64,000 nucleotides of DNA. Source: Thioalkalivibrio sp. ALJ21. Lineage in GTDB: Bacteria > Pseudomonadota > Gammaproteobacteria > Ectothiorhodospirales > Ectothiorhodospiraceae. Below are positions 1 to 64,000 of the stretch, piece after piece. The stretch's first letter is position 1, and each line of letters opens with the position of its first letter. The notes under the pieces are model-generated. The model saw only the letters and a list, made by a program, of their open reading frames with translations, searched no databases and had not been told where the DNA came from. The DNA lies in contig NZ_KB905156.1 in the NCBI RefSeq assembly GCF_000378605.1, positions 415,209 to 479,208 of the forward strand, read 5' to 3'. The position numbers and the translations under genes are program-made.

Positions 1-215
1 AGCGCCCCGACCTGACACCGGAACAGGTCGAGGCCTGCGTGAACGACCGCGACCCGAACCTGCGCTACTTCGTCGCGCGCAATCCGCTTCTGACCGAAGC
101 GCAGCGGGAACAACTGATGGATGACGAAGACGAACTGGTGCGCATTGCGGTGCGCAAGGGCCCGAAAAAACGCGGGACCCGCGCCCGCCCCGGACAAGCC
201 GAGATGATCCGTTGA
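1..215 (+). CDS. C-terminal part of a repeat protein (LRV/HEAT-like), truncated by the window edge
   Basis: An open frame with codons beginning at base 3 runs to a TGA at 213-215, giving about 70 residues; the 5' end lies outside the window. The readable part has two copies of a short helical unit (VNDRDPNLRYFVARNP and MDDEDELVRIAVRKGP), each a D-x-x-x-x-V/R-x-x-V/I-A-x pattern like the leucine-rich-repeat-variant or HEAT-like repeats used for protein contacts. A basic tail (KKRGTRARPGQ) closes the protein. The stop overlaps the TTG start of the next gene (TTGA), so the two are probably co-transcribed. The exact function cannot be told from this fragment. Confidence 0.6.
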   Translation, partial: RPDLTPEQVEACVNDRDPNLRYFVARNPLLTEAQREQLMDDEDELVRIAVRKGPKKRGTRARPGQAEMIR

Positions 216-751
216 CCGAGACTCGCCCCGAAAAACCGCAACGCCCGAAGCCTTCCCGGCGCCGCCGCGCCCTGAGCTGGGGCGTCCAGATCGGCATCGC
301 GCTGTTGATCTTCCTGGCCGTACGCGCCTGGATGGCGCGCGACATGGTCGAGGGCCCGGCACCCGAATTCGAGGCACAACTGCTGGATGGCACGCCAGTA
401 ACGCTCGCCGACTACGCGGACGAGCCCATGCTGCTGCACTTCTGGGCCACCTGGTGCCCGATCTGCCGCCTGGAGGAAGGCGAGATCGTGCGCCTGTCGC
501 AGAGCCACCCGGTGCTCACGGTCTCCATGCAGTCCGGCACGCCGGAGGAGGTGCTGGAGCACCTGAACGAACGCGAGCGCGAACTGGCCGTGATCAACGA
601 CCCGCAGGGCGAACTCGCTTCGCAATACAACGTCCGCGGCGTACCCGCGACCTTCATCATCAACCCCGACGGCGAGATCGTCTTCCGCAAGCAGGGCTAC
701 GCCCCGCCCCTGGAGCTGCGCCTGCGCCTCTGGCTCGCCCGCTGGTTGTAG
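212..751 (+). CDS. Membrane-anchored thioredoxin-like disulfide oxidoreductase (ScsD-like)
   Basis: The protein has 179 residues. A basic N-terminus (residues 1-20) precedes one membrane segment at about 21-40, so the catalytic domain should sit in the periplasm. The thioredoxin fold is shown by FWATWCPIC with the redox pair Cys82 and Cys85, followed by GVPATF, which carries the cis-proline loop. CPIC is an unusual active-site dipeptide, shared with ScsD-type proteins of copper-stress loci and with some cytochrome c maturation thioredoxins. The TTG start is chosen because it gives the TTGA overlap with the upstream stop and keeps the membrane anchor; the next ATG would delete it. The substrate is unknown, and no partner such as DsbD or a Ccm gene is nearby. 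Confidence 0.8.
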   Translation: MTETRPEKPQRPKPSRRRRALSWGVQIGIALLIFLAVRAWMARDMVEGPAPEFEAQLLDGTPVTLADYADEPMLLHFWATWCPICRLEEGEIVRLSQSHPVLTVSMQSGTPEEVLEHLNERERELAVINDPQGELASQYNVRGVPATFIINPDGEIVFRKQGYAPPLELRLRLWLARWL

Positions 752-765
752 CCCTACCGCTCCAA

Positions 766-844
766 GGTGCAGTTCGCTGCGCTCAGTGCACCCTACGCTG
801 CACACCCCAACCGTAGGATGCGTTGAGCAAAGCGAAACGCATCG
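766..844. repeat. Dispersed palindromic intergenic repeat, copy 1
   Basis: This intergenic stretch contains GTTCGCTGCGCTCAGTGCA and then CGTAGGATGCGTTGAGC. The two halves are imperfect inverted copies of each other. The same unit occurs at 13640-13722 and 14328-14410. It resembles the REP-type elements with a GCATCCTACG core that are scattered between genes in many Proteobacteria. Confidence 0.75.
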
Positions 845-863
845 TGCTCAGGCAACCGAGCGC

Positions 864-1730
864 CTAATCATCCAGCTCCCGCAGGACGCGGAAGCCGAGG
901 TTGGTATCCATCTCGTCGATGTTGCGGCGACGCCGGGCGGCGCTGCGGGTGGCGACCGCCGGGTCGAACCACGAGCCGCCCTTGACCACGACCCACTCGT
1001 TGTCCGGGTCGCGACGGTATACGCCGTCGCGCGGCATGTTCGCGTGATTGTCATGCCAGGGCGTGGAAGTGAACTCCTGCACGTTGCCGTGCATGTCGTA
1101 CAGGCCCCACAGGTTCGGCTGGAAGCTGCCGACATCCAGCGGACGGGACAAGGGGAAACAGGCCGGGATGTACCACCTGCGACGCTGGCGGCGCTCCTCA
1201 TAGGGGAACAGGGAGTTGAAGTGCACATCGCGGCAGCCCACCACCTCGCCGAAGGCAAAAGGCGTGCGCGTACCGGCCCGGCAGGCGTATTCCCACTCGG
1301 CCTCGGTGGGCAGGCGGTAGCGCTTGCCGGTCTCCTCGCTCAGCCAATCGAGATACTGCTGGATCGACGCGGGCTTGATGTTGAAGATCGGCGTGCGTGG
1401 AGTCCGTGGCCACACCAGCCAGTCCCAAGGCTCCCAGCCTGCTGCCTCGGCGAAGGCATCCCATTCCTCGCGCGTAACGGCAAAGCGGCCCAAGGCAAAG
1501 GGCTTCTCCAGCACTACATAGCGCCGCGGCGACTCGTGCTCCTGATGCCCGTACTCCGACGCATCTGAACCGATCTCGCCTTCGCCTGGGGGGATCACCT
1601 GCAACTCGGGCGTCAGCGCACCCGAACGCGCCTCGTCACGGAACGTGACATCCAGCCACGCCTTGCGCGCCGCTCTCTGCTGCAGATCCAGCAGATCCGC
1701 CTGCTCCATCGCCTGAACGCTCTTGGCCAT
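864..1730 (-). CDS. SUMF1 / formylglycine-generating-enzyme-family protein without catalytic cysteines
   Basis: The protein has 288 residues. The SUMF1 (FGE-sulfatase) fold is shown by YRLPTEAEWEYACRAGT, by NLWGLYDMHGNVQEF and by the closing VVKGGSWFDPAV and GFRVLRE motifs. True formylglycine-generating enzymes carry two copper-binding active-site cysteines just after the GGSW motif. Here that stretch reads FDPAVATRSAARRR with no cysteine, so sulfatase activation is unlikely. Related cysteine-free members act as ergothioneine-type sulfoxide synthases or as binding domains. The start at 1730 is preferred because GGAAGGAG lies just upstream. The gene stands alone, facing the pilin locus, and its real substrate is unknown. 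Confidence 0.8.
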   Translation of the reverse strand: MAKSVQAMEQADLLDLQQRAARKAWLDVTFRDEARSGALTPELQVIPPGEGEIGSDASEYGHQEHESPRRYVVLEKPFALGRFAVTREEWDAFAEAAGWEPWDWLVWPRTPRTPIFNIKPASIQQYLDWLSEETGKRYRLPTEAEWEYACRAGTRTPFAFGEVVGCRDVHFNSLFPYEERRQRRRWYIPACFPLSRPLDVGSFQPNLWGLYDMHGNVQEFTSTPWHDNHANMPRDGVYRRDPDNEWVVVKGGSWFDPAVATRSAARRRRNIDEMDTNLGFRVLRELDD

Positions 1731-1894
1731 TGGCTCCTTCCAACCCGTACTTAAACCGTTAAGGGCACCCGCCAATCGGGCGTGCCCATTCTATAGGCAA
1801 CATCCACCTGGGCCCGTTCCCTAGGAGAGGGCTGGCGGAAGACGTGAAGGTGGTCTAGGCTCGGGCTTGCACGCGATCTCAAGGAGGAGAAGCG

Positions 1895-2422
1895 ATGCGT
1901 CACCAAGGCTTCACGGCCATCGAACTGATGGTCACCATTGGCGTGCTCGCCATCCTGGCAATGCTGGCCGCCCCGGCCTTCAGCCAGATACTCGAGCGCC
2001 AGCGCGTCATCGGCGCCACCAACAGCCTGCTCAACGCCATGCACCTGGCGAGAAGCGAGGCGCTCAAGCGCAACGAGCGCGTCACCCTGTGCCCGTCCAG
2101 CGACGGCGAAACCTGCCGCGACGACGGCGTCTGGGGGGATGGCTGGATATGGTTTGCGGATCGAGGAAGCACGGGGAAGCGCGCCGACGAAGACCCGCTG
2201 ATCGGGCATGCAGTCCCGAACCTGGAAAACGTCCAGGTCAGCGGCAATTCACCGGTTCGGGACTACGTCTCGTACGTCCCCCGCGGAACGACCCAGCGCG
2301 CCAATGGCGCCCTTCAGATGGGAAGCTTCACCGTATGCGGCCACGCCAAGGAGGGGCGGCGCGTAGTCGTCAGCAGCATCGGACGGCCGCGCAGCGAGCC
2401 ATCCCAAAACTGTCCTGACTAG
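1895..2422 (+). CDS. fimT: Type IV minor pilin, FimT/GspH family (first copy)
   Basis: A prepilin-like protein of 175 residues. The short leader MRHQG is followed by FTAIELMVTIGVLAILAML, a class III signal in which a PilD-type peptidase cuts after Gly and Glu5 is conserved. The body carries the GspH/FimT pattern RQRVIGATNSLLNAMHLARSEALKR and a late CGHAKEGRRVVVSSIGRP. A strong ribosome site, AAGGAGGAG, lies upstream. Minor pilins of this class prime pilus assembly at the inner membrane. A second FimT-like protein is encoded at 3063-3611, and pilE lies between them on the other strand. Four cysteines could form disulfides outside the cell. Confidence 0.9.
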   Translation: MRHQGFTAIELMVTIGVLAILAMLAAPAFSQILERQRVIGATNSLLNAMHLARSEALKRNERVTLCPSSDGETCRDDGVWGDGWIWFADRGSTGKRADEDPLIGHAVPNLENVQVSGNSPVRDYVSYVPRGTTQRANGALQMGSFTVCGHAKEGRRVVVSSIGRPRSEPSQNCPD

Positions 2423-2458
2423 CGTTGTGCGAAAACCGCTCCTTCTGGCACCGACGGC

Positions 2459-2872
2459 TCACCAACAATCATCGCCCCCCGGGGTTCCGTCGCGCTCCGC
2501 ACTCCCTCCGGTGACTCTGAGCGTAATCGTTTCACACCTAGAGTCATTTGTCTGTCGCCCTTGGGCAGTGGCGGTCGCGGTAAAACTTGACCCGGATTCG
2601 TCAGAGATCGCCAGCTGGTAGTGCCCATCGTCCGATTCGGCGGTAAGGCCCAGATCCGAAAGATCTCCTGTGTACTCCGGGTTGTTCGCCCGCCACCGCT
2701 CCTGCTCCAACTGGATGCGGAGCAGCGAATCATGAGCATCCGCGCGTTGGGACTTGAGGATGTGGTTCTGGTACGAGGGATAGGCGATCGCTGCAAGGAT
2801 TCCGATCACCACCACCACGATCATCACCTCGATCAGCGTAAATCCGGCCATCCGGCGTTTTGTCTGGTCCAT
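2459..2872 (-). CDS. pilE: Type IV pilin, PilE family
   Basis: The protein has 137 residues: leader MDQTKRRMAG, then FTLIEVMIVVVVIGILAAIAYPSY, the classic prepilin cleavage site and N-terminal helix with Glu5. The region QRADAHDSLLRIQLEQERWRANNPEYT is typical of PilE proteins of the Pseudomonas/Xanthomonas minor-pilin cluster. The last part holds two cysteines (RCETITL and DDCW) that can form the D-loop disulfide. The gene is reversed relative to its neighbours and converges with the first fimT, so it has its own promoter. In the usual cluster order pilE comes last on the same strand, so this placement suggests a local inversion. GGAGGG lies about 10 bases before the start. Confidence 0.9.
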   Translation of the reverse strand: MDQTKRRMAGFTLIEVMIVVVVIGILAAIAYPSYQNHILKSQRADAHDSLLRIQLEQERWRANNPEYTGDLSDLGLTAESDDGHYQLAISDESGSSFTATATAQGRQTNDSRCETITLRVTGGSAERDGTPGGDDCW

Positions 2873-3016
2873 CCCGATCTCTCCCTCCAGGAACAGCTAT
2901 ACGGCTACACCCGATTCCACCACAAGCCGAGCCACTCGCCCCCTTCCAGATCGACGAAGGGTCTCTTTCGCCCCGTGAGCGGTAGCCGAGCGCCATGCCC
3001 AACATACCCCAAACCG

Positions 3017-3022
3017 TATAAT
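3017..3022 (+). promoter_or_regulatory. Possible -10 box for the fimT2-pilWXV operon
   Basis: A consensus TATAAT lies about 40 bases before the chosen fimT2 start. No good -35 hexamer is found 16-18 bases upstream, so this is only a candidate. Confidence 0.35.
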
Positions 3023-3062
3023 GGGAGGCGACACCTTCCGGCACTCCGAACAGGACCCGTGC

Positions 3063-3611
3063 ATGGCCGCAACCCCCCGACAGTACGGATTCACCCTGAT
3101 CGAGGTGATGATCACCATCGCCGTCCTGGTGATCCTGATCACGCTGGCCGTCCCTGCGTTCAACCTGGCCGAACAACGGCGCGTAATCGGCGCCGCAGAA
3201 AGCGCGCTCGACCAGATTCAGACCGCGCGCTCCGAGGCCATCAAGCAGGGGCGCGACATCTGGTTCGTCAGCCAGACTGATGGTGACGAGTGGTGTCATG
3301 GCATTTCGCAGACGGCCGGTTGTGACTGCTTCGAAGCTGCCGGTGCAGGTGACGCGTGCGAAATCACGATGGCAGGCCAGGAAGACCCCGTCCTTAGAAC
3401 CACTGTTTCTACTGACTACCGAAACATCACCATGAGCGGCGACCAGGAATTAAGGTTCGACCACGTCCGCAGCATGGTTTCGGGAGCACGAGAAACCATC
3501 GCATTCACCTCGTCGCCCAGCAGCCTCCAGATGGAAGTTCAAATCAACCCGATCGGGCGGCCAAGCGCCTGTGGAACGAATCGCGCCATGGGGGCGTACC
3601 CGGCATGCTGA
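3063..3611 (+). CDS. Type IV minor pilin, FimT/GspH family (second copy)
   Basis: The protein has 182 residues from the ATG at 3063, chosen because it gives the compact prepilin leader MAATPRQYG before FTLIEVMITIAVLVILITLAVPAF; the upstream ATG at 3021 would add an atypical leader. The segment QRRVIGAAESALDQIQTARSEAIKQ matches the first FimT copy at 1895-2422, so the two are paralogs. The middle is cysteine-rich (WCHGISQTAGCDCFEAAGAGDAC), suggesting disulfide-stabilised loops. It is the first gene of an overlapping operon; its stop overlaps the pilW start by 7 bases. Confidence 0.88.
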   Translation: MAATPRQYGFTLIEVMITIAVLVILITLAVPAFNLAEQRRVIGAAESALDQIQTARSEAIKQGRDIWFVSQTDGDEWCHGISQTAGCDCFEAAGAGDACEITMAGQEDPVLRTTVSTDYRNITMSGDQELRFDHVRSMVSGARETIAFTSSPSSLQMEVQINPIGRPSACGTNRAMGAYPAC

Positions 3612-4477
3612 CCCGCCAACTCCGCCCAGCGAGCCGCCGCCCTCGCATGCGCTCTAACCGGGGCTTCACCTTGATCGAGCTGATGATCGGCATCCTCGTC
3701 GGTACGATCGTAGTTGCGGGAGTCATTGCCCTGTACATCACAGTGATACGCGGCAGCGCCTTCGTCGTTACAGAAGCCCGCGTTACGCAAGATACGCGCA
3801 TCTCGATGGACCTCATGGCTAGCGACATCCGACGAGCTGGCTACTCACACCCAAGCCGTATAGAGGTGTCCGAGGAATCCGGGATGCCAGAGAACCCCTT
3901 CATGGACGAAACCCGCAACATCACCATCCATGACCATGACGGGGGGAGCGCGAACTGCATCTTGGTGAGCTACGACCCGACTTTCCAGTATGCCCCTGAA
4001 GACGCTTCGCTCGAGTTCGACCTCTCGGATCTGACGGGGTCGCGCCAGTTTGTCTTTGGCTACCGCCTTAACTCCGAAGGCGTCATCCAGATCTTGGCGT
4101 CATCTGATGTGTCCAGCACCGAGAGCTGTGAAACTGGCAGCTGGGAAGCACTAACTGACCGCGAAACGATCCGTGTCAACTCGCTGACTTTCAGCACCGA
4201 AGGCTCGACTTGCCTCAACACGACGCTGGACCTCAGTAGCGACAGCGGCAATACAGAAGATGACGCATTCTGGGAGGCCGACGAAGAAAGTCGCGCCTTC
4301 TGCGAAGGGGCTTACAACGGCGCCCTCGAATCCGACCGAGACAACGTACTCATCGAAAGCCGGCAGGTCCGAGTCACCCTCGAGGCAGCCGACCGATCCA
4401 GCGGAAACACGCAGGTAACGTTCGATGAGAGCATCCGGGTCCGCAATAATCGAATCTTTACGGTGGAGGCTAATTAA
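3605..4477 (+). CDS. pilW: Type IV pilus assembly protein PilW
   Basis: The protein has 290 residues. After the leader ending RSNRG comes FTLIELMIGILVGTIVVAGVIALYITVIRGSA, a prepilin signal with Glu5, followed by RVTQDTRISMDLMASDIRRAGY, the typical PilW start of the globular domain. The C-terminal half is acidic and has several cysteines. PilW is a minor pilin that joins PilV, PilX and FimU/FimT in a priming complex for pilus extension. The gene overlaps fimT2 at its start and shares TAATG with pilX at its end, so translation is probably coupled. Confidence 0.9.
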   Translation: MLTRQLRPASRRPRMRSNRGFTLIELMIGILVGTIVVAGVIALYITVIRGSAFVVTEARVTQDTRISMDLMASDIRRAGYSHPSRIEVSEESGMPENPFMDETRNITIHDHDGGSANCILVSYDPTFQYAPEDASLEFDLSDLTGSRQFVFGYRLNSEGVIQILASSDVSSTESCETGSWEALTDRETIRVNSLTFSTEGSTCLNTTLDLSSDSGNTEDDAFWEADEESRAFCEGAYNGALESDRDNVLIESRQVRVTLEAADRSSGNTQVTFDESIRVRNNRIFTVEAN

Positions 4478-5679
4478 TGAACCACGCGCCCTTCACCACG
4501 CCCCCAGCAAGGCAACGCGGCCTCGCGACATTGGTGGTCGCGTTGATCATCATGGTTGCCGTTACCCTGACTGTCTTGTTTACAGCGCAGACAAGCATCC
4601 TCGAAGAGCGCATGGCAGCCAATGAAACCCGCATGAAGCAGACGACTAACGCTGCTCAGGCGGGGCTCGAGCGAGCGGTTGTCTTTGCTCAAGATGGCGA
4701 GGATGACATTAGCCGGCTATTCGAGCACGACTACTCAACGGACCGGCCTGTTTTTTACCGGTCTGCCTTTATAAGCCCAGACGCGGTAGACGAGATTCCG
4801 GGTTGCCCTGATTCCCCGGATGATTTTCAGGGCGTAGCCGTTTCTCTCGGTCAGCCAGAAAGCCTGCGGAACGCTGGCATCTGGTCTTGCGGTTGGAGCG
4901 ATGACCAGAGCGCGCGACGGGGCGTGACGACAACGATTCGCGGCGCGCCGTCACTGGCGGACCCTCCCACCAACCCGCTTACGACCCGGGGTGGCGTGAA
5001 CACCAATGGCCGAGCCCGTGTATTCAATGCCTACAACAATCTGACTATCTGGTCCGGTCAGGACCTGGATGTCACCGGGAACCCCGGCAACACGTTTGTT
5101 CGCAACCAGGATCACCCGCCGCTTCGCGAGAGCGACCCACTTCCCAGCGAACCCGCTCAGTGCGGTGTGGGAACCGTGTATGTGTGCACCACGGATGCAA
5201 ATATGCGGGGCCCCGACGTTATCACCGGCGATCTTCAGCTCAGCTCCCTTTCCGATGATGACTTTTTCCGAAATTTCATGGGTCAGGAACCGAATAGCTA
5301 CCGCGACAACGTCGTAACGCAGCTCGACCCGGACAGCATTGACGGGATGACCAACGAAGTTATCTGGATGACCGGCGATGTCGACCTTAACGACACGGTA
5401 GGCAATCGTGACAATCCCGTCGTCCTCGTTGTGGAAGGCGATGCGACGCTAAGTGGAAATTTCGAGTTGCACGGTGTCCTGTATGTCCGCGGCAACCTCA
5501 GTGCGAACGGCACGCCAACGGTTTACGGGGCCAGCGTTATCCAAGGCGACACCACCGATGCAGGCGGCACTCCGTACTTTGTCTTCGACCCCGTCGCTGC
5601 ATCAGGAGCGGGAGAACTGGGCGCACGAGGCGCCATCTCCGGCGCCTGGCGAGACTGGGCTCACTGGGTAAACGAATGA
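4477..5679 (+). CDS. pilX: Type IV pilus assembly protein PilX with C-terminal beta-solenoid-like domain
   Basis: The protein has 400 residues. The N-terminus (RQRGLATLVVALIIMVAVTLTVLF, then ANETRMKQTTNAAQAGLE) is the PilX N-terminal domain. Like other PilX proteins it lacks the canonical G-FTLIE signal. The second half (about residues 250-380) holds short glycine/asparagine-rich strands such as VVLVVEGDATLSGNFELHG and VLYVRGNLSANGTPTVYG, a rung pattern that suggests a bactofilin- or pectate-lyase-like beta-helix, more than twice the length of the P. aeruginosa PilX. GGTGGAGG lies before the start, and the start overlaps the pilW stop. The domain reading is from the repeat pattern alone. Confidence 0.82.
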   Translation: MNHAPFTTPPARQRGLATLVVALIIMVAVTLTVLFTAQTSILEERMAANETRMKQTTNAAQAGLERAVVFAQDGEDDISRLFEHDYSTDRPVFYRSAFISPDAVDEIPGCPDSPDDFQGVAVSLGQPESLRNAGIWSCGWSDDQSARRGVTTTIRGAPSLADPPTNPLTTRGGVNTNGRARVFNAYNNLTIWSGQDLDVTGNPGNTFVRNQDHPPLRESDPLPSEPAQCGVGTVYVCTTDANMRGPDVITGDLQLSSLSDDDFFRNFMGQEPNSYRDNVVTQLDPDSIDGMTNEVIWMTGDVDLNDTVGNRDNPVVLVVEGDATLSGNFELHGVLYVRGNLSANGTPTVYGASVIQGDTTDAGGTPYFVFDPVAASGAGELGARGAISGAWRDWAHWVNE

Positions 5680-5723
5680 TGAGGGCCCGTCGAATGAATC
5701 GCCGCACTGCAGGAGGTCGGACC

Positions 5724-7376
5724 ATGCAAGACCGCTCGAGAGCCCGCGTCTTTGGTATATCGCTGATCGAAGCACTCATCGCGATCGCGGTGGTCTCGTT
5801 TGGGCTCCTGGCCATTGCGCGCCTCCACGGCGATCTGCTTTCGAGTGCCGGAGACTCCAAAGCGCGTGCAGAGGCAATGCAGATTGCGGAAACCGAGATC
5901 GAGAAACTGCGAAACGCCTCGACACTGTCAGACCTGAACCGCCGGCTTGACAATGTTCGAACAGAAGCCGAAGGACGCAACGCCAATTACACGCTCGAAT
6001 GGACCAGCTTGCCGGACACCTCCGACTTCGGATTTTTCGAACCTGAGGTTCGCGTCACCTGGACCGATCGACGGGGTGATGAGCAGAACGTGATCATCAG
6101 TACTGCCGTCGCCTGGAGCAATCCGCGATTCAGCGTCGCCGCGGCGCGCGCGGACTCCGAAGGAGGAAATTTCCTCAACGCCCCGACAGGCCGGGCACGA
6201 ATGGGGGGCGGGGAACTGCTGGATGGAACCGACGTCACCACGGTCACCAACGTCATCGAAGGCACGTCCATCGAAGACGGCACAGAGACTCGTCAGCGCG
6301 ATGGTGAGGTTCAACTTGTGCGCGATGGTGAAGTAGTGATGACGATGGACACCACCAATCCCGGGGAGTTGTTCAGTACCATTAGCGGCCGAGTGTATTA
6401 CGGAGGCACGATCAGCCTGAATCCCGTCGTCACTCGCGTATTGTCTTCCGACGCCGGTTTTTGTACGCGCCGCGGCCAGGAGCCACTGGGCAGCTCCTTG
6501 GAGCCCTTCGTAGACAGCGCCTCGGGGTACTCTTACTTTTACTACCAGTGCTACGTTGGCGAGGCTTGGTACGGCAACGTCGGGATTGTTCGTCAGGAGA
6601 ACGCCAACCCAAACGACCGCTCCTGCGTCGGTGACCACTTGGCGGAGGAAACGAGTGCTTGGGACAGCCGCGAGCCCCGCACCAGCTCGAACCGCTTCTA
6701 CCGTTCGTTCATCGAGACCGCGGGTGGCATCCGAGCCATTGGTATCGGGATTACTCCTGCCGAAGGCGAGAGCCAGAATCCGACTTACGTTGCCCAAAAC
6801 CTGACGGGCCACAATTTCATGCTTACCCGGTTCCGGAGCGGAAACAATCGCCCGAGGGACTGCTTCGAGGCGCTAGAAGATGGCCAGGGTGCATTCGAAG
6901 GCAACCCCGGCAGGCACGTCTGCCTTTACGAAGGCGGCATGGGCTGCGGAACGGACGATGGCGACTCGCTGCCGCAGCCGGGTGATCAAGAAACCACGCT
7001 AGTGGCGGGAGACGTGACCCAAATTGATGATGGTCCGGGTAGCCGTCCCGTACTTGAAGACCTAACATTCGACAGTGTCTACGCGACCTGCGGCCCGAAC
7101 GTGGAAACCGTGGGCTCAGGACGAAATGCAGTCGATTCGATCACCTCTTATGAATGTGTTATCGACTGGGAAGGATGGACGGGCGAGACGTGGTCGAGCG
7201 ATATGATCCTGACACTGGGACCAGACACGAAACTCTGCGACATGGGCACAGCTGAACTTGGCGGCGGCACCGTAACAAAATCGGGCGACAACGTTCTCAT
7301 CTTTGACCAGATCAGCCAAACCGAAGCCCTGTCGTTTGACTTCGTAGTCGCGCACGAAGACGCAGACTGCCCGTAG
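5724..7376 (+). CDS. pilV: PilV-type minor pilin with very large C-terminal ectodomain
   Basis: The ATG at 5724 is chosen because AGGAGG (5711-5716) lies 7 bases upstream; it gives 550 residues. The leader MQDRSRARVFG is followed by ISLIEALIAIAVVSFGLLAIARLHGDLL, and then AEAMQIAETEIEKLRN, the PilV N-terminal pattern. Ordinary PilV proteins have about 150-200 residues. Here about 350 more residues follow, with many cysteines and Asp/Glu, predicted to be outside the cell. The extension (for example SGYSYFYYQCYVGEAWYGNVGIV and NLTGHNFMLTRF) was not matched to a known family. No pilY1 adhesin gene is present in the cluster, so this domain may supply the tip or adhesive role; that is inference. 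Confidence 0.8.
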   Translation: MQDRSRARVFGISLIEALIAIAVVSFGLLAIARLHGDLLSSAGDSKARAEAMQIAETEIEKLRNASTLSDLNRRLDNVRTEAEGRNANYTLEWTSLPDTSDFGFFEPEVRVTWTDRRGDEQNVIISTAVAWSNPRFSVAAARADSEGGNFLNAPTGRARMGGGELLDGTDVTTVTNVIEGTSIEDGTETRQRDGEVQLVRDGEVVMTMDTTNPGELFSTISGRVYYGGTISLNPVVTRVLSSDAGFCTRRGQEPLGSSLEPFVDSASGYSYFYYQCYVGEAWYGNVGIVRQENANPNDRSCVGDHLAEETSAWDSREPRTSSNRFYRSFIETAGGIRAIGIGITPAEGESQNPTYVAQNLTGHNFMLTRFRSGNNRPRDCFEALEDGQGAFEGNPGRHVCLYEGGMGCGTDDGDSLPQPGDQETTLVAGDVTQIDDGPGSRPVLEDLTFDSVYATCGPNVETVGSGRNAVDSITSYECVIDWEGWTGETWSSDMILTLGPDTKLCDMGTAELGGGTVTKSGDNVLIFDQISQTEALSFDFVVAHEDADCP

Positions 7377-7472
7377 CTCCCGGCCTCAGTCTGCTTTGGA
7401 AGGGAGAGAGCGCTGGTGTCAGAGCTTGCCTTTTGCCTGACGCCCAGCAAGGCGCGCGCTGGCCATATACGG

Positions 7473-7511
7473 AAAAGCGCCCGGCGGATGATCCGACCGG
7501 GCGCTTTTTTT
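7473..7511. terminator. Bidirectional Rho-independent terminator between pilV and typA
   Basis: A 12-bp perfect stem, AAAAGCGCCCGG paired with CCGGGCGCTTTT, encloses a 12-base loop, with T runs on both strands. It can end both the pilin operon and typA, which converge here. Confidence 0.9.
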
Positions 7512-7545
7512 GCCTGCCCCACTGGCGGGGCGTTGGCGTCGACCG

Positions 7546-9366
7546 TTACGCCGAGGCGGCGCGGGCGGCCTTCTTGCGTTCGTGTTCGAGCAGGAACTTC
7601 TTGCGGATGCGGATGTTTTCCGGAGTGACCTCGACGAGTTCGTCGTCGTCGATGAACTCGATGGCCTGCTCCAGCGTCATGCGGATCGGCGGGGTCAGCT
7701 GGATGTTCTCGTCCGTGCCGGCGGCGCGGATGTTGGTCAGCTGCTTGGCCTTGAGCGCGTTGACGACCAAGTCGTTCTCGCGCGAGTGCAGGCCGATCAC
7801 CATGCCTTCGTAGACCTCGTCGCCGGGGCCGATGAACAGCTTGCCGCGATCCTGCAGGTTGAACAGCGCAAAGCCGAGCGCCTTGCCGGCGGCGTTGGCG
7901 ATCAGCACGCCGTTCTGGCGCGAGGCGACCGCACCCGGCTGGTAAGGGCCGTAGTGGTCAAAGATGTGGTGCAGGATGCCGGTGCCAGAGGTCGCGGTCA
8001 TGAACTCGGTCTGGAAGCCGATCAGCCCGCGCGACGGGATGATGAAGTCCAGGCGCACGCGGCCCTTGCCGTCCGGGACCATGTTGGTCATGTCGCCACG
8101 GCGCTCGCCGAGCTTCTCCATGATCGTGCCCTGGTGCTGCTCCTCGACGTCGACGGTGACGGCCTCGTAGGGCTCCTGCTTTACGCCGTCCACTTCCTTG
8201 ATGACCACTTCCGGGCGCGAGACGCCCAGCTCGTAGCCCTCGCGGCGCATGTTCTCGATCAGGATGCCCAGGTGCAGTTCGCCGCGCCCGGAGACCTTGA
8301 ACTTGTCAGCGTCGTCGGTCTCTTCCACGCGCAGGGCAACGTTGTGCTTGAGCTCTTCCAGGAGGCGGTCGCGCAGCACGCGCGAGGTCACGTACTTGCC
8401 TTCGCGCCCGGCGAACGGCGAGGTGTTGACCTGGAAGGTCATGGTCACCGTCGGCTCGTCCACGGTCAGCGGTTCCATCGCCTCGACGTTATTCGGATCG
8501 CACAGGGTGTCGGAGATGTACAGCTCGTCCATGCCGGTGAAGGTAATGATGTCGCCGGCGCGGGCCTCCGCGACCTCGACACGCTCCAGGCCATGGAAGC
8601 CCATGATCTGCAGCATGCGGCCATTACGCACCTTGCCCTCGCGGTCCACCACCTTGACCGGAGTGTTCGGCTTGATGCGTCCGCGCTTCACGCGGCCGAT
8701 GCCGATCAGGCCCTGGTAGCTGTTGTAGTCCAGCGAGGAGACCTGCATCTGGAACGGGCCGTCGGCATCGACATTCGGCGGCGAGACGTGCTTGACGATG
8801 GTCTCCAGCAGGCAGGTCATGTCGCCTTCGGTGACACTGGAATCCAGGCCGGCGAAGCCGTTCAGGGCGGAGGCAAACACGATGGGGAAGTCCAGCTGTT
8901 CGTCGGTCGCGCCGAGGCGATCGAACAGGTCGAACACCTGGTCCACGGCCCAGTCCGGGCGGGCGCCGGGGCGGTCGACCTTGTTGACCACCACGATCGG
9001 CTTGAAGCCCATCGCAAAGGCCTTCTGGGTCACGAAGCGGGTCTGCGGCATCGGGCCGTCAACCGCGTCCACCAGCAGCAGCACGGAGTCGACCATGGAC
9101 AGCACCCGCTCGACCTCGCCACCGAAATCGGCGTGCCCGGGGGTGTCGACGATATTGATGCGGTAGTCCTGCCATTCGATGGCCGTGTTCTTGGCCAGGA
9201 TGGTGATCCCGCGTTCTTTCTCGATCGCGTTCGAATCCATGATCCGCTCGCCGTGGTCGCCGCGCGCATCGAGCGTGCCGGACTGGCGCAGGAGCTGGTC
9301 GACCAGCGTGGTCTTGCCATGATCGACGTGGGCGATGATGGCGATGTTGCGAAGCTTCTCGGTCAT
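7546..9366 (-). CDS. typA: Ribosome-associated translational GTPase TypA/BipA
   Basis: The protein has 606 residues, the normal length for BipA. Starting at [20 protein letters not shown] it shows the GTPase motifs [10 protein letters not shown] (P-loop), the switch I region [17 protein letters not shown] (G3) and NKVDRP (G4), followed by the EF-Tu-like beta-barrel domain, an EF-G-like domain and the BipA C-terminal domain ([12 protein letters not shown]). It binds the 70S ribosome and aids 50S maturation and stress or cold adaptation. The start at 9366 is preferred because the in-frame upstream extension is not conserved in the family. It converges with the pilin operon across a shared terminator. 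Confidence 0.97.
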
Positions 9367-9604
9367 GGAATACAAACTCTGGATACTGGCAAAAGGGCCG
9401 ACACTATACAGACTTATTCGCGACCGCGCTGCGACTTCCACGTTTTATGCGCAGGCTCCCTCGCCGCCCCGCGCCGCCGGCCCAACTCAACCTCCCCCTG
9501 CCGAAGCCACGTTGCCTCGGAGATGGTGGCCGCCTGCGTCTTGTAGTCAAGCCGCTCTGGCACCCCTCGAACCGATCGCTGACAACACACTGGTCTCCGT
9601 TGAA

Positions 9605-9638
9605 AGCACGTAATTTTCGTGCTACACGTTTTTACGTG
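9605..9638 (+). promoter_or_regulatory. Tandem inverted repeats upstream of the PIN toxin-antitoxin pair (candidate operators)
   Basis: Two adjacent palindromes, AGCACG-N7-CGTGCT (9605-9623) and CACGT-TTTT-ACGTG (9625-9638), lie 18-50 bases before the antitoxin start. Paired short dyads are what ribbon-helix-helix antitoxins usually bind for autorepression. Confidence 0.5.
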
Positions 9639-9655
9639 AACTTAGAGGATTCAGC

Positions 9656-9886
9656 ATGAAACAGAACATCACCCTGTCCCTCGACAAGCAGGTACTGACC
9701 GAATTGAAGGTCATCGCGGCCCGTCGTTCGACTTCGGTGAGCCGGCTGCTGACGGAGGAACTGGAGCACATCGTGGAACGATCCGAACGGTATGAGCGCT
9801 CCAAGCGCGCGGCCCTGGCCGCCCTGGACAAGGGCTACCACTTCGGCGGCGAACGCCCGGATCGGGACGCGCTGCATGAGCGATAA
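9656..9886 (+). CDS. Ribbon-helix-helix-like antitoxin of a PIN-toxin module
   Basis: The protein has 76 residues. The N-terminus MKQNITLSLDKQVLTELKVIAARRSTSVSRLLTEELEHIVE has the beta-strand plus two-helix layout of CopG/MetJ-type DNA-binding antitoxins. The C-terminal half (YERSKRAALAALDKGYHFGGE) should wrap the toxin. An AGAGGA ribosome site lies upstream. Its stop overlaps the toxin start by 11 bases, so the two are translationally coupled. It should neutralise the neighbouring PIN toxin and repress the shared promoter through the palindromes just upstream. Confidence 0.85.
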   Translation: MKQNITLSLDKQVLTELKVIAARRSTSVSRLLTEELEHIVERSERYERSKRAALAALDKGYHFGGERPDRDALHER

Positions 9887-10298
9887 GGTCTTCGTCGATA
9901 CCAACGTCCTGCTCTACGCGTACGACCTGGATGCGGGCGACCGGAACCGGCGCGCCGTACAAGCCATCCGCCAGCTTTGGGATACGGGTGGGGCGGTCAT
10001 CAGCATCCAGGTGCTACAGGAGTTCTACGTCAACGTGACTCGCAAGATCGCGGACCCTCTCCCGCCCGCCGAGGCGCGCCGGTTGATCGAGGCCTACCGG
10101 GCCTGGCAAGTGGAGTGCCCGGATACAGAGGCCGTCCTGCGGGCCTCCGAGATCCAGGAGCGGAACCGCCTCTCCTTCTGGGACGCGATGATCGTGGCGA
10201 CCGCTTTGCAGGGGGGTGCGACGACTCTCCTATCGGAAGACCTGAACCATTCCCAGGTCATCGAAGGCATCCGCGTCGAAAATCCCTTCCTGCATTGA
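9876..10298 (+). CDS. PIN-domain ribonuclease toxin (VapC-like)
   Basis: The protein has 140 residues from the ATG at 9876. It holds the PIN-domain acidic residues: VDTNVLLYAYD near the N-terminus, QEFYVNV in the middle, and SFWDAMIVATA and LLSEDLNH near the end. PIN toxins use Mg2+ bound by these acids to cut RNA, often tRNA or rRNA. The start overlaps the antitoxin gene, as in most vapBC pairs. The target RNA cannot be read from the sequence. The frame continues open upstream of this ATG, but that region is the antitoxin gene. Confidence 0.88.
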   Translation: MSDKVFVDTNVLLYAYDLDAGDRNRRAVQAIRQLWDTGGAVISIQVLQEFYVNVTRKIADPLPPAEARRLIEAYRAWQVECPDTEAVLRASEIQERNRLSFWDAMIVATALQGGATTLLSEDLNHSQVIEGIRVENPFLH

Positions 10299-10468
10299 AT
10301 ATTCCGTCCCGGAGGTGTCTCCGGTCTGGACCTCTAGCCCGTTCGTCCCAGCCGCAGCGCAGCGGTGATCCGGGATGACCGTGTGAAAGATTCAGGGTCC
10401 GAGATGGCTCGAACGAAGGCTGATTACCGAGGTGTGACAGCGCCGTGTGCGGGCGTCCGCGCGGAAGA

Positions 10469-10717
10469 TCAGGCTCTGGATTCGTCTTCCGGGGGCGGGA
10501 GCTGGAGGTGAAAGCCCTGCTCCTTGAGGTTAGCCAGGACCTTTTGCGGGTCTTCCTGGGCCAGGGCGCGCTCCGGGGTCAGCTCAAACTCCAGGGCGAA
10601 TTCGAGACGGCCGAGGGCGCGGGTCAGGCCGTCGGGGAGTTCGGAGAAGTCATCCTTCTGCGGGAGGTAGACGTAGGTATCGGCGCGCCGGGTCGCGCGG
10701 TAGACATAGCACTGCAT
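10469..10717 (-). CDS. ycgL: YcgL domain-containing protein
   Basis: The protein has 82 residues and matches the YcgL family along its whole length: MQCYVYRATRRADTYVYLP, then KDDFSELPDGL, and the closing LKEQGFHLQLPPP. YcgL is a small soluble alpha/beta protein widespread in Gammaproteobacteria; its molecular role is not settled. The gene starts 4 bases after the speA stop on the same strand, so it is the second gene of a speA-ycgL unit. Confidence 0.9.
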   Translation of the reverse strand: MQCYVYRATRRADTYVYLPQKDDFSELPDGLTRALGRLEFALEFELTPERALAQEDPQKVLANLKEQGFHLQLPPPEDESRA

Positions 10718-10721
10718 GGGT

Positions 10722-12626
<1,905 letters not shown>

Positions 12627-12733
12627 GGCGATCCCGGGGTTGCGCATGAGTGTGACCAGTTGCCCGCAGCGTGCGGGGCACTATCATAGCGGCGCATCAT
12701 ACCGTCCACCGCACCGGCAAGGGGAGCCGCCCA

Positions 12734-13585
12734 ATGGCACTCGACAACAACTGGTTCAGCGAACCGCACGAAGACATGGCGCTGTCCCTGCGCATCAAGC
12801 AGAAGCTGCACGAGGAACAGACCCCGTACCAGAAGATCGAGATCTACGAGACCGAGGCCTTCGGCAACCTGATGGTGATCGACGACTGCGTGATGCTGAC
12901 CGGCCGCGACAACTTCATCTACCACGAGATGATGTCGCACCCGGTGCTGTACTCGCACAGCGCCCCGAAGAACGTGGTGATCATCGGCGGCGGCGACTGC
13001 GGCACCCTGCGCGAGGTCCTCAAGCACGACGAGGTCGAGCGCGCCGTGCAGGTGGACATCGACGAGCGCGTCACCCGCCTGTCCGAGCAGTACTTCCCCG
13101 AGCTGTGCGACGCCAACGACGACCCGCGCGCCGAGCTGCTGTTCGATGACGGCGTGCAGTACCTGAAGGACGCCGCCCCCGGCTCCATCGACGTGATCAT
13201 CGTCGACTCCACCGACCCGGTCGGCCCGGCCGAAGGCCTGTTCTCCACCGCGTTCTACAAGGACTGCGTGAAGGCCCTGGGTGCGGACGGCCTGCTGGTG
13301 CAGCAAAGCGAATCGCCGCTGCTGCACACCGACAGCATCATCCGCCCAATGCACGACAGCCTGCGCGCGGCGAATTTCATCGACGCCCTGACGATGCACT
13401 TCCCGCAGGCCACCTACCCCTCCGGCTGGTGGACCTGCACCATCGCCGCGAAGGACTGCCCGGTGTCGTTCCTGCGCGAAGAGGCGGCCGAGGAGCTGCC
13501 GTTTATCACGCACTACTACAACGCCGCGATCCACCGCGCCGCCGGTGCCACCCCGGAGTTCTTCCGTCGCAAGCTGTTCGCCTGA
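12734..13585 (+). CDS. speE: Polyamine aminopropyltransferase (spermidine synthase)
   Basis: The protein has 283 residues, the usual SpeE length. It transfers the aminopropyl group of decarboxylated S-adenosylmethionine to putrescine. Key blocks are NVVIIGGGDCGTLREVLKH (nucleotide-binding glycine loop), VDIDERV, LLFDDGVQYL and the catalytic VDSTDPVGPAEGLF. The start MALDNNWFSE at 12734 is preceded by AAGGGGAG. The gene diverges from speA, with about 100 bases between the starts, so a shared control region for polyamine synthesis is likely. No speD is seen. Confidence 0.96.
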   Translation: MALDNNWFSEPHEDMALSLRIKQKLHEEQTPYQKIEIYETEAFGNLMVIDDCVMLTGRDNFIYHEMMSHPVLYSHSAPKNVVIIGGGDCGTLREVLKHDEVERAVQVDIDERVTRLSEQYFPELCDANDDPRAELLFDDGVQYLKDAAPGSIDVIIVDSTDPVGPAEGLFSTAFYKDCVKALGADGLLVQQSESPLLHTDSIIRPMHDSLRAANFIDALTMHFPQATYPSGWWTCTIAAKDCPVSFLREEAAEELPFITHYYNAAIHRAAGATPEFFRRKLFA

Positions 13586-13639
13586 GGCGGGCGGCGACTG
13601 GTCCCCTCTTAACGCAGGGGCTGCCACCAGCCACCGCAT

Positions 13640-13722
13640 GATGCGGTTCGCTGCGCTCAGCGCATCCTACGAGGGCACCACCGCACCTCGTAGGATGCAT
13701 TGAGCGTATGCGGAATGCACCG
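13640..13722. repeat. Dispersed palindromic intergenic repeat, copy 2
   Basis: Left half GTTCGCTGCGCTCAGCGCAT and right half CGTAGGATGCATTGAGCG form an imperfect inverted repeat with CATCCTACG cores. It is about 80% like copy 3 at 14328-14410, in the same orientation. The two copies bracket a toxin-antitoxin gene pair. Confidence 0.8.
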
Positions 13723-13766
13723 ACCCGGGCGTTATGTTGCTGGCAATTCGGGGGCGCGCTACCATT

Positions 13767-13780
13767 GCTACATTTGTAGC
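13767..13780 (+). promoter_or_regulatory. Palindromic operator candidate before the ParD-like antitoxin
   Basis: A perfect dyad GCTACA-TT-TGTAGC lies 14 bases before the antitoxin start, next to the AAAGGAG ribosome site. It is a likely autoregulation site for the toxin-antitoxin pair. Confidence 0.55.
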
Positions 13781-13794
13781 AAAAGGAGCAGGCC

Positions 13795-14022
13795 ATGAGT
13801 TTGCCCGTCCGCATTGATGAAACGCTCTACCAGCAGGCCCGCGCCCACGCGAAGGCCGAGCACCGAACCATCGCCGGCCAGATCGAGTTCTGGGCCGAGG
13901 TGGGACGCACCGCCATGGACAATCCCGACCTGCCCATCGACTTCATCTGTGAACTCCTGATCGCGCGGGCCGAGGGCCGGGAGCTGGCCACGCCATTTAC
14001 TCCCGAGGGCCGGCGCGACTGA
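13795..14022 (+). CDS. ParD-like antitoxin
   Basis: The protein has 75 residues. LPVRIDETLYQQARAHAKAEHRTIAGQIEFWAEVGRTA matches the ParD-like antitoxin family seen beside RelE/ParE toxins: a strand plus helix-turn-helix region for DNA binding, followed by a tail that binds the toxin (NPDLPIDFICELLIARAEG). AAAGGAG precedes the start. The stop overlaps the toxin start (TGATG), the standard coupling in such modules. Confidence 0.87.
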   Translation: MSLPVRIDETLYQQARAHAKAEHRTIAGQIEFWAEVGRTAMDNPDLPIDFICELLIARAEGRELATPFTPEGRRD

Positions 14023-14306
14023 TGTCCACGGACGTGGAGGTGCTGCAAAGCACCCGATTCCGACGGGCTTACAAGCGCCTGCACCCCGCCCAGAAGGCGG
14101 ACGTGGACGATGCAGTCGCCGACATCATCCGCAACCCCGAGCTGGGCACTAGTAAGAAAGGAGATCTGGCGGGGGCCATGGTTTACAAGTTCAAGTCACG
14201 CGGGCAACTGATGCTGCTCGCCTACGAGTACGATCCCGGCACGCGCCACCTGCTCCTGCTGGGCACACACGAGAACTTCTACCGGGATCTGAAACGCGAT
14301 CCTTAA
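14022..14306 (+). CDS. RelE/ParE-superfamily toxin
   Basis: The protein has 94 residues. TRFRRAYKRLHPAQKADVDDAVADIIRNPELG and then DLAGAMVYKFKSRGQLMLLAYEYD, ending LLLLGTHENFYRDLKR, follow the RelE/ParE fold: two helices and a curved sheet with a closing Tyr/Lys/Arg patch. RelE toxins cut mRNA on the ribosome, whereas ParE toxins poison gyrase; this sequence does not decide between them, although HENFYRDLKR is nearer RelE-like proteins. It is translated from the TGATG junction with its antitoxin. Repeat copy 3 starts 22 bases downstream. Confidence 0.85.
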   Translation: MSTDVEVLQSTRFRRAYKRLHPAQKADVDDAVADIIRNPELGTSKKGDLAGAMVYKFKSRGQLMLLAYEYDPGTRHLLLLGTHENFYRDLKRDP

Positions 14307-14327
14307 CGCCCGCACGTGTATCTGGCC

Positions 14328-14410
14328 GATGCGGTTCGCTGCACTCAGCGCATCCTACGAGGGCACCACCGAGTGCCGTAGGGTGCATTGAGCGCATGCG
14401 AATTGCACCG
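14328..14410. repeat. Dispersed palindromic intergenic repeat, copy 3
   Basis: Left half GCGGTTCGCTGCACTCAGCG and right half CGTAGGGTGCATTGAGCGC form the same imperfect inverted repeat as copy 2 at 13640-13722, in direct orientation to it. Confidence 0.8.
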
Positions 14411-14424
14411 TGAGCGGGATCGGG

Positions 14425-15231
14425 CTAGGTGTGGCGGCCGGCCTTGAGGCGGTCGAGGCGCAGGCGTTCGCGGGTGTCGAACAGGCGGCGGGAGGCGAAC
14501 CAGACGGCACCCAGGGTGCCGAAGCCGGTGCCGGCGGTGATCAGGAACATGATCAGGATCTGGTATTTCACGGCCTCCACCGGCGGGGCGCCGGCCAGGA
14601 TCTGGCCGGTCATCATGCCCGGCAGGCTGACGATGCCGGCGGCGGCCATGGCGTTGATGGTCGGCATCAGGCCGGAGCGCGCGGCCTCGCGGCGCATGGT
14701 CGTCACCGCCTCGCTCCAGGAGGCCCCCATCGCGAGCCGGCCCTCGATTGTTCGGCGCTCGCGCCAGACGGTCTGGGTCAGGCGGTCCAGTCCCAGTGCG
14801 ATGCCGGTCATGGTGTTGCCGAGCAGCATGCCCAGCAGCGGGATCGCGTACTGCGGCTCCCACCAGGGGGTTGGGCCGACCATGGTGGTCAGTGCCAGCA
14901 CCGTGACCGCGAATGCCGAGATGAACATGGTGACGGTGCCGATCCCGTAGCCCCACAGCCCGGCGAAGCGGCGCTGCTGGCGCGCCATCACCTCGTAGCC
15001 GGCCACCGCCAGCATGACCACGGCCATCAGCGCCACCCAGCCAAGCTGGGCGTGGTCGAACAGCGTCTGCAGGATCAGCCCGACCAGCAGCAGCTGGATC
15101 ACGGTACGCGCCCCGGCGATCAGCAGGCTGCGCCCCAGACCCATACGCGCCCAGACTGTCACCCCGGCCAGCGCGACGACCAGCAGCGCCGCCAGGCTCA
15201 GGTCGAATGGGGAAAGCGAGATCAGCTCCAT
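14425..15231 (-). CDS. fetB: Iron-export ABC transporter permease, FetB-like
   Basis: The protein has 268 residues and about seven membrane segments. It matches the UPF0014/FetB family: RTVIQLLLVGLILQTLF, then GNTMTGIALGLDRL, EGRLAMGASWSEAV and SLPGMMTGQILAGAPPVEAVKYQI. In E. coli FetAB exports iron and helps resist oxidative stress. The start overlaps the end of the ATPase gene by 10 bases, so the two subunits are made together. Specificity for iron is taken from the family. Confidence 0.9.
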   Translation of the reverse strand: MELISLSPFDLSLAALLVVALAGVTVWARMGLGRSLLIAGARTVIQLLLVGLILQTLFDHAQLGWVALMAVVMLAVAGYEVMARQQRRFAGLWGYGIGTVTMFISAFAVTVLALTTMVGPTPWWEPQYAIPLLGMLLGNTMTGIALGLDRLTQTVWRERRTIEGRLAMGASWSEAVTTMRREAARSGLMPTINAMAAAGIVSLPGMMTGQILAGAPPVEAVKYQILIMFLITAGTGFGTLGAVWFASRRLFDTRERLRLDRLKAGRHT

Positions 15232-15842
15232 GCGGGGGCCTCCAGCTTGCCGTTGCTGATGGTCAGGATGCGTCCACCGAGACGCTGGCGTTGCAGCGTG
15301 TCATGGCTGACCCAAAGGGCCGCCGCCTCTTCCTCCGCCAGGTATGTGCGTACCGCGCGCTCGATGCGCCTGGTGTTCTCCAGGTCGAGGTTGGCCGTGG
15401 GCTCGTCCAGCAGGAGGACGCGTGGATGATTCAGCAGCGCCCGCAGAAGACCCAGGCGCTGCTTCTCGCCGCTGGATAGGCGCTCGACCTCCCAGTGCAG
15501 GGACTCTTCCGGAAGGGCGACCTGCTCCAGCAGGTGCAGCACCGTCTCGCGGGAGAAATCGGCGGGCAGATGATCATCCACGCGCTCGTCCCACCAGGCG
15601 GTCTCGGCCGGTACATAGGCAACCTGCCGGCGCCACTGCACCGGTGGCATCGAGTCGCGGGGCGCACCAGCCAGACGGACCTCGCCGGTGTTCGGGTCCA
15701 GGTCCGCCAGCGCGCGCAGCAGCAGGGACTTGCCGGAGCCGGAGGCACCGGTGACTTGCACCAGCTCGCCCGGCTGGAGTTGCAGTTCCAGCGGGCCCAG
15801 GTGGGCCGTTTTCAGTTCATGTGCTTCGAACAGGCGATCCAT
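15222..15842 (-). CDS. fetA: Iron-export ABC transporter ATP-binding protein, FetA-like
   Basis: The protein has 206 residues. It is an ABC ATPase with Walker A GASGSGKSLLLR, Q-loop near VAYVPAETAWW, signature LSSGEKQRLGLLRALL, Walker B VLLLDEPTANLD and the H-loop in ALWVSHD. The short length and the fetB partner on the same strand identify it as FetA (YbbL). It should energise metal export by FetB. No iron-regulator box was recognised upstream, and the amtB terminators lie in the gap behind it. Confidence 0.9.
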   Translation of the reverse strand: MDRLFEAHELKTAHLGPLELQLQPGELVQVTGASGSGKSLLLRALADLDPNTGEVRLAGAPRDSMPPVQWRRQVAYVPAETAWWDERVDDHLPADFSRETVLHLLEQVALPEESLHWEVERLSSGEKQRLGLLRALLNHPRVLLLDEPTANLDLENTRRIERAVRTYLAEEEAAALWVSHDTLQRQRLGGRILTISNGKLEAPAWS

Positions 15843-15904
15843 GCTGGCGGTTCCGGTCAGGCGAAAGCGGAATCGTAACCGAACCCGCGGGGCTTCGCGG
15901 GGGC

Positions 15905-15932
15905 AAAAAAAGAGGGCGCCGGGGAGGCGCCC
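15905..15932 (-). terminator. Rho-independent terminator of the nitrogen operon
   Basis: On the minus strand, GGGCGCC and GGCGCCC form a 7-bp stem with a 5-base loop followed by a T-rich run (TCTTTTTTT). It lies about 110 bases after the amtB stop. Confidence 0.85.
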
Positions 15933-15996
15933 TGAAAGCCAACATCCTTGAGTCCTGGGAGACTGTTGCTGTCGGCGTCGGAGGAGACACTTTGGG

Positions 15997-16026
15997 GGTT
16001 CGACCCGGCCCTCCGGGCCGAACCCC
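15997..16026 (-). terminator. Second hairpin just after amtB
   Basis: GGGTTCG and CGAACCC frame an inner CCCGG/CCGGG stem with one mismatch, 18 bases after the amtB stop. It lacks a T run, so it may protect the 3' end of the mRNA or help the stronger terminator downstream. Confidence 0.5.
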
Positions 16027-16044
16027 TACTCGCGTTTCGAGCGT

Positions 16045-17298
16045 TTACTGCTTCCCGGTGAATTCCGGGTAGGCCTCGAGGCCACACTCGGTGATGTCGG
16101 CACCGATGTCCTCGTCCTCTTCGCTCAGGCGAATGCCCATCACGGCCTTCAGGATGGCCCAGACGATCAGGGAAGCCGTGAAGACGAAGGCGAAGATGGC
16201 GAGCAGGCCCGCGATCTGGCCGAAGAACGTCGCGTCCGGGTTGGACAGCAGCACCGCCATCACACCCCAGATACCGGCGGTACCGTGCGCGGAGATCGCG
16301 CCAACCGGGTCGTCGATCTTCAGCTTGTCCAGCGCGACAATCGAGAAGACCACGATCACGCCACCGATGGCACCGATGATCATCGCCAGGAACGGGCTGG
16401 GCATCAGCGGCTCGGCGGTGATGGACACCAGGCCCGCGACCGCGCCGTTCAGCGCCATGGTCAGATCGGCCTTGCCAAACACCAGACGGGTGGTGATCAG
16501 GGCGGCGATCACACCCCCGGCCGCGGCCAGGTTGGTGTTGGCGAACACGGCGGCCACGGCGTTGGCAGACTCGATGTCCGAGACCTTCAGCTCGGACCCG
16601 CCATTGAAGCCGAACCAGCCCAACCACAGGATCAGCACGCCCAGGGTGGCCAACGGCATGTTGGAGCCCGGGATCGCGTTGATCTGGCCGTCCTTGCCGT
16701 ACTTGCCCTTGCGCGCCCCGAGGAGCAGCACACCGGCCAGTGCCGCGGCGGCACCCGTAAAGTGGACGATGCCGGAACCGGCGTAGTCGAGGTAGCCGAT
16801 CTGGTCGAGGAAGCCTTCGCCCCAGCTCCAGAAGCCCTGGATCGGGTAGATGAAGCCGGTCAGCACGACCGCAAAGGCGAGGAAGGCCCACAGCTTCATC
16901 CGCTCGGCCACGGCACCCGAGACGATGGACATCGCGGTGGCCACGAACACGACCTGGAAGAAGAAGTCGGCGCGATCGGAGTAGTAGATGTCGCCATCGC
17001 TACCCAGCACGTCACCCACGGCATTGTCACCGGTGATCAGGAAGCCCAGGCTCGGGATCACGGAGCTCAGGCCATCGCCGTACATGATGTTGTAGCCGAT
17101 CAGCATGTACATGATGCTGGCGATCGAGTACAGGGCGATGTTCTTGGTAGCGATCTCGGCGACACTCTTGGTGCGCACCATCCCGGCCTCGAGCATGGTA
17201 AAGCCCGCGGCCATCCACATCACCAGTGCACCGGCCACCAGAAAGTAAAAGGTGTCCATCGCATAGGCGAGTTCGACAACTTGTTGTTCAATTTCCAT
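16045..17298 (-). CDS. amtB: Ammonium transporter Amt
   Basis: The protein has 417 residues and eleven predicted membrane segments. Family blocks include MWMAAGFTMLEAGMVRTKS, the twin-histidine regions HFTGAAAALAG and HGTAGIWGVM, and WLGWFGFNGGSEL. It moves ammonium (as NH3/NH4+) into the cell when nitrogen is scarce. It is the last gene of an operon with a porin and glnK, and GlnK blocks AmtB when ammonium is plentiful. The N-terminus is short and has no obvious cleavable signal peptide. Two hairpins follow the stop. Confidence 0.96.
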   Translation of the reverse strand: MEIEQQVVELAYAMDTFYFLVAGALVMWMAAGFTMLEAGMVRTKSVAEIATKNIALYSIASIMYMLIGYNIMYGDGLSSVIPSLGFLITGDNAVGDVLGSDGDIYYSDRADFFFQVVFVATAMSIVSGAVAERMKLWAFLAFAVVLTGFIYPIQGFWSWGEGFLDQIGYLDYAGSGIVHFTGAAAALAGVLLLGARKGKYGKDGQINAIPGSNMPLATLGVLILWLGWFGFNGGSELKVSDIESANAVAAVFANTNLAAAGGVIAALITTRLVFGKADLTMALNGAVAGLVSITAEPLMPSPFLAMIIGAIGGVIVVFSIVALDKLKIDDPVGAISAHGTAGIWGVMAVLLSNPDATFFGQIAGLLAIFAFVFTASLIVWAILKAVMGIRLSEEDEDIGADITECGLEAYPEFTGKQ

Positions 17299-17331
17299 GA
17301 TTGAAATTCCTCATTCGATGGAAGGCGAAGC

Positions 17332-17712
<381 letters not shown>

Positions 17713-17735
17713 TTACTTGAGTGGAAAAGCCGGGT

Positions 17736-18452
17736 TTAGAACGTCTTGGTCCAGCCCACCCAGGCACCAACGTCCTCGTCGGACTCGTCGACGTATTCGA
17801 GGTTGAAGCTGAACTCGCCCCAATCGCCGGCATCGCGGGCGAGGCTCGCGGTGTAGTGGGTGTAGTTGTCGTTCTCGTCGGTGTCGTCGAAGGTCTGGCG
17901 GCCGACCAGGAAGCCGACGCTGTAGACATCCATGAACGGGATGTCGAGGCCGCCGTAGTAGTACGTGTCCTTGCGCTCCAGGGCGGAGTCGGAGCTGTCG
18001 GTAACAACGTGCGCAACACCGGCATAAAGACCGACGGGGCCGGTATCAAAGCTCAGTTCGCCATAGATCTCGCCGAAGTCGGCGCTCAGCGAACCGCTGT
18101 CATCACGGGCATCGGGGTAGGCGTAGTAGAGGTAACCAACGTCGTAACCAAACCCGTTAGCGAACTCGTCGGCGAAACCGAGATAAAGGTCCATCTCGTA
18201 GCTGGTGTCGTCACCAAAGTCGACGTTGGAGAGCCAGGTCCCGACGTAGAAGCCGGACGCATGTTCATAGTCAATGCCACCCTGAATTGCAGCGCCATCG
18301 TCGGTTTCGGAACCACCACGGAAGTAGTAATTGGAAACCGCCCCAATGTTCACGGAAAGCTCCGCAGCGGCGGTCGAGGTAAAGGCCACACCACCGGTGG
18401 AGCCGACAGTGACAATGGCGGCGGCCAGCGCGGAACGAGTGAACTTCTTCAT
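17736..18452 (-). CDS. TorF/TIGR02001-family putative outer-membrane porin
   Basis: The protein has 238 residues. A signal peptide (MKKFTRSALAAAIVTVGSTG... ending TAAA before ELSVNIG) is followed by alternating strand-like segments such as NIGAVSNYYFRGGSETDDG and a C-terminal aromatic residue (WVGWTKTF), as in outer-membrane beta-barrels. The family is often found just before glnK-amtB in Gammaproteobacteria, so a role in nitrogen-compound uptake across the outer membrane is proposed. The start at 18452 has GGGAG upstream. The solute is not known. Many Asp/Glu residues fit a saline habitat. Confidence 0.85.
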   Translation of the reverse strand: MKKFTRSALAAAIVTVGSTGGVAFTSTAAAELSVNIGAVSNYYFRGGSETDDGAAIQGGIDYEHASGFYVGTWLSNVDFGDDTSYEMDLYLGFADEFANGFGYDVGYLYYAYPDARDDSGSLSADFGEIYGELSFDTGPVGLYAGVAHVVTDSSDSALERKDTYYYGGLDIPFMDVYSVGFLVGRQTFDDTDENDNYTHYTASLARDAGDWGEFSFNLEYVDESDEDVGAWVGWTKTF

Positions 18453-18505
18453 ATTGTGTTCTCCCAGTTGTGCAATCGAGTGTCGCGTAGTCGACACCCG
18501 GTCCT

Positions 18506-18521
18506 TGCACAGGGCGTGCCA
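18506..18521 (-). promoter_or_regulatory. Sigma54 (RpoN) promoter of the porin-glnK-amtB operon
   Basis: On the minus strand the sequence is TGGCACGCCCTGTGCA, which matches the -24/-12 consensus at 15 of 16 fixed positions and keeps the GG-N10-GC spacing. The predicted start of transcription is near 18495, about 40 bases before the porin start codon. Confidence 0.85.
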
Positions 18522-18583
18522 TATCGGGAAAACAGAGCCAGATCGGCTTTTCACAACACCTGTTGCGGTGGAACGACGCAGGC

Positions 18584-18633
18584 GCGCACAAAAGCGGTGC
18601 GCACTAAAAGCGCATACGCACCATATTGGGTCA
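18584..18633 (-). promoter_or_regulatory. NtrC-like enhancer sites for the nitrogen operon
   Basis: Two overlapping dyads are seen: GCGCAC-N7-GTGCGC (18584-18602) and TGCGC-N7-GCGCA (18598-18614). Both resemble the NtrC site GCAC-N7-GGTGC. A weaker half match, GCACCATATTGG, follows (18618-18629). They lie about 90-120 bases upstream of the predicted start of transcription, the usual enhancer distance for NtrC. Confidence 0.7.
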
Positions 18634-18706
18634 AAGAATGAGGAATCTGTGACCGGCCGCACGGCCGGCGTCGAGACGACCTACGGCAGGAACAGACGCG
18701 GAGGGA

Positions 18707-19072
18707 TCAGGCGGAGGCCGGGAGGGTGCCGCGTTCAACCACGATGCCGACCTCGGCCACACCGGCGACCGCACCGGGCTTGCCCAGCTCGATGCGCACC
18801 CACGGGGTGCGAAACTCGGCCATCAGGGCCTCCGCGATCTCCTCGGCCAGCGATTCCAGCAGCGCGTGGGGCTCGCGCGTGACGATCGCGCGCACGGCGT
18901 TGGCCACCGCCTCGTAATCGACCGTATCCGTGATCTCGCCCGAGTGCGCGGCGATGCGCGTGTCGGTGGCCAGCTGGATATCAAAGCGCAGGGGGCGCTG
19001 GATGCGCTGTTCCCAGTCATAGACGCCGACGACGGCATCAATGCGCAGATCCTTGAGGTAGATTCGATCCAT
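18707..19072 (-). CDS. folB: Dihydroneopterin aldolase
   Basis: The protein has 121 residues, as expected for FolB. MDRIYLKDLRIDAVVGVYDWEQRIQRPL is the family start, the Glu/Tyr pair and catalytic Lys lie within DTVDYEAVANAV and ELGKPGAV, and HALLESLAEEIAEALM is also typical. It cuts the side chain of dihydroneopterin in folate synthesis. It faces away from the amidoligase gene, with 111 bases between the starts. In many genomes folB sits near tsaD and plsY; here those lie about 43 kb away. Confidence 0.95.
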   Translation of the reverse strand: MDRIYLKDLRIDAVVGVYDWEQRIQRPLRFDIQLATDTRIAAHSGEITDTVDYEAVANAVRAIVTREPHALLESLAEEIAEALMAEFRTPWVRIELGKPGAVAGVAEVGIVVERGTLPASA

Positions 19073-19183
19073 CCCTTACCTTCGCGGTCCGGCCGTGGTG
19101 GCCGGCGCCTATCGTACTGGCTTGCCCACAGCAGGTACACCGAACCGTTATCATGGCGCGGCACCTTCCCAAGGACATTCCTG

Positions 19184-20176
19184 ATGCCCGAGCGCTTTCA
19201 CGATCTGCCCTGGCCAGACAATTCGGAAGGGTCACCCCGAAAGGTGGGCGTGGAGATTGAGATGGCCGGCGTCTCGCTCGAGCGCATGGGCGAGGCGATC
19301 CGCGCCGAATTCGGCGGGCAGGTCCGCTGTGAAAGCCCGTTCGTCGCCCGGGTCTGCGATACAGACCAGGGTGATTTCCGCGTCGAGCTGGATGCCCGGG
19401 TACTGAAGGACCGGGGATACCGCAGCCACCTGCGGCGGCTGGGGATCGAACTCGACGACTCCGACGAGGCCGCGCTGGACCGCTGGCTGGCCGATGCCGC
19501 CGGGCGGCTGGTACCGCACGAGATCGTCGCACCGCCGATACCGGCCTCGGCGCTCCCGCGCCTGGACCGCGTCCGTGCCGCACTGCAGGAAGCCGGCGCG
19601 CTCGGGACCGAGCGCTCGCTGCTCTACGCGTTCGGGCTGCAGCTCAATATCGAGGTTCACAGCACCGATGCCGCCTGGATACTGGATGTCCTGCGGGCCT
19701 TCCTGCTGCTGTACGAGATGCTGACGAATGCGGGCGAGATCGACCTGGCCAGACGCCTGTCTCCCTACATCCGCGCGTTCCCCGGCACCTTCGTCCGTGA
19801 GACCCTGAACCCGGACTTCCAGCCGGACCAGGGGCAACTGATCGACCATTACCTCGCGCACAACACCACGCGCAATCGGCCGCTGGACATGCTGCCGCTG
19901 TATGCCGAACTGGACCAGGGACGCATCGACGCGGCCCCGGTGGAACATGAGCTGGTCAAGGCCCGCCCCGCGTTCCACTATCGCCTGCCCAACTGCGAGA
20001 TCGACGATCCCGAATGGAGCCTGGCCCACCCCTTTAACGGCTGGGTCGAAGTGGAACGGCTCGCCGCAGACCGCGAACGCCTGGAGCGGATGGGCCGCGA
20101 GTACCTGGAACGCCCCAGCCAGGCACTGGGCCGCTGGGCTGACGACTGGGCCAGGAAGCTGCGTGGCTGGTTCTGA
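19184..20176 (+). CDS. Amidoligase-family enzyme (COOH-NH2 ligase superfamily)
   Basis: The protein has 330 residues from the ATG at 19184, which has AAGGA upstream. KVGVEIEMAGVSLERM is the opening of the amidoligase (PF12224-type) fold, which is related to glutamine synthetase and joins a carboxyl to an amine using ATP. Later conserved-looking blocks are FGLQLNIEVHS, LSPYIRAFPGTF and PFNGWVEVERLA. The family is known mainly from genome analysis and is predicted to modify peptides or amines. Its partner is the C26 glutaminase-like protein that overlaps it by 14 bases. The substrate is unknown; a gamma-glutamyl-type conjugate is a guess from the partner. Confidence 0.82.
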   Translation: MPERFHDLPWPDNSEGSPRKVGVEIEMAGVSLERMGEAIRAEFGGQVRCESPFVARVCDTDQGDFRVELDARVLKDRGYRSHLRRLGIELDDSDEAALDRWLADAAGRLVPHEIVAPPIPASALPRLDRVRAALQEAGALGTERSLLYAFGLQLNIEVHSTDAAWILDVLRAFLLLYEMLTNAGEIDLARRLSPYIRAFPGTFVRETLNPDFQPDQGQLIDHYLAHNTTRNRPLDMLPLYAELDQGRIDAAPVEHELVKARPAFHYRLPNCEIDDPEWSLAHPFNGWVEVERLAADRERLERMGREYLERPSQALGRWADDWARKLRGWF

Positions 20177-20987
20177 ACAGGATGCCGCGGCCCCGAGCGA
20201 CCACCCGCGGCCACGGCGTCCGGTGGTTGCGATCACCGGGCCCGACCAGGGCGGGGGCCCGGCCTGGCTGTTCACTGCGCTGGCCGTCTGGCGCGCCGGC
20301 GGTCGACCCCTGCGCGTACGCCCCGGCAAGCCCCGTCCCCAGCGGTCGTTCGACGCCCTGGTGGTCGGCGGCGGTGCAGATGTCGATCCCGAACTGTACG
20401 GGGAGTCGCTGCCTCAGGGCCCGAACCCCGAGGCCATTCGCGGCGCGGAACGCCGCCTGTCGCAACGACTGATCGGGTACCTGTTCTATCCCGCGCTGTG
20501 GCTGCTGCGGCGGATGTTCCAGTCGCACGGCGGCGTACTGGACGTGGAGCGTGACCGGCTGGAAAAGGCGCTGATCCATCGCGCGCTGGACGAGCACCGG
20601 CCAGTACTGGGCATCTGCCGCGGGATGCAGCTGATCAATGTGGTGCGCGGCGGGACGCTACAGCAGGATCTGGCGGAGTTCTATGTCGAGACCCCGCAGG
20701 CGCGCAGCCTGCTGCCGGTCAAGCCGGTCATGCTCGACGGCCGCAGCCATCTGGCCGAGATACTGGGCGCAGGCGCGATCCATGTGAACGCGCTGCACAA
20801 TCAGGCGGTGGACCAACTGGGCCAGGGGATGCGCATCGTCGGGCGCGAGAAGACGGGCGTCGTCCAGGCGATCGAGGCCGAACACGGCTGGTGTATCGGC
20901 GTGCAGTGGCACCCCGAATACCTGCCGCAGAAGACCCGCCACCAGCGCCTGTTCCGTGCGCTGGTGGCGGCCACCCAGTCGATCTGA
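20163..20987 (+). CDS. Gamma-glutamyl hydrolase / class-I glutamine amidotransferase-like protein (C26)
   Basis: The protein has 274 residues from a GTG start at 20163 with AGGAAG just upstream, inside the 3' end of the amidoligase gene. The catalytic triad is visible: Cys in LGICRGMQLINV, and His and Glu in GVQWHPEYL. FDALVVGGGADVDPELYG marks the PuuD-like (COG2071) group that cuts gamma-glutamyl amide bonds. A hydrophobic insertion, LIGYLFYPALWLLRRMF, lies before the nucleophile region and could touch the membrane. The tight coupling suggests it supplies ammonia to, or edits the product of, the amidoligase. Confidence 0.85.
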   Translation: MAGSEQDAAAPSDHPRPRRPVVAITGPDQGGGPAWLFTALAVWRAGGRPLRVRPGKPRPQRSFDALVVGGGADVDPELYGESLPQGPNPEAIRGAERRLSQRLIGYLFYPALWLLRRMFQSHGGVLDVERDRLEKALIHRALDEHRPVLGICRGMQLINVVRGGTLQQDLAEFYVETPQARSLLPVKPVMLDGRSHLAEILGAGAIHVNALHNQAVDQLGQGMRIVGREKTGVVQAIEAEHGWCIGVQWHPEYLPQKTRHQRLFRALVAATQSI

Positions 20988-22169
20988 TCAGGCTTCCAGG
21001 GCCCGGGCCGGGCCAAAGAACTCGAAGAAACAACGCTCGTCCGGCACACCCAGTTCACGCAGCTGCTGACGCACCTGCCGCATGAACGGCGTCGGCCCCA
21101 GGAAATACACATCGACCTCCGTGCGATGCGGGAGCCATTCGGCGAGCTTGTCCCGGGTCAGGAAGCCGGTCGCATCGGCGGCATCCTCGTTGGCAGGCTC
21201 GCTGTAGCAGAAGTACGGGCGCAGATGATCGTGCTCGCGCGCCCGCGCCTCGACCTGCTCGCGAAAGGCATGGACCCCGCTGTGGCGGGCGCAATGGATG
21301 AAGTGCACCCGGCGACCGGCCTGCAGTGCCGGGTCCAGCATGGCCATGGTCGGGGTAATCCCCACACCCGCCGAGATCAGGGCCAGCGGACGATCGCTTT
21401 CGCGCAGGACGAAATCACCGGCCGGCGGGGTGAGTTGCAGCACATCGCCCTCCTGGATGCGGTCGTGCAGAAAGCGCGATACCCGGCCTTCCGGCTCCCG
21501 CTTCACGCTGATGCGCAACCCGTCCGCACCCGGCGGGATGGAGAGCGAGTAGTTGCGGCGCAGCTCTTCGCCATCGATATCCACCTTCAGCCCGATGTAC
21601 TGACCGGGCTGGAACGGTGGGACCGGCCCGCCGTCCTGGGGCTCCAGATAGAAGGAGGTGATCTCCTCGCTCTCCGGCACCTTGCGGCGCACGACAAACG
21701 AACGCAGCCCGCGCCAGCCGCCCGCCTGCGCCTCGGCCTGCTGATAGGCATCCTCCTCGGCGGCGATCAGGATATCCGCCAGCTGCTGGTAGGCCGCACC
21801 CCAGGCCTCCAGCACGGCGTCGGTCGCGACCTCCTCGCCCAGCAGCTCGCGCATCGCCCGCAGCAGGCACTCGCCCACAATCGGGTAGTGCTCCGGCTGC
21901 ACCTGCAGCGACACATGCTTGTTCACGATCTGCCCGACCAGCGGGCCCAGGGCCTCCATCTCGTCGATATGCCGCGCGTACTGCAGCACCGCATTGGCCA
22001 GCGCCCGCGCCTGCTGGCCGCTCGCCTGATGGGCCTGGTTGAACAGGGGCCGTACCTCGGGGTAGTCGCGGAACATGATGCTGTAGAAGTGGCGGGTCAG
22101 GTCCTCGCCCCCGGATTCCAGGATGGGGACCGTCTTCTGGATGATGGCCTTGTGGTCGTCCGACAGCAT
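20988..22169 (-). CDS. hmp: Flavohaemoprotein, nitric oxide dioxygenase
   Basis: The protein has 393 residues, equal to E. coli Hmp. The globin part (residues 1-140) keeps Tyr29 (HFYS) and the haem ligand His85 (VNKHVSLQV). The reductase part has RRNYSLSIPPG (FAD site), GVGITPTMAML (NADPH loop) and the closing CFFEFFGPA. It turns nitric oxide plus oxygen into nitrate in the cytoplasm. AAGGAAG precedes the start. Its promoter closely matches that of the putative NO reductase operon 3.4 kb away. Its stop sits back-to-back with that of the C26 gene. Confidence 0.96.
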   Translation of the reverse strand: MLSDDHKAIIQKTVPILESGGEDLTRHFYSIMFRDYPEVRPLFNQAHQASGQQARALANAVLQYARHIDEMEALGPLVGQIVNKHVSLQVQPEHYPIVGECLLRAMRELLGEEVATDAVLEAWGAAYQQLADILIAAEEDAYQQAEAQAGGWRGLRSFVVRRKVPESEEITSFYLEPQDGGPVPPFQPGQYIGLKVDIDGEELRRNYSLSIPPGADGLRISVKREPEGRVSRFLHDRIQEGDVLQLTPPAGDFVLRESDRPLALISAGVGITPTMAMLDPALQAGRRVHFIHCARHSGVHAFREQVEARAREHDHLRPYFCYSEPANEDAADATGFLTRDKLAEWLPHRTEVDVYFLGPTPFMRQVRQQLRELGVPDERCFFEFFGPARALEA

Positions 22170-22202
22170 GTAGGCTTCCTTATGTTTTAATCGAGATGCA
22201 GC

Positions 22203-22251
22203 TTTATACGGGCGACTTGCGACGCCGTCAAATAATGGATACCCAATGCGT
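22203..22251 (-). promoter_or_regulatory. hmp promoter with upstream dyad (shared with the NO reductase operon)
   Basis: On the minus strand a -35 TTGACG (22226-22231) and -10 TATAAA (22203-22208) are 17 bases apart. Two bases before the TTTGACG lies an imperfect dyad ACGCAT-N5-ATCCAT (22235-22251), which fits the NsrR-type pattern ATGYAT-N5-ATRCAT at 10 of 12 positions. The -10 continues into AGCTGCAT, as at 25617-25675. Confidence 0.7.
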
Positions 22252-22397
22252 GTTTAAGGGCAGCCCCATGCAATACGGGGACCGCTATCCCGTCGATATC
22301 GCTCCGAAACACACCCGGACATCGGCTTGCCCTGGCGCCCGAACACCCGCGGCACACGAGCGGCCATCAGCGCATGGCCGGGCACAGGTGGGACCAT

Positions 22398-23018
22398 TCA
22401 TAGCGCCCGTGACAATTGACTCTGATCAAGAGTCTCGCCGGCGACCACCTGGCGGTGCCGATTGGGTGGCCCGAAAAACAAAAGCGCAAGGATTGCAGCC
22501 AGACTGATCGCCCCCAGCCCCAGCATGATGTTGCCCAGCATCAACTGCTCGCCCAGGAGATACGCATTGCACAGCCTGTCCGGGGCCTCGCGGTAGAGCC
22601 AGCCCATCACGAAGAACATGGCCGTACCCTTGACCCACAGCACGCCGCGCACCAGCAACGGGAGCCGGTGTGCCGTCAACCCCAGCGGTATCCCGGCCAG
22701 CAGCACGAGTGTCACGATCTTCATCCAGCCCGCCCCGGCCTCGAGTACGGCCGCATCCAGATTGCGGGGCAACAGCCAGTAGACGACAACGAACAGCGCC
22801 AGAAGGAGCCCCAGCACCCCGTACTCATCCAGGCGGGCAGCCCGGATGCGCCAGACCTCCGGCAGCGACCGGGCCATCAGCGCACCCGCCAGCACCAGCA
22901 GCGGGATCTGCACCAGCATGTGGCCGATCAGGCTGGCCTCGAGCCAGAGCCTCAGGGGCGTCAGGACGAGTACTGCCAGCAATGCCGGCCCCGCCCAGAC
23001 GGTGGACGGCCGCGTCAC
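22398..23018 (-). CDS. Six-helix membrane protein of the putative sNOR operon (Orf1-like)
   Basis: The protein has 206 residues. Six membrane segments can be placed, at about residues 9-27, 31-52, 68-87, 98-117, 124-144 and 161-182. No known domain was recognised beyond that. The GTG at 23018 gives a GTGA overlap with the SCO stop; a TTG one codon earlier is possible. Fourth place after a CuA subunit, a haem-copper subunit and a SCO protein is the position of orf1 in the norSY-senC-orf1 clusters known from ammonia oxidisers. An assembly or haem/copper handling role is likely but unproven. Confidence 0.75.
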   Translation of the reverse strand: MTRPSTVWAGPALLAVLVLTPLRLWLEASLIGHMLVQIPLLVLAGALMARSLPEVWRIRAARLDEYGVLGLLLALFVVVYWLLPRNLDAAVLEAGAGWMKIVTLVLLAGIPLGLTAHRLPLLVRGVLWVKGTAMFFVMGWLYREAPDRLCNAYLLGEQLMLGNIMLGLGAISLAAILALLFFGPPNRHRQVVAGETLDQSQLSRAL

Positions 23019-23626
23019 CAACGCGGCTCCAGGTAGGCCAGCACGTCGTCCACCGCATCGATGTCGTGAATCCCGGCCACGCGGGCGTCTGGCTCCACCA
23101 CGTAAATGGCACCGTTGTGCACGAAGTCCTGGCCGTCCGGGATCACCACCACCTGGAAGTGGCGCAGTAGGCGATCCAGGTCCTCTCGGGTTTTCGGGCG
23201 TGCGAGATGCCAGGCCTCGGGGTTAGCCGAGAAGCGCTCGCCATACTCGAGCAGGCGCGCGGCATCGTCGTTCTCGAGATCGAAGGTGATGCTGAGCAAG
23301 GCTACGCGCTCGCCCAACACATCCTCCGGCAGCGCCTCCTGGATGCGGTGGAAGCTTGCCCCCAGCGTGGTGCAGGCGTGGTGGCAGCCGGTGTAGATGA
23401 AATCCAGTACCACATACCGATCGCCCAGCTCGGCCAGGTCCAACTCCCCACCCCGCGCATCCTCCAGCGTCATCGCAGGCACCGGCGCCGGATTCTCGCG
23501 GGCGGCGAGACGGCGCGCCTCCTCCGCAGTAAACGCACGAAAGCCGTCGGTGGCCAGGGACAGGGTGGTAAAACCACCCAGCCCGAGGGCGATGATGGTC
23601 AGCCCGTAGATCGCATTACGCCACAT
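23015..23626 (-). CDS. senC: SCO1/SenC family copper chaperone
   Basis: The protein has 203 residues. One N-terminal membrane segment (about 6-25) anchors a thioredoxin-like domain. The copper-binding motif is in YTGCHHACTTLG (CxxxC), and the distal His belongs to the region FQVVVIPDGQDFVHNGAIYVV. SCO proteins deliver copper to the CuA site of subunit II, which is encoded two genes upstream. The gene overlaps the catalytic subunit gene by 11 bases and the next gene by 4, so it is part of one coupled operon. Confidence 0.9.
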   Translation of the reverse strand: MWRNAIYGLTIIALGLGGFTTLSLATDGFRAFTAEEARRLAARENPAPVPAMTLEDARGGELDLAELGDRYVVLDFIYTGCHHACTTLGASFHRIQEALPEDVLGERVALLSITFDLENDDAARLLEYGERFSANPEAWHLARPKTREDLDRLLRHFQVVVIPDGQDFVHNGAIYVVEPDARVAGIHDIDAVDDVLAYLEPRW

Positions 23627-25067
23627 TGTTCGCCACCCGCTTCAGTCCGAGGAAGAAACGCAACGCCAGCAACAGCGTTCCAAGGATCACCAGAGCCGCG
23701 GCAACCGAACCCAGCTGGGCATAGGCCGCCCATTCGGGCAGATGCTCGGCGAAACGTCGCGGCACACTGGACGCGCCGCTGTAGAGGAACACGGCCACCA
23801 GGGCCAGGCCGCCACCGGTAAAGGTCCAGAACCCCAACCGGTCGAAGAAGCCATCGCCCTCCGCCTGCGAACGGGTCAGCCACGCCATGAAGCCGAACAT
23901 CATCGCGACCACACCCAGCAGCAGATAGAAGTGGAAGTGGCCCGGGACCCAGAGGGTGTTGTGCATCACCGTGTTGACCACGATGGTCGCGTCGATGATG
24001 GCCGGGATCACGCCGGCCGCCCAGCCGAACACACCGAGGAAGACGAACCCGGAGGCGATATCCCAGCGGATACCGGAGCGGTAGACGTTGGTCAGCGCGC
24101 CCCAGGCCGTCACCAGCAGTACCGGCAGACCACTCGTGTAGGAGATCACCTGCCCCAGCACGTGCAGCGAGGTCGGCTGCGAGAAGTCCATCAGCAGGTG
24201 GTGCGGATAAACCAGAAGCACCATCACGGTAGAAGCCGCCCAGGCTGCCAGGAACACCCGCGATACCTTCCAGGGACGCCCGGTGTAACGGGGCAGGATT
24301 TCGTAGACCCCGATGACCGCCATGTAGATCGTGGCGTTGATGAACACGTGGCCGAAGAAGTAGGTCAGGTTCTTCGCCCACAACGAATCAATCTCGAACC
24401 CCGGCTGGTAGAGGTTGATCAGGCTCATGCTCAGAATCGCCGCGCCGGCCACGATGCCGAGGGTGTTCACGATCAGCACCATGGTGCTGGCCACCACCGC
24501 GGGCGGCGGCGGATCACCCGCCCGACCGAACAGCTGCGGAAGACCGAGCGAGCGGCCCAGCCCGCCATAGTTCGTGATCAGCGCCCGCGCGATATCGATG
24601 TACAGCAGCAAGAAGCCGACGCCGATTGCCAGCAGCCCGAGGAAGAACGACGCCGCGGCGGCCTGCGTCCACAGGCCCATCGGGGTCTGCGGCAGCGGGT
24701 AGAGGAAGGTCCAGGCGCCGGCAAAGCCGCCAATGAAGATGCCGCCCAGGATCAGCACCGCCCCCAGCAGGAACAGCGCCAGATTGAGCAGGAACACGCC
24801 GGTGGACAACTCCACATGACGACGCAGGAAATACCACATCACCGCGCTGGACCCGAGGGCCACCGCCCCGACCATGCCGGCACCATGCGCCGTCAGCACC
24901 TGGTAGAAGCCGGCGGCTCCCATCAGGTCCATGCCCGCCTGTTCCAGACGCATCAGCAGCCCAAAGACCATCATCAGCAACAGCACGACCACTGTGGTCG
25001 CCAGATAGGTAATCACCGCGTTGCGTGCGCCGCGCGGCACGGCCGGTTCCATCGTCGTATCACTCAT
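23616..25067 (-). CDS. Haem-copper oxidase superfamily subunit I, probably sNOR-type nitric oxide reductase (NorY-like)
   Basis: The protein has 483 residues and about twelve membrane helices. Haem and CuB ligands are present: His61 (TAHGAGMV), His240 (FFGHVFIN), His289/His290 (VYPHH), and His377 and His379 (PGHFHFYL). Oxygen-reducing A- and B-family enzymes carry a tyrosine four residues after the helix VI histidine (HPEVY). Here that residue is Asn244 (HVFIN), which argues against ordinary oxygen reduction. A CuA subunit, a SCO protein and a six-helix protein accompany it, the set seen in norSY-senC-orf1. Standard pipelines would probably label it cytochrome c oxidase subunit I. Activity is inferred, not shown. 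Confidence 0.8.
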   Translation of the reverse strand: MSDTTMEPAVPRGARNAVITYLATTVVVLLLMMVFGLLMRLEQAGMDLMGAAGFYQVLTAHGAGMVGAVALGSSAVMWYFLRRHVELSTGVFLLNLALFLLGAVLILGGIFIGGFAGAWTFLYPLPQTPMGLWTQAAAASFFLGLLAIGVGFLLLYIDIARALITNYGGLGRSLGLPQLFGRAGDPPPPAVVASTMVLIVNTLGIVAGAAILSMSLINLYQPGFEIDSLWAKNLTYFFGHVFINATIYMAVIGVYEILPRYTGRPWKVSRVFLAAWAASTVMVLLVYPHHLLMDFSQPTSLHVLGQVISYTSGLPVLLVTAWGALTNVYRSGIRWDIASGFVFLGVFGWAAGVIPAIIDATIVVNTVMHNTLWVPGHFHFYLLLGVVAMMFGFMAWLTRSQAEGDGFFDRLGFWTFTGGGLALVAVFLYSGASSVPRRFAEHLPEWAAYAQLGSVAAALVILGTLLLALRFFLGLKRVANNVA

Positions 25068-25073
25068 GACCGT

Positions 25074-25592
25074 TTACTCCGTGACGGTGAGTTCGGCGAC
25101 CATCGCGTGATGCGCGACGCCGCAGTATTCAAGGCACAGGACCTGGTAGGTACCCGGCTGCTCGAAGGTGTACTCGAGGATGTTCGTGTAGCCCGGCATC
25201 GCCTGGGTCTGGGTCAGCAGGGTCATGTCCTCGTCGTAGATGGCGAACCCGTGGTTCACGTCCTGGCTGGTCACGCGGAACTGCACCGGCTCACCGACGC
25301 GAAACTCGTCCTGCGACAGGTCCCAGCGCCACATGTGACCGGTCACGTTGACCGTCTGTACCCCTTCGGCCTCCGCGTCGGCGCCGTAGGGCATCAAGGT
25401 CAGGGTGTAGAGAAACACCGGCGTGACCACTGCCAGCAGAACCCAGAAGCTCCAGTCACGCAGGCGATAGGAACGGGCCGCCAGCTCACCGGCATCGACC
25501 GAGGCCGGCCGCGAAAAGGCGGCCCAGAGGAAGACGGCCGTGACCGGGACAACCAGCAGGATCGTCAGTAACAACGAGACGGATTGCAGCAT
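25074..25592 (-). CDS. CuA-containing subunit II of the putative sNOR (NorS-like)
   Basis: The protein has 172 residues. Two membrane segments (about 3-24 and 49-68) precede a cupredoxin domain. The CuA ligands are intact: His in VNHGFAIYD and the block CLEYCGVAHHAM with Cys, Cys, His and Met at the right spacing. The GHMWRWDL stretch corresponds to the aromatic electron-entry region of oxidase subunit II. The ATG at 25592 is preferred because GGAG lies 6 bases upstream; the ATG at 25604 is possible. It should take electrons from a cytochrome c in the periplasm and pass them to subunit I. Confidence 0.85.
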   Translation of the reverse strand: MLQSVSLLLTILLVVPVTAVFLWAAFSRPASVDAGELAARSYRLRDWSFWVLLAVVTPVFLYTLTLMPYGADAEAEGVQTVNVTGHMWRWDLSQDEFRVGEPVQFRVTSQDVNHGFAIYDEDMTLLTQTQAMPGYTNILEYTFEQPGTYQVLCLEYCGVAHHAMVAELTVTE

Positions 25593-25626
25593 CGCAAGCT
25601 CCATTTTGTTATAGATGCAATGCAGC

Positions 25627-25675
25627 TTTATACCGGGGCGCCACCGATGCGTCAAACGATGTATCTTCTATACAT
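25627..25675 (-). promoter_or_regulatory. Promoter of the putative sNOR operon with perfect upstream dyad
   Basis: On the minus strand, -35 TTGACG (25650-25655) and -10 TATAAA (25627-25632) are 17 bases apart. The dyad ATGTAT-N5-ATACAT (25659-25675) ends two bases before TTTGACG. The -10 runs on into AGCTGCAT. This is the same layout as at hmp (22203-22251), and the dyad fits the NsrR pattern ATGYAT-N5-ATRCAT at all 12 positions. Confidence 0.75.
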
Positions 25676-25717
25676 GTTAATGACGGGGGCCGCACGAAAG
25701 GCGATTGGCAGTGGTAA

Positions 25718-26629
<912 letters not shown>

Positions 26630-26637
26630 AGGCGTTT

Positions 26638-27294
26638 TTAACCTTCGCCGTTGACGACCAGGCGCTGATAGTCCTCGCGGTCCAGGTCCAGCCGCTGCTG
26701 GATGGCGGCGAGGCGGTCTTCCTGCCCGCGACGGTAGGCGCGCTCGCGGTCGATGCGCGTCTCCAGATCCTCTAGCTGGGCCTCGAACCGAGCACGCGCC
26801 GACGCCGACTCGCTGGATTCATACTGACGACGAATACGCTCGCGCTCGCGCAGGAGCGTGATCTCCTGTGCTTCGGAACGCGCGATATCCGCACCGATGG
26901 CCGCCTCGCGGCGCGCGCGCAGCTCTTCGATCTCGTCCAGATTCTCGTAGGCCTGACGCAGCTGGCGCTCGCGCGCCGCCCGGTCGGCCCGCGCCTGGCG
27001 CGCAGCCTCCAGCTCCTGCTGCGCCTGTTCCTGTTCGGCCCGGGCCTGTTCGCGCTCCTCGAGGGTGGGGGGAGCGGGTATGATCTCCCGCATCAGGCCA
27101 CGCGAATCAAACACGCGCCGCTCGCGCTGGCTGGCCTCGGGCTGCGGGGTGTTCGAGTAGTGCACCGTGCCGTCATCATCGACCCAGCGATAGATATCCG
27201 CATGAGCCGGCAGCGCCAGCACCAGTGCCAGCAGCCCCCAAAAAACGCCGTGCCCCCACACGGAACCGCGCTTTCTGCCCCCTGACATGACCAT
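26638..27294 (-). CDS. DUF4124 domain protein with long coiled coil, periplasmic
   Basis: The protein has about 218 residues. A signal peptide (VFWGLLALVLALPAHA) is followed by the DUF4124 domain, DIYRWVDDDGTVHYSNTPQ, which binds no known ligand. The rest (residues about 75-210) is rich in Glu, Arg and Ala (EEREQARAEQEQAQQELEAARQ and so on) and should form a long coiled coil. The start is uncertain: ATGs at 27294 and 27288 are both possible, and GAGGTG upstream fits 27294. The 5' end overlaps that of the divergent TSUP gene by about 8 bases. The function is unknown; an envelope scaffold is plausible. Confidence 0.78.
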   Translation of the reverse strand: MVMSGGRKRGSVWGHGVFWGLLALVLALPAHADIYRWVDDDGTVHYSNTPQPEASQRERRVFDSRGLMREIIPAPPTLEEREQARAEQEQAQQELEAARQARADRAARERQLRQAYENLDEIEELRARREAAIGADIARSEAQEITLLRERERIRRQYESSESASARARFEAQLEDLETRIDRERAYRRGQEDRLAAIQQRLDLDREDYQRLVVNGEG

Positions 27295-28048
27295 ATTCGA
27301 ACACCTCGGACTGCTTTTCATCGCCATCCTGGCGAATGGATTCTCCGCCCTCGCGGGCGGCGGGGCCGGCCTGTTGCAGTTGCCAGTCCTCATTTTTCTG
27401 GGACTCCCCTATCCCGTTGCCCTGGCCACACACAAGATCGCCACCGTTGCGCTGGGCGCCGGGGCCAGTCTGCGGCACCTCAAGCAAAGCACATTCGAAC
27501 CGGCGCGCCTAGCCATCATTCTTGCGGCCGGTCTTCCCGGGGTGCTGATCGGTGCCTGGCTGGTATTGGGGATCCCCCCGCGGGCCGGCGAGATCGCCCT
27601 GGGCCTGCTGACGATTGCCCTTGGCTGGTACTCCTGGCGCCGACCGCAGCTGGGGCAGGCCGTGCGCGAGACGGACAAGACCCTGCAGCACGCCCTGATC
27701 GGCGCACTGGGCCTGTTCATCATCGGCATCCTGAATGGCTCACTGGCCTCCGGAACCGGGCTGATGGTGACGCTCTGGCTGGTGCGCTGGTACGGCATGA
27801 GCTACACCCAGGCGGTCGGCTACACCATGGTATTGGTAGGACTCGTCTGGAATGGCGCCGGGGCCCTGCTGCTCGGCACCTTCGGCACCGTCCAGTGGGA
27901 CTGGCTGCCGGCGCTGCTGGTCGGCAGCTTCATCGGCGGCTATCTGGGGGCGGCCCTGGCCCACCGCTACGGCAACCGGCTGGTCAAGCGCACCTTCGAG
28001 GTGGTCACCGTGCTGACCGGAATCGCACTGCTGGCCCCGGTGCCCTGA
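27287..28048 (+). CDS. TSUP-family anion exporter (TauE/SafE type)
   Basis: The protein has 253 residues and seven to eight membrane helices. The two family repeats start NGFSALAGGGAGLLQLPVLI and NGSLASGTGLMVTLWLVRWYG. TSUP carriers export sulfite, sulfoacetate or similar sulfur anions, or take up sulfur compounds; sulfite export would fit a sulfur oxidiser, but the substrate is not fixed by sequence. The start ATG at 27287 has no clear ribosome site and lies within the first codons of the opposite-strand DUF4124 gene. A terminator hairpin follows at 28074. Confidence 0.85.
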   Translation: MTIFEHLGLLFIAILANGFSALAGGGAGLLQLPVLIFLGLPYPVALATHKIATVALGAGASLRHLKQSTFEPARLAIILAAGLPGVLIGAWLVLGIPPRAGEIALGLLTIALGWYSWRRPQLGQAVRETDKTLQHALIGALGLFIIGILNGSLASGTGLMVTLWLVRWYGMSYTQAVGYTMVLVGLVWNGAGALLLGTFGTVQWDWLPALLVGSFIGGYLGAALAHRYGNRLVKRTFEVVTVLTGIALLAPVP

Positions 28049-28073
28049 TCACGGACGAAAACGCAGACAAAAA

Positions 28074-28098
28074 GAAGCCCCGTACGAGGCGGGGCTTC
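28074..28098. terminator. Terminator between the TSUP gene and metH
   Basis: A perfect 9-bp stem GAAGCCCCG/CGGGGCTTC encloses a 7-base loop. On the minus strand it is followed by TTTTTGT, so it mainly ends metH; on the plus strand the T run is weak. Confidence 0.85.
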
Positions 28099-28124
28099 CT
28101 TCAACACCAGACCAGCAAGGCCGA

Positions 28125-31100
28125 TCAGGCGGACCGGGCCTCGCGCTCGGCCCTGGCTTCCGCCTTGGCCTCGTCGCTGTCGTCGTAGCCGATGTTCGGC
28201 GCGAGCCAGCGCTCGGCCTCTTCGAACGACATGCCCTTGCGCTTGGCGTAGTCCTCGACCTGGTCGCGGTTGACCTTGCCCAGACCGAAGTAGCGCGACT
28301 CCGGATGGGCGAAGTACCAACCGGACACGGCCGAGACCGGCAGCATCGCGTAGCTCTCGGTGAGCGTCATGTCCGCGTGCTCTTCGGGCTGCAGCAGCTC
28401 CCAGAGCGTGCCCTTCTCGGTGTGCTCGGGGCAAGCCGGGTAGCCCGGGGCCGGGCGAATGCCCTGGTACTTCTCGTCGATCAGGTCCTCGTTCGCCAGC
28501 GCCTCGTCCGGGACATAGCCCCAGTAGTGCTTGCGCACATACTGGTGCATGCACTCGGCAAAGGCCTCGGCCAGACGGTCCGCCAGGCTCTTCACGAGGA
28601 TCGCGTGGTAATCGTCGTTGGCCTTCTCGTATTCCTCGGCCTTGGCATCGACGTCGCCACCGGCGCTGACCGCAAACGCACCCAGGTAGTCCGGACCACC
28701 GGCCTCCTTCGGCATCAGGAAGTCGGCCAGCGAGTGGCTCGGCTGACCACGGCGCTTCTCGGTCTGCTGACGCAGGTGGTGCAGCTTCTTCAGCACCTTC
28801 GAGCGGCTCTCGTCGGTGTAGACCTCGATGTCGTCATCATTGACGGTATTCGCCGGGAAGAAGCCGACTACACCACGCAGGGTGACCCACTTCTCCTCGA
28901 TCATGCGATCGAGCATCTCCTGGCCATCCTTGAATAGCTTGCGCGCCTCTTCGCCCACCTTCTCGTCATCGAGGATGCGCGGGTAGGCGGCGTGCAGCTG
29001 CCAGGAGTGGAAGAACGGCGTCCAGTCGATAAAGTTCCTGACCTCGTTCAGGTCGAAGTCGTCGAAGCGCAGCAGCACGGAGCCGTCGCCATGCGGGTGC
29101 AGCACCTTCGGCTCGCCCGGCAGCTTGTCGGTTTCCAGCGCCTTCGGCTTGGTCGGGGTATAGCTCGACCAGTCGATCTGCGGCTTGTTGGCGCGCGCCT
29201 TCTCCAGGGTGACCCACTGGGTCTTCTTCTTGCGCCCGGCGTTCTGCACACGCAGCTTTTCGTACTCCTCGCGGATCTCGGCGGCGTACTTCTCGCGCAG
29301 TTCGGGGCTGATCAGGCTCTGGGCCACGCCCACCGCGCGCGAGGCGTCCTTCACCCAGACCACCGGGCCGGAGTAGTTCGGCTCGATCTTGACCGCGGTG
29401 TGGGCGCGCGAGGTGGTGGCACCGCCAATCATCAGCGGTGTGCTCATGCCTTCGCGCTCGAGATCGGCGGCGAAGTTGGCCATCTCCTCCAGCGAGGGGG
29501 TGATCAGGCCGGACAGGCCGATCACGTCCACATCGTGCTCCTTGGCGGCCTTCAGGATCTCGGCGCCCGGCTGCATCACGCCGATGTCGATGACCTCGAA
29601 GTTGTTGCACTGCAGCACGACGCCGACGATGTTCTTGCCGATGTCGTGAACGTCGCCCTTCACCGTGGCCATCAGGATCTTGCCGTTGTTTTCGGTGCCG
29701 GTCTTCTCGGCCTCGATGTACGGGATCAGGTGGGCCACGGCCTTCTTCATCACGCGGGCGGACTTGACCACCTGCGGCAGGAACATCTTGCCCTCGCCAA
29801 ACAGGTCGCCGACCACGTTCATGCCGTCCATCAGCGGGCCCTCGATCACCTGGATCGGGCGGTCGTACTGCTGACGCGCCTCTTCGGTATCCTCGACCAC
29901 GTAGGTGTCGATGCCCTTGACCAGCGAGTGCTCGAGGCGCTTGGTGACTTCCCATTCGCGCCACTCGAGGTTCTCTTCCTTCTTGCCGCCGCCCTGGCCC
30001 TTGTACTCCTCGGACAGGTCGAGCAGCCGCTCGGTCGCATCGTCGCGGCGGTTCAGGACCACATCCTCGACCGCTTCCTTCAGCTTCTCGTCGATGTCGT
30101 CGTAGACCGCCAGCTGACCGGCGTTCACGATCCCCATGTCCATGCCCGCCTTGATGGCGTGGTACAGGAACACCGCGTGGATCGCCTCGCGCACCGGCTC
30201 GTTGCCGCGGAAGGAGAACGACACGTTGGACACGCCACCGGAGACCAGCGCATGCGGCAGGTCCTGCTTGATGCGGCGGGTGGCCTCGATGAAGTCCACG
30301 CCGTAGTTGTTGTGTTCCTCGATGCCAGTCGCGACCGCGAAGATGTTCGGGTCGAAGATGATGTCCTCGGCCGGGAAGCCGACCTTCTCGGTCAGCAGCT
30401 TGTAGGCACGGGTGCAGATCTCGACGCGGCGCTGCTCGTTGTCGGCCTGGCCGTCCTCGTCGAAGGCCATGACCACGATCGCGGCGCCGTAGCGGCGGCA
30501 CAGCTGGGCCTGCTTGATGAAGTTTTCCTCGCCCTCCTTCATGGAGATCGAGTTGACCACCGGCTTGCCCTGCACACACTTCAGGCCGGCCTCGATGATC
30601 TCGAACTTGGAGGAGTCGATCATCACCGGCACGCGAGCGATGTCCGGCTCGCCGGCCAACAGGTTCAGGAAGCGGACCATCGCGTCCTGAGACTCGAGCA
30701 TCCCCTCGTCCATGTTGATGTCGATGATCTGGGCGCCGCCCTCGACCTGGTTCAGCGCGACTTCCAGCGCGACGTCGAATTCCTCGTTCTGGATCAGACG
30801 CAGGAACTTGCGCGAGCCGGTCACGTTGGTGCGCTCGCCGACGTTCACGAACAGCGAGTCGTCGGTGATGTTGCACGGCTCGAGGCCGGACAGGCGGCAG
30901 GCCGGGGCGATCTCCGGTACCTTGCGCGGCGGGAATTTCTCCACCGCCTCGCGCATCGCGCGGATGTGCTCCGGCAGCGTGCCGCAGCAGCCGCCGATGA
31001 TGTTCAGCAGGCCCTGCTCGGCCCAGGGGCCGACGTCCGCGGCCATCTGCTCCGGGGATTCGTCGTAGTCACCGAACTCGTTCGGCAGACCAGCGTTCGG

Positions 31101-31916
31101 GTGCGCGGAGACGTGGGTGTCGGCGATGCGCGACAGCTCTTCCACGTACTGGCGCATCTCTTTCGCGCCCAGCGCGCAGTTCAGGCCGATGGAGACCGGG
31201 TTCGCATGACGCACCGAGTTCCAGAAGGCCTCGGTGGTCTGGCCGGACAGGGTACGGCCGGAGGCGTCGGTGATGGTGCCGGAGATCATGATCGGGAGTT
31301 CCTTCCCGAGCTCGTCTTCCAGCGTCTTCACCGCGAAGATCGCGGCCTTGGCATTCAGAGTGTCGAACACCGTCTCGATCAGCAGGATATCCACCCCGCC
31401 CTCGACCAGGGCCTCGGCGGCCTCCTTGTAGGACTCGACCAGGGTGTCGAAATCGACGTTGCGCGCGCCCGGGTCGTTCACGTCCGGGGAGATCGACGCG
31501 GTACGGTTGGTCGGGCCGAGGATGCCAGCCACGTAACGCGGCTTGTCCGGGGTCTTCTCGGTCCAGGCATCGGCGGCCTTGCGCGCGAGCTTCGCGGATT
31601 CGCGGTTCAGCTCGGGGACCAGGTCCTCCATGTGGTAGTCCGCCATCGCGATGCGGGTACCGTTGAAGGTGTTGGCCTCGATGATGTCGGCGCCGGCCTC
31701 GAGATAGTCGTTGTGGATCTGCTCGATGATGTCCGGACGGGTCAGCGACAGCAGGTCGTTGTTGCCCTTCAGATCGGACTCCCAGTCCTTGAAGCGCTCG
31801 CCGCGGTAGTCGGCCTCCTCCAGCTTGTACAGCTGGATGGTCGTGCCCATCCCGCCGTCCAGAATCAGGATGCGCTCTTTCAGCGCCTTCTCGATGTCGT
31901 TTCGCGTTGCCGTCAT
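28125..31916 (-). CDS. metH: Cobalamin-dependent methionine synthase
   Basis: The protein has 1263 residues, slightly longer than the 1227 of E. coli. Modules in order are the homocysteine-binding barrel ([10 protein letters not shown], with zinc cysteines in LNCALG and IGGCCGT), the methyltetrahydrofolate barrel ([14 protein letters not shown]), the helical cap, the B12 domain with [14 protein letters not shown] carrying the cobalt-binding His, and the AdoMet reactivation domain ([15 protein letters not shown]). It remakes methionine from homocysteine. The start [10 protein letters not shown] at 31916 lacks a strong ribosome site. The position next to the three-methyl betaine pathway makes a methyl-cycle link likely. 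It ends at the hairpin at 28074. Confidence 0.97.
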
Positions 31917-32073
31917 GTGCGGTACACCATTGTGTTGAATGGATTCATTGTCGTGGCCGGGCAGCGCGGTGCAGCCCGGCGGGAACCCGCCTTGCGGGGC
32001 GGTGTTCCGGATATTGATGTACGGGCCCGGCATCCTCTTTTGCGCCCGTCGCGAGTCGTGTCACGATAGCCAC
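31917..32073. promoter_or_regulatory. Divergent metH / bpt control region with leader hairpins
   Basis: The 157 bases between metH and bpt hold GC-rich inverted repeats, the clearest being GCCGGGC (31956-31962) with GCCCGGC (31974-31980), and GCGGG/CCCGC next to it. They would lie in the metH leader. No match to a cobalamin, SAM or SAH riboswitch could be made by eye. Confidence 0.4.
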
Positions 32074-32814
32074 ATGCAGGAGCACCCGATCCGTTGGTTT
32101 GTTACGGCCCCGCAGGCCTGTCCCTATCTGGACGACCGCGAGATGCAGAGCCTGCTGGTCGACCCCGCGGTCAGCCTGGGCGGGGCGCGCTATGGGCAAC
32201 TGCTTGCCGAGGGCTTTCGCCGCAGTGGCCAGTTCGTCTATCGCCACCACTGCCCGACGTGCTCGGCCTGCGTTCCGGTGCGCATCCCGGTTGCGGACTT
32301 CGCACCCAGCCGCAGCCAGCGCCGCTGCCTGAAACGCAATCATGATCTCGCGGTCACGATTACGCGCCCCCCGGACCAGCCCGGGCACACACCCTGCGCA
32401 GACCTGGACGAGCACATGCCGCTGTTCTCGCGCTATCTCGCCCATCGCCATACCGGCGGCGGCATGGAGCGCATGGGGCGCGACGATTACGCGGGCATGC
32501 TCAGCCACCGCAACGGTCCGGTGGATATCCTCGAATTCCGCCGGGACCACAACCTGGTGGCCGTTGCGCTCACCGACCGCACCCCACAGGGGCTGTCGGC
32601 CATGTACAGTTTTTTCGATCCGGAGACCCCGGATCGCGGCCTGGGCACCCTCGCCGTGCTTACGCAGATCGCGCATGCCCGGCGGCTGCGCCTGCCGCAT
32701 GTCTATCTCGGGTACTGGATCGACCAGGCCCCGAAGATGGCCTACAAGACCCGCTTCCGGCCCATCGAGGGCCGGGTGAGCGGGGTCTGGAAGCGGCTGA
32801 CGAGCCGCCCATAA
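32074..32814 (+). CDS. bpt: Aspartate/glutamate leucyltransferase (Bpt/Ate family)
   Basis: The protein has 246 residues. The N-terminal ATE-type cysteines appear in CPYLDDREMQSLLVDP and in HHCPTCSACVPVRIPV. The C-terminal GNAT-like half has GLSAMYSFFDPE, RGLGTLAVLTQIAHARR and LGYWIDQAPKMAYKTRFRPIE. The enzyme attaches leucine (or arginine in Ate) from tRNA to the N-terminus of proteins, marking them for ClpAP by the N-degron route. The family Bpt is the usual gammaproteobacterial form. In many relatives it sits by aat, clpA or infA; here it lies alone, divergent from metH. Confidence 0.9.
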   Translation: MQEHPIRWFVTAPQACPYLDDREMQSLLVDPAVSLGGARYGQLLAEGFRRSGQFVYRHHCPTCSACVPVRIPVADFAPSRSQRRCLKRNHDLAVTITRPPDQPGHTPCADLDEHMPLFSRYLAHRHTGGGMERMGRDDYAGMLSHRNGPVDILEFRRDHNLVAVALTDRTPQGLSAMYSFFDPETPDRGLGTLAVLTQIAHARRLRLPHVYLGYWIDQAPKMAYKTRFRPIEGRVSGVWKRLTSRP

Positions 32815-32853
32815 CGGCCGGCCCGTAGCGGCCGCCAGCACTCCCCGGCCGAC

Positions 32854-33702
32854 TTACTCGGCCGGCTTGCGGAAGCGGAAGATGCCCCAGGTCAGATAGC
32901 CCGACTGGCCGCCGTCCACCCAGTGCTGCAGACCCTGCTTCATGCGGTCGATGTAGTCCTGGGAGATATAGCCACGCAGTTCCTCTTCACGCGACTCCAG
33001 TTCCTGCTTCACACGACCATAATGCGTCGCGATCTGGCTGGAGTGTTCCTCGAACCCGACCTCGTAGAGGCCCGCTTCCTTGGCCGCCTCGCGATAGAGC
33101 GAAGGGCTGGCCAGCGAGTCGAGGTGGATGCGGGCCAGGATCGGGTCGAGCACGCCATCCGGGCAGTTGTCGGTCTGCATCGGATCGGTGAAGATCAGCC
33201 AGCCGCCCGGCTTCAACAGGCGCGCGGCTTCCTTGATCACTTCCTTTTTCTTTTCGTTCTGGCTGTGCAGGAACGAATCCTCGGACCAGACGACATCGTA
33301 GGAGGCATCCGGCTCGTCGACCTTTTCGAAGGAGCCGTCGACCACGGTGATCTTGTGATCGAGGTGACGTGCCTTGTTGATCTCGCGATCACGCTCGTTC
33401 TCCTTTTCGGAGAGATTGAGCGCGGTCACGTCACAGCCGTAGTTCTCGACCAGATAGCGGGCCACGCCACCATACCCGGCGCCCATGTCGAGCACGCGCC
33501 ATTCCGGCTGCGGCTCGCCGAGCAGGTCGGACATGTGCGCGACCGTGCGCCGGCTGGCATCACCGATCGGCTCGCCCTGGTACTCGTACATGCCGATGTG
33601 GAGGTCTTCGCCACCCCACACCAGCTTGTAGAAGGTATCGGCGTCTTCGCTGTTGTAGTAGTCGCGCGCCGTCTCGACGACGTCGGAATACTGAGTGCTC
33701 AT
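32854..33702 (-). CDS. Sarcosine/dimethylglycine N-methyltransferase (SDMT)
   Basis: The protein has 282 residues. The SAM-binding fold has [30 protein letters not shown] (motif I and its acidic end), [15 protein letters not shown] and [15 protein letters not shown]. These blocks match the SDMT enzymes of Ectothiorhodospira/Halorhodospira, which add the second and third methyl groups to make glycine betaine. The start overlaps the GSMT stop (ATGA), so both enzymes come from one mRNA. The high Asp/Glu content suits a saline cytoplasm. Confidence 0.93.
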
Positions 33703-34517
33703 CGGTTCTCGTCCTCGATGTAACGCTTGTCGGCGACGTGGATGAAGAAGTCCGGATCCGTCTCGCGGTAGGTCTCCTGGAAATCGCCGTAGGTCTCGAT
33801 CTGCTGGAAGCCGACCTCGCGCATCAGGCGACGCACATAGGCCTTGCGCAGCGGGAACATGTTCAGGAAGTACTCGGAGCCATCCGGGAAGCGGTACTGG
33901 AAGCGGGCCAGGCCTTCATCCACATGCGCCGGCTGCACCTGAACGTCGTCGCCGCAGTAGTAGTACGTATGCTTGGACGAGTACCCGTGGTCCATGATGG
34001 TGTCGTAGTTGCGCTGATCAAGGATCAGCACGCCATCGTGGTTCAGGGCGGAGTAGAACTCCGCCAGGGCCTTGCGGCGGTCGTGTTCGTTGAACAGGTG
34101 GGTAAAGGAATTACCCAGGCAGACCACCGCGTCGTAACGGCCGTAGATGTCGCGGTTCAGCATGCGCCAGTCGGCCTGCACGGTGCGCAGGATGTGGCCT
34201 CGCTTGCGGCCGTTCTCGAAGGCCTTGGCCAGCATCTCCGGGCTGCCGTCGGCAGTGACCACATCGAAACCCGCCTCGCGCAGCTGCACGGAATGGAAGC
34301 CGGTACCGGCCGCTACATCCAGCACGCGCTTGGCGCCGCGCTTTTTCAGCTCCTCGATAAAGAAGGTGCCTTCGCTCTTGGCGCGGTTGTCCCAGTCGAT
34401 CAGGTCATCCCACTTGTCAACAAAACCGGTGGTGTACTCGTTGCGATAGTTCTCGGTATCGCGACGCTCGGTCGGCTTCTCGCCGAAATCCTGATCATTC
34501 TTGATGTTCGCGGACAT
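33699..34517 (-). CDS. Glycine/sarcosine N-methyltransferase (GSMT)
   Basis: The protein has 272 residues from the ATG at 34517, which has AGAGGAA upstream. The SAM site is [28 protein letters not shown]. Further family blocks are [28 protein letters not shown] and [11 protein letters not shown]. It methylates glycine to sarcosine and on to dimethylglycine, the first steps of the glycine route to betaine. Only GSMT and SDMT are needed, so this two-gene operon is a full pathway. A long near-perfect palindrome lies 34 bases upstream. Confidence 0.93.
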
Positions 34518-34550
34518 GCTGATTCCTCTTGGCTGTGCTGCGTTATTCAC

Positions 34551-34579
34551 GCGGTCCAGCCGACCGTCGGCCGGACCGC
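34551..34579 (-). promoter_or_regulatory. 29-bp near-perfect palindrome upstream of GSMT
   Basis: GCGGTCC and GGACCGC (outer arms) frame GCCGAC-C-GTCGGC (inner arms), with one mismatch pair in between. It lies 34 bases before the GSMT start codon and may be an operator or a leader hairpin. Confidence 0.5.
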
Positions 34580-34991
34580 CGGAACCAAGCCCACCGGACG
34601 CCGTCGCGCACCTCGCTCGGGCGGCACATCGACGATGATCCGGACCGGGCTGACTGCGCCCGGCGATCAGGCGTCCTATCCCGCAAGCGCGTTGTCGGGC
34701 AGCGCCTGCGGCCGGCCGAAGCCGGTTTTCCCTCGCATCCGGAAGGGCAATCGGGCCCGGATGCCGAACCGTGGTCTGGCGGGCCCACCCGCCTGGTTCG
34801 AGGAAACGGTAACGGCGCCTCGCAACGCGTCGGGTCGCGGGCGATTGGTTCCGAAATCGTTTTTATACCCTGAAGGTTTTGCACAAAAATTACAAGTTGG
34901 CGGCCGCCATGGGGCGGGGCCTGCGCGGCCACCCGACCCGGCCAGCTTCGCTATAATGGGGGTTTTTGACCCTTTCCCAGAGGCCCCCCGA
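34580..34991. other. Intergenic region between GSMT and purH, no gene seen
   Basis: With the palindrome at 34551-34579 this makes a gap of about 440 bases. No convincing coding frame was found. A TATAAT at 34952-34957, about 35 bases before the purH start, is a likely -10 box for purHD; no clear -35 was found. The gap should also hold the betaine operon promoter, which was not recognised. Confidence 0.5.
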
Positions 34992-36557
34992 ATGACCGCC
35001 AGCCGCCCCGTCCGCCGAGCCCTGTTATCCGTATCCGAAAAGACCGGCGTGGCCGAGCTCGCTCGCGCCCTGCACGAACGGGGTGTCGAACTCCTGTCCA
35101 CCGGCGGCACCGCCCGCCTGCTGGCCGAGGAAGGCCTGCCGGTGACCGAGGTCTCGCAGCACACAGGCTTCCCCGAGATCATGGATGGCCGGGTGAAGAC
35201 GCTGCACCCGCGCATCCACGGTGGCCTGCTCGGGCGGCGCGATGTCGATGCCACGGTGATGGAGGAGCAGGACATCCCGCCAATCGACCTGCTGGTGGTC
35301 AATCTCTATCCGTTCGAGGCCACCGTGGCCCGCCCCGGCTGCACGCTGGAGGAGGCGATCGAAAACATCGACATCGGCGGGCCGGCGATGCTGCGCGCGG
35401 CGGCCAAGAACTATCGCGACGTGGCCGTCGCCACCAGCCCGGAGCAGTACGGCGCCATCGTGGACAGCCTGACCGAGCACGGCGAGGTCCCGGCGCACCT
35501 GCGCTTTCGCCTGTCGGTGGCGGCCTTCGACCATGTCGCCCGCTATGACGCGGCGATCAGCAACTACCTCTCGGCGCTGGACGAGAATGGCGAGGCGGAA
35601 CCCTTCCCGGGTCAACTCAATGCGACCTTCGAACGTGTCGAGGCGCTGCGCTACGGCGAGAACCCGCACCAGCGCGCCGCGTTCTATCGCGATCCCGCGC
35701 CGGCACCCGGCTCGCTGGCCAGCTACCGCCAGCACCAGGGCAAATCCCTGTCCTACAACAACCTGGCCGATGCCGACGCCGCCTGGGAATGCGTGCGCCA
35801 GTTCGAGGCCGGGGCCTGCGTGATCGTGAAACACGCGAACCCCTGCGGCGTGGCCGTCGCCCCGACCCAGCTGATGGCCTACGAGCGCGCCTTCCAGACC
35901 GACCCCACCTCGGCCTTCGGCGGCATCATCGCCTTCAACCGCCCGCTGGATGGCGATACCGCACACGCGATCGTCAGCCGCCAGTTCGTGGAGGTCGTGA
36001 TCGCCCCGGAGATCGCCCCGGGTGCACTGCGCGCCCTTGCCACCAAGAAGAACGTCCGGGTGCTGGAGATTCCGCCGGCCGCCACGGCCCCGGGTCTCGA
36101 CTACAAGCGTATCGGCGGCGGGCTGCTGGTGCAGGATGCCGACCGTGGCTCGCTCGCGGATGTGGACCTGAAGACCGTGACCGCGCGGGCCCCTTCCGAG
36201 CAGGAGACCCGGGACCTGTGCTTCGCCTGGCAGGTCGCGAAGTACGTAAAGTCGAATGCCATTGTCTATGCCCGTGACGAACAGACCATCGGGGTTGGCG
36301 CCGGGCAGATGAGCCGGGTCTACTCCGCACGGATCGCGGGCATCAAGGCCGCCGACGAGGGCCTGCAGGTGGCCGGCTCGGTGATGGCCTCGGACGCCTT
36401 CTTCCCGTTCCGCGACGGGATCGACGCGGCCGCCGAGGCGGGCATCACCGCCGTGATCCAGCCGGGCGGGTCGATGCGCGACGACGAGGTGATCGCCGCC
36501 GCCAATGAACACGACATCGCGATGCTGTTCACCGGCATGCGCCACTTCCGACATTGA
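34992..36557 (+). CDS. purH: Bifunctional AICAR transformylase / IMP cyclohydrolase
   Basis: The protein has 521 residues, the normal PurH length. The N-terminal IMP cyclohydrolase is marked by [29 protein letters not shown] and [15 protein letters not shown]. The C-terminal transformylase is marked by [26 protein letters not shown] (the catalytic Lys-His) and [24 protein letters not shown]. It performs the last two steps of purine ring synthesis. The ATG at 34992 matches the family start; the frame is open far upstream, but that region overlaps the GSMT gene. purD follows 13 bases later. Confidence 0.97.
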
Positions 36558-36570
36558 TCCGGGGCCTCGC

Positions 36571-37860
36571 ATGAATGTACTGGTAATCGGCAACGGCGGC
36601 CGCGAGCATGCCCTGGCCTGGAAACTGGCCCAGTCCCCGCGCGTGCAGCGGGTGCTGGTCGCCCCCGGCAACGCCGGCACCACGCGCACGGACAAGTGCG
36701 AGAACCACGCGGTGGACGTCACCGACATCGACGGCCTGCTGGCCCTGGCCGAGCGCGAAGACATCGCCTTTACTGTGGTCGGCCCCGAGGCGCCGCTGGT
36801 CGCGGGCGTCGTCGACGCCTTCCGCGCCGCCGGGCGCCGCTGCTTCGGCCCCACGGCAAAGGCCGCGCAGCTCGAGGGCTCCAAGAGCTTCGCCAAGGAC
36901 TTCATGCAGCGCCACGGCATCCCCACCGCGGCCTACGGCAGCTTCGAGGACGAGACGGCCGCGCTGGACTTCATCAAGACCCACGGGGCCCCGATCGTGG
37001 TCAAGGCCGACGGGCTGGCCGCCGGCAAGGGCGTGATCCTCGCGCAGACCGAGGACGAGGCCTGCGCCGCGGTGCGCGACATGCTGGCCGGCAACGCCTT
37101 TGGCGAAGCGGGTCATCGTGTGGTGATCGAGGAATTCCTGCGCGGCGAGGAGGCGAGCTTCATCTGCATGGTGGACGGCGAGCACGTACTACCGCTGGCC
37201 TCCTCGCAGGACCACAAGGCGCGCGACGACGGCGACCAGGGCCCGAACACCGGCGGCATGGGCGCCTACTCGCCAGCCCCCGTCGTGACAGACGAACTGC
37301 ACGCGCGCATCCTGCGCGAGGTCATCGAACCGACCGTGCGCGGCATGGCCGCCGACGGCGAACGCTATACCGGTTTCCTCTATGCCGGCGTGATGATCGA
37401 CGCCGAGGGCAACCCGAAGGTGCTGGAATTCAACTGCCGCTTCGGTGACCCGGAGACCCAGCCGATCCTGAGCCGCCTGGAATCGGACCTGGCCGACCTG
37501 GTCGAGGCCGCGCTGGACGAACGACTGGACCAGATCGAGGCCCGCTGGGATGCCCGCGTCGCCCTCGGCGTGGTGCTGGCCGCCGGAGGCTACCCGGGCG
37601 CCTACCGCAAAGGCGATGTGATCACCGGACTCGAGTCGGTGGAGAACAACCCCGAGGCTTACGTATTTCATGCCGGGACCGCAACGCGCGAAGACGGCGC
37701 AGTCGTGACCGCCGGGGGCCGCGTGCTCTGCGTCGTGGGCCTTGGAAGGGACGTGAAATCCGCCCAGAAAAAGGCCTACGAGGCCGTGCACCGGATCCAC
37801 TTCGAGGATATATACTGCCGGACAGATATTGGCTATCGCGCCGTCGCTCGCGAGGGGTAA
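36571..37860 (+). CDS. purD: Phosphoribosylamine-glycine ligase (GARS)
   Basis: The protein has 429 residues. The N-terminal loop [19 protein letters not shown], the ATP-grasp region [18 protein letters not shown], and [19 protein letters not shown] with its metal-binding Glu/Asn are all intact. It joins glycine to phosphoribosylamine early in purine synthesis. The purHD arrangement is common in Gammaproteobacteria. Its stop lies 23 bases before a MITE-like element, so part of the native 3' flank may have been displaced. Confidence 0.97.
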
Positions 37861-37883
37861 CCCCGGTCGGCGGCCCACACCCC

Positions 37884-38168
37884 AGGGAAACACTGATTAA
37901 TGTACACGCTCGCGTTGGTACCCCAGGTTTTCCGAGGCCAGGCGCGTCGTGTAGCGGGTAGTGGTTCTACCCGCAAGCGGCGCAACGCAGGATCGGGGAA
38001 CCTGGGGTGCCAACCCCGAAGGGGCTCGGCCGCCCGTTGTAATCAAAAACTGGCGCGCGCACGGCGTTGCGGCTCCCTTGTGCAGAATGACTGCACGGCG
38101 GTCACCGCGCCTTGTTCGCGCGCAAAAGCGACTCGAGCGCGAGCGTGTACATTGATCAGTGTTTCCCT
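37884..38168. mobile_element. 285-bp MITE-like element with 31-bp terminal inverted repeats
   Basis: The ends begin AGGGAAACACTGATTAATGT (37884 onward) and finish with its inverse (38138-38168). The 31-bp arms differ at a single position. No transposase frame lies inside. The left half contains nested inverted repeats: 37917-37933 with 37995-38011, and GCGGGTA with TACCCGC at 37954-37974. A clear target-site duplication was not found. The right end stops 18 bases before the glgP start codon. The whole purD-glgP gap (37861-38186) is this element plus short flanks. Confidence 0.8.
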
Positions 38169-38186
38169 AGTTCTGGAGACCGCCGA

Positions 38187-40673
38187 ATGGCCGCCCCCGA
38201 AGTGACACACCTGCCCCACCTCCCCAACGACGTGGAGGGCCTGCGGCAATCGATTCGCGATGCCGTCGTCCGCGTGGTGGGCGAAGACCCGCGCAAAGCC
38301 ACCCACCGCGACTGGCTGGAGGCCCTGGCCTTCGCCATCCGCGAGCGCATGGTCGAGCGCCGCCTGCTGACCCGCCGCCAGTTCGCCGAAGAAGACGTCA
38401 AGCGCGTCTACTACCTGTCGATGGAGTACCTGATCGGGCGCATGCTCGAGGCGAATCTGCGCAATATGGGCATCCTCGACGAGGCGCGCCAGGCGATGAG
38501 CGATCTCGGCGTGGATCTCGACCAGATCGTGGATCTCGAAGACGACGCGGCCTTGGGCAACGGCGGCCTCGGTCGACTCGCGGCCTGCATCCTGGAGTCA
38601 CTGGCCACCCAGGGCTATCCCGGCTATGGCTATGGCATCCGCTACGAATACGGCATGTTCCGCCAGGAGTTCGAACCCTACCGCCAGGTGGAGCACCCGG
38701 ACAACTGGCTGCGTTACGGCAACCCCTGGGAGTTCCCGCGTTCGGATCGCAAGTATTCGATCCACTTCTACGGCTACGTGGTCGAGCACCATCATCCAAA
38801 CGGCGAGACCCGTTATACCTGGGAAGACGGCGAGGAAGTCCTGGCCATGGCCTACGACTATCCGACCGCGGGCTACGGACGGCGCAACGTAAACAACTTG
38901 CGCCTGTGGGCCGCCAAGGCAACCCGCGACTTCGACCTGCGCTACTTCAATGAAGGGGATTACATCCGGGCGGTCGCGGACAAGAACGAGTCCGAGACCA
39001 TCTCCATGGTGCTGTACCCGAACGACGCTACCGCGATCGGCAAGGAACTGCGCCTGGAGCAGGAATACTTCTTTGTTTCTGCCTCGCTACAGGACGCCCT
39101 CGAACGCCACCTGGGGCTGGGCTACCCGCTGGATGCCCTTCCGGACAAGGCCGCGATCCAGCTGAACGACACCCACCCCGCGATCGCCGTGGCCGAACTG
39201 ATGCGGCTGCTGGTCGACCACCATGAAGTGCCCTGGGATCGCGCCTGGGATCTGACCCGGCGGACCTTCGCCTACACCAACCACACCCTGATGCCCGAGG
39301 CGCTGGAGACCTGGTCGGTCCCGCTGATGCAGCACGTGCTGCCGCGCCACATGGGCATCATCTACCAGATCAACCACGAGTTCCTGGAGGAGGTGCGGCA
39401 CCGCTACCCGGGGGACAATGACCGCCTGGCGCGCCTGTCGATCATCGACGAAGAAGGCGAGCGCCGGGTCCGCATGGCGCACCTGGCGGTGGTCGGCTCG
39501 CACCACATCAATGGCGTCGCCGCACTGCATACGCGCCTGCTGCAGGAGACCCTGTTCGAGGAGTTCTTTGAGCTCTGGCCGGAACGCTTCGTCAACGTGA
39601 CCAACGGCGTGACGCCACGACTATGGATGATCCAGTCCAACCCGGCCCTGACCGAACTCCTGGGCCGGCGTATCGGCAACGACTGGCAATACGACCTGGA
39701 GCGCCTGCGCGCACTGGAACCCTACGCCACCGATCCGGAATTGCAGCGTGAATTCATGGCGGTGAAGCGTGCCAACAAGGCCCGGCTCGCGGACCTGGTG
39801 CGCGAACGCACCGGCGTGGAGCTGAATCCGGACGTGCTTTTTGACGTTCAGGTGAAGCGCATCCACGAGTACAAGCGCCAGCTGCTGAAGCTCCTGCACG
39901 TGGTGGACCTGTACCGCCGCATCCGCGCCGGCGAGGACATCCCGCCGCGCGTGGTGCTGTTCGGCGGCAAGGCCGCACCGGGCTACGCCCGCGCCAAGGC
40001 GATCATCCAGGTGATCAACGAGGTAGCCGACATCGTGAACCACGACCCGGCCGTTGGCGATCGCCTGAAGTGTGTGTTCTTCCCGAACTACGAAGTCAGC
40101 TCCGCCAGCATCATCATCCCGGCCGCTGACATCTCCGAGCAGATCTCCACCGCCGGCTTCGAGGCCTCCGGCACCGGCAACATGAAACTGGCCCTGAACG
40201 GGGCCCTGACCATCGGCACGCTGGATGGCGCCAACATCGAGATCCGCGATGCGGTTGGCGACGAGAACGTCTTCATCTTCGGGATGACCGCCGAGGAAGT
40301 GGTCGAGCACCGCGCCCGTGGCGAACGGCCATCCGCCATCCTGGAGCGCACACCCGACCTGGCAGCCGCGGTGGACATGATCGAATCGGGGTTCTTTACC
40401 TGCAACGACCCGGATACCCACCGCGAACTGGGGCGTTACCTGCGCGAGGACGATCCGTTCTTCGTGCTGGCCGACTATTCGGCCTACGCGGAGGCTTGTG
40501 AACGGGCGGATGCCCTGTACGCGGACCCGTCCGCCTGGGCCGAGGCGGCGATCCACAATGTCGCCCGCATGGGCTTTTTCTCCATCGACCGCACGGTGCG
40601 CGACTACGCCAGCCAGATCTGGGACGTCACCCCGGAACCGGTTGCCCCTTCCAAGACCAACGGGGCCGCTTGA
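38187..40673 (+). CDS. glgP: Glycogen/starch/alpha-glucan phosphorylase
   Basis: The protein has 828 residues. Family blocks include YYLSMEYLIGR, ALGNGGLGRLAACILESLAT, INDTHP-type QLNDTHPAIAVAELMRLL, FTNHTL-type AYTNHTLMPEALETW, VKRIHEYKRQLL, and the PLP-lysine region EASGTGNMKLALNGALTIGT. It releases glucose-1-phosphate from glycogen using phosphate. The start at 38187 has TGGAGA upstream. No other glycogen genes are near. A MITE-like element ends 18 bases before the start codon, so the element may now hold or replace the native promoter. Confidence 0.96.
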   Translation: MAAPEVTHLPHLPNDVEGLRQSIRDAVVRVVGEDPRKATHRDWLEALAFAIRERMVERRLLTRRQFAEEDVKRVYYLSMEYLIGRMLEANLRNMGILDEARQAMSDLGVDLDQIVDLEDDAALGNGGLGRLAACILESLATQGYPGYGYGIRYEYGMFRQEFEPYRQVEHPDNWLRYGNPWEFPRSDRKYSIHFYGYVVEHHHPNGETRYTWEDGEEVLAMAYDYPTAGYGRRNVNNLRLWAAKATRDFDLRYFNEGDYIRAVADKNESETISMVLYPNDATAIGKELRLEQEYFFVSASLQDALERHLGLGYPLDALPDKAAIQLNDTHPAIAVAELMRLLVDHHEVPWDRAWDLTRRTFAYTNHTLMPEALETWSVPLMQHVLPRHMGIIYQINHEFLEEVRHRYPGDNDRLARLSIIDEEGERRVRMAHLAVVGSHHINGVAALHTRLLQETLFEEFFELWPERFVNVTNGVTPRLWMIQSNPALTELLGRRIGNDWQYDLERLRALEPYATDPELQREFMAVKRANKARLADLVRERTGVELNPDVLFDVQVKRIHEYKRQLLKLLHVVDLYRRIRAGEDIPPRVVLFGGKAAPGYARAKAIIQVINEVADIVNHDPAVGDRLKCVFFPNYEVSSASIIIPAADISEQISTAGFEASGTGNMKLALNGALTIGTLDGANIEIRDAVGDENVFIFGMTAEEVVEHRARGERPSAILERTPDLAAAVDMIESGFFTCNDPDTHRELGRYLREDDPFFVLADYSAYAEACERADALYADPSAWAEAAIHNVARMGFFSIDRTVRDYASQIWDVTPEPVAPSKTNGAA

Positions 40674-40677
40674 CCGT

Positions 40678-41559
40678 TCAGTGTGCCGACGGTTCGGGAG
40701 CGATTGCGCTGTAGATCGCGGAGTAGTCGGCGTCCGCCAGCCCGCGATCCTGGGCCTGCTCCAGTAGCTGCGCCAGCAGCGGGAGCCACGGGCCGATCAG
40801 TTGCGCGTCCTCGGCAGCGCGCTCGGCGAGGCGCACGTCCTTCAGCAGGTGCTTGACCGGGAAGTTCGCCGTCCCGAAGTCACCGGAGAGCATTTTGTCC
40901 AGCTTCTTGTCGAAAGTCGGCGCATACAGCGCCGACTCGCGCAGGATCTCCATGAAGGTATCGACCTCCGCCCCCTCGCGGCGGACCAGCCCCAGGCTCA
41001 AGGAGAAGGCGGCGGTCAGACTGGCGATCAGCTGGTTGAACGCGAGCTTCAGGGCCGCACCCTGCCCCACCGGACCGACATGCCGCGGGTTCTCGCCCAG
41101 CGCCGCGAGGACCGGACTCGCACGCTCGAAATCCGCCTCCGTATCAGCGCCGGCCATGACCAGCAACCGCCCCTCACGCGCTTCCGGAATCGACCCCAGC
41201 ACTGGCGCCTCGACATAACAGGCCCCGGAGCGGCGCAGGTGCTCGGCCAGCTGGCGGCTCTCGGCCGGCAGGATCGTCGCCATCTGGATCACACAGCGCC
41301 CGCTCAACGCGCCTTCCGGCAACATCCTCAGCACTGCCTGGATTGCGGCGGCATCGGAGAGCATCAGCACCAGGGTATCGGCCCCGGCGACGGCCGCCGC
41401 CGGCACGGTGTGTACCGTTACCCCCTCGCTGGCCAGGTCGCTGGCCCGCTCCTGGGAGCGGTTGTAGGCCTCGACGGAAAAACCGGCGCGCAAAAGACGC
41501 AGGCCCATGGGTTGCCCCATGAGCCCGCAGCCCAGCAGCGCCACGCGGGACGCAGCCAT
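40678..41559 (-). CDS. NAD(P)-dependent beta-hydroxyacid dehydrogenase family protein
   Basis: The protein has 293 residues. The nucleotide fold opens with VALLGCGLMGQPMGLRLLRAGFSV, the substrate loop is EAPVLGSIPEAREGRLLVMAGAD, and the catalytic Lys lies in GQGAALKLAFNQL. This group includes 3-hydroxyisobutyrate, tartronate semialdehyde and glyoxylate/succinic semialdehyde reductases. The Arg after the nucleotide fold (YNRSQERAS) suggests NADPH. The exact substrate is not fixed by the sequence. It converges with glgP, with 4 bases between the stops, and follows the BCCT carrier gene by 9 bases on the same strand. Confidence 0.85.
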   Translation of the reverse strand: MAASRVALLGCGLMGQPMGLRLLRAGFSVEAYNRSQERASDLASEGVTVHTVPAAAVAGADTLVLMLSDAAAIQAVLRMLPEGALSGRCVIQMATILPAESRQLAEHLRRSGACYVEAPVLGSIPEAREGRLLVMAGADTEADFERASPVLAALGENPRHVGPVGQGAALKLAFNQLIASLTAAFSLSLGLVRREGAEVDTFMEILRESALYAPTFDKKLDKMLSGDFGTANFPVKHLLKDVRLAERAAEDAQLIGPWLPLLAQLLEQAQDRGLADADYSAIYSAIAPEPSAH

Positions 41560-41568
41560 AGTGACCTC

Positions 41569-43194
41569 CTACTTGATCTTGTCGTCCAGATCCTCCGTAT
41601 ACCCCAGCAGGGTATGCGGCGGTGGCGCCTCTTTCTGATATTTGGTCGGCGTCACGGCCTCGGTGGAATGCAGACTCTTCCACAACCCGAACACCATCAC
41701 GAGCATCACCACCGAGAACGGCAGGCCGACGCTGATCGCCGCCGCCTGCAGGGCGGCAAGACCGCCCGCCAGCAGCAGGATCGACGCCACAATCCCCTCG
41801 AGGATTGCCCAGTAGACTCGCTGGGTCACGGTCGGGTTGCGCACATCACCCGAGGCCAGGGTATCAATCACCAGCGATCCGGAGTCCGAGGAGGTGACAA
41901 AGAAGGTCACGATGAGCACCGTGGCCGCGGCCATGGCCAGCACCGCCAGCCAGTCCCACAGCGGCATCGCCTCGATGGTCGCGAACAACGCGGTGGACAC
42001 GCTCTCTTCGACCGCGCCGGAGATATTGGCCACGCCACCCAGCTCGTAGCCCATCGCGGTACCGCCGAACACGGCCAGCCAGACAAAGGCAGCAGCGGTC
42101 GGGGCCAGCAGCACGCCGGCCACGAATTCCCGGATCGTGCGCCCGCGCGAGACGCGGGCGATGAACATGCCGACATACGGCGCCCAGGAGATCCACCAGC
42201 CCCAGTAGAAGATGGTCCAGGCGGTGGCCCAGCCGGTCTCGTCGATGGTATCGGCCCACAGGCTCATCTCGGGCAAGTGCTGCACGTAGACGCCGGTCGA
42301 CTCCACCAGCACGCGCAGGATGAACAGTGTCGGCCCCATGATCAGCAACAGGGCGAGCAGGATCACCGCCAGCCCGATGTTGAAGTTCGACAGCCGCTTG
42401 ATGCCCTTGTCGATCCCCAGTGCCACCGAGCCCACCGCGATCAGGGTGATGATCGCGACCAGGATGATCTGCATGGCCGTGGATTCCTCGATCCCGAACA
42501 CGTAGTTCAGGCCCGAGTTGATCTGCATGACCCCGAGACCCAGCGAGGTGGCCACCCCGAACATGGTCCCGAACAGGGCCAGGATGTCGATCAGGTGCCC
42601 CCAGGGGCCATAGATGCGGTCACCGATGAACGGATACAGCGAGGAACGGATCAGCAGCGGCAGGTTGTGCCGGTAGGCATAGTAGGCCAGCGACAGGCCA
42701 ACGACGATGTAGATCGCCCAGGCATGCAGCCCCCAGTGGAAGAAGGTGTAGCGCATCGCCTCGGTCGCGGCCTCGCTGGTCTCGCCATCGGCATGCGGCG
42801 GATCCAGGTAGTGGTACATCGGCTCGGCAATGCTCCAGAACAGCAGTCCGATCCCCATGCCTGCGGAGAAGAGCATCGCGAACCACGCGGCATAGCTGAA
42901 ACGCGGCGCCTCGAACTGGTCTCCGAGCCGTATGCCCCCGTAGCGCGAAAACATCAGGTACAGAGAGAAGATCAGGAAGACCGTCACCACCAGCATGTAG
43001 TACCAGCCGAGGTATTCGGAGATGCCGGTCTGCAGCTTCTCGAAGATCTCCTCCGCCGTGTCCGGGAAAACCGCCCCGAACAGAACGAATGCGGCGATCA
43101 CGGCACTGGAAATCCAGAACACCGGGCTGCAGATGATGCCGAAGCCGGCGATCCGGGTCTGGTTCAGCCCCGGGCTTGAAGACGGTTCTTCCAT
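41569..43194 (-). CDS. BCCT-family betaine/choline/carnitine transporter
   Basis: The protein has 541 residues and twelve membrane helices. The glycine motif MGIGLLFWSIAEPMYHY and the helix 8 signature FYWGWWISWAPYVGMFIARVSRGRTIREF identify the BCCT family; the Met-Gly-Ile-Gly-Leu pattern without Asp suggests sodium coupling. It probably takes up glycine betaine or a related solute under osmotic stress, in step with the cell's own betaine synthesis (GSMT/SDMT). The start at 43194 has GGGGAG upstream. N- and C-terminal tails are short, so osmosensing by a long tail as in BetP is less likely. Confidence 0.93.
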   Translation of the reverse strand: MEEPSSSPGLNQTRIAGFGIICSPVFWISSAVIAAFVLFGAVFPDTAEEIFEKLQTGISEYLGWYYMLVVTVFLIFSLYLMFSRYGGIRLGDQFEAPRFSYAAWFAMLFSAGMGIGLLFWSIAEPMYHYLDPPHADGETSEAATEAMRYTFFHWGLHAWAIYIVVGLSLAYYAYRHNLPLLIRSSLYPFIGDRIYGPWGHLIDILALFGTMFGVATSLGLGVMQINSGLNYVFGIEESTAMQIILVAIITLIAVGSVALGIDKGIKRLSNFNIGLAVILLALLLIMGPTLFILRVLVESTGVYVQHLPEMSLWADTIDETGWATAWTIFYWGWWISWAPYVGMFIARVSRGRTIREFVAGVLLAPTAAAFVWLAVFGGTAMGYELGGVANISGAVEESVSTALFATIEAMPLWDWLAVLAMAAATVLIVTFFVTSSDSGSLVIDTLASGDVRNPTVTQRVYWAILEGIVASILLLAGGLAALQAAAISVGLPFSVVMLVMVFGLWKSLHSTEAVTPTKYQKEAPPPHTLLGYTEDLDDKIK

Positions 43195-43376
43195 GCTTGG
43201 CTCCCCTATTCTTGTGTTGCGCTTGAACGCCACACCGGCGTATTCGGCACACCTCGGGACATTGCATCCCGAGCCTTCCCGTGCGCCTGACGGTCGGGGA
43301 CGCGCTCAGTCGACAAAACGGTGCCGACGGACGACGCTCCTACCGTAGCCAATGACCTGGCAAACTGCAAAACGCT

Positions 43377-43994
43377 TCACGAGTCGTCCTCGGCGGGACT
43401 GCGCGCAAGCAGTAGACCCCGCGCCTGCCCGCACACGCGTTCGCGCTCGATCGCCCAGCCGTCCTCCTGCACAAAACTCGGATCGGCCTCCGACTCCAGC
43501 TCCGCGTAGACGCGTGCGCCGGGGCTCAGCCAGCCCTGGACGGCCAGTGCGGCGAGCGCCGGGGCGACCCGGCCCTGACCAAAGGGAGGGTCGAGAAACA
43601 CGACATCGAAGGGGTCGCCCTCCGGAAGCTGGCCCAGCAAACGGGCCACATCGTCGCGCCGGATGTGCACCTGGGTGGCCCCCAGGCGTTCACGGTTGGC
43701 CTCGAGCTGGGCCGCCGCCCGTGCGTCGCGCTCGACCAGCCAGACCTCGCGCGCACCCCGCGAGGCGGCCTCGAAGCCCAGGGCGCCGGTGCCGGCGTAC
43801 AGGTCCAGTACTCGCGCACCCGGCAGCTGCGGCTGCAGCCAGTTGAACAGGGTCTCGCGCTGGGCATCCGCAGTCGGGCGCAGCCCCCCGACGGACGGCA
43901 CCGGCAGCCACTGGCGGCGCCAGGCCCCGCCAATGATGCGGATACGCGCGCTGCGCCCTGGCGGACCGCGCCTAGTCTTCCTGGCCACCGACAA
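43377..43994 (-). CDS. rsmD: 16S rRNA (guanine966-N2)-methyltransferase
   Basis: The protein has about 205 residues. RIRIIGGAWRRQWLPVPSVGGLRPT and RETLFNWLQPQLPGARVLDLYAGTGALGFEAASRGA give the family start and SAM site, and the catalytic motif is FLDPPFGQG. It methylates G966 of 16S rRNA. The start is a TTG at 43994 inside the end of the M16 gene; a GTG two codons later (43988) is equally possible, since neither has a clear ribosome site. RsmD near M16 proteases and ftsYEX is a standard gammaproteobacterial neighbourhood. Confidence 0.92.
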   Translation of the reverse strand: MSVARKTRRGPPGRSARIRIIGGAWRRQWLPVPSVGGLRPTADAQRETLFNWLQPQLPGARVLDLYAGTGALGFEAASRGAREVWLVERDARAAAQLEANRERLGATQVHIRRDDVARLLGQLPEGDPFDVVFLDPPFGQGRVAPALAALAVQGWLSPGARVYAELESEADPSFVQEDGWAIERERVCGQARGLLLARSPAEDDS

Positions 43995-45297
43995 TGACCG
44001 TGACCAGGGCCTCGGGGTTGAGACGGTCGGCCAGTTGGGTGTTCATGGTCTCCAGCTCCACCGCCTGCATGCGCTCGACATAGCGCTCCAGATAGTCATC
44101 GGAGAGTCCGTAGAAACCGATCATGCCAAGCAGGCTGACGATGTCGCTGTTGGAAGCGAGCGACAAGGGGAACGAGTTGATCACGTTCTCGCGCGAGGCC
44201 TCCATCTCTTCAGGATCCACACCCTCGGCGTGCCAGCGCAGGACCTGCTCGCGCAGGACCGCGACCGCATCGTCCGTCTGGTCCACCCCCGTCTGCATAT
44301 TGATCACAAACGGGCCTTCGACCGCCATCGGCTGGAAGCGGCTGTGCACGGAATAGGCAAGCCCGCGGGCGCTGCGCACCTCCTGGAACAGGCGCGAGGT
44401 AAAGCCACCCCCGCCCAGGGCATGATTGGCCAGCGTCAGAGCGAAGTGCGCCTCGTCGCCCCGGCGCAGGGCCGGAGCCCCCATGAAGATGTGCGCCTGC
44501 TCCGACGGGAACGCAATGCGCTCCTCCACCGGCTCCTCGCGCATCGGCACTGGCGGCAACGGGTCAACCGCATCGCCACGGGGCAGCGCCGCCGAAATCC
44601 GGGCGGCCAGTTCCTCGGCTTGCTCACGGCTTACCCCGCCGGTGATCGCCAGCGCGCCGTTCCCCGCCGCGTAGTGGCGTTCAAAGAAGTCCCGGGCGTC
44701 ATCGCGCGTCATCGCCTCCAGCGTATCGACCTCGCCGCCCGGCCAGCTGCCATACGGGTGGTCTTCGTACATCAGCTCGTAGAAGCGACGGGTCCCCACC
44801 GAAGAAGGCTCCTGGCGCTCGCGTTGCAGGGACTGCAGGGCCTGGCGGCGGCTACGCTCGAAATCGCCCTCGGGAAAGGCGGGCGCAGACAGCACGTCGG
44901 TGAGGGTGCCGACCGCCGTCTCCATCCAGTCCGGTTCGGTCAGGGTGCGCAGGCTGACGATCGCCATGTCGCGCAGGGAGCTGGTGCCGAATCGGGCGCC
45001 GACCGACTCGAAGCGCTCGGCGAGCTCGGAGGCATCCATCTCCTCGGTGCCATGACGCAGGCTGCGGGAGGTCATCATCGCCAGCCCGGGCAGGTCGCCG
45101 TCGCGCGCCGCCCCGCCATCGAAGGTCAGGCGCAGGTCCACCATCGGCAGGTCCGGCGCCTCGACATACAGGACGCGCAGCCCCTCGTCGGTCTCCCAGC
45201 GTTCGATCTCCACCGCCTGCACCGGGATCGCCAGCAGGGCCAGGACCAGTCCCGCGAACAGGGAATGGCGCGAGAGCTTCTTGATTGCGTGCAGCAT
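43972..45297 (-). CDS. M16-family protein, non-catalytic partner subunit
   Basis: The protein has 441 residues with a signal peptide (SLFAGLVLALLAIPVQA). The zinc motif HxxEH of M16 peptidases is missing; the matching stretch reads LAMMTSRSL. The second-half glycine-rich loop GGGGFTSRLFQEVRSARGLAYSV is kept, which in two-subunit M16 enzymes helps grip substrate and completes the active site. It starts at a TAATG overlap with the catalytic subunit gene. The two should form a periplasmic heterodimer. Confidence 0.9.
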   Translation of the reverse strand: MLHAIKKLSRHSLFAGLVLALLAIPVQAVEIERWETDEGLRVLYVEAPDLPMVDLRLTFDGGAARDGDLPGLAMMTSRSLRHGTEEMDASELAERFESVGARFGTSSLRDMAIVSLRTLTEPDWMETAVGTLTDVLSAPAFPEGDFERSRRQALQSLQRERQEPSSVGTRRFYELMYEDHPYGSWPGGEVDTLEAMTRDDARDFFERHYAAGNGALAITGGVSREQAEELAARISAALPRGDAVDPLPPVPMREEPVEERIAFPSEQAHIFMGAPALRRGDEAHFALTLANHALGGGGFTSRLFQEVRSARGLAYSVHSRFQPMAVEGPFVINMQTGVDQTDDAVAVLREQVLRWHAEGVDPEEMEASRENVINSFPLSLASNSDIVSLLGMIGFYGLSDDYLERYVERMQAVELETMNTQLADRLNPEALVTVIVGGQED

Positions 45298-46721
45298 TAG
45301 TGACCCTCCTCCGGATAGCCACCATCGAGATCCGGGGCACCGTACGGCCCGGGCGCCGGGGCCTCCTCGTCATCCACCGGCTGCGGGTCGAGAACCCCGA
45401 CCGTGCGACGTTCGGGCACCAGGTACTCGCGTACCACGCGCTGGACGTCCTCGGCGGTCACCTCGCGCACCCGCTCCAGGAAACGATCATTTTCCCGCCA
45501 GCCGACTCCAACGGTCTCGAGCATGCCCAACTGGAAGGCCTGGGCACGCACGGAATCGCGTTCAAAGACCTCCGAGGCGATTACCCGCGCCTGCACACGT
45601 TCCAGTTCGCGGCCATCCACGGGTTCCTCGGCCAGGCGATCGATCTCGTCCAGAAGCGCCTGCTCCAGGGACTCGATATCCGTGTCCGAGGTCGGCACGG
45701 CGGCGACCATGAACAGATCGTCCAGCCGAGCGAACGGGCTGTAGCGCGCCGAGGTGGCACTCGCCAGTTCCTGCCCCCGGACCAGCTCGCGCGCGAAGCG
45801 CGAGGCCTCGCCCGAGTCCAGGATCCCGGCGGCCACCAGCAGGGCGTAGGCGTCCTCGTGCGAGTCCAGCGTGTTCAGCACCGGGGTCTTCCAGCCCATC
45901 ATCAGAAACGGGACCTGGGCCGGGGCCTGCACCGTAATCCGGCGCTCCCCGGCCTGCGGGGTCTCCCGACGCGGCTTGGCCTCCGGCACGTTGCCGCTGG
46001 GGATGGCACCGAAGTGCTTCTCGGCGGCCGCGATCACCTCGTCGGCATCGACATCGCCGACGACCACGACCACCGCGTTGCTGGGGTGGTAGTAGCGGTC
46101 GTACCAGTCCTGGAGGTCCTCCAGGGTGTAGGACTCGATATCGGTCATCCAGCCGATCACGGGCTGGCCGTACGGGTGGTTGAAAAAAGCCGTCGCCATC
46201 AGTTGCTCGCGCAGCAGGGAGTTGGGCTGATCCTCCACACGCAGGCGCCGCTCCTCCTGCACCACCCGCAGCTCCGGACGGAACTCGTCCTCCTGCAGCT
46301 TCAGGTGTTGCATGCGCTCGGCCTCCATGGCCATCACGGTCTCCCAGTGGTCGGAGCCGATCACCTGGTGATAGCCGGTATAGTCGCGACCGGTAAAGGC
46401 GTTCTCGCGCCCGCCCATGCGCGCGACGATCCGCGAGAACTCGCCCGGCTCGTATTTCTCCGAGCCGCGGAACATCATGTGTTCCAGCATGTGCGATATA
46501 CCGGTGATGCCGCTGTGTTCATCGGCCGAGCCGACGCGATACCAGACCATGTTGGCCACCACCGGTGCGCGCCTGTCCTCCAGGACCAGCACGGTCAGAC
46601 CGTTGTCGAGCGTGGCTTCCACCACATCCGATTCGATCTCCAGTTCACCGGCCACGACACTGGCACTGATCAGCCAGACGGCCATCCATCCAACGAGACT
46701 TCCGAGCACTGCTCTACGCAT
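45297..46721 (-). CDS. M16-family zinc peptidase, catalytic subunit
   Basis: The protein has 474 residues with a signal peptide (VGWMAVWLISASVVA). The zinc site is HMLEH (His77, Glu80, His81) with the third ligand Glu157 in VVQEERRL, 76 residues later as in the family rule. It should cut peptides in the periplasm together with the inactive partner encoded downstream. Such pairs sit next to ftsYEX and rsmD in many Gammaproteobacteria. It diverges from ftsY with a 53-base gap. Substrates are not known. Confidence 0.92.
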   Translation of the reverse strand: MRRAVLGSLVGWMAVWLISASVVAGELEIESDVVEATLDNGLTVLVLEDRRAPVVANMVWYRVGSADEHSGITGISHMLEHMMFRGSEKYEPGEFSRIVARMGGRENAFTGRDYTGYHQVIGSDHWETVMAMEAERMQHLKLQEDEFRPELRVVQEERRLRVEDQPNSLLREQLMATAFFNHPYGQPVIGWMTDIESYTLEDLQDWYDRYYHPSNAVVVVVGDVDADEVIAAAEKHFGAIPSGNVPEAKPRRETPQAGERRITVQAPAQVPFLMMGWKTPVLNTLDSHEDAYALLVAAGILDSGEASRFARELVRGQELASATSARYSPFARLDDLFMVAAVPTSDTDIESLEQALLDEIDRLAEEPVDGRELERVQARVIASEVFERDSVRAQAFQLGMLETVGVGWRENDRFLERVREVTAEDVQRVVREYLVPERRTVGVLDPQPVDDEEAPAPGPYGAPDLDGGYPEEGH

Positions 46722-46774
46722 TGCAATACGATCCCCGTGCTAGCATGAACACTTTCTACTGGACCACCTGAAAC

Positions 46775-47818
46775 ATGTTCGGTTTCCGCAAGAAGAAATC
46801 CGAAGACTCCGCCACGCCCAGCCCGGAAACCACGCCGGAGGCCCCGCCGGAAACCGCGGCGGCGCCCGAGCCGGAACCCGACGCGCAACCGGCCCGGGGC
46901 GGCTGGTTCCAGCGCCTGCGCCAGGGCCTGGCCAAGACCGGCCAGGCCCTCGGCGGCGACCTCAAGAGCCTGTTCCGGCGCAAGATCGACGACGAGCTGT
47001 TCGAGGAACTGGAAGAGCGCCTGCTCCTGGCCGATGTCGGCCTGGATGCGACCCAGCGGATCATGGATCGTATCACCCGCGAGGTAAAACGGCGCGAGCT
47101 GGACAACGCCGACGCGCTGATGGACGCGCTCGAGACCGCAATGGTGGAGATCCTGGAACCGGTCTCTCGCCCCCTGGATATCCCGCAGGCCGAGCGGCCG
47201 TTTTCAATCCTGGTGGTCGGCATCAACGGTGCTGGCAAGACCACCACGATCGGCAAACTGGCGCATCGCTTCAAGGACGAGGGCCGCTCGGTGCTGCTGG
47301 CCGCAGGCGACACCTTCCGCGCGGCCGCGGTGGAACAGCTGCAGACGTGGGGGGAACGCAATGGCGTCCCGGTGATCGCCCAGGGGACCGGGGCCGACTC
47401 GGCCTCCGTGGTCTACGACGGCCTCCAGGCCGCTCAGGCGCGCAAGACCGATATCCTGATCGCCGATACCGCCGGACGCCTGCACACCCAGACCAACCTG
47501 ATGGACGAAGTTCGCAAGGTGAAACGCGTGATGGGCCGGCTGGACGAACACGCGCCGGACGAAGTACTGCTGGTGGTCGACGGCGGCACCGGCCAGAACG
47601 CGCTAAGCCAGGCACGGCAGTTCCACGAGGCCCTGGGGCTGACCGGGATCGTGGTCACCAAGCTGGACGGGACCGCCAAGGGCGGCGTCCTGTTCGCGCT
47701 GGCCGAGCAACTGGGGGTACCCGTGCGCTTTATCGGCGTGGGCGAGAAGGCCGAAGACCTGCAGCGTTTTGATGCCCGCGCGTTCGTACGCGCGTTGCTG
47801 GGCCGCGAGGAAAACTAG
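46775..47818 (+). CDS. ftsY: Signal recognition particle receptor FtsY
   Basis: The protein has 347 residues. An acidic, proline-rich A domain (residues 1-45) precedes the N domain and the GTPase: VVGINGAGKTTTIGKLA (P-loop), AAGDTFRAAAVEQL (SRP insertion box), LIADTAGRL (G3) and VVTKLDGTAKGG (G4). It docks the ribosome-SRP complex at the membrane. The usual DASTGQNAL is DGGTGQNAL here, a mild change. ftsE and ftsX follow at once on the same strand. Confidence 0.97.
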   Translation: MFGFRKKKSEDSATPSPETTPEAPPETAAAPEPEPDAQPARGGWFQRLRQGLAKTGQALGGDLKSLFRRKIDDELFEELEERLLLADVGLDATQRIMDRITREVKRRELDNADALMDALETAMVEILEPVSRPLDIPQAERPFSILVVGINGAGKTTTIGKLAHRFKDEGRSVLLAAGDTFRAAAVEQLQTWGERNGVPVIAQGTGADSASVVYDGLQAAQARKTDILIADTAGRLHTQTNLMDEVRKVKRVMGRLDEHAPDEVLLVVDGGTGQNALSQARQFHEALGLTGIVVTKLDGTAKGGVLFALAEQLGVPVRFIGVGEKAEDLQRFDARAFVRALLGREEN

Positions 47819-47823
47819 CCGGC

Positions 47824-48495
47824 ATGATTCAGTTGCAGCGCGTAACCAAGCGCTTTGGCAGCGCGGCCGATGCGCTGTCCAATGTCAGCCTGAGGGTGGA
47901 TGCGGGCGCCATGGCCTTCGTCACCGGCCCGTCCGGTGCCGGCAAGAGTACGCTGCTGCGTCTGATCGCCGGTCTGGAACGCCCGACCCGCGGCCGTATC
48001 CGCGTGAATGGACACGAACTGGACCGACTGTCGGCGCGGGCCATCCCGCGCTTTCGCCGCAGCATCGGCCTGGTCTTTCAGGATCACCGCCTGCTGTTCG
48101 ACCGCCCCGTGTTCGACAACGTCGCCCTGCCCCTGGAGATCCTCGCCTACCGCCGCCCGGAGATGCGCAAGCGCGTGCGCGCGGCGCTGGACAAGGTCGG
48201 CCTGCTGCACAAGGAGACGGTCAACCCGCGCACCCTGTCCGCCGGGGAGCAGCAGCGCGTCGGCATCGCCCGCGCCATCGTGCATCGCCCTGTGCTGCTG
48301 CTCGCGGACGAACCAACCGGCAACCTGGACCCGGCCCTGTCGGAGGAGATCCTCGCGCTGTTCGACGACTTCAACCGCGTCGGCATGACCGCCCTGATCG
48401 CCAGTCATGACCAGGAGCTGATCGGCCGCATGGGCAAACCGGTGCTGCACCTGGAAGACGGCCGCATCGAGGCCCGCGGCGGGGCGCGCGCATGA
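47824..48495 (+). CDS. ftsE: Cell division ATP-binding protein FtsE
   Basis: The protein has 223 residues. It shows Walker A GPSGAGKSTLLRLI, the Q-loop in GLVFQDHRLLFDR, signature LSAGEQQRVGIARAIV and Walker B LLLADEPTGNLD. With FtsX it links the Z ring to EnvC-type activators of septal peptidoglycan hydrolases. The gene begins 5 bases after ftsY and ends in an ATGA overlap with ftsX. Confidence 0.96.
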   Translation: MIQLQRVTKRFGSAADALSNVSLRVDAGAMAFVTGPSGAGKSTLLRLIAGLERPTRGRIRVNGHELDRLSARAIPRFRRSIGLVFQDHRLLFDRPVFDNVALPLEILAYRRPEMRKRVRAALDKVGLLHKETVNPRTLSAGEQQRVGIARAIVHRPVLLLADEPTGNLDPALSEEILALFDDFNRVGMTALIASHDQELIGRMGKPVLHLEDGRIEARGGARA

Positions 48496-49421
48496 GACCC
48501 GGGCGCCGCCTGCTCGATGCCCTGCCCGCCTGGCTGGACAGCCACCGCGATGCCGCCCGGCGCAGCCTTGGCCGGCGACTGCAGGCCCCGATACTGAGCC
48601 TGATTACCATCGCGGTACTGGGCTTCATCCTCGCGCTCCCCGCCTACCTCTGGGTACTGCTCGACAACGCGCGCGCCCTGTCGGCACACGTCGACCACGA
48701 TCCGCGTATCGCACTCTATCTCGACCAGGTCGACGAGGAGACCGCCGACCGGCTGCAGGATGCGCTGGATGACGACGAGCGCGTTGCACGCTGGGAGCGC
48801 ATCGACGCCGACACCGCACTGAGCGCCTACCGCGACAGCCTGCCGGACCCGGAGCTGCTGGACTGGCTGGAGGACAACCCGCTGCCGGACGTAATCGATG
48901 TCGTTCCCGCCAGCACTCAGCCGGCTACGGTGGCGGCGTTGCGTGACGACCTGCGAGCGCTGGCGCCCGAGGCCGGGGTGGTCGCCGACGACGAGTGGGT
49001 GCGCCAGCTCAACAGCCTGCACGAGCTGGGCCTGCGCATCCTGTCCGTGGTTGCCGCGCTGCTGGGCCTCGGCGCCGTGCTGATCCTGGCGCTCGCCACC
49101 GCCTCGGAACTGCGCGAGCGGCAGGAAGAGATCGCGATCTCGCGCATCAGTGGCGCCACCCACCGCTTTCTGCGCCGCCCGTCGCTGTACGGGGGTGTGC
49201 TGACCGGGTTCGGTGGGGGTATTTTCAGCGTTATCCTGCTGCTGGTGGGGGTTGCGTTGAGCCGCGAACCGCTGACCGAGGCGGCCGCCGCGTTTGATCT
49301 GGAGTTCACCCTGCGCCTGCCGCATGCCGGGGATCTGCTGGGCCTGATACTGGTGGGCCTGATACTGGGCTGGCTGGGCGCGCGCCTGGGCAGCGGCCAC
49401 GCCCTGCGCGATGCGCCCTGA
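48492..49421 (+). CDS. ftsX: Cell division protein FtsX
   Basis: The protein has 309 residues. Four membrane segments are seen, at about residues 36-57, 178-205, 230-252 and 276-299, with a periplasmic loop between the first two (residues 58-175). ELRERQEEIAISRISGATHRFLRRPSLYGG is the FtsX C-terminal signature. It pairs with FtsE; it does not move a known solute but passes the ATPase signal to wall hydrolases. It ends the ftsYEX set, about 40 bases before the CIRCE element of rpoH. Confidence 0.95.
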   Translation: MRPGRRLLDALPAWLDSHRDAARRSLGRRLQAPILSLITIAVLGFILALPAYLWVLLDNARALSAHVDHDPRIALYLDQVDEETADRLQDALDDDERVARWERIDADTALSAYRDSLPDPELLDWLEDNPLPDVIDVVPASTQPATVAALRDDLRALAPEAGVVADDEWVRQLNSLHELGLRILSVVAALLGLGAVLILALATASELRERQEEIAISRISGATHRFLRRPSLYGGVLTGFGGGIFSVILLLVGVALSREPLTEAAAAFDLEFTLRLPHAGDLLGLILVGLILGWLGARLGSGHALRDAP

Positions 49422-49463
49422 GCCCGCGCGGAGCCACAAAAACTCCCGGAACTTTCAGCGGGT

Positions 49464-49490
49464 TTAGCACTCTACGTACACGAGTGCTAA
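49464..49490 (+). promoter_or_regulatory. Perfect CIRCE element (HrcA operator) upstream of rpoH
   Basis: TTAGCACTC and GAGTGCTAA are separated by exactly 9 bases, which is the full CIRCE consensus without a mismatch. It ends 34 bases before the rpoH start codon, so HrcA binding would block rpoH transcription. Confidence 0.92.
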
Positions 49491-49524
49491 TCTCTGACTT
49501 TATTATCAGGAGGCATCCATCACG

Positions 49525-50394
<870 letters not shown>

Positions 50395-50419
50395 CGCGAC
50401 ACCCCGGCTGCACCCAACG

Positions 50420-50456
50420 AAAAGGCCCCGACCGCTTGCGCGATCGGGGCCTTTTT
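50420..50456. terminator. Rho-independent terminator after rpoH
   Basis: AAAAGGCCCCGA and TCGGGGCCTTTT form a 12-bp stem around a 12-base loop, with a T run on the plus strand and an A/T-symmetric run for the minus strand. It can end rpoH and also the minus-strand cco locus. Confidence 0.9.
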
Positions 50457-50500
50457 CATGGCTTCCGACGCCGCTCAGGCGGCGCGCGGGAATCCCCGGC

Positions 50501-50605
50501 TCAGCCGCCGAACAGGATCACCGAGAAGAAGCTGATCCAGGACCAGATGATCAGGGCGGCGGTGAACGTCAACGGGAAGTTCGCAAAGGTAAACCACTCA
50601 CGCAT
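50501..50605 (-). CDS. 34-residue single-span membrane microprotein at the end of the cco locus
   Basis: The frame ATG (50605) to TGA (50501) encodes MREWFTFANFPLTFTAALII followed by WSWISFFSVILFGG. It has one hydrophobic stretch (residues 10-32), rich in Phe and Trp, and a short polar N-terminus. GAGGG lies 9 bases before the ATG. It follows ccoS by 78 bases on the same strand, and the only terminator is the one downstream at 50420-50456. It does not resemble the CcoM subunit of Pseudomonas stutzeri as I remember it. A small accessory subunit of the cbb3 complex is a plausible but unproven role. Confidence 0.55.
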   Translation of the reverse strand: MREWFTFANFPLTFTAALIIWSWISFFSVILFGG

Positions 50606-50683
50606 AGCCAAAGCCCTCAACACACATCGATTTAAGAATGGGTAAAGGGTAAGCGGGAGTAGGTCCCGGCGCAAGTTTCCGGA

Positions 50684-50905
50684 TCAGCGCGGTCGGTCTT
50701 CCGGTCTCTGCGTCTCCCCGGAAGTCTGGTCCTTCTCGTCGTCTTCGGTAGTCGGGATCCGCGGGTCATCGTCATCCATCAGGATACGGTGCGCCGGACC
50801 CTCGAGGTCATCGTACTGCCCCGACCGTATCGCCCACAGCAGGACCATCCCCACGACCAGGGCAAACAGCATCGCCAGCGGAATCAGCAGGTACAGAATC
50901 GACAT
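50684..50905 (-). CDS. ccoS: cbb3 oxidase maturation protein CcoS
   Basis: The protein has 73 residues. The N-terminus MSILYLLIPLAMLFALVVGMVLLWAIRSGQYDDLEGPAHRIL is the CcoS pattern: one membrane helix and then GQYDDLEGPA. The tail is acidic. CcoS is needed to put haems and CuB into CcoN. The ATG at 50905 is preferred because upstream in-frame residues are unlike the family. It follows ccoI by 31 bases. Confidence 0.95.
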   Translation of the reverse strand: MSILYLLIPLAMLFALVVGMVLLWAIRSGQYDDLEGPAHRILMDDDDPRIPTTEDDEKDQTSGETQRPEDRPR

Positions 50906-50936
50906 GGCGCCCAGTCTACTCGTCCTGCGTCGGGCC

Positions 50937-53498
50937 TCAACCCGGGGGCGAGACGGACGCCTCGGCAGGCGCACGGCTGGCGTGCTCGCGCGGGGCAGCC
51001 ACGCGGTCGCGCCCCGGACGCAAACGCAGGGCATTCCCCACCACCAGCAGCGAACTCATCGACATCCCCAACGCTGCCAGCCAGGGCGTAAGCAGACCGG
51101 CAGCGGCAATCGGCAGGGCCACCACGTTGTAGCCGATGGCCCAGGCGATGTTCTGGCGCACGATCCGCGTCGTGCGCCGCGCCTGATCCAGCGCCTCCGG
51201 CAACCGATCCAGGCGGTCGGAAGTCAGCACCAGATCGGCCTGGGTCTGCGCCAGACGGGTGCCGCCACCCATGGCCAGGGAGACGTCGGCCCCGGCGAGC
51301 ACAGGCGCGTCGTTGATGCCTTCCCCGGCCATCAGCACCGTACGGCCCGCGGCCTGCAGGTCGCGTACATGGCGCAGCTTGTCCTCCGGCGTCAGGCCGC
51401 CATGGAACCGGTCGATGCCCAGGTGTTCGGCAAAGCGCTGTCCCGCCTCCGGACGGTCGCCGGTCAGGAGGATCACCTCGAGCCCGCGCGCACGCAGCGT
51501 CGCGACCGTCTCGGCCGCCTCGGGCCGTGGTGTGTCGGCGAGCCAGAAGGTCGCAACCGGCTGGCCATCCACCACCAGCCAGACCGGCGATGCAAGCGGG
51601 CTGTCCGCCGGGACCTCGACGGCCGGGGGTTCCGCTTGCGACAACATTGCGCGCCCCCCGATCGCCACCTCGCGCCCGTCAATCTGGCCGACCAGGCCAC
51701 TGCCCGGCTCGTTATGGACGGCCTGGGCGGCCACGCCGGGGGCGGGCACGGCCGCACGGAAGGCCCGCGATAGAGGGTGTTCCGAATGGGCCTCCAGCGC
51801 CGCGGCCCACGTGCGCCAGTCCTGCCCTGGTGGCGGCGCCACATGATCCTGCTGTGCCACGAGGCGCGGGCGGCCCTCGGTCAGGGTGCCCGTCTTGTCC
51901 AGGCAGACGGTATCGACACGCGCCAGGGCCTCCAGGGTACGGCCGCGCGTTACCAGGAGCCCCAGGCGTGACAGCGTGCCCGTCGTCGCGGTGAGCGCGA
52001 CGGGTGTTGCCAGCGCCAATGCGCAGGGACAGGTGGCGACCAGCATCGCCACCATCACCCACAGCGCCCGACTGGGGTCGATCCAGGCATACCAGACAAG
52101 GCCTGCGAGGGCGGTCAGGAGCAGGACCGCCCCGACAAACCAGCCAGTCCCGGTTTCGGCGATACGGGCGATCCGGGGTTTCTCACTCTGCGCACGATCG
52201 AGCAGGCGCTGGATCGTGGCCAGCGTGGTCTCGGCGCCAACGTGGCGCACCTCGACAATCAGCGGCCCATCGACATTGATGGTGCCGCCCACGACCTCGT
52301 CGCCAGCGGCAACCGGCGCGGGGTCCGGTTCGCCGGTCAGCAGGGCACGGTTAATCGTGGAGCGTCCCTGGACGACGAAGCCATCGGCCGGGACGGATTC
52401 CCCAGGCCGGACGCGCACACGGTCGCCGGGGCTCAGGTCACCAAGAGCCACGGGCTCTTCCTGCCCACCGGCATCCAGACGATGGGCCAGCGCCGGCACC
52501 AGTCGATCCAGGCGATCGATGGCCTGGCTCGCATGCTGTCGCGCGATCAACTCGAGGTAGCGACTGGTCAGCAGGAAGAACACAAACATGACCACCGACT
52601 CGAAGTAGACATGCTCGCCGGTCCCGAGCAGGACCGCGTACAGGCTGGCCACATAGGTGACGATGATGGCCAGGCTGACCGGGACGTCCATGCCGAGCCG
52701 GCGCTGGCGCAAGTCACGCCAGGCGCTCTGGTAGAACGGGATAGCCGAGTAGAACACCACGGGGGTGGTCAGGGCCGCTGCCACCCAGCGCATGAACTGC
52801 ATCAGGTCGGCGTGCTGGGCATCGTCTTCGCCCAGCCAGATGGCCAGCGCCAGCATCATCACCTGCATCATACCGAGCGCGGCCACCCCGATTCGGCGCA
52901 GGGCTAGACCGCGTTCGCGGGCAATCGCCTTTTCGCGGGTGCCCGGGTCGTAGGGGTGGGCGTGGTAACCGATATCGCGGATCGCCTTGAGGATCGCGGA
53001 CAGGGCGATGCGCTCCGGGTCCCAGACCAGGCGGGCGCGATGGGTCGAGTAATTGATGCTGAAGGCGATCACGCCCGGCAGGGACTGCACATGGCGCTCG
53101 TTCAACCAGACGCAGGCGGCACAGGTGATCCCCTCGAGGATCAGTGCCGCCTCGAGCCGGGACCCGCCGGTGGTGGCGGCGTCTGACGCCGGGGTCACGA
53201 ACGAGCGCTGGACGGCCTCGGTATCGAAGAGTTCGAGCTCCCGCAGTTCGTCGGGGACCAGGGGCTCGCCGGCCTGCCCGGGCGGCGCCGGGCGGTGGTG
53301 ATAGTAGGCGCCCAGGCCGCGCTCGATGATGGCCCCGGCGACAGCCTGGCAGCCGGGGCAGCAGGTGGGCCGCTCGCGTCCCTCGAACTGGACCGGGTAG
53401 TTCGCGCCACCCGGAATCGGCAGGCCACAATGAAAACAGCCACCGTCCGCGTCAGCGGGCGTGCCCGTGGACTCCACCTGGGGACGAGATCCGCTCAC
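50937..53498 (-). CDS. ccoI: Copper-exporting P1B-type ATPase CcoI/FixI
   Basis: The protein has 853 residues from a GTG start without a clear ribosome site. The N-terminal zinc-finger-like CFHCGLPIP and CCPGCQAVAGAI are typical for FixI/CcoI, followed by a heavy-metal domain with GITCAACVWLNE. The transport site is TCPCALALATP, the phosphorylated Asp is in CLDKTGTLTEGRP, HSEHPLS is the nucleotide-site motif, and the hinge is GEGINDAPVL (GDGIND in most). It pumps copper to the periplasm for insertion into CcoN. It lies between ccoH and ccoS. Confidence 0.95.
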   Translation of the reverse strand: MSGSRPQVESTGTPADADGGCFHCGLPIPGGANYPVQFEGRERPTCCPGCQAVAGAIIERGLGAYYHHRPAPPGQAGEPLVPDELRELELFDTEAVQRSFVTPASDAATTGGSRLEAALILEGITCAACVWLNERHVQSLPGVIAFSINYSTHRARLVWDPERIALSAILKAIRDIGYHAHPYDPGTREKAIARERGLALRRIGVAALGMMQVMMLALAIWLGEDDAQHADLMQFMRWVAAALTTPVVFYSAIPFYQSAWRDLRQRRLGMDVPVSLAIIVTYVASLYAVLLGTGEHVYFESVVMFVFFLLTSRYLELIARQHASQAIDRLDRLVPALAHRLDAGGQEEPVALGDLSPGDRVRVRPGESVPADGFVVQGRSTINRALLTGEPDPAPVAAGDEVVGGTINVDGPLIVEVRHVGAETTLATIQRLLDRAQSEKPRIARIAETGTGWFVGAVLLLTALAGLVWYAWIDPSRALWVMVAMLVATCPCALALATPVALTATTGTLSRLGLLVTRGRTLEALARVDTVCLDKTGTLTEGRPRLVAQQDHVAPPPGQDWRTWAAALEAHSEHPLSRAFRAAVPAPGVAAQAVHNEPGSGLVGQIDGREVAIGGRAMLSQAEPPAVEVPADSPLASPVWLVVDGQPVATFWLADTPRPEAAETVATLRARGLEVILLTGDRPEAGQRFAEHLGIDRFHGGLTPEDKLRHVRDLQAAGRTVLMAGEGINDAPVLAGADVSLAMGGGTRLAQTQADLVLTSDRLDRLPEALDQARRTTRIVRQNIAWAIGYNVVALPIAAAGLLTPWLAALGMSMSSLLVVGNALRLRPGRDRVAAPREHASRAPAEASVSPPG

Positions 53499-53513
53499 CG
53501 GCGGTCGGCGAGA

Positions 53514-54341
53514 CTAGCTGGACTGGCCGCGAACGCGGGTACGCGCCTGCTGTTCGACCAGCTGGCCGTCATGCTCGACATGGAAGCGCAGGTCCCAGCG
53601 CCCCGGTGACGGCAGCGTCAGCTCGACCTGATAGAGCCCTTCACCGATCGGCTGCATATCGAAGGCCTGGTCGCGGCGCTCGTCGGCGACCCACATGAAG
53701 GTGCCGCGAATGTCGGCGTCAGAGATCGGCCGTCCTTCGGCATCGAGGACCTCCACCTGGAACGTGGCGGTTTCCCCTTCGACCGGGGTTTCCACCCAGC
53801 CCTGGCGCACCTGCCAGCCGAGTTCGCGCTGCTCCTGGAGCCGCGTCATGCGGTGCACCGCGAGGGCCTCGTCGCGCTCCTGGATGCCGCCCACCGTCCC
53901 GGGGAAGGCTGACGTCACGCGTTCGGCAGGATTTTCCGGTTCGGGCAGCAGGGTGCCGATAAACCGTTCGGGCATGCCGTTGTGGGCGAGCGTGATCAGC
54001 ACCGCCTGGACGGAGGCGATGATCGTGAAGAATCCGACAATCACCAGCGGCGCCCAGTGCAGGCTGAACGAGCCCTTTTGCCCATCCTCGGCTTCGGCCT
54101 CCTTCTGCGTAAGGATGATTCCCAGCCCGTAGGGCACGATGATGTACAGCGCGAGATGGATCGCGAATACATCCGCGCCCTGCCAGGTGAGGATGGAGGT
54201 CGGGATGAACACGAACAGCATGATCGCCACCACTACGGCCGCCGTGTTGTAGGCGCGCAGACGGGTGAACTTGTAGATCAGCGCGAACAGCAACGCGAGC
54301 GCGGCGCTGCCCAGTCCAAGTGAGATGACGAGATTGCTCAT
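53514..54341 (-). CDS. ccoH: CcoH/FixH protein with extra N-terminal membrane domain
   Basis: The protein has 275 residues, about 100 more than normal CcoH. Residues 1-85 hold three additional hydrophobic segments (5-25, 33-53, 56-77). The FixH part begins near residue 93 with LHWAPLVIVGFFTIIASVQAVLITL and continues into a periplasmic beta domain with TFQVEVLDAEGRPISDADI and GEGLYQVELTLPSPGRWDL. CcoH binds the copper ATPase and the assembling oxidase. The extra domain is not standard and its role is unknown. The gene is separated from ccoG by about 270 bases, so it may have its own promoter. Confidence 0.85.
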   Translation of the reverse strand: MSNLVISLGLGSAALALLFALIYKFTRLRAYNTAAVVVAIMLFVFIPTSILTWQGADVFAIHLALYIIVPYGLGIILTQKEAEAEDGQKGSFSLHWAPLVIVGFFTIIASVQAVLITLAHNGMPERFIGTLLPEPENPAERVTSAFPGTVGGIQERDEALAVHRMTRLQEQRELGWQVRQGWVETPVEGETATFQVEVLDAEGRPISDADIRGTFMWVADERRDQAFDMQPIGEGLYQVELTLPSPGRWDLRFHVEHDGQLVEQQARTRVRGQSS

Positions 54342-54612
54342 GATGTCTTCATCGTGTCGTTCCGGCGCAGCAGGGTATCACTCGGATGGCGGCGCGCCAG
54401 TTTCGCCAGCCGGATTGTCGTAACTTACAAAAGCGCCAAATAAAGCCTTCCTGGCTTTCAGAGCCGCACGCGGCGCTTCACCGTCTTGATGCCTTTGCAC
54501 GAGCAAAGGGGTTTTCAGCTTGCTTCGGAATCAACCACCTGCGGTGGTCGATCTCCGGCGGCACGTCCATGTGCCGCGGGGACACACCGATAATGCAGCG
54601 TCTCCCGCGCGA
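54342..54612. other. ccoG-ccoH intergenic region with hairpins
   Basis: No coding frame is convincing in these 271 bases. GCGGCAC-N6-GTGCCGC (54558-54577) and CCACC-N3-GGTGG just beside it could form hairpins shortly after the ccoG stop on the minus strand. The stretch probably separates the ccoNOQPG and ccoHIS transcripts. Confidence 0.45.
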
Positions 54613-56013
54613 TTAGCGGTGGCTGAAGCGGGCATCGGCCTCGACCGGGTCGATCCGCCCCTCGCGATCGCTGATCACGAAATAGAAGCGAATCGGCGAA
54701 CCCGCTCCGGCCTCCACGTCGTGGCGCACGCGGGCTAGCACAGTCAGCCGCTGGCCGGGTTCAAGCCGGATCTGCTCGACCTGGCCCAGGTCGAGCGTCG
54801 CACCCTCGAGGCCGTCGATATCGAGCGTAAAATCGAGCTCCTGGTCGGAGACGTTGTTCAGGCGCAGTTCGTAGCTGTTCTGCACACGACCGTCGGACAT
54901 CTGCACGAATAGCGGCTGGCGCACCTGGTTGACGTTCACATCGACCGGCGGGCGTTCGAGAATGCTGAACACCAGCGCGCCGATGACCACCAGCACCGCC
55001 GCGCCATACCCGAGCGTCTTGCCCTTCAGCCAGCGGGTCTTGCCGCCTTCGAGCTCGCGTTCGGACGAATAGGCGATCAAGCCGCGGGGCCACCCCTGCT
55101 TGTCCATGATGGTGTCGCAGGCATCGATGCACAGCGCACAGTGGATGCACGAGACCTGCAGCCCATCCCGGATATCGATCCCTGTCGGGCATACCTGGAC
55201 GCAGTACCCGCAATCGATGCAGTCACCGACCCCGGCGGCCTGACGCTCCTCGCGGGTCTTCAGACCCGCTTTCACCTTCGCGCGACCGGCCGTTCCCTCG
55301 CCGCGGTTCTGGTCGTACGAAACGATCAGGGTATCGCGATCGAACATCACACTCTGGAATCGGGCGTACGGACAGATAAAGGTACAGACCTGCTCGCGCG
55401 CCAGTCCGGCAAAGGTATAGGTGGTGGCGGTCAGAAGTCCCGCAGTCACATAGGCGGCAAACCGGGCATCACCGGTAAAGAAGTCACGCACCAGGGTCGG
55501 GGCATCGGCCCAGTACAGGACGAAACCGAGGCCCGTGGCGAATGCGACCAGGAGCCAGGACAGGTGGGTGGCCCCCAGCTTCCAGACCTTCTCGAAGTTC
55601 CACGGCTGCTTGGACAGCCGGATACGGGCCGGCCGCTCGCCCTGGATCTTGCGCTCCAGGTACATGAACACATCGGTCCACAGTGTCTGGAAGCAGAAAT
55701 ACCCACAGAAAACCCGGCCCAGCACGCCGGTGACGAAGAACAGCAGCAATGCCGCGAGGACCAGAAAGCCCGCCAGCCAAAAGATGTCCTGGGCGTAGAC
55801 GACCAGATCAAACAGGAAAAACTGCCGGTTGGGGATGTCGAACAGAACCGCCTGGCTGGGACCGTAGTCACGGTCCCAGCGCAGCCAGGGGAGGCCAAAG
55901 AATACCCCGTAGGCCAGGAGAAGGATCCCGGTCTTGAGATTGCGGAAACGGCCCTTGACCGATCGCGGGTGGATCGGAATCCGAGCCTCGTAGATTGGCT
56001 GGCCTTGCGCCAT
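54613..56013 (-). CDS. ccoG: cbb3 oxidase accessory polyferredoxin CcoG (RdxA/FixG)
   Basis: The protein has 466 residues from the ATG at 56013, which has GGGAGG upstream. Five membrane segments surround two 4Fe-4S motifs, CIDCGYCVQVCP and CIHCALCIDACD, and another Cys pair lies in VFCGYFCFQTLW. A C-terminal Ig-like domain (residues about 360-466) is typical of FixG. The protein reduces copper for oxidase assembly. It follows ccoP by 160 bases. Confidence 0.95.
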   Translation of the reverse strand: MAQGQPIYEARIPIHPRSVKGRFRNLKTGILLLAYGVFFGLPWLRWDRDYGPSQAVLFDIPNRQFFLFDLVVYAQDIFWLAGFLVLAALLLFFVTGVLGRVFCGYFCFQTLWTDVFMYLERKIQGERPARIRLSKQPWNFEKVWKLGATHLSWLLVAFATGLGFVLYWADAPTLVRDFFTGDARFAAYVTAGLLTATTYTFAGLAREQVCTFICPYARFQSVMFDRDTLIVSYDQNRGEGTAGRAKVKAGLKTREERQAAGVGDCIDCGYCVQVCPTGIDIRDGLQVSCIHCALCIDACDTIMDKQGWPRGLIAYSSERELEGGKTRWLKGKTLGYGAAVLVVIGALVFSILERPPVDVNVNQVRQPLFVQMSDGRVQNSYELRLNNVSDQELDFTLDIDGLEGATLDLGQVEQIRLEPGQRLTVLARVRHDVEAGAGSPIRFYFVISDREGRIDPVEADARFSHR

Positions 56014-56173
56014 GAATCCTCCCGGGCATGAACCCGGCGTACGCACACCACCATGTGCGAGGGAGTGTCTCCCCAACGGAAGCAGGGGCCCGTACGGCCG
56101 TCAAGAAACCCGTGCGGAACCCCTGTAGTGCGAACCGGGGCCCACCCGCAGGTGAACCCCGGGAGTAATGGCT

Positions 56174-57097
56174 TTACTGACCGCCACCCAGCGAGTGGAC
56201 GTACGCCGTCAGCATCTTGATTTCGTCGTCCGACAGGCGGTCGGCAAACGCCGGCATCTCGCGCTGGATACCATCGCGGACGAAGTTGGCCACCAGGCGC
56301 AGGCGCTCGGAGTCACTGTCCGCACCCTGCACGTCGATCAGACCCCAGATGTTGTTGGTCAGATTCGGCGCGCCCTGCGAGGCCAGGCCCTGGCCATCTT
56401 CGCCGTGGCACTGGAAGCAGCCGCCCTCCATGCCGGTGAAGATCCGTTCGCCGGCATCCGCCAGGTCGGAGTCAACATCGTAATCGTTCAGCGACAGGAC
56501 ATAGGCCGCCACTTCGTTCATCTGATCGCCGGTCAGCGTGTCGCGATAGCCCGGCATGTAGCCCAGACGACCTTCGCGGATGGTGTGCTCGATCTGCTCG
56601 ACCGTGCCGCCCCACTTCCAGTGGTCGTTACGCAGGTTCGGATACTGCCCGATCACACCCGCGCCGCCGACCTGGTGGCAGGCCGCGCACCAGGTCCCGA
56701 AGGAGCCCTGGGCGTAGGCGTTGACGAAGCTCATGGAGTCGGCGTCGGCCAGGATCGTCTCGTAGTCCTGGCTGGCGACCTGCTCCAGCATCTCGCGCTG
56801 GCGCACCGCGTACTCGCCGGTCTGCATGTCGCGGGCCAGCAGGGCACGGGTATTCCAGTGCGTGGTGCGCTCTTCGCCGTTCACCTCGTAGGTGATGGTG
56901 GCAAAGCCTTTGGTGAAGCTGTCGCCGATGGGCCAGGCCGGATAGATCAGCCAGTAGACCAGCGCAAACACGACCGTGGCGTAGAAGCCCCACAGCCACC
57001 AGCGCGGGAGCGGGTTGTTGTATTCCTGAAGGTCCCCGTCCCAGACGTGCCCGGTGGTCTCGACCTGGTTCTTATCGCGGTTGTCCTGTGTGCTCAT
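56174..57097 (-). CDS. ccoP: cbb3 oxidase dihaem cytochrome c subunit CcoP
   Basis: The protein has 307 residues. An N-terminal membrane helix (about 33-53) is followed by two class I cytochrome domains: CAACH at 137-141 and CFQCH at 227-231, with axial Met residues in YMPGYRD and EMPAFAD. TGHVWDGDLQEYNNPLPRWW is the typical CcoP opening. It passes electrons from soluble cytochrome c to CcoO and CcoN. The start overlaps ccoQ (ATGA). Confidence 0.97.
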   Translation of the reverse strand: MSTQDNRDKNQVETTGHVWDGDLQEYNNPLPRWWLWGFYATVVFALVYWLIYPAWPIGDSFTKGFATITYEVNGEERTTHWNTRALLARDMQTGEYAVRQREMLEQVASQDYETILADADSMSFVNAYAQGSFGTWCAACHQVGGAGVIGQYPNLRNDHWKWGGTVEQIEHTIREGRLGYMPGYRDTLTGDQMNEVAAYVLSLNDYDVDSDLADAGERIFTGMEGGCFQCHGEDGQGLASQGAPNLTNNIWGLIDVQGADSDSERLRLVANFVRDGIQREMPAFADRLSDDEIKMLTAYVHSLGGGQ

Positions 57098-57312
57098 TGC
57101 TTTTCGCTCTCGGTTTTGTCGCGCCGGGCCGTGGGCTCCAGGTGCGAATCATCTTCTTCCAGAGGAATGTAGCGATACGTCTCGAACTTCCTGGCCCGGC
57201 TCGGCTTGGCGAACAGGTAAATCACGATCCCGATGAACGTGCTCATGAACAGCACCAGCGCAAACATCTTGCTGTTGCCGAGATCCGTGATCCATTCCCA
57301 GGCTGCTGCCAT
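57094..57312 (-). CDS. ccoQ: cbb3 oxidase small subunit CcoQ
   Basis: The protein has 72 residues. One membrane helix (KMFALVLFMSTFIGIVIYLF) is followed by the family tail with YRYIPLEEDD. CcoQ stabilises the contact between CcoP and the core. The ATG at 57312 is preferred; a GGGAGA lies very close to it, so initiation may be weak, or the TTG three codons earlier may be used. It sits between ccoO and ccoP. Confidence 0.92.
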   Translation of the reverse strand: MAAAWEWITDLGNSKMFALVLFMSTFIGIVIYLFAKPSRARKFETYRYIPLEEDDSHLEPTARRDKTESEKQ

Positions 57313-57341
57313 TTCTCCCAACCTTGGCCGGGCCGAATTCC

Positions 57342-58076
57342 CTAACGGAACTCGGCGAAGTGGCCGTCGTCGTATTCGCTGAAGTCCACCATGGTGCCGA
57401 GCACCTGCAGGTAGGCCACCATGGCATCCATCTCGGAGATGAACGAGGAGTCGCCGTCAAAGTTCTCGGCCTGCGCCTGCTCGATCAGCATCTCTTCGGC
57501 GTTGTTGATGTCGAACATCCGGGCGTGTTGTTCGCCGAACTTCTCGACATTGGCCTCGTACTCTTCCTCGGTGATCGAGTACGGCACGCCGACTCGCTTC
57601 AGGGCACGCATACGCGCCGCGACATCGGAGTAGTCCAGCGGCGTGGTCGCCAGCCACGGATAACCGGGCATGATCGACTCGGGCACCAGCGACTGCGGGT
57701 CAATCAGATGCTGGACCTGCCATTCATTGGAGTACTTGCCACCAACGCGCGCCAGGTCAGGCCCGGTACGCTTGGAGCCCCACTGGAACGGATGGTCGTA
57801 CTTGGACTCCGCTGCCAGCGAGTAGTGGCCGTAACGCAGCATCTCGTCACGGAACGGGCGCACCATCTGCGAATGGCAGGTGTAGCAGCCCTCGCGGACA
57901 AAGATGTCCCGCCCGCGCTGCTCCAGCGGGGTGTACGGGCGCACGCCGTCTACTTCTTCGATCGTGTCGTCGATGTAGAACAGCGGGACGATCTCGACCA
58001 GGCCGCCCACACTGATCACCGCGAGCGTCAGGATGATCAGCAGGCCGGCATTGGTTTCAACGCTTTCGTGCTTCAT
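57342..58076 (-). CDS. ccoO: cbb3 oxidase monohaem cytochrome c subunit CcoO
   Basis: The protein has 244 residues. An N-terminal helix (about 11-31) anchors a cytochrome c domain with CYTCH (Cys64, Cys67, His68) in the classic setting [17 protein letters not shown]. The likely axial Met lies in SIMPGYPWL. It carries electrons to CcoN. The gene begins 18 bases after ccoN. Confidence 0.97.
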
Positions 58077-58094
58077 GGATCTAGTCTCTCCCTA

Positions 58095-59582
58095 TCAGGC
58101 CGTGCGGGCTTCGGCCGCGCGGGCTTCTTCACGCTCGCGAGCTTCGGACTTGATGCCCATGCGGACGGTCATGGCAATGTTCCAGGCCATGATCAGCATG
58201 CCGGCGAGGAAGAACCCGCCACCAATGGCACGCACCACATACGGACGATGCAGGAACACCACCGATTCGGTGAAGGTGTAGGCAAGGTTCCCGTACTGGT
58301 CGAAGGCACGCAGCATCAGGCCCTGACCGATACCGGCCACCCACATCGCGGTGATGTACAGCACGATCCCGATGGTCGCCAGGAAGAAGTGCACGTACAC
58401 AAGCTTGAGGCTGTACAGGTTGACGCCCCACAGACGCGGGATCAGGTGGTACAGCGAACCGAAGGTGATCATCGCCACCCAGCCCAGCGCACCGGAGTGC
58501 ACGTGGCCGACGGTCCAGTCAGTGTAGTGCGACAGCGCGTTCACGCTCTTCAGCGACATCATCGGACCTTCGAAGGTCGACATGCCGTAGAACGACAGCG
58601 CGGTGATCAGGAACAGCATGATCGGGTCGGTGCGCAGCTTATCCCAGGCCCCCGACAGGGTCATGATGCCGTTGATCATGCCGCCCCAGGAGGGCAGCAG
58701 CAGCAGGATGGAGAAGGTCGCCGCCAGGGTGGAGACCCAGTCCGGCAGGGCGGTCCAGTGCAGGTGGTGCGCGCCCACCCACATGTACAGGAACACCAGC
58801 GCCCAGAAGTGGATGATCGACAGCTTGTACGAGTAGATCGGTCGACCGGCCTGCTTGGGCACGAAGTAGTACATCATCCCGAGGAAGGCCGCGGTCAGGA
58901 AGAAGCCGACCGCGTTATGGCCGTACCACCACTGACGCATCGCATCCTGCACGCCGGAGAACAGCGGGTAGGAGTGCGAGTGGAAGATGCCGACCGGCAC
59001 TTCCAGGTTGTTGAAGATGTGCAGCAGCGCGGTCGCCAGGATGAACGACATGAAGAACCAGTTCGCCACGTAGATGTGCGGCTGGGTCCGGCGCAGCAGG
59101 GTCTGCAGGTAGATCCAGAAGTAGACCACCCACACGACCAGGATGATCAGGTCGATCTGCCAGTTGAACTCGGCGTATTCGCGACCCTGCGTAATCCCCA
59201 TGGTGTAGGTGATCACGCCGAGGATCAGCGCCAGGTTCCACCCGTAGAAGGTGAAGCTCGCCAGCGAATCACCATACAGCCGTGTCTGACAGGTGCGCTG
59301 GACGACATAGTACGACGTCGCAAACAGGGCGTTACCACCGAAACCAAAGATGACCGCCGTGGTATGCACCGGACGGAATCGGCCAAAGGTGATCTGGGCG
59401 ATATCGAAGTTCAGGAACGGGAATGCGAGCTGCGAGGCAATCCAGACCCCGGCCGCCATGCCAAACACGCCCCAGAGGACGGCGGCAATCGCGAAACGCT
59501 TGACGATCGCGTAGTTGTACTGCTCGGTTGAAGCGACTGACGTTGCGGGTACGGAACCCGCCGTAGTGGCTGCTTGCGACAT
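58095..59582 (-). CDS. ccoN: cbb3 oxidase catalytic subunit CcoN
   Basis: The protein has 495 residues and twelve membrane helices. Haem and copper ligands lie in [15 protein letters not shown], in [14 protein letters not shown] and in [36 protein letters not shown] is a CcoN hallmark. It is the oxygen-reducing core of the high-affinity C-family oxidase. The start MSQAATT at 59582 has GGTGG upstream. An FNR/ANR box lies about 200 bases upstream, and the ccoNOQP order is standard. Confidence 0.97.
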
Positions 59583-59778
59583 GACTTTTTCCACCTTGCT
59601 GCGGGGAACACGGATGTCCCGATGGTTTCGGGGGGCGTGAACTTTACCCCATTCCAGACGCACAAAAAACCAAGACCGCCTGTAACACTCGGAAATAGCC
59701 CCAAGTCAGGCGGAACTTTCAGCGCCAGAGAGAATACATCTTTATGGTCTTGCTCTGCGAGGGGCCAATCGCCCCGGA

Positions 59779-59792
59779 TTGATCTGGATCAA
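59779..59792 (-). promoter_or_regulatory. FNR/ANR box upstream of ccoN
   Basis: TTGAT-CTGG-ATCAA is a perfect match to the FNR/ANR site. It overlaps the last codons of bioC and lies about 200 bases before ccoN. It should activate the cbb3 operon at low oxygen. Confidence 0.75.
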
Positions 59793-60661
59793 GAGACCGG
59801 CCGAACGGGAATCACCCGGCCTTGCGGTTTCGAGGGCGGCGGGGCCTCCGGCACCCAGGCGTGACCGTACACAAGCTCCCAGGTCGCCGGCAGGCGATCC
59901 TCGACTGCGAACGCCCGCGCATAGGCTTCCGCCACAGCCTGCAGCCGACGCGGGCCCAGCAGTCCGCGCGCACGCCCGGCCAGCGCATTGCGCACCCCCA
60001 CCCCGCGCAGATCCCGCAGCAGGGTCTGGAAATCGCCGTAGGTGAGCGTCAGGGTCTCCTGATCCATCACCGGATCGGCGAACCCCGCGCGCACCAGGGC
60101 ATCACCGATGTCATGCATATCGACAAAGGCATTCACGTGTTGCGCACCCCCGCCATCGACCTCGGCAAAGGCCGCGCGCAACTCGCTCAGGGTATCCGGG
60201 CCGAAGGTGGAGAAGGTCCACAGCGCCCCCGGCGCCAGCACACGCCGCACCTCCGTGAAGGCCTGATCGAGGCTGGAACACCACTGCAGCGCCGCACTGG
60301 AGACCGCCAGATCGTAGTGCGCCTCCGGCAGGGGCAGTGCCTCGATGTCCGCACATACGGCCAGCGGCCGGCGCCACCAGCGGCCGCGGCGCTGCGCCGC
60401 CGCGACCATACCCGGGGCAAAGTCGACACCGGTCAGTTCGGCCTTGCGGTAGCGCCGCGCCAGGAGATCCAGCGCCTCCCCGGTCCCGCAGCCCAGATCC
60501 AGCACGCGGGCGGGCTGCAGCTTGACCAGATCAAGTCGCTCGAGCAGCCGTCCCTGGACCTCGCGTTGCAGCACCGCATGGGCCTCGTAGCCCGCGGCCG
60601 CCCGCCCGAAGGCGTCGCGTACGCGCGCCTTGTCCAGTGCGTATTCATCCGCCCCCGTCAT
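59789..60661 (-). CDS. bioC: Malonyl-ACP O-methyltransferase BioC
   Basis: The protein has 290 residues. It opens with VRDAFGRAAAGYEAHAVLQREVQGRLLERL, has the SAM loop VLDLGCGTGEALDLLARRY and closes with the BioC-type LLRDLRGVGVRNAL block. It methylates malonyl-ACP so that the fatty acid system can build pimelate for biotin. It follows bioH by 10 bases. The other bio genes are not in the window. Confidence 0.93.
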   Translation of the reverse strand: MTGADEYALDKARVRDAFGRAAAGYEAHAVLQREVQGRLLERLDLVKLQPARVLDLGCGTGEALDLLARRYRKAELTGVDFAPGMVAAAQRRGRWWRRPLAVCADIEALPLPEAHYDLAVSSAALQWCSSLDQAFTEVRRVLAPGALWTFSTFGPDTLSELRAAFAEVDGGGAQHVNAFVDMHDIGDALVRAGFADPVMDQETLTLTYGDFQTLLRDLRGVGVRNALAGRARGLLGPRRLQAVAEAYARAFAVEDRLPATWELVYGHAWVPEAPPPSKPQGRVIPVRPVS

Positions 60662-60671
60662 GGATCGACGA

Positions 60672-61418
60672 TCACTCCAGTGCCGCTACAAACTCGTTTA
60701 TAAAGGCCGCCACGGGCGCCGGGTCCCGCCACCACTGCGCATGCCCCCCAGGCCGCACGGCCAGCCGGGCGTCCGGACGCAGGCCGCGCAGGTCGTCCGC
60801 CACAGTGGCCGGGACCAGCGCGTCCCCCTCGGCGAGACAGGCCGCGACCGGCACCGGACTGGATTGCCAGCAGGCGCGCTGGTCACACTCCATCAGGCAG
60901 GCCAGCCCGGCCGCGAGGCCCGAATCGGTCGCCGGGGCGCCCTCCAGCTCACCGACCAGATCGGCGGCCAGCGAGGCCGCTTCCGGCGAGCCCCTGGCAC
61001 AGAGCATGGCGAGGCGCCGGTGCAACCGCCGTCGGGGGCCCTCGAGGGCCAATTGAAAGTCCGCAAGCTCCGCGACCGGCAGCGCACGGGCCCAGTCCGG
61101 GGCCGCCGCAAAACGCGGCGTGGCATTAAGCAGCATGAGCCCGCGGGTATCCAGCATCGTTCGCGCCAGCTCCAGTGCAACCAGCCCGCCGAGCGACCAG
61201 CCCACCCAGACGGGATGCGACAGTGTGCGCGGCAGTTGGGCCCGGATGGCCTCGCAGGTGGCTACAGGATCGCCCAGGGCCTCGCCGCCAGCGAGTTCCC
61301 CGTGCCCGGGCAGGGCCGGCGCGTGGATCTCGAACCCGGGCAGCGCGGCACGCAACGGCGCCCAGACGGCCGGGGAGAACCCCCAGCCATGCAGCAGCAC
61401 CAGGGTCGGGCGCGTCAT
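60672..61418 (-). CDS. bioH: Pimeloyl-ACP methyl ester esterase BioH
   Basis: The protein has 248 residues from MTRPTLVLLHGWGFSPAVWAPL. The alpha/beta-hydrolase nucleophile Ser is in WVGWSLGGLVALELA, an acid lies in CLAEGDALVP, and the His is in RPGGHAQWW. It frees pimeloyl-ACP from its methyl ester in biotin synthesis. The pairing with bioC just downstream supports BioH over other esterases. It diverges from plsY. Confidence 0.92.
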   Translation of the reverse strand: MTRPTLVLLHGWGFSPAVWAPLRAALPGFEIHAPALPGHGELAGGEALGDPVATCEAIRAQLPRTLSHPVWVGWSLGGLVALELARTMLDTRGLMLLNATPRFAAAPDWARALPVAELADFQLALEGPRRRLHRRLAMLCARGSPEAASLAADLVGELEGAPATDSGLAAGLACLMECDQRACWQSSPVPVAACLAEGDALVPATVADDLRGLRPDARLAVRPGGHAQWWRDPAPVAAFINEFVAALE

Positions 61419-61523
61419 CGCGGGCCAACCCGCCGCCACCCTGAACTCAGCGCCCCGGCTTGCGTATCATGGGCGCCGGTTCGCGCCGAACCCCACCCAA
61501 CCGAATCTTCAGGTCGAGTTTGC

Positions 61524-62150
61524 ATGGACATCGTACTGGGCATTGTCATCGCGTATCTGCTGGGATCGCTTTCCACGGCCATCGTCGTGAGCAAATTGCT
61601 GCGGCTACCGGACCCGCGTCACACGGGCTCGGGCAACCCCGGTGCGACCAACGTACTGCGCTACGGCGGCAAGAAGGCGGCCATCATCACGTTGATCGGG
61701 GATGTCGGCAAGGGCTGGCTGCCGGTGTTCGTCGCCGCCCAGCTCGGCATCTTCCCGACCTGGGCGCTTGGCCTGATCGGCCTGGCCGCCTTCCTCGGAC
61801 ACGTGTTTCCCGTGTACTACCGCTTTGGTGGGGGCAAGGGCGTGGCCACGGCCCTGGGCGTGCTACTGGCGCTCAACCCGCTGGTCGGCGGGCTCACGCT
61901 GCTGACCTGGCTCGTGGTCGCCGCGATCTGGCGCTACTCCTCCCTGTCGGCCCTGGTCGCGGCGACCCTGGCACCCGTCTATTTCGTGTTCCTGGAGCCG
62001 GACTTCTGGGTCGCGCTGATCGTGGCGGGCATGGCCGTGGTGCTGTTCATCCGCCACGACACCAACATCCGCCGCCTGATGCGCGGCGAGGAAGGCAAGA
62101 TCGGCTACAAGAAGGACGAAGCCGAAGCGGAAGAGCCGCCCCGAGACTAG
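61524..62150 (+). CDS. plsY: Glycerol-3-phosphate acyltransferase PlsY
   Basis: The protein has 208 residues and five membrane helices. The three PlsY motifs are TGSGNPGATNVLR, FGGGKGVATALGVLL and the late IRHDTNIRRLMRGEE. It moves an acyl chain from acyl phosphate to glycerol-3-phosphate to start phospholipid synthesis. The gene converges with tsaD, with 9 bases between the stops. plsY next to tsaD is a very common arrangement in Gammaproteobacteria. Confidence 0.96.
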   Translation: MDIVLGIVIAYLLGSLSTAIVVSKLLRLPDPRHTGSGNPGATNVLRYGGKKAAIITLIGDVGKGWLPVFVAAQLGIFPTWALGLIGLAAFLGHVFPVYYRFGGGKGVATALGVLLALNPLVGGLTLLTWLVVAAIWRYSSLSALVAATLAPVYFVFLEPDFWVALIVAGMAVVLFIRHDTNIRRLMRGEEGKIGYKKDEAEAEEPPRD

Positions 62151-62159
62151 CGGTCTGCC

Positions 62160-63170
62160 TCAGGCGGAGAGCTCCGCCAACGGCCAGCGGGCACGCGCCG
62201 TGATCGCCGGGGCCTGGTCGTCGGGGGTCCAGCCCGCCTGCAGGCGGCGCAGCCCGGCGAGCGCGATCATCGCCCCGTTGTCCGTACAGAACTCGATCCG
62301 CGGAAAATACACCGGCACCCCCTGCTGCGCGGCCATCGCCTGCAGTCCCGCGCGCAGCCGGGTATTCGCGGCCACCCCACCGGCGACCACCAGCGCCGGG
62401 GCCTGACTCTGCTCCAGCGCCCTCCGGGTCTTCTCCACCAGGGTCTCGCTGACCGCCTCCTCGAACGCGCGCGCGACATCCTGCGGGCGGTATTCCTGCT
62501 TGTTCAGGGCAGTCAGCACGGCCGTCTTCAGGCCGGAAAAGCTCATGTCCAGCCCCGGCCGGTCGAGCATCGGGCGCGGCAGGCGCAGGGCATCGCTCGC
62601 CCCCTGCTCGGCCAGGCGCGACAGGGCGGGACCTCCGGGATAGCCCAGCCCCAGCAGCTTGGCGGTCTTGTCGAAGGCCTCGCCAGCGGCGTCGTCGATG
62701 CTCTCGCCCAGCAGTTCGTAGTCGCCCAGAGATCGGGCGTGGATCAGCTGCGTGTGCCCGCCCGAGACCAGCAGCACCAGGAACGGGAAATCGAGCCCGG
62801 CGTCTTCCAGGAACGGGGCCAGCAGATGGCCTTCGAGGTGATGTACCGGCATCGCCGGCACGCCCCAGCCCCAGGCGAGCGAACGCGCGACCGAGGCCCC
62901 CGTCAGTAGGGCCCCAAGCAGGCCCGGCCCGCCGGTATAGGCGATCGCATCCAGCTCGGGGCCCTTCACGCCCGCCTCGTCCAGCACCGCCCGCAGCAGC
63001 GGCAGCAGGCGCCGGATGTGATCGCGCGAAGCGAGCTCCGGTACCACGCCGCCGTAGACCGCGTGCAGGTCAGTCTGGCTGTACAGCCGGTGCGCGAGCA
63101 GGCCGCGCTGATCATCGATCAGCGCCACGCCCGTCTCGTCGCAGGAGGTCTCGATACCCAGGACTTTCAT
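62160..63170 (-). CDS. tsaD: tRNA N6-adenosine threonylcarbamoyltransferase TsaD
   Basis: The protein has 336 residues. [17 protein letters not shown] is the family start, and the metal-binding histidines are in [36 protein letters not shown] and [14 protein letters not shown] are further TsaD blocks. It transfers the threonylcarbamoyl group to A37 of ANN-reading tRNAs and is essential in most bacteria. The start is 70 bases after the stop of the MidA-like gene. Confidence 0.97.
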
Positions 63171-63240
63171 AAGAGCAGCATGCCTCGGGGCACGGGTGCG
63201 GGGAAGGATTCCGGGCGAACCGGACGGGATTGCGAGTCCC

Positions 63241-64000
63241 TCACAGGCGGCCGCGCCGATCGGGGATCGCGGTGAAATCGAGCGCGGTACAGGCGCGACC
63301 CAGGGTCATCACCTGAAAACGCTCGCCCATCTCTCCGGGCAGGGTCAGCATGCGCACGGCCTGCGCGGCCTGCATGGTCTTGCGGGCATCCTCGCCACTG
63401 CCGACGCGCGCCTCGAAGCGCTGCGCCAGACCCGCACCCAGCAGGAACTCGCCCTGCGCGGCATAACCGAGCACATCGAGCCCCGCCGCATCCGCGGCCT
63501 CGGCCACCGCAGTGAAATCGACGCTGGCCGTCAGGTCCATCAGCCCGGGCTGCGCCAGGGGGTCCAGCATCATCTGCTGACGGTAATAGCCAACCAGCGT
63601 GCCCTGGTGGCGCTCCGCGGCGTAATACGCGGCCCGCGGAAACCCGTAGTCGACCAGCAACGCTACACCCTGCTCCAGACAAGCGGCCACGCTCGCAACC
63701 CAGGCCGCCTGAGCCGGACGCCACTCGGAGGTGTATCCGTCGGACCAGGGGCCATGCACCGCCTGCAGCTCGCGCACGACGTCCGCCAGTGGCTCGGGGG
63801 CCGACTGCTCCGCCAGCACCAGCCTGCCGTCGCCATCCACTGTGACACCCATCTGCCAGGGCTGGCCCTCGCGCCAGCGAAAGAGCTCCACCGGCAGTGC
63901 GTCGAGCACCTCGTTCGCCAGTACCACACCCCGGATCGGCTCCTCGGGCAGGGCATCGAGCCATTCCACCCGGGCGTACTCCTCCGGCTCCAGGCGTTCC
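63241..64000 (-). CDS. SAM-dependent methyltransferase, COG1565/MidA-like, 5' end outside the window
   Basis: About 253 residues are visible, ending in a TGA-type stop at 63241; the frame stays open to the window edge, so the N-terminus is missing. [19 protein letters not shown], then [13 protein letters not shown] and [33 protein letters not shown], are hallmarks of the NDUFAF7/MidA family of arginine methyltransferases. In mitochondria this family modifies a complex I subunit; the bacterial substrate is not settled. It is often found near folate and tsaD/plsY genes. Confidence 0.88.

Follow-up and report, generated by a model that had tools for sequence, protein, structure and literature searches.

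A predicted NsrR regulon of hmp and norSY-senC-orf1 with a common promoter design and two NsrR-like operators

In the window (the whole 64-kb stretch of DNA analysed here), hmp and the norSY-senC-orf1 unit are preceded by promoters of the same design. We conclude, with a probability of about 0.84, that the two units form an NsrR regulon. Sites, genes and conservation were read from sequence, and from these we infer NsrR binding, repression, a response to nitric oxide (NO) and NO reduction by NorSY.

Two promoters with the same layout and paired predicted operators

An earlier note on this DNA had described two promoters whose -35 and -10 elements are identical, and both are confirmed in the sequence, on the minus strand. 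The hmp promoter has TTGACG at 22226..22231 and TATAAA at 22203..22208; the norS promoter has the same boxes at 25650..25655 and 25627..25632, each pair with a 17-base spacer. Upstream of the -35 boxes lie a perfect dyad before norS (ATGTAT-CTTCT-ATACAT, 25659-25675) and a second dyad before hmp (ATGGAT-ACCCA-ATGCGT, 22235-22251; ACGCAT-N5-ATCCAT on the minus strand). Read on the minus strand, each dyad is followed by 2 bases, TTTGACG, 17 bases and TATAAAGCTGCAT. The pattern TTTGACG-N16-18-TATAAAGCTGCAT has exactly two matches in the genome, the hmp and norS promoters, and none in the reversed control. Perfect 6+6 inverted repeats with a 5-base gap are not rare per se, with 49 in the window, and 25659-25675 is the only one of them whose arms contain four or more A/T.

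These two upstream dyads, which the earlier note had reported, are real and form the cores of NsrR-like 23-bp operators that abut the -35 box (O1), at 22232..22254 for hmp (AACACGCATTGGGTATCCATTAT, 13/18) and 25656..25678 for norS (AACATGTATAGAAGATACATCGT, 16/18), both on the minus strand. The note had overlooked two further sites on the same strand, which lie over the -10 boxes (O2), at 22182..22204 for hmp (AAGCTGCATCTCGATTAAAACAT, 13/18) and 25606..25628 for norS (AAGCTGCATTGCATCTATAACAA, 12/18). These four are among the 13 places in the window at which the NsrR consensus scores at least 12/18. Judged by these matches, the common TATAAAGCTGCAT is not just a -10 box but also the start of the predicted second operator. 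The predicted operators thus border the promoter and extend over it, an arrangement that suits a repressor. The note had been puzzled that the dyad occupies an activator-like position. O1 does lie upstream of -35, and the puzzle eases given a second operator over -10.

We propose that each unit would be transcribed from a strong σ70 promoter (TTGACG-17-TATAAA), with O1 abutting the -35 box and the weaker O2 overlapping the -10 and start region. Without NO, dimers of iron-sulfur NsrR would occupy O1 and O2, blocking RNA polymerase at either end. NO would attack the NsrR cluster, NsrR would leave, and both NO sinks would be induced. Hmp would then convert NO to nitrate when oxygen is present, and NorSY would reduce NO to N2O, with electrons from cytochrome c via CuA and copper from SenC.

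The 23-bp consensus used for scoring is the usual form of the NsrR operator; checked against other promoters, it scored 16/18 at E. coli hmp and 18/18 at norS of genome G055. Across 15 promoters its scores peak at only two offsets, O1 (13.3/18) and O2 (12.7/18), against a mean of 4.97 over all offsets. When columns were permuted for 14 promoters, 0 of 20,000 permutations reached the observed value at O1, and the same was true of O2 once the columns on which the promoters had been aligned were excluded. O2 also resembles NsrR sites well beyond the -10 box: outside those columns 8.6 of 13 positions match, where permutation gave a mean of 3.9.

Conceivably, only one of O1 and O2 is an NsrR operator and the other is a different regulator's site or promoter sequence. 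The quality of O1 and O2 differs between promoters, position 4 of O2 is C in 14/14 promoters where NsrR sites have A, and the degenerate hmp O1 is weak in several genomes (13/18 in this genome, 11/18 in G003). However, the same consensus peaks at both offsets and both pass column permutation, and a gammaproteobacterial MAG outside the genus (L080) has a similar pair, two sites 52 bp apart around a presumed promoter. We therefore consider a single operator unlikely. A role for NsrR or another dimeric factor as an activator at O1 of both promoters, with the common -10 region being only core promoter, seems less probable still, at a little under one chance in ten by our reckoning. A site abutting the -35 box is a frequent activator position, and direct activation by NsrR has one precedent in the available part of PMC4432287, at the LEE promoters of E. 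coli O157:H7. Against this, a promoter so close to consensus, with a spacer of the optimal 17 bases, would have little need of an activator, the NsrR-like bases of O2 extend beyond the -10 box as described above, and in E. coli hmp the operator also lies over the presumed -10.

Conservation, the regulator gene and a probable third target

The earlier note had suggested scanning related genomes for the promoter. The pattern TTGAC-N18-TATAAAGCT has 14 matches in 30 genomes of the genus, 10 before hmp and 4 before norS, and none elsewhere or in the reversed control, so the core is conserved and exclusive to these genes. The note had also held that, as the spacers differ, the likeness of the two promoters reflects selection and not a recent copy, and this view is upheld. 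Identity between the promoters is 14/23 in O1, 6/6 in the -35 box, 5/17 in the spacer, 4/4 in TATA and 16/23 in O2. A recent duplication between neighbours, giving likeness without shared regulation, could be entertained because hmp and norY are 1.4 to 1.5 kb apart in three genomes. It is largely refuted by the spacers and by the layout being kept in genomes with hmp but not norSY and in G021, which has norSY but not hmp; we regard it as extremely improbable.

The regulator gene is outside the window, as the note had said, and the search it advised located an nsrR-like gene elsewhere in the genome, at C1:846398-846826 on a different contig. Rrf2 profiles match five genes (one below cut-off), and among the four scanned this one alone is closest to NsrR. 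This protein scores 150.9 bits against the NsrR profile NF008240, 113.2 against the Rrf2 superfamily and 93.2 against RirA. Its score is below the NF008240 equivalog cut-off of 182 bits, but NsrR of S. coelicolor (135 residues), which has been studied by experiment, reaches only 91.5, so that this cut-off does not cover the whole family. The best PDB match is NsrR 5n07 (E 2.6e-27). In the alignment to 5n07, Cys92, Cys97, Cys103 and Asp8 fall on its three cysteines and its Asp8, and a gap of one residue lies between the first and second cysteine; Asp8 of 5n07 is, we presume, the oxygen ligand of the cluster.

Genus-wide, nsrR is present in 13/13 genomes with hmp or norY and in 2/17 with neither, a contrast for which relatedness among the genomes inflates Fisher p-values. 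G026 has nsrR and none of the three targets (hmp, norSY and the mini-COX1 unit described below). Together with the regulator gene, the conserved core and nsrR-like genes near norSY elsewhere, this co-occurrence supports the link through NsrR that the note had drawn between hmp and the NO-reductase-like operon.

Autoregulation of nsrR was considered and rejected, as no site of at least 12/18 lies wholly within 300 bases upstream in 14/15 genus genomes. A match of 12 to 14/18 spans the nsrR start codon in three genus genomes. Separately, an ATATRCG...GCATAT element is conserved upstream of nsrR.

Near-perfect operator cores occur at 21 places in the genus (2 in the reversed control), of which 14 loci were examined, with the norS site of the window genome as a 15th. 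Ten of the 14 are internal to reading frames of 150 aa or more and were set aside as chance matches, and the core in L168 is O1 of an hmp. Those in L165, L166 and L176 fall in one intergenic region, which is shared with L010 of the window genome and which revealed a third unit. This mini-COX1/GcvH-like unit is probably a third NsrR target. It occurs in 14 genomes, all 14 with nsrR, and also has an FNR-type site. The regulon also brings out a small COX1-like protein as a candidate for an NO-related factor.

Identity and disputed role of norSY

The first unit, hmp (20988..22169, minus strand), encodes a flavohaemoglobin NO dioxygenase of 393 aa with globin, FAD-binding and NAD-binding domains (NCBIfam NF009805, NO-inducible flavohemoprotein, 568.4 bits, cut-off 432). 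What the earlier note called a putative NO reductase or oxidase-like operon can be named norSY-senC-orf1 (sNOR) from its gene order, CuA motif and Asn-for-Tyr substitution. All four genes are on the minus strand. norS (25074..25592; 172 aa from the ATG at 25592) encodes subunit II with the CuA motif CLEYCGVAHHAM, read from the sequence (PF00116, 33.6 bits). norY (23616..25067) encodes haem-copper subunit I (PF00115, 162.8 bits), in which alignment to oxidases places Asn244 at the position of the cross-linked Tyr. senC (23015..23626) encodes a SCO1/SenC copper chaperone (PF02630, 44.1 bits), and orf1 (22398..23021), the fourth cluster gene kept in many relatives, encodes a presumed membrane protein that gave no match in Pfam and NCBIfam profile searches. 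Loci of Nitrosospira, Aromatoleum and alphaproteobacteria also have the order norS-norY-senC-orf1.

In an alignment of 77 sequences, the window included, 76 have Asn where HPEVY has its cross-linked Tyr, and one is unreadable (L136, L139 and L148 were left out of this alignment). A CuA motif like CLEYCGVAHHAM was found in plus frames of 56/77 related loci; the 21 without it are Bacillota. By their contig numbers and positions, L071 and L144 probably come from genomes G020 and G021 and do not count as independent of them.

Whether sNOR reduces NO or oxygen is disputed for ammonia oxidisers in the available text of PMC6967387, which argues that the Nitrosomonas enzyme is an oxidase: it is induced by oxygen limitation, resembles B-type oxidases and lacks five conserved NorB glutamates. 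By extension, norSY could be a high-affinity oxidase, with NsrR control reflecting a need for an NO-tolerant oxidase. We think this improbable. The Asn that occupies the cross-linked Tyr position is tied to NO reduction in Bacillus qCuANOR, according to the accessible part of PMC3475470, and norSY has a promoter of the same design as that of hmp, an NO dioxygenase gene. The common promoter links an enzyme of respiratory type, whose role is disputed, with NO defence, and joint control with hmp by an NO sensor, of which other lineages show signs too, speaks for sNOR acting in NO removal. In the available portion of the genome paper for Thioalkalivibrio thiocyanoxidans ARh2 (PMC5328954), a table lists genes for nitric oxide reductase among those not found; an ARh2 contig (L071) carries norSY adjoining hmp.

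The genome analysed is probably that of a Thioalkalivibrio, and the hosts are probably soda-lake sulfur bacteria. A broader proposal, to which we give even odds, is that in non-denitrifying soda-lake sulfur oxidisers NsrR clamps promoters from both ends, and that hmp, norSY-senC-orf1 and the undescribed mini-COX1/GcvH-like unit are a dedicated NO defence. The sNOR would then be detoxifying and not respiratory, and mini-COX1 would be a new NO-related membrane protein.

Other lineages and known systems

Of 79 related loci, 9 have an nsrR-like gene in the vicinity of norSY; seven of these genes are closest to the NsrR model and two are marginally closer to RirA. The operator scan took in 69 of the 79; the other ten (L088, L105, L109, L114, L117, L119, L120, L138, L139 and L148) were left out as norS was cut, partly aligned, near a contig end or absent. 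A site of at least 13/18 precedes norS in 7/9 loci with a nearby nsrR-like gene (there is none in L115 and L131), compared to 9/60 of the other loci scanned. As 51 of these 60, which have no nsrR-like gene in the stretch, have no site before norS, NsrR control is not general for sNOR. For hmp outside the genus, no site of at least 12 was found in 4/10 loci (L154, L155, L157 and L158). The strict two-operator pattern matched once in 369 genomes of the class, in an AT-rich stretch.

In a table of PMC3772326, the locus tags of NsrR (Noc2967) and sNOR (Noc2969-2971) of Nitrosococcus oceani are neighbours. In the available portions of the literature searched, this table, which lists both, is the only printed link between NsrR and norSY/sNOR.

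As in the NsrR regulon of gamma- and betaproteobacteria outlined in the available part of PMC1274295 (Rodionov et al. 2005), where the present genus does not feature, the predicted regulator is an NO-sensing repressor of the Rrf2 family; hmp is the most conserved target there, and NO reductase genes (norB) are targets in some lineages. In contrast to the regulon of that source, the NO reductase here is a haem-copper sNOR instead of norB or norVW, and two operators hold fixed positions around one promoter. The E. coli hmp promoter (NC_000913.3) has an NsrR operator (16/18) over the presumed -10, in almost the register of O2, but no second site of at least 12/18 in the 260 bases scanned and hence no O1 counterpart. 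The four-gene order, CuA subunit II and Asn for the oxidase Tyr are shared with sNOR of ammonia oxidisers and qCuANOR of Bacillus azotoformans (available parts of PMC4940428 and PMC3475470). In contrast to these systems, the unit described here is in a host that is probably a sulfur oxidiser, and it adjoins hmp with the same promoter design. The regulon is a new instance of a kind already known, with an unusual two-operator layout.

Promoters of hmp and the norSY unit

In the window (G000:C2:415209-479208), hmp occupies 20988-22169 on the minus strand, and a four-gene minus-strand unit (norSY-senC-orf1) comprises norS (CuA subunit II), norY (haem-copper subunit I), a SCO1/SenC gene and a gene whose product is presumed to be a membrane protein. 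The hmp and norS promoters are 3.4 kb apart, and norS and argB are divergent. The closest named relatives of NorY come from Thioalkalivibrio thiocyanoxidans ARh2 (97% identity) and Thioalkalivibrio sp. ALE14 (95%), which suggests Thioalkalivibrio as the genus. An earlier note had described a shared promoter design with an NsrR-like dyad, and on re-reading the window all its promoter coordinates and sequences were correct. The dyad alone is little proof because the window holds 49 inverted repeats of this kind (6+6, perfect, with 5 bases between the arms); among them only the perfect dyad of the earlier note has AT-rich arms.

The core TTTGACG-N16-18-TATAAAGCTGCAT has exactly two matches in the 2.96-Mb genome (reversed control, 0). 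Scanning 30 genomes of the genus, as had been proposed, showed the core to be conserved: TTGAC-N18-TATAAAGCT gave 14 matches, spread over 11 genomes (reversed control, 0); by the hmp/norY match coordinates, 10 precede hmp and 4 precede norS. The G010 hmp promoter keeps these elements around a spacer of 18 bases, and that of G006 lacks the conserved elements, including TATAAAGCT. Inside one genome the hmp and norS spacers have 5 of 17 bases in common and the functional elements agree. The layout is also retained in genomes having just one of hmp and norSY, which makes recent copying between the two promoters unlikely.

Two NsrR-like operators at fixed offsets

The 23-bp NsrR consensus is AAGATGYAT-N5-ATRCATCTT; it scores 16/18 at E. 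coli hmp and 18/18 at norS of G055. Scores of at least 12/18 occur at 13 places in the 64-kb window, four of them inside the hmp and norS promoters. We aligned 15 genus promoters with TATAAAGCT (11 hmp, 4 norS), leaving out G006 hmp, which lacks it. The consensus peaks at just two fixed offsets, against an all-offset mean of 4.97/18: O1, 23 bases ending at the start of the -35 box (mean 13.3/18), and O2, beginning within the -10 box (mean 12.7/18). With one identical hmp copy removed, 14 promoters were subjected to 20,000 alignment-column permutations, which retain kinship between sequences because whole columns are permuted. No permutation reached the observed fit of O1, or that of O2 once the five columns that served to align it were removed, and the right arm and spacer of O2 alone gave p 0.0016. 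O2 departs constantly from the consensus at one position, position 4, which is C in 14/14 promoters.

The promoters are near consensus and have an operator at either end, an arrangement that suits repression by NsrR. We consider it likely (probability about 0.84) that hmp and norSY-senC-orf1 form an NsrR regulon, with binding, repression and NO response as expected from the family; our confidence is slightly reduced because two of nine norSY-adjacent regulators are not clearly NsrR. NsrR at the flanking operators would repress both units, and NO would relieve this by destroying its iron-sulfur cluster. The NsrR reading of the earlier note is kept, and the activator-like position of its dyad is less of a puzzle given the second operator over the -10 box. 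Direct activation by NsrR, reported for another system in a passage of PMC4432287, agrees poorly with O2.

An nsrR-like gene and a probable third unit

An Rrf2 profile search of the genome gave six matches in five genes; two share one reading frame on C4, whose 347-aa product carries two Rrf2 domains in tandem (G000:C4:164855-165673). The match at C1:162843 fell below the cut-off; family scans covered the other four genes. Two genes are IscR-like, the first upstream of a cysteine desulfurase-like gene and the second at G000:C1:611452-611838, and one is NsrR-like. This candidate for the regulator gene sought by the earlier note lies outside the window at C1:846398-846826. Its product scores 150.9 bits on the NCBIfam NsrR model (cut-off 182), still above all other models; S. 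coelicolor NsrR scores 91.5 bits. The candidate's product can be aligned with 5n07 along 133 residues, among them Asp8 and three Cys.

nsrR is present in 15/30 genus genomes, 13/13 with hmp or norY and 2/17 without (Fisher p 1.8e-6; 1.2e-5 when only genomes of 90% completeness or more are counted; these statistics ignore phylogeny). It begins ~440 bases after hmp in G006, and G026 has nsrR and lacks hmp, norY and the COX1-like unit described below. An AT-rich element, ATATACG...GCATATC, recurs upstream of nsrR in many genus genomes (e.g. loci L035, L037 and L040) and does not fit the NsrR consensus.

Near-perfect cores occur at 21 places across the genus (reversed control, 2). Three of 14 examined places fall in one common intergenic region, that of a weaker site in our genome at C1:1194933, upstream of a small COX1-like gene (region G000:C1:1194484-1195014, L010 and L178; PF00115 24.9 bits, cut-off 34.8). 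A GcvH-like gene (105.4 bits) and a thioredoxin-like gene lie downstream, and two hemerythrin-domain genes are divergent. The COX1-like gene is found in 14/30 genomes, all nsrR-positive (Fisher p 2e-7), including G018 (66% complete), where hmp and norY were not found. An FNR-type TTGAT-N4-ATCAA (one mismatch allowed) is present in 13/14 of its promoters, and in all 13 an NsrR-like site scoring 12 to 15 of 18 abuts it downstream at constant distance. The NsrR-like site there scores at least 13 in 9/14 genomes, that of G006 without an FNR-type site; in G006 the COX1-like gene is divergent from hmp, and nsrR adjoins.

norSY in other lineages and known NsrR systems

A pattern-seeded, non-exhaustive survey (one genome per species) gave 78 loci, 77 of them with NorY relatives; L148 (24% identity over 208 residues) was dropped. 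The order norS-norY-senC-orf1 is widespread among them. An NsrR-query match lay within the stretch searched at eight survey loci and G055 (9/79). Seven of these nine regulators are closest to the NsrR model; for L115 and L122 the RirA model scores marginally higher (110.6 vs 109.1 and 107.5 vs 106.1 bits). A norS-upstream site of at least 13/18 is present at 7/9 loci with an adjacent nsrR-like gene, L115 and L131 lacking it, vs 9/60 scanned loci without (Fisher p 2.9e-4), or 8/36 without when Bacillota and Actinomycetota are excluded (p 0.003). The nine of 60 loci that have a site but no adjacent nsrR-like gene include the genus members L071 and L144, whose nsrR is located elsewhere. L071, T. 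thiocyanoxidans ARh2, has norSY-senC-orf1 adjoining hmp; according to a passage of PMC5328954, this strain is one where nitric oxide reductase was not found. In Nitrosococcus oceani, a table in PMC3772326 places NsrR (Noc2967) and sNOR (Noc2969-2971) at neighbouring locus tags. Other regulators probably serve norSY at the scanned loci of Nitrosospira, Aromatoleum and nearly all Bacillota, because these have no NsrR-like site upstream of norS (the Bacillota exception, L142, scores 13). In the range L105 to L139, 21 loci from Bacillota gave neither a CuA motif nor a match to senC or orf1, some of them on short contigs.

The Tyr of the oxidase HPEVY motif is cross-linked to a CuB His. NorY H240-V-F-I-N244 aligns on this motif of PDB oxidases, and Asn244 therefore replaces the Tyr. 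Asn is found in 76/77 aligned sequences, the window's included (the remaining one is unreadable), and seven His are conserved, H61 in 76 and the other six in all 77. According to passages of PMC3475470, purified Bacillus azotoformans qCuANOR, grouped by its authors with nitrifier sNOR, has the same Asn, as does the predicted type II. Part of PMC6967387 argues that Nitrosomonas sNOR may act chiefly as an oxidase. The probable control in common with hmp speaks for NO removal as the role of norSY.

NsrR control of hmp and some NO reductases is already established, as a passage of PMC1274295 states. Literature searches on NsrR with norSY, norY or sNOR found no statement of NsrR control of norSY, and as far as such searches go the NsrR regulon in this genus and the COX1-like third unit are new. 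The two-operator layout also appears new to this extent, a narrow search on paired NsrR binding sites having returned only a Vibrio PecS paper. A gammaproteobacterial MAG (L080) has a norS promoter much like it, with two sites (14/18 and 17/18) 52 bp apart, TTGACA between them and the second site over the presumed -10 region. Like O2, the E. coli hmp operator overlaps the presumed -10 box (TATAAG), with the register one base off.
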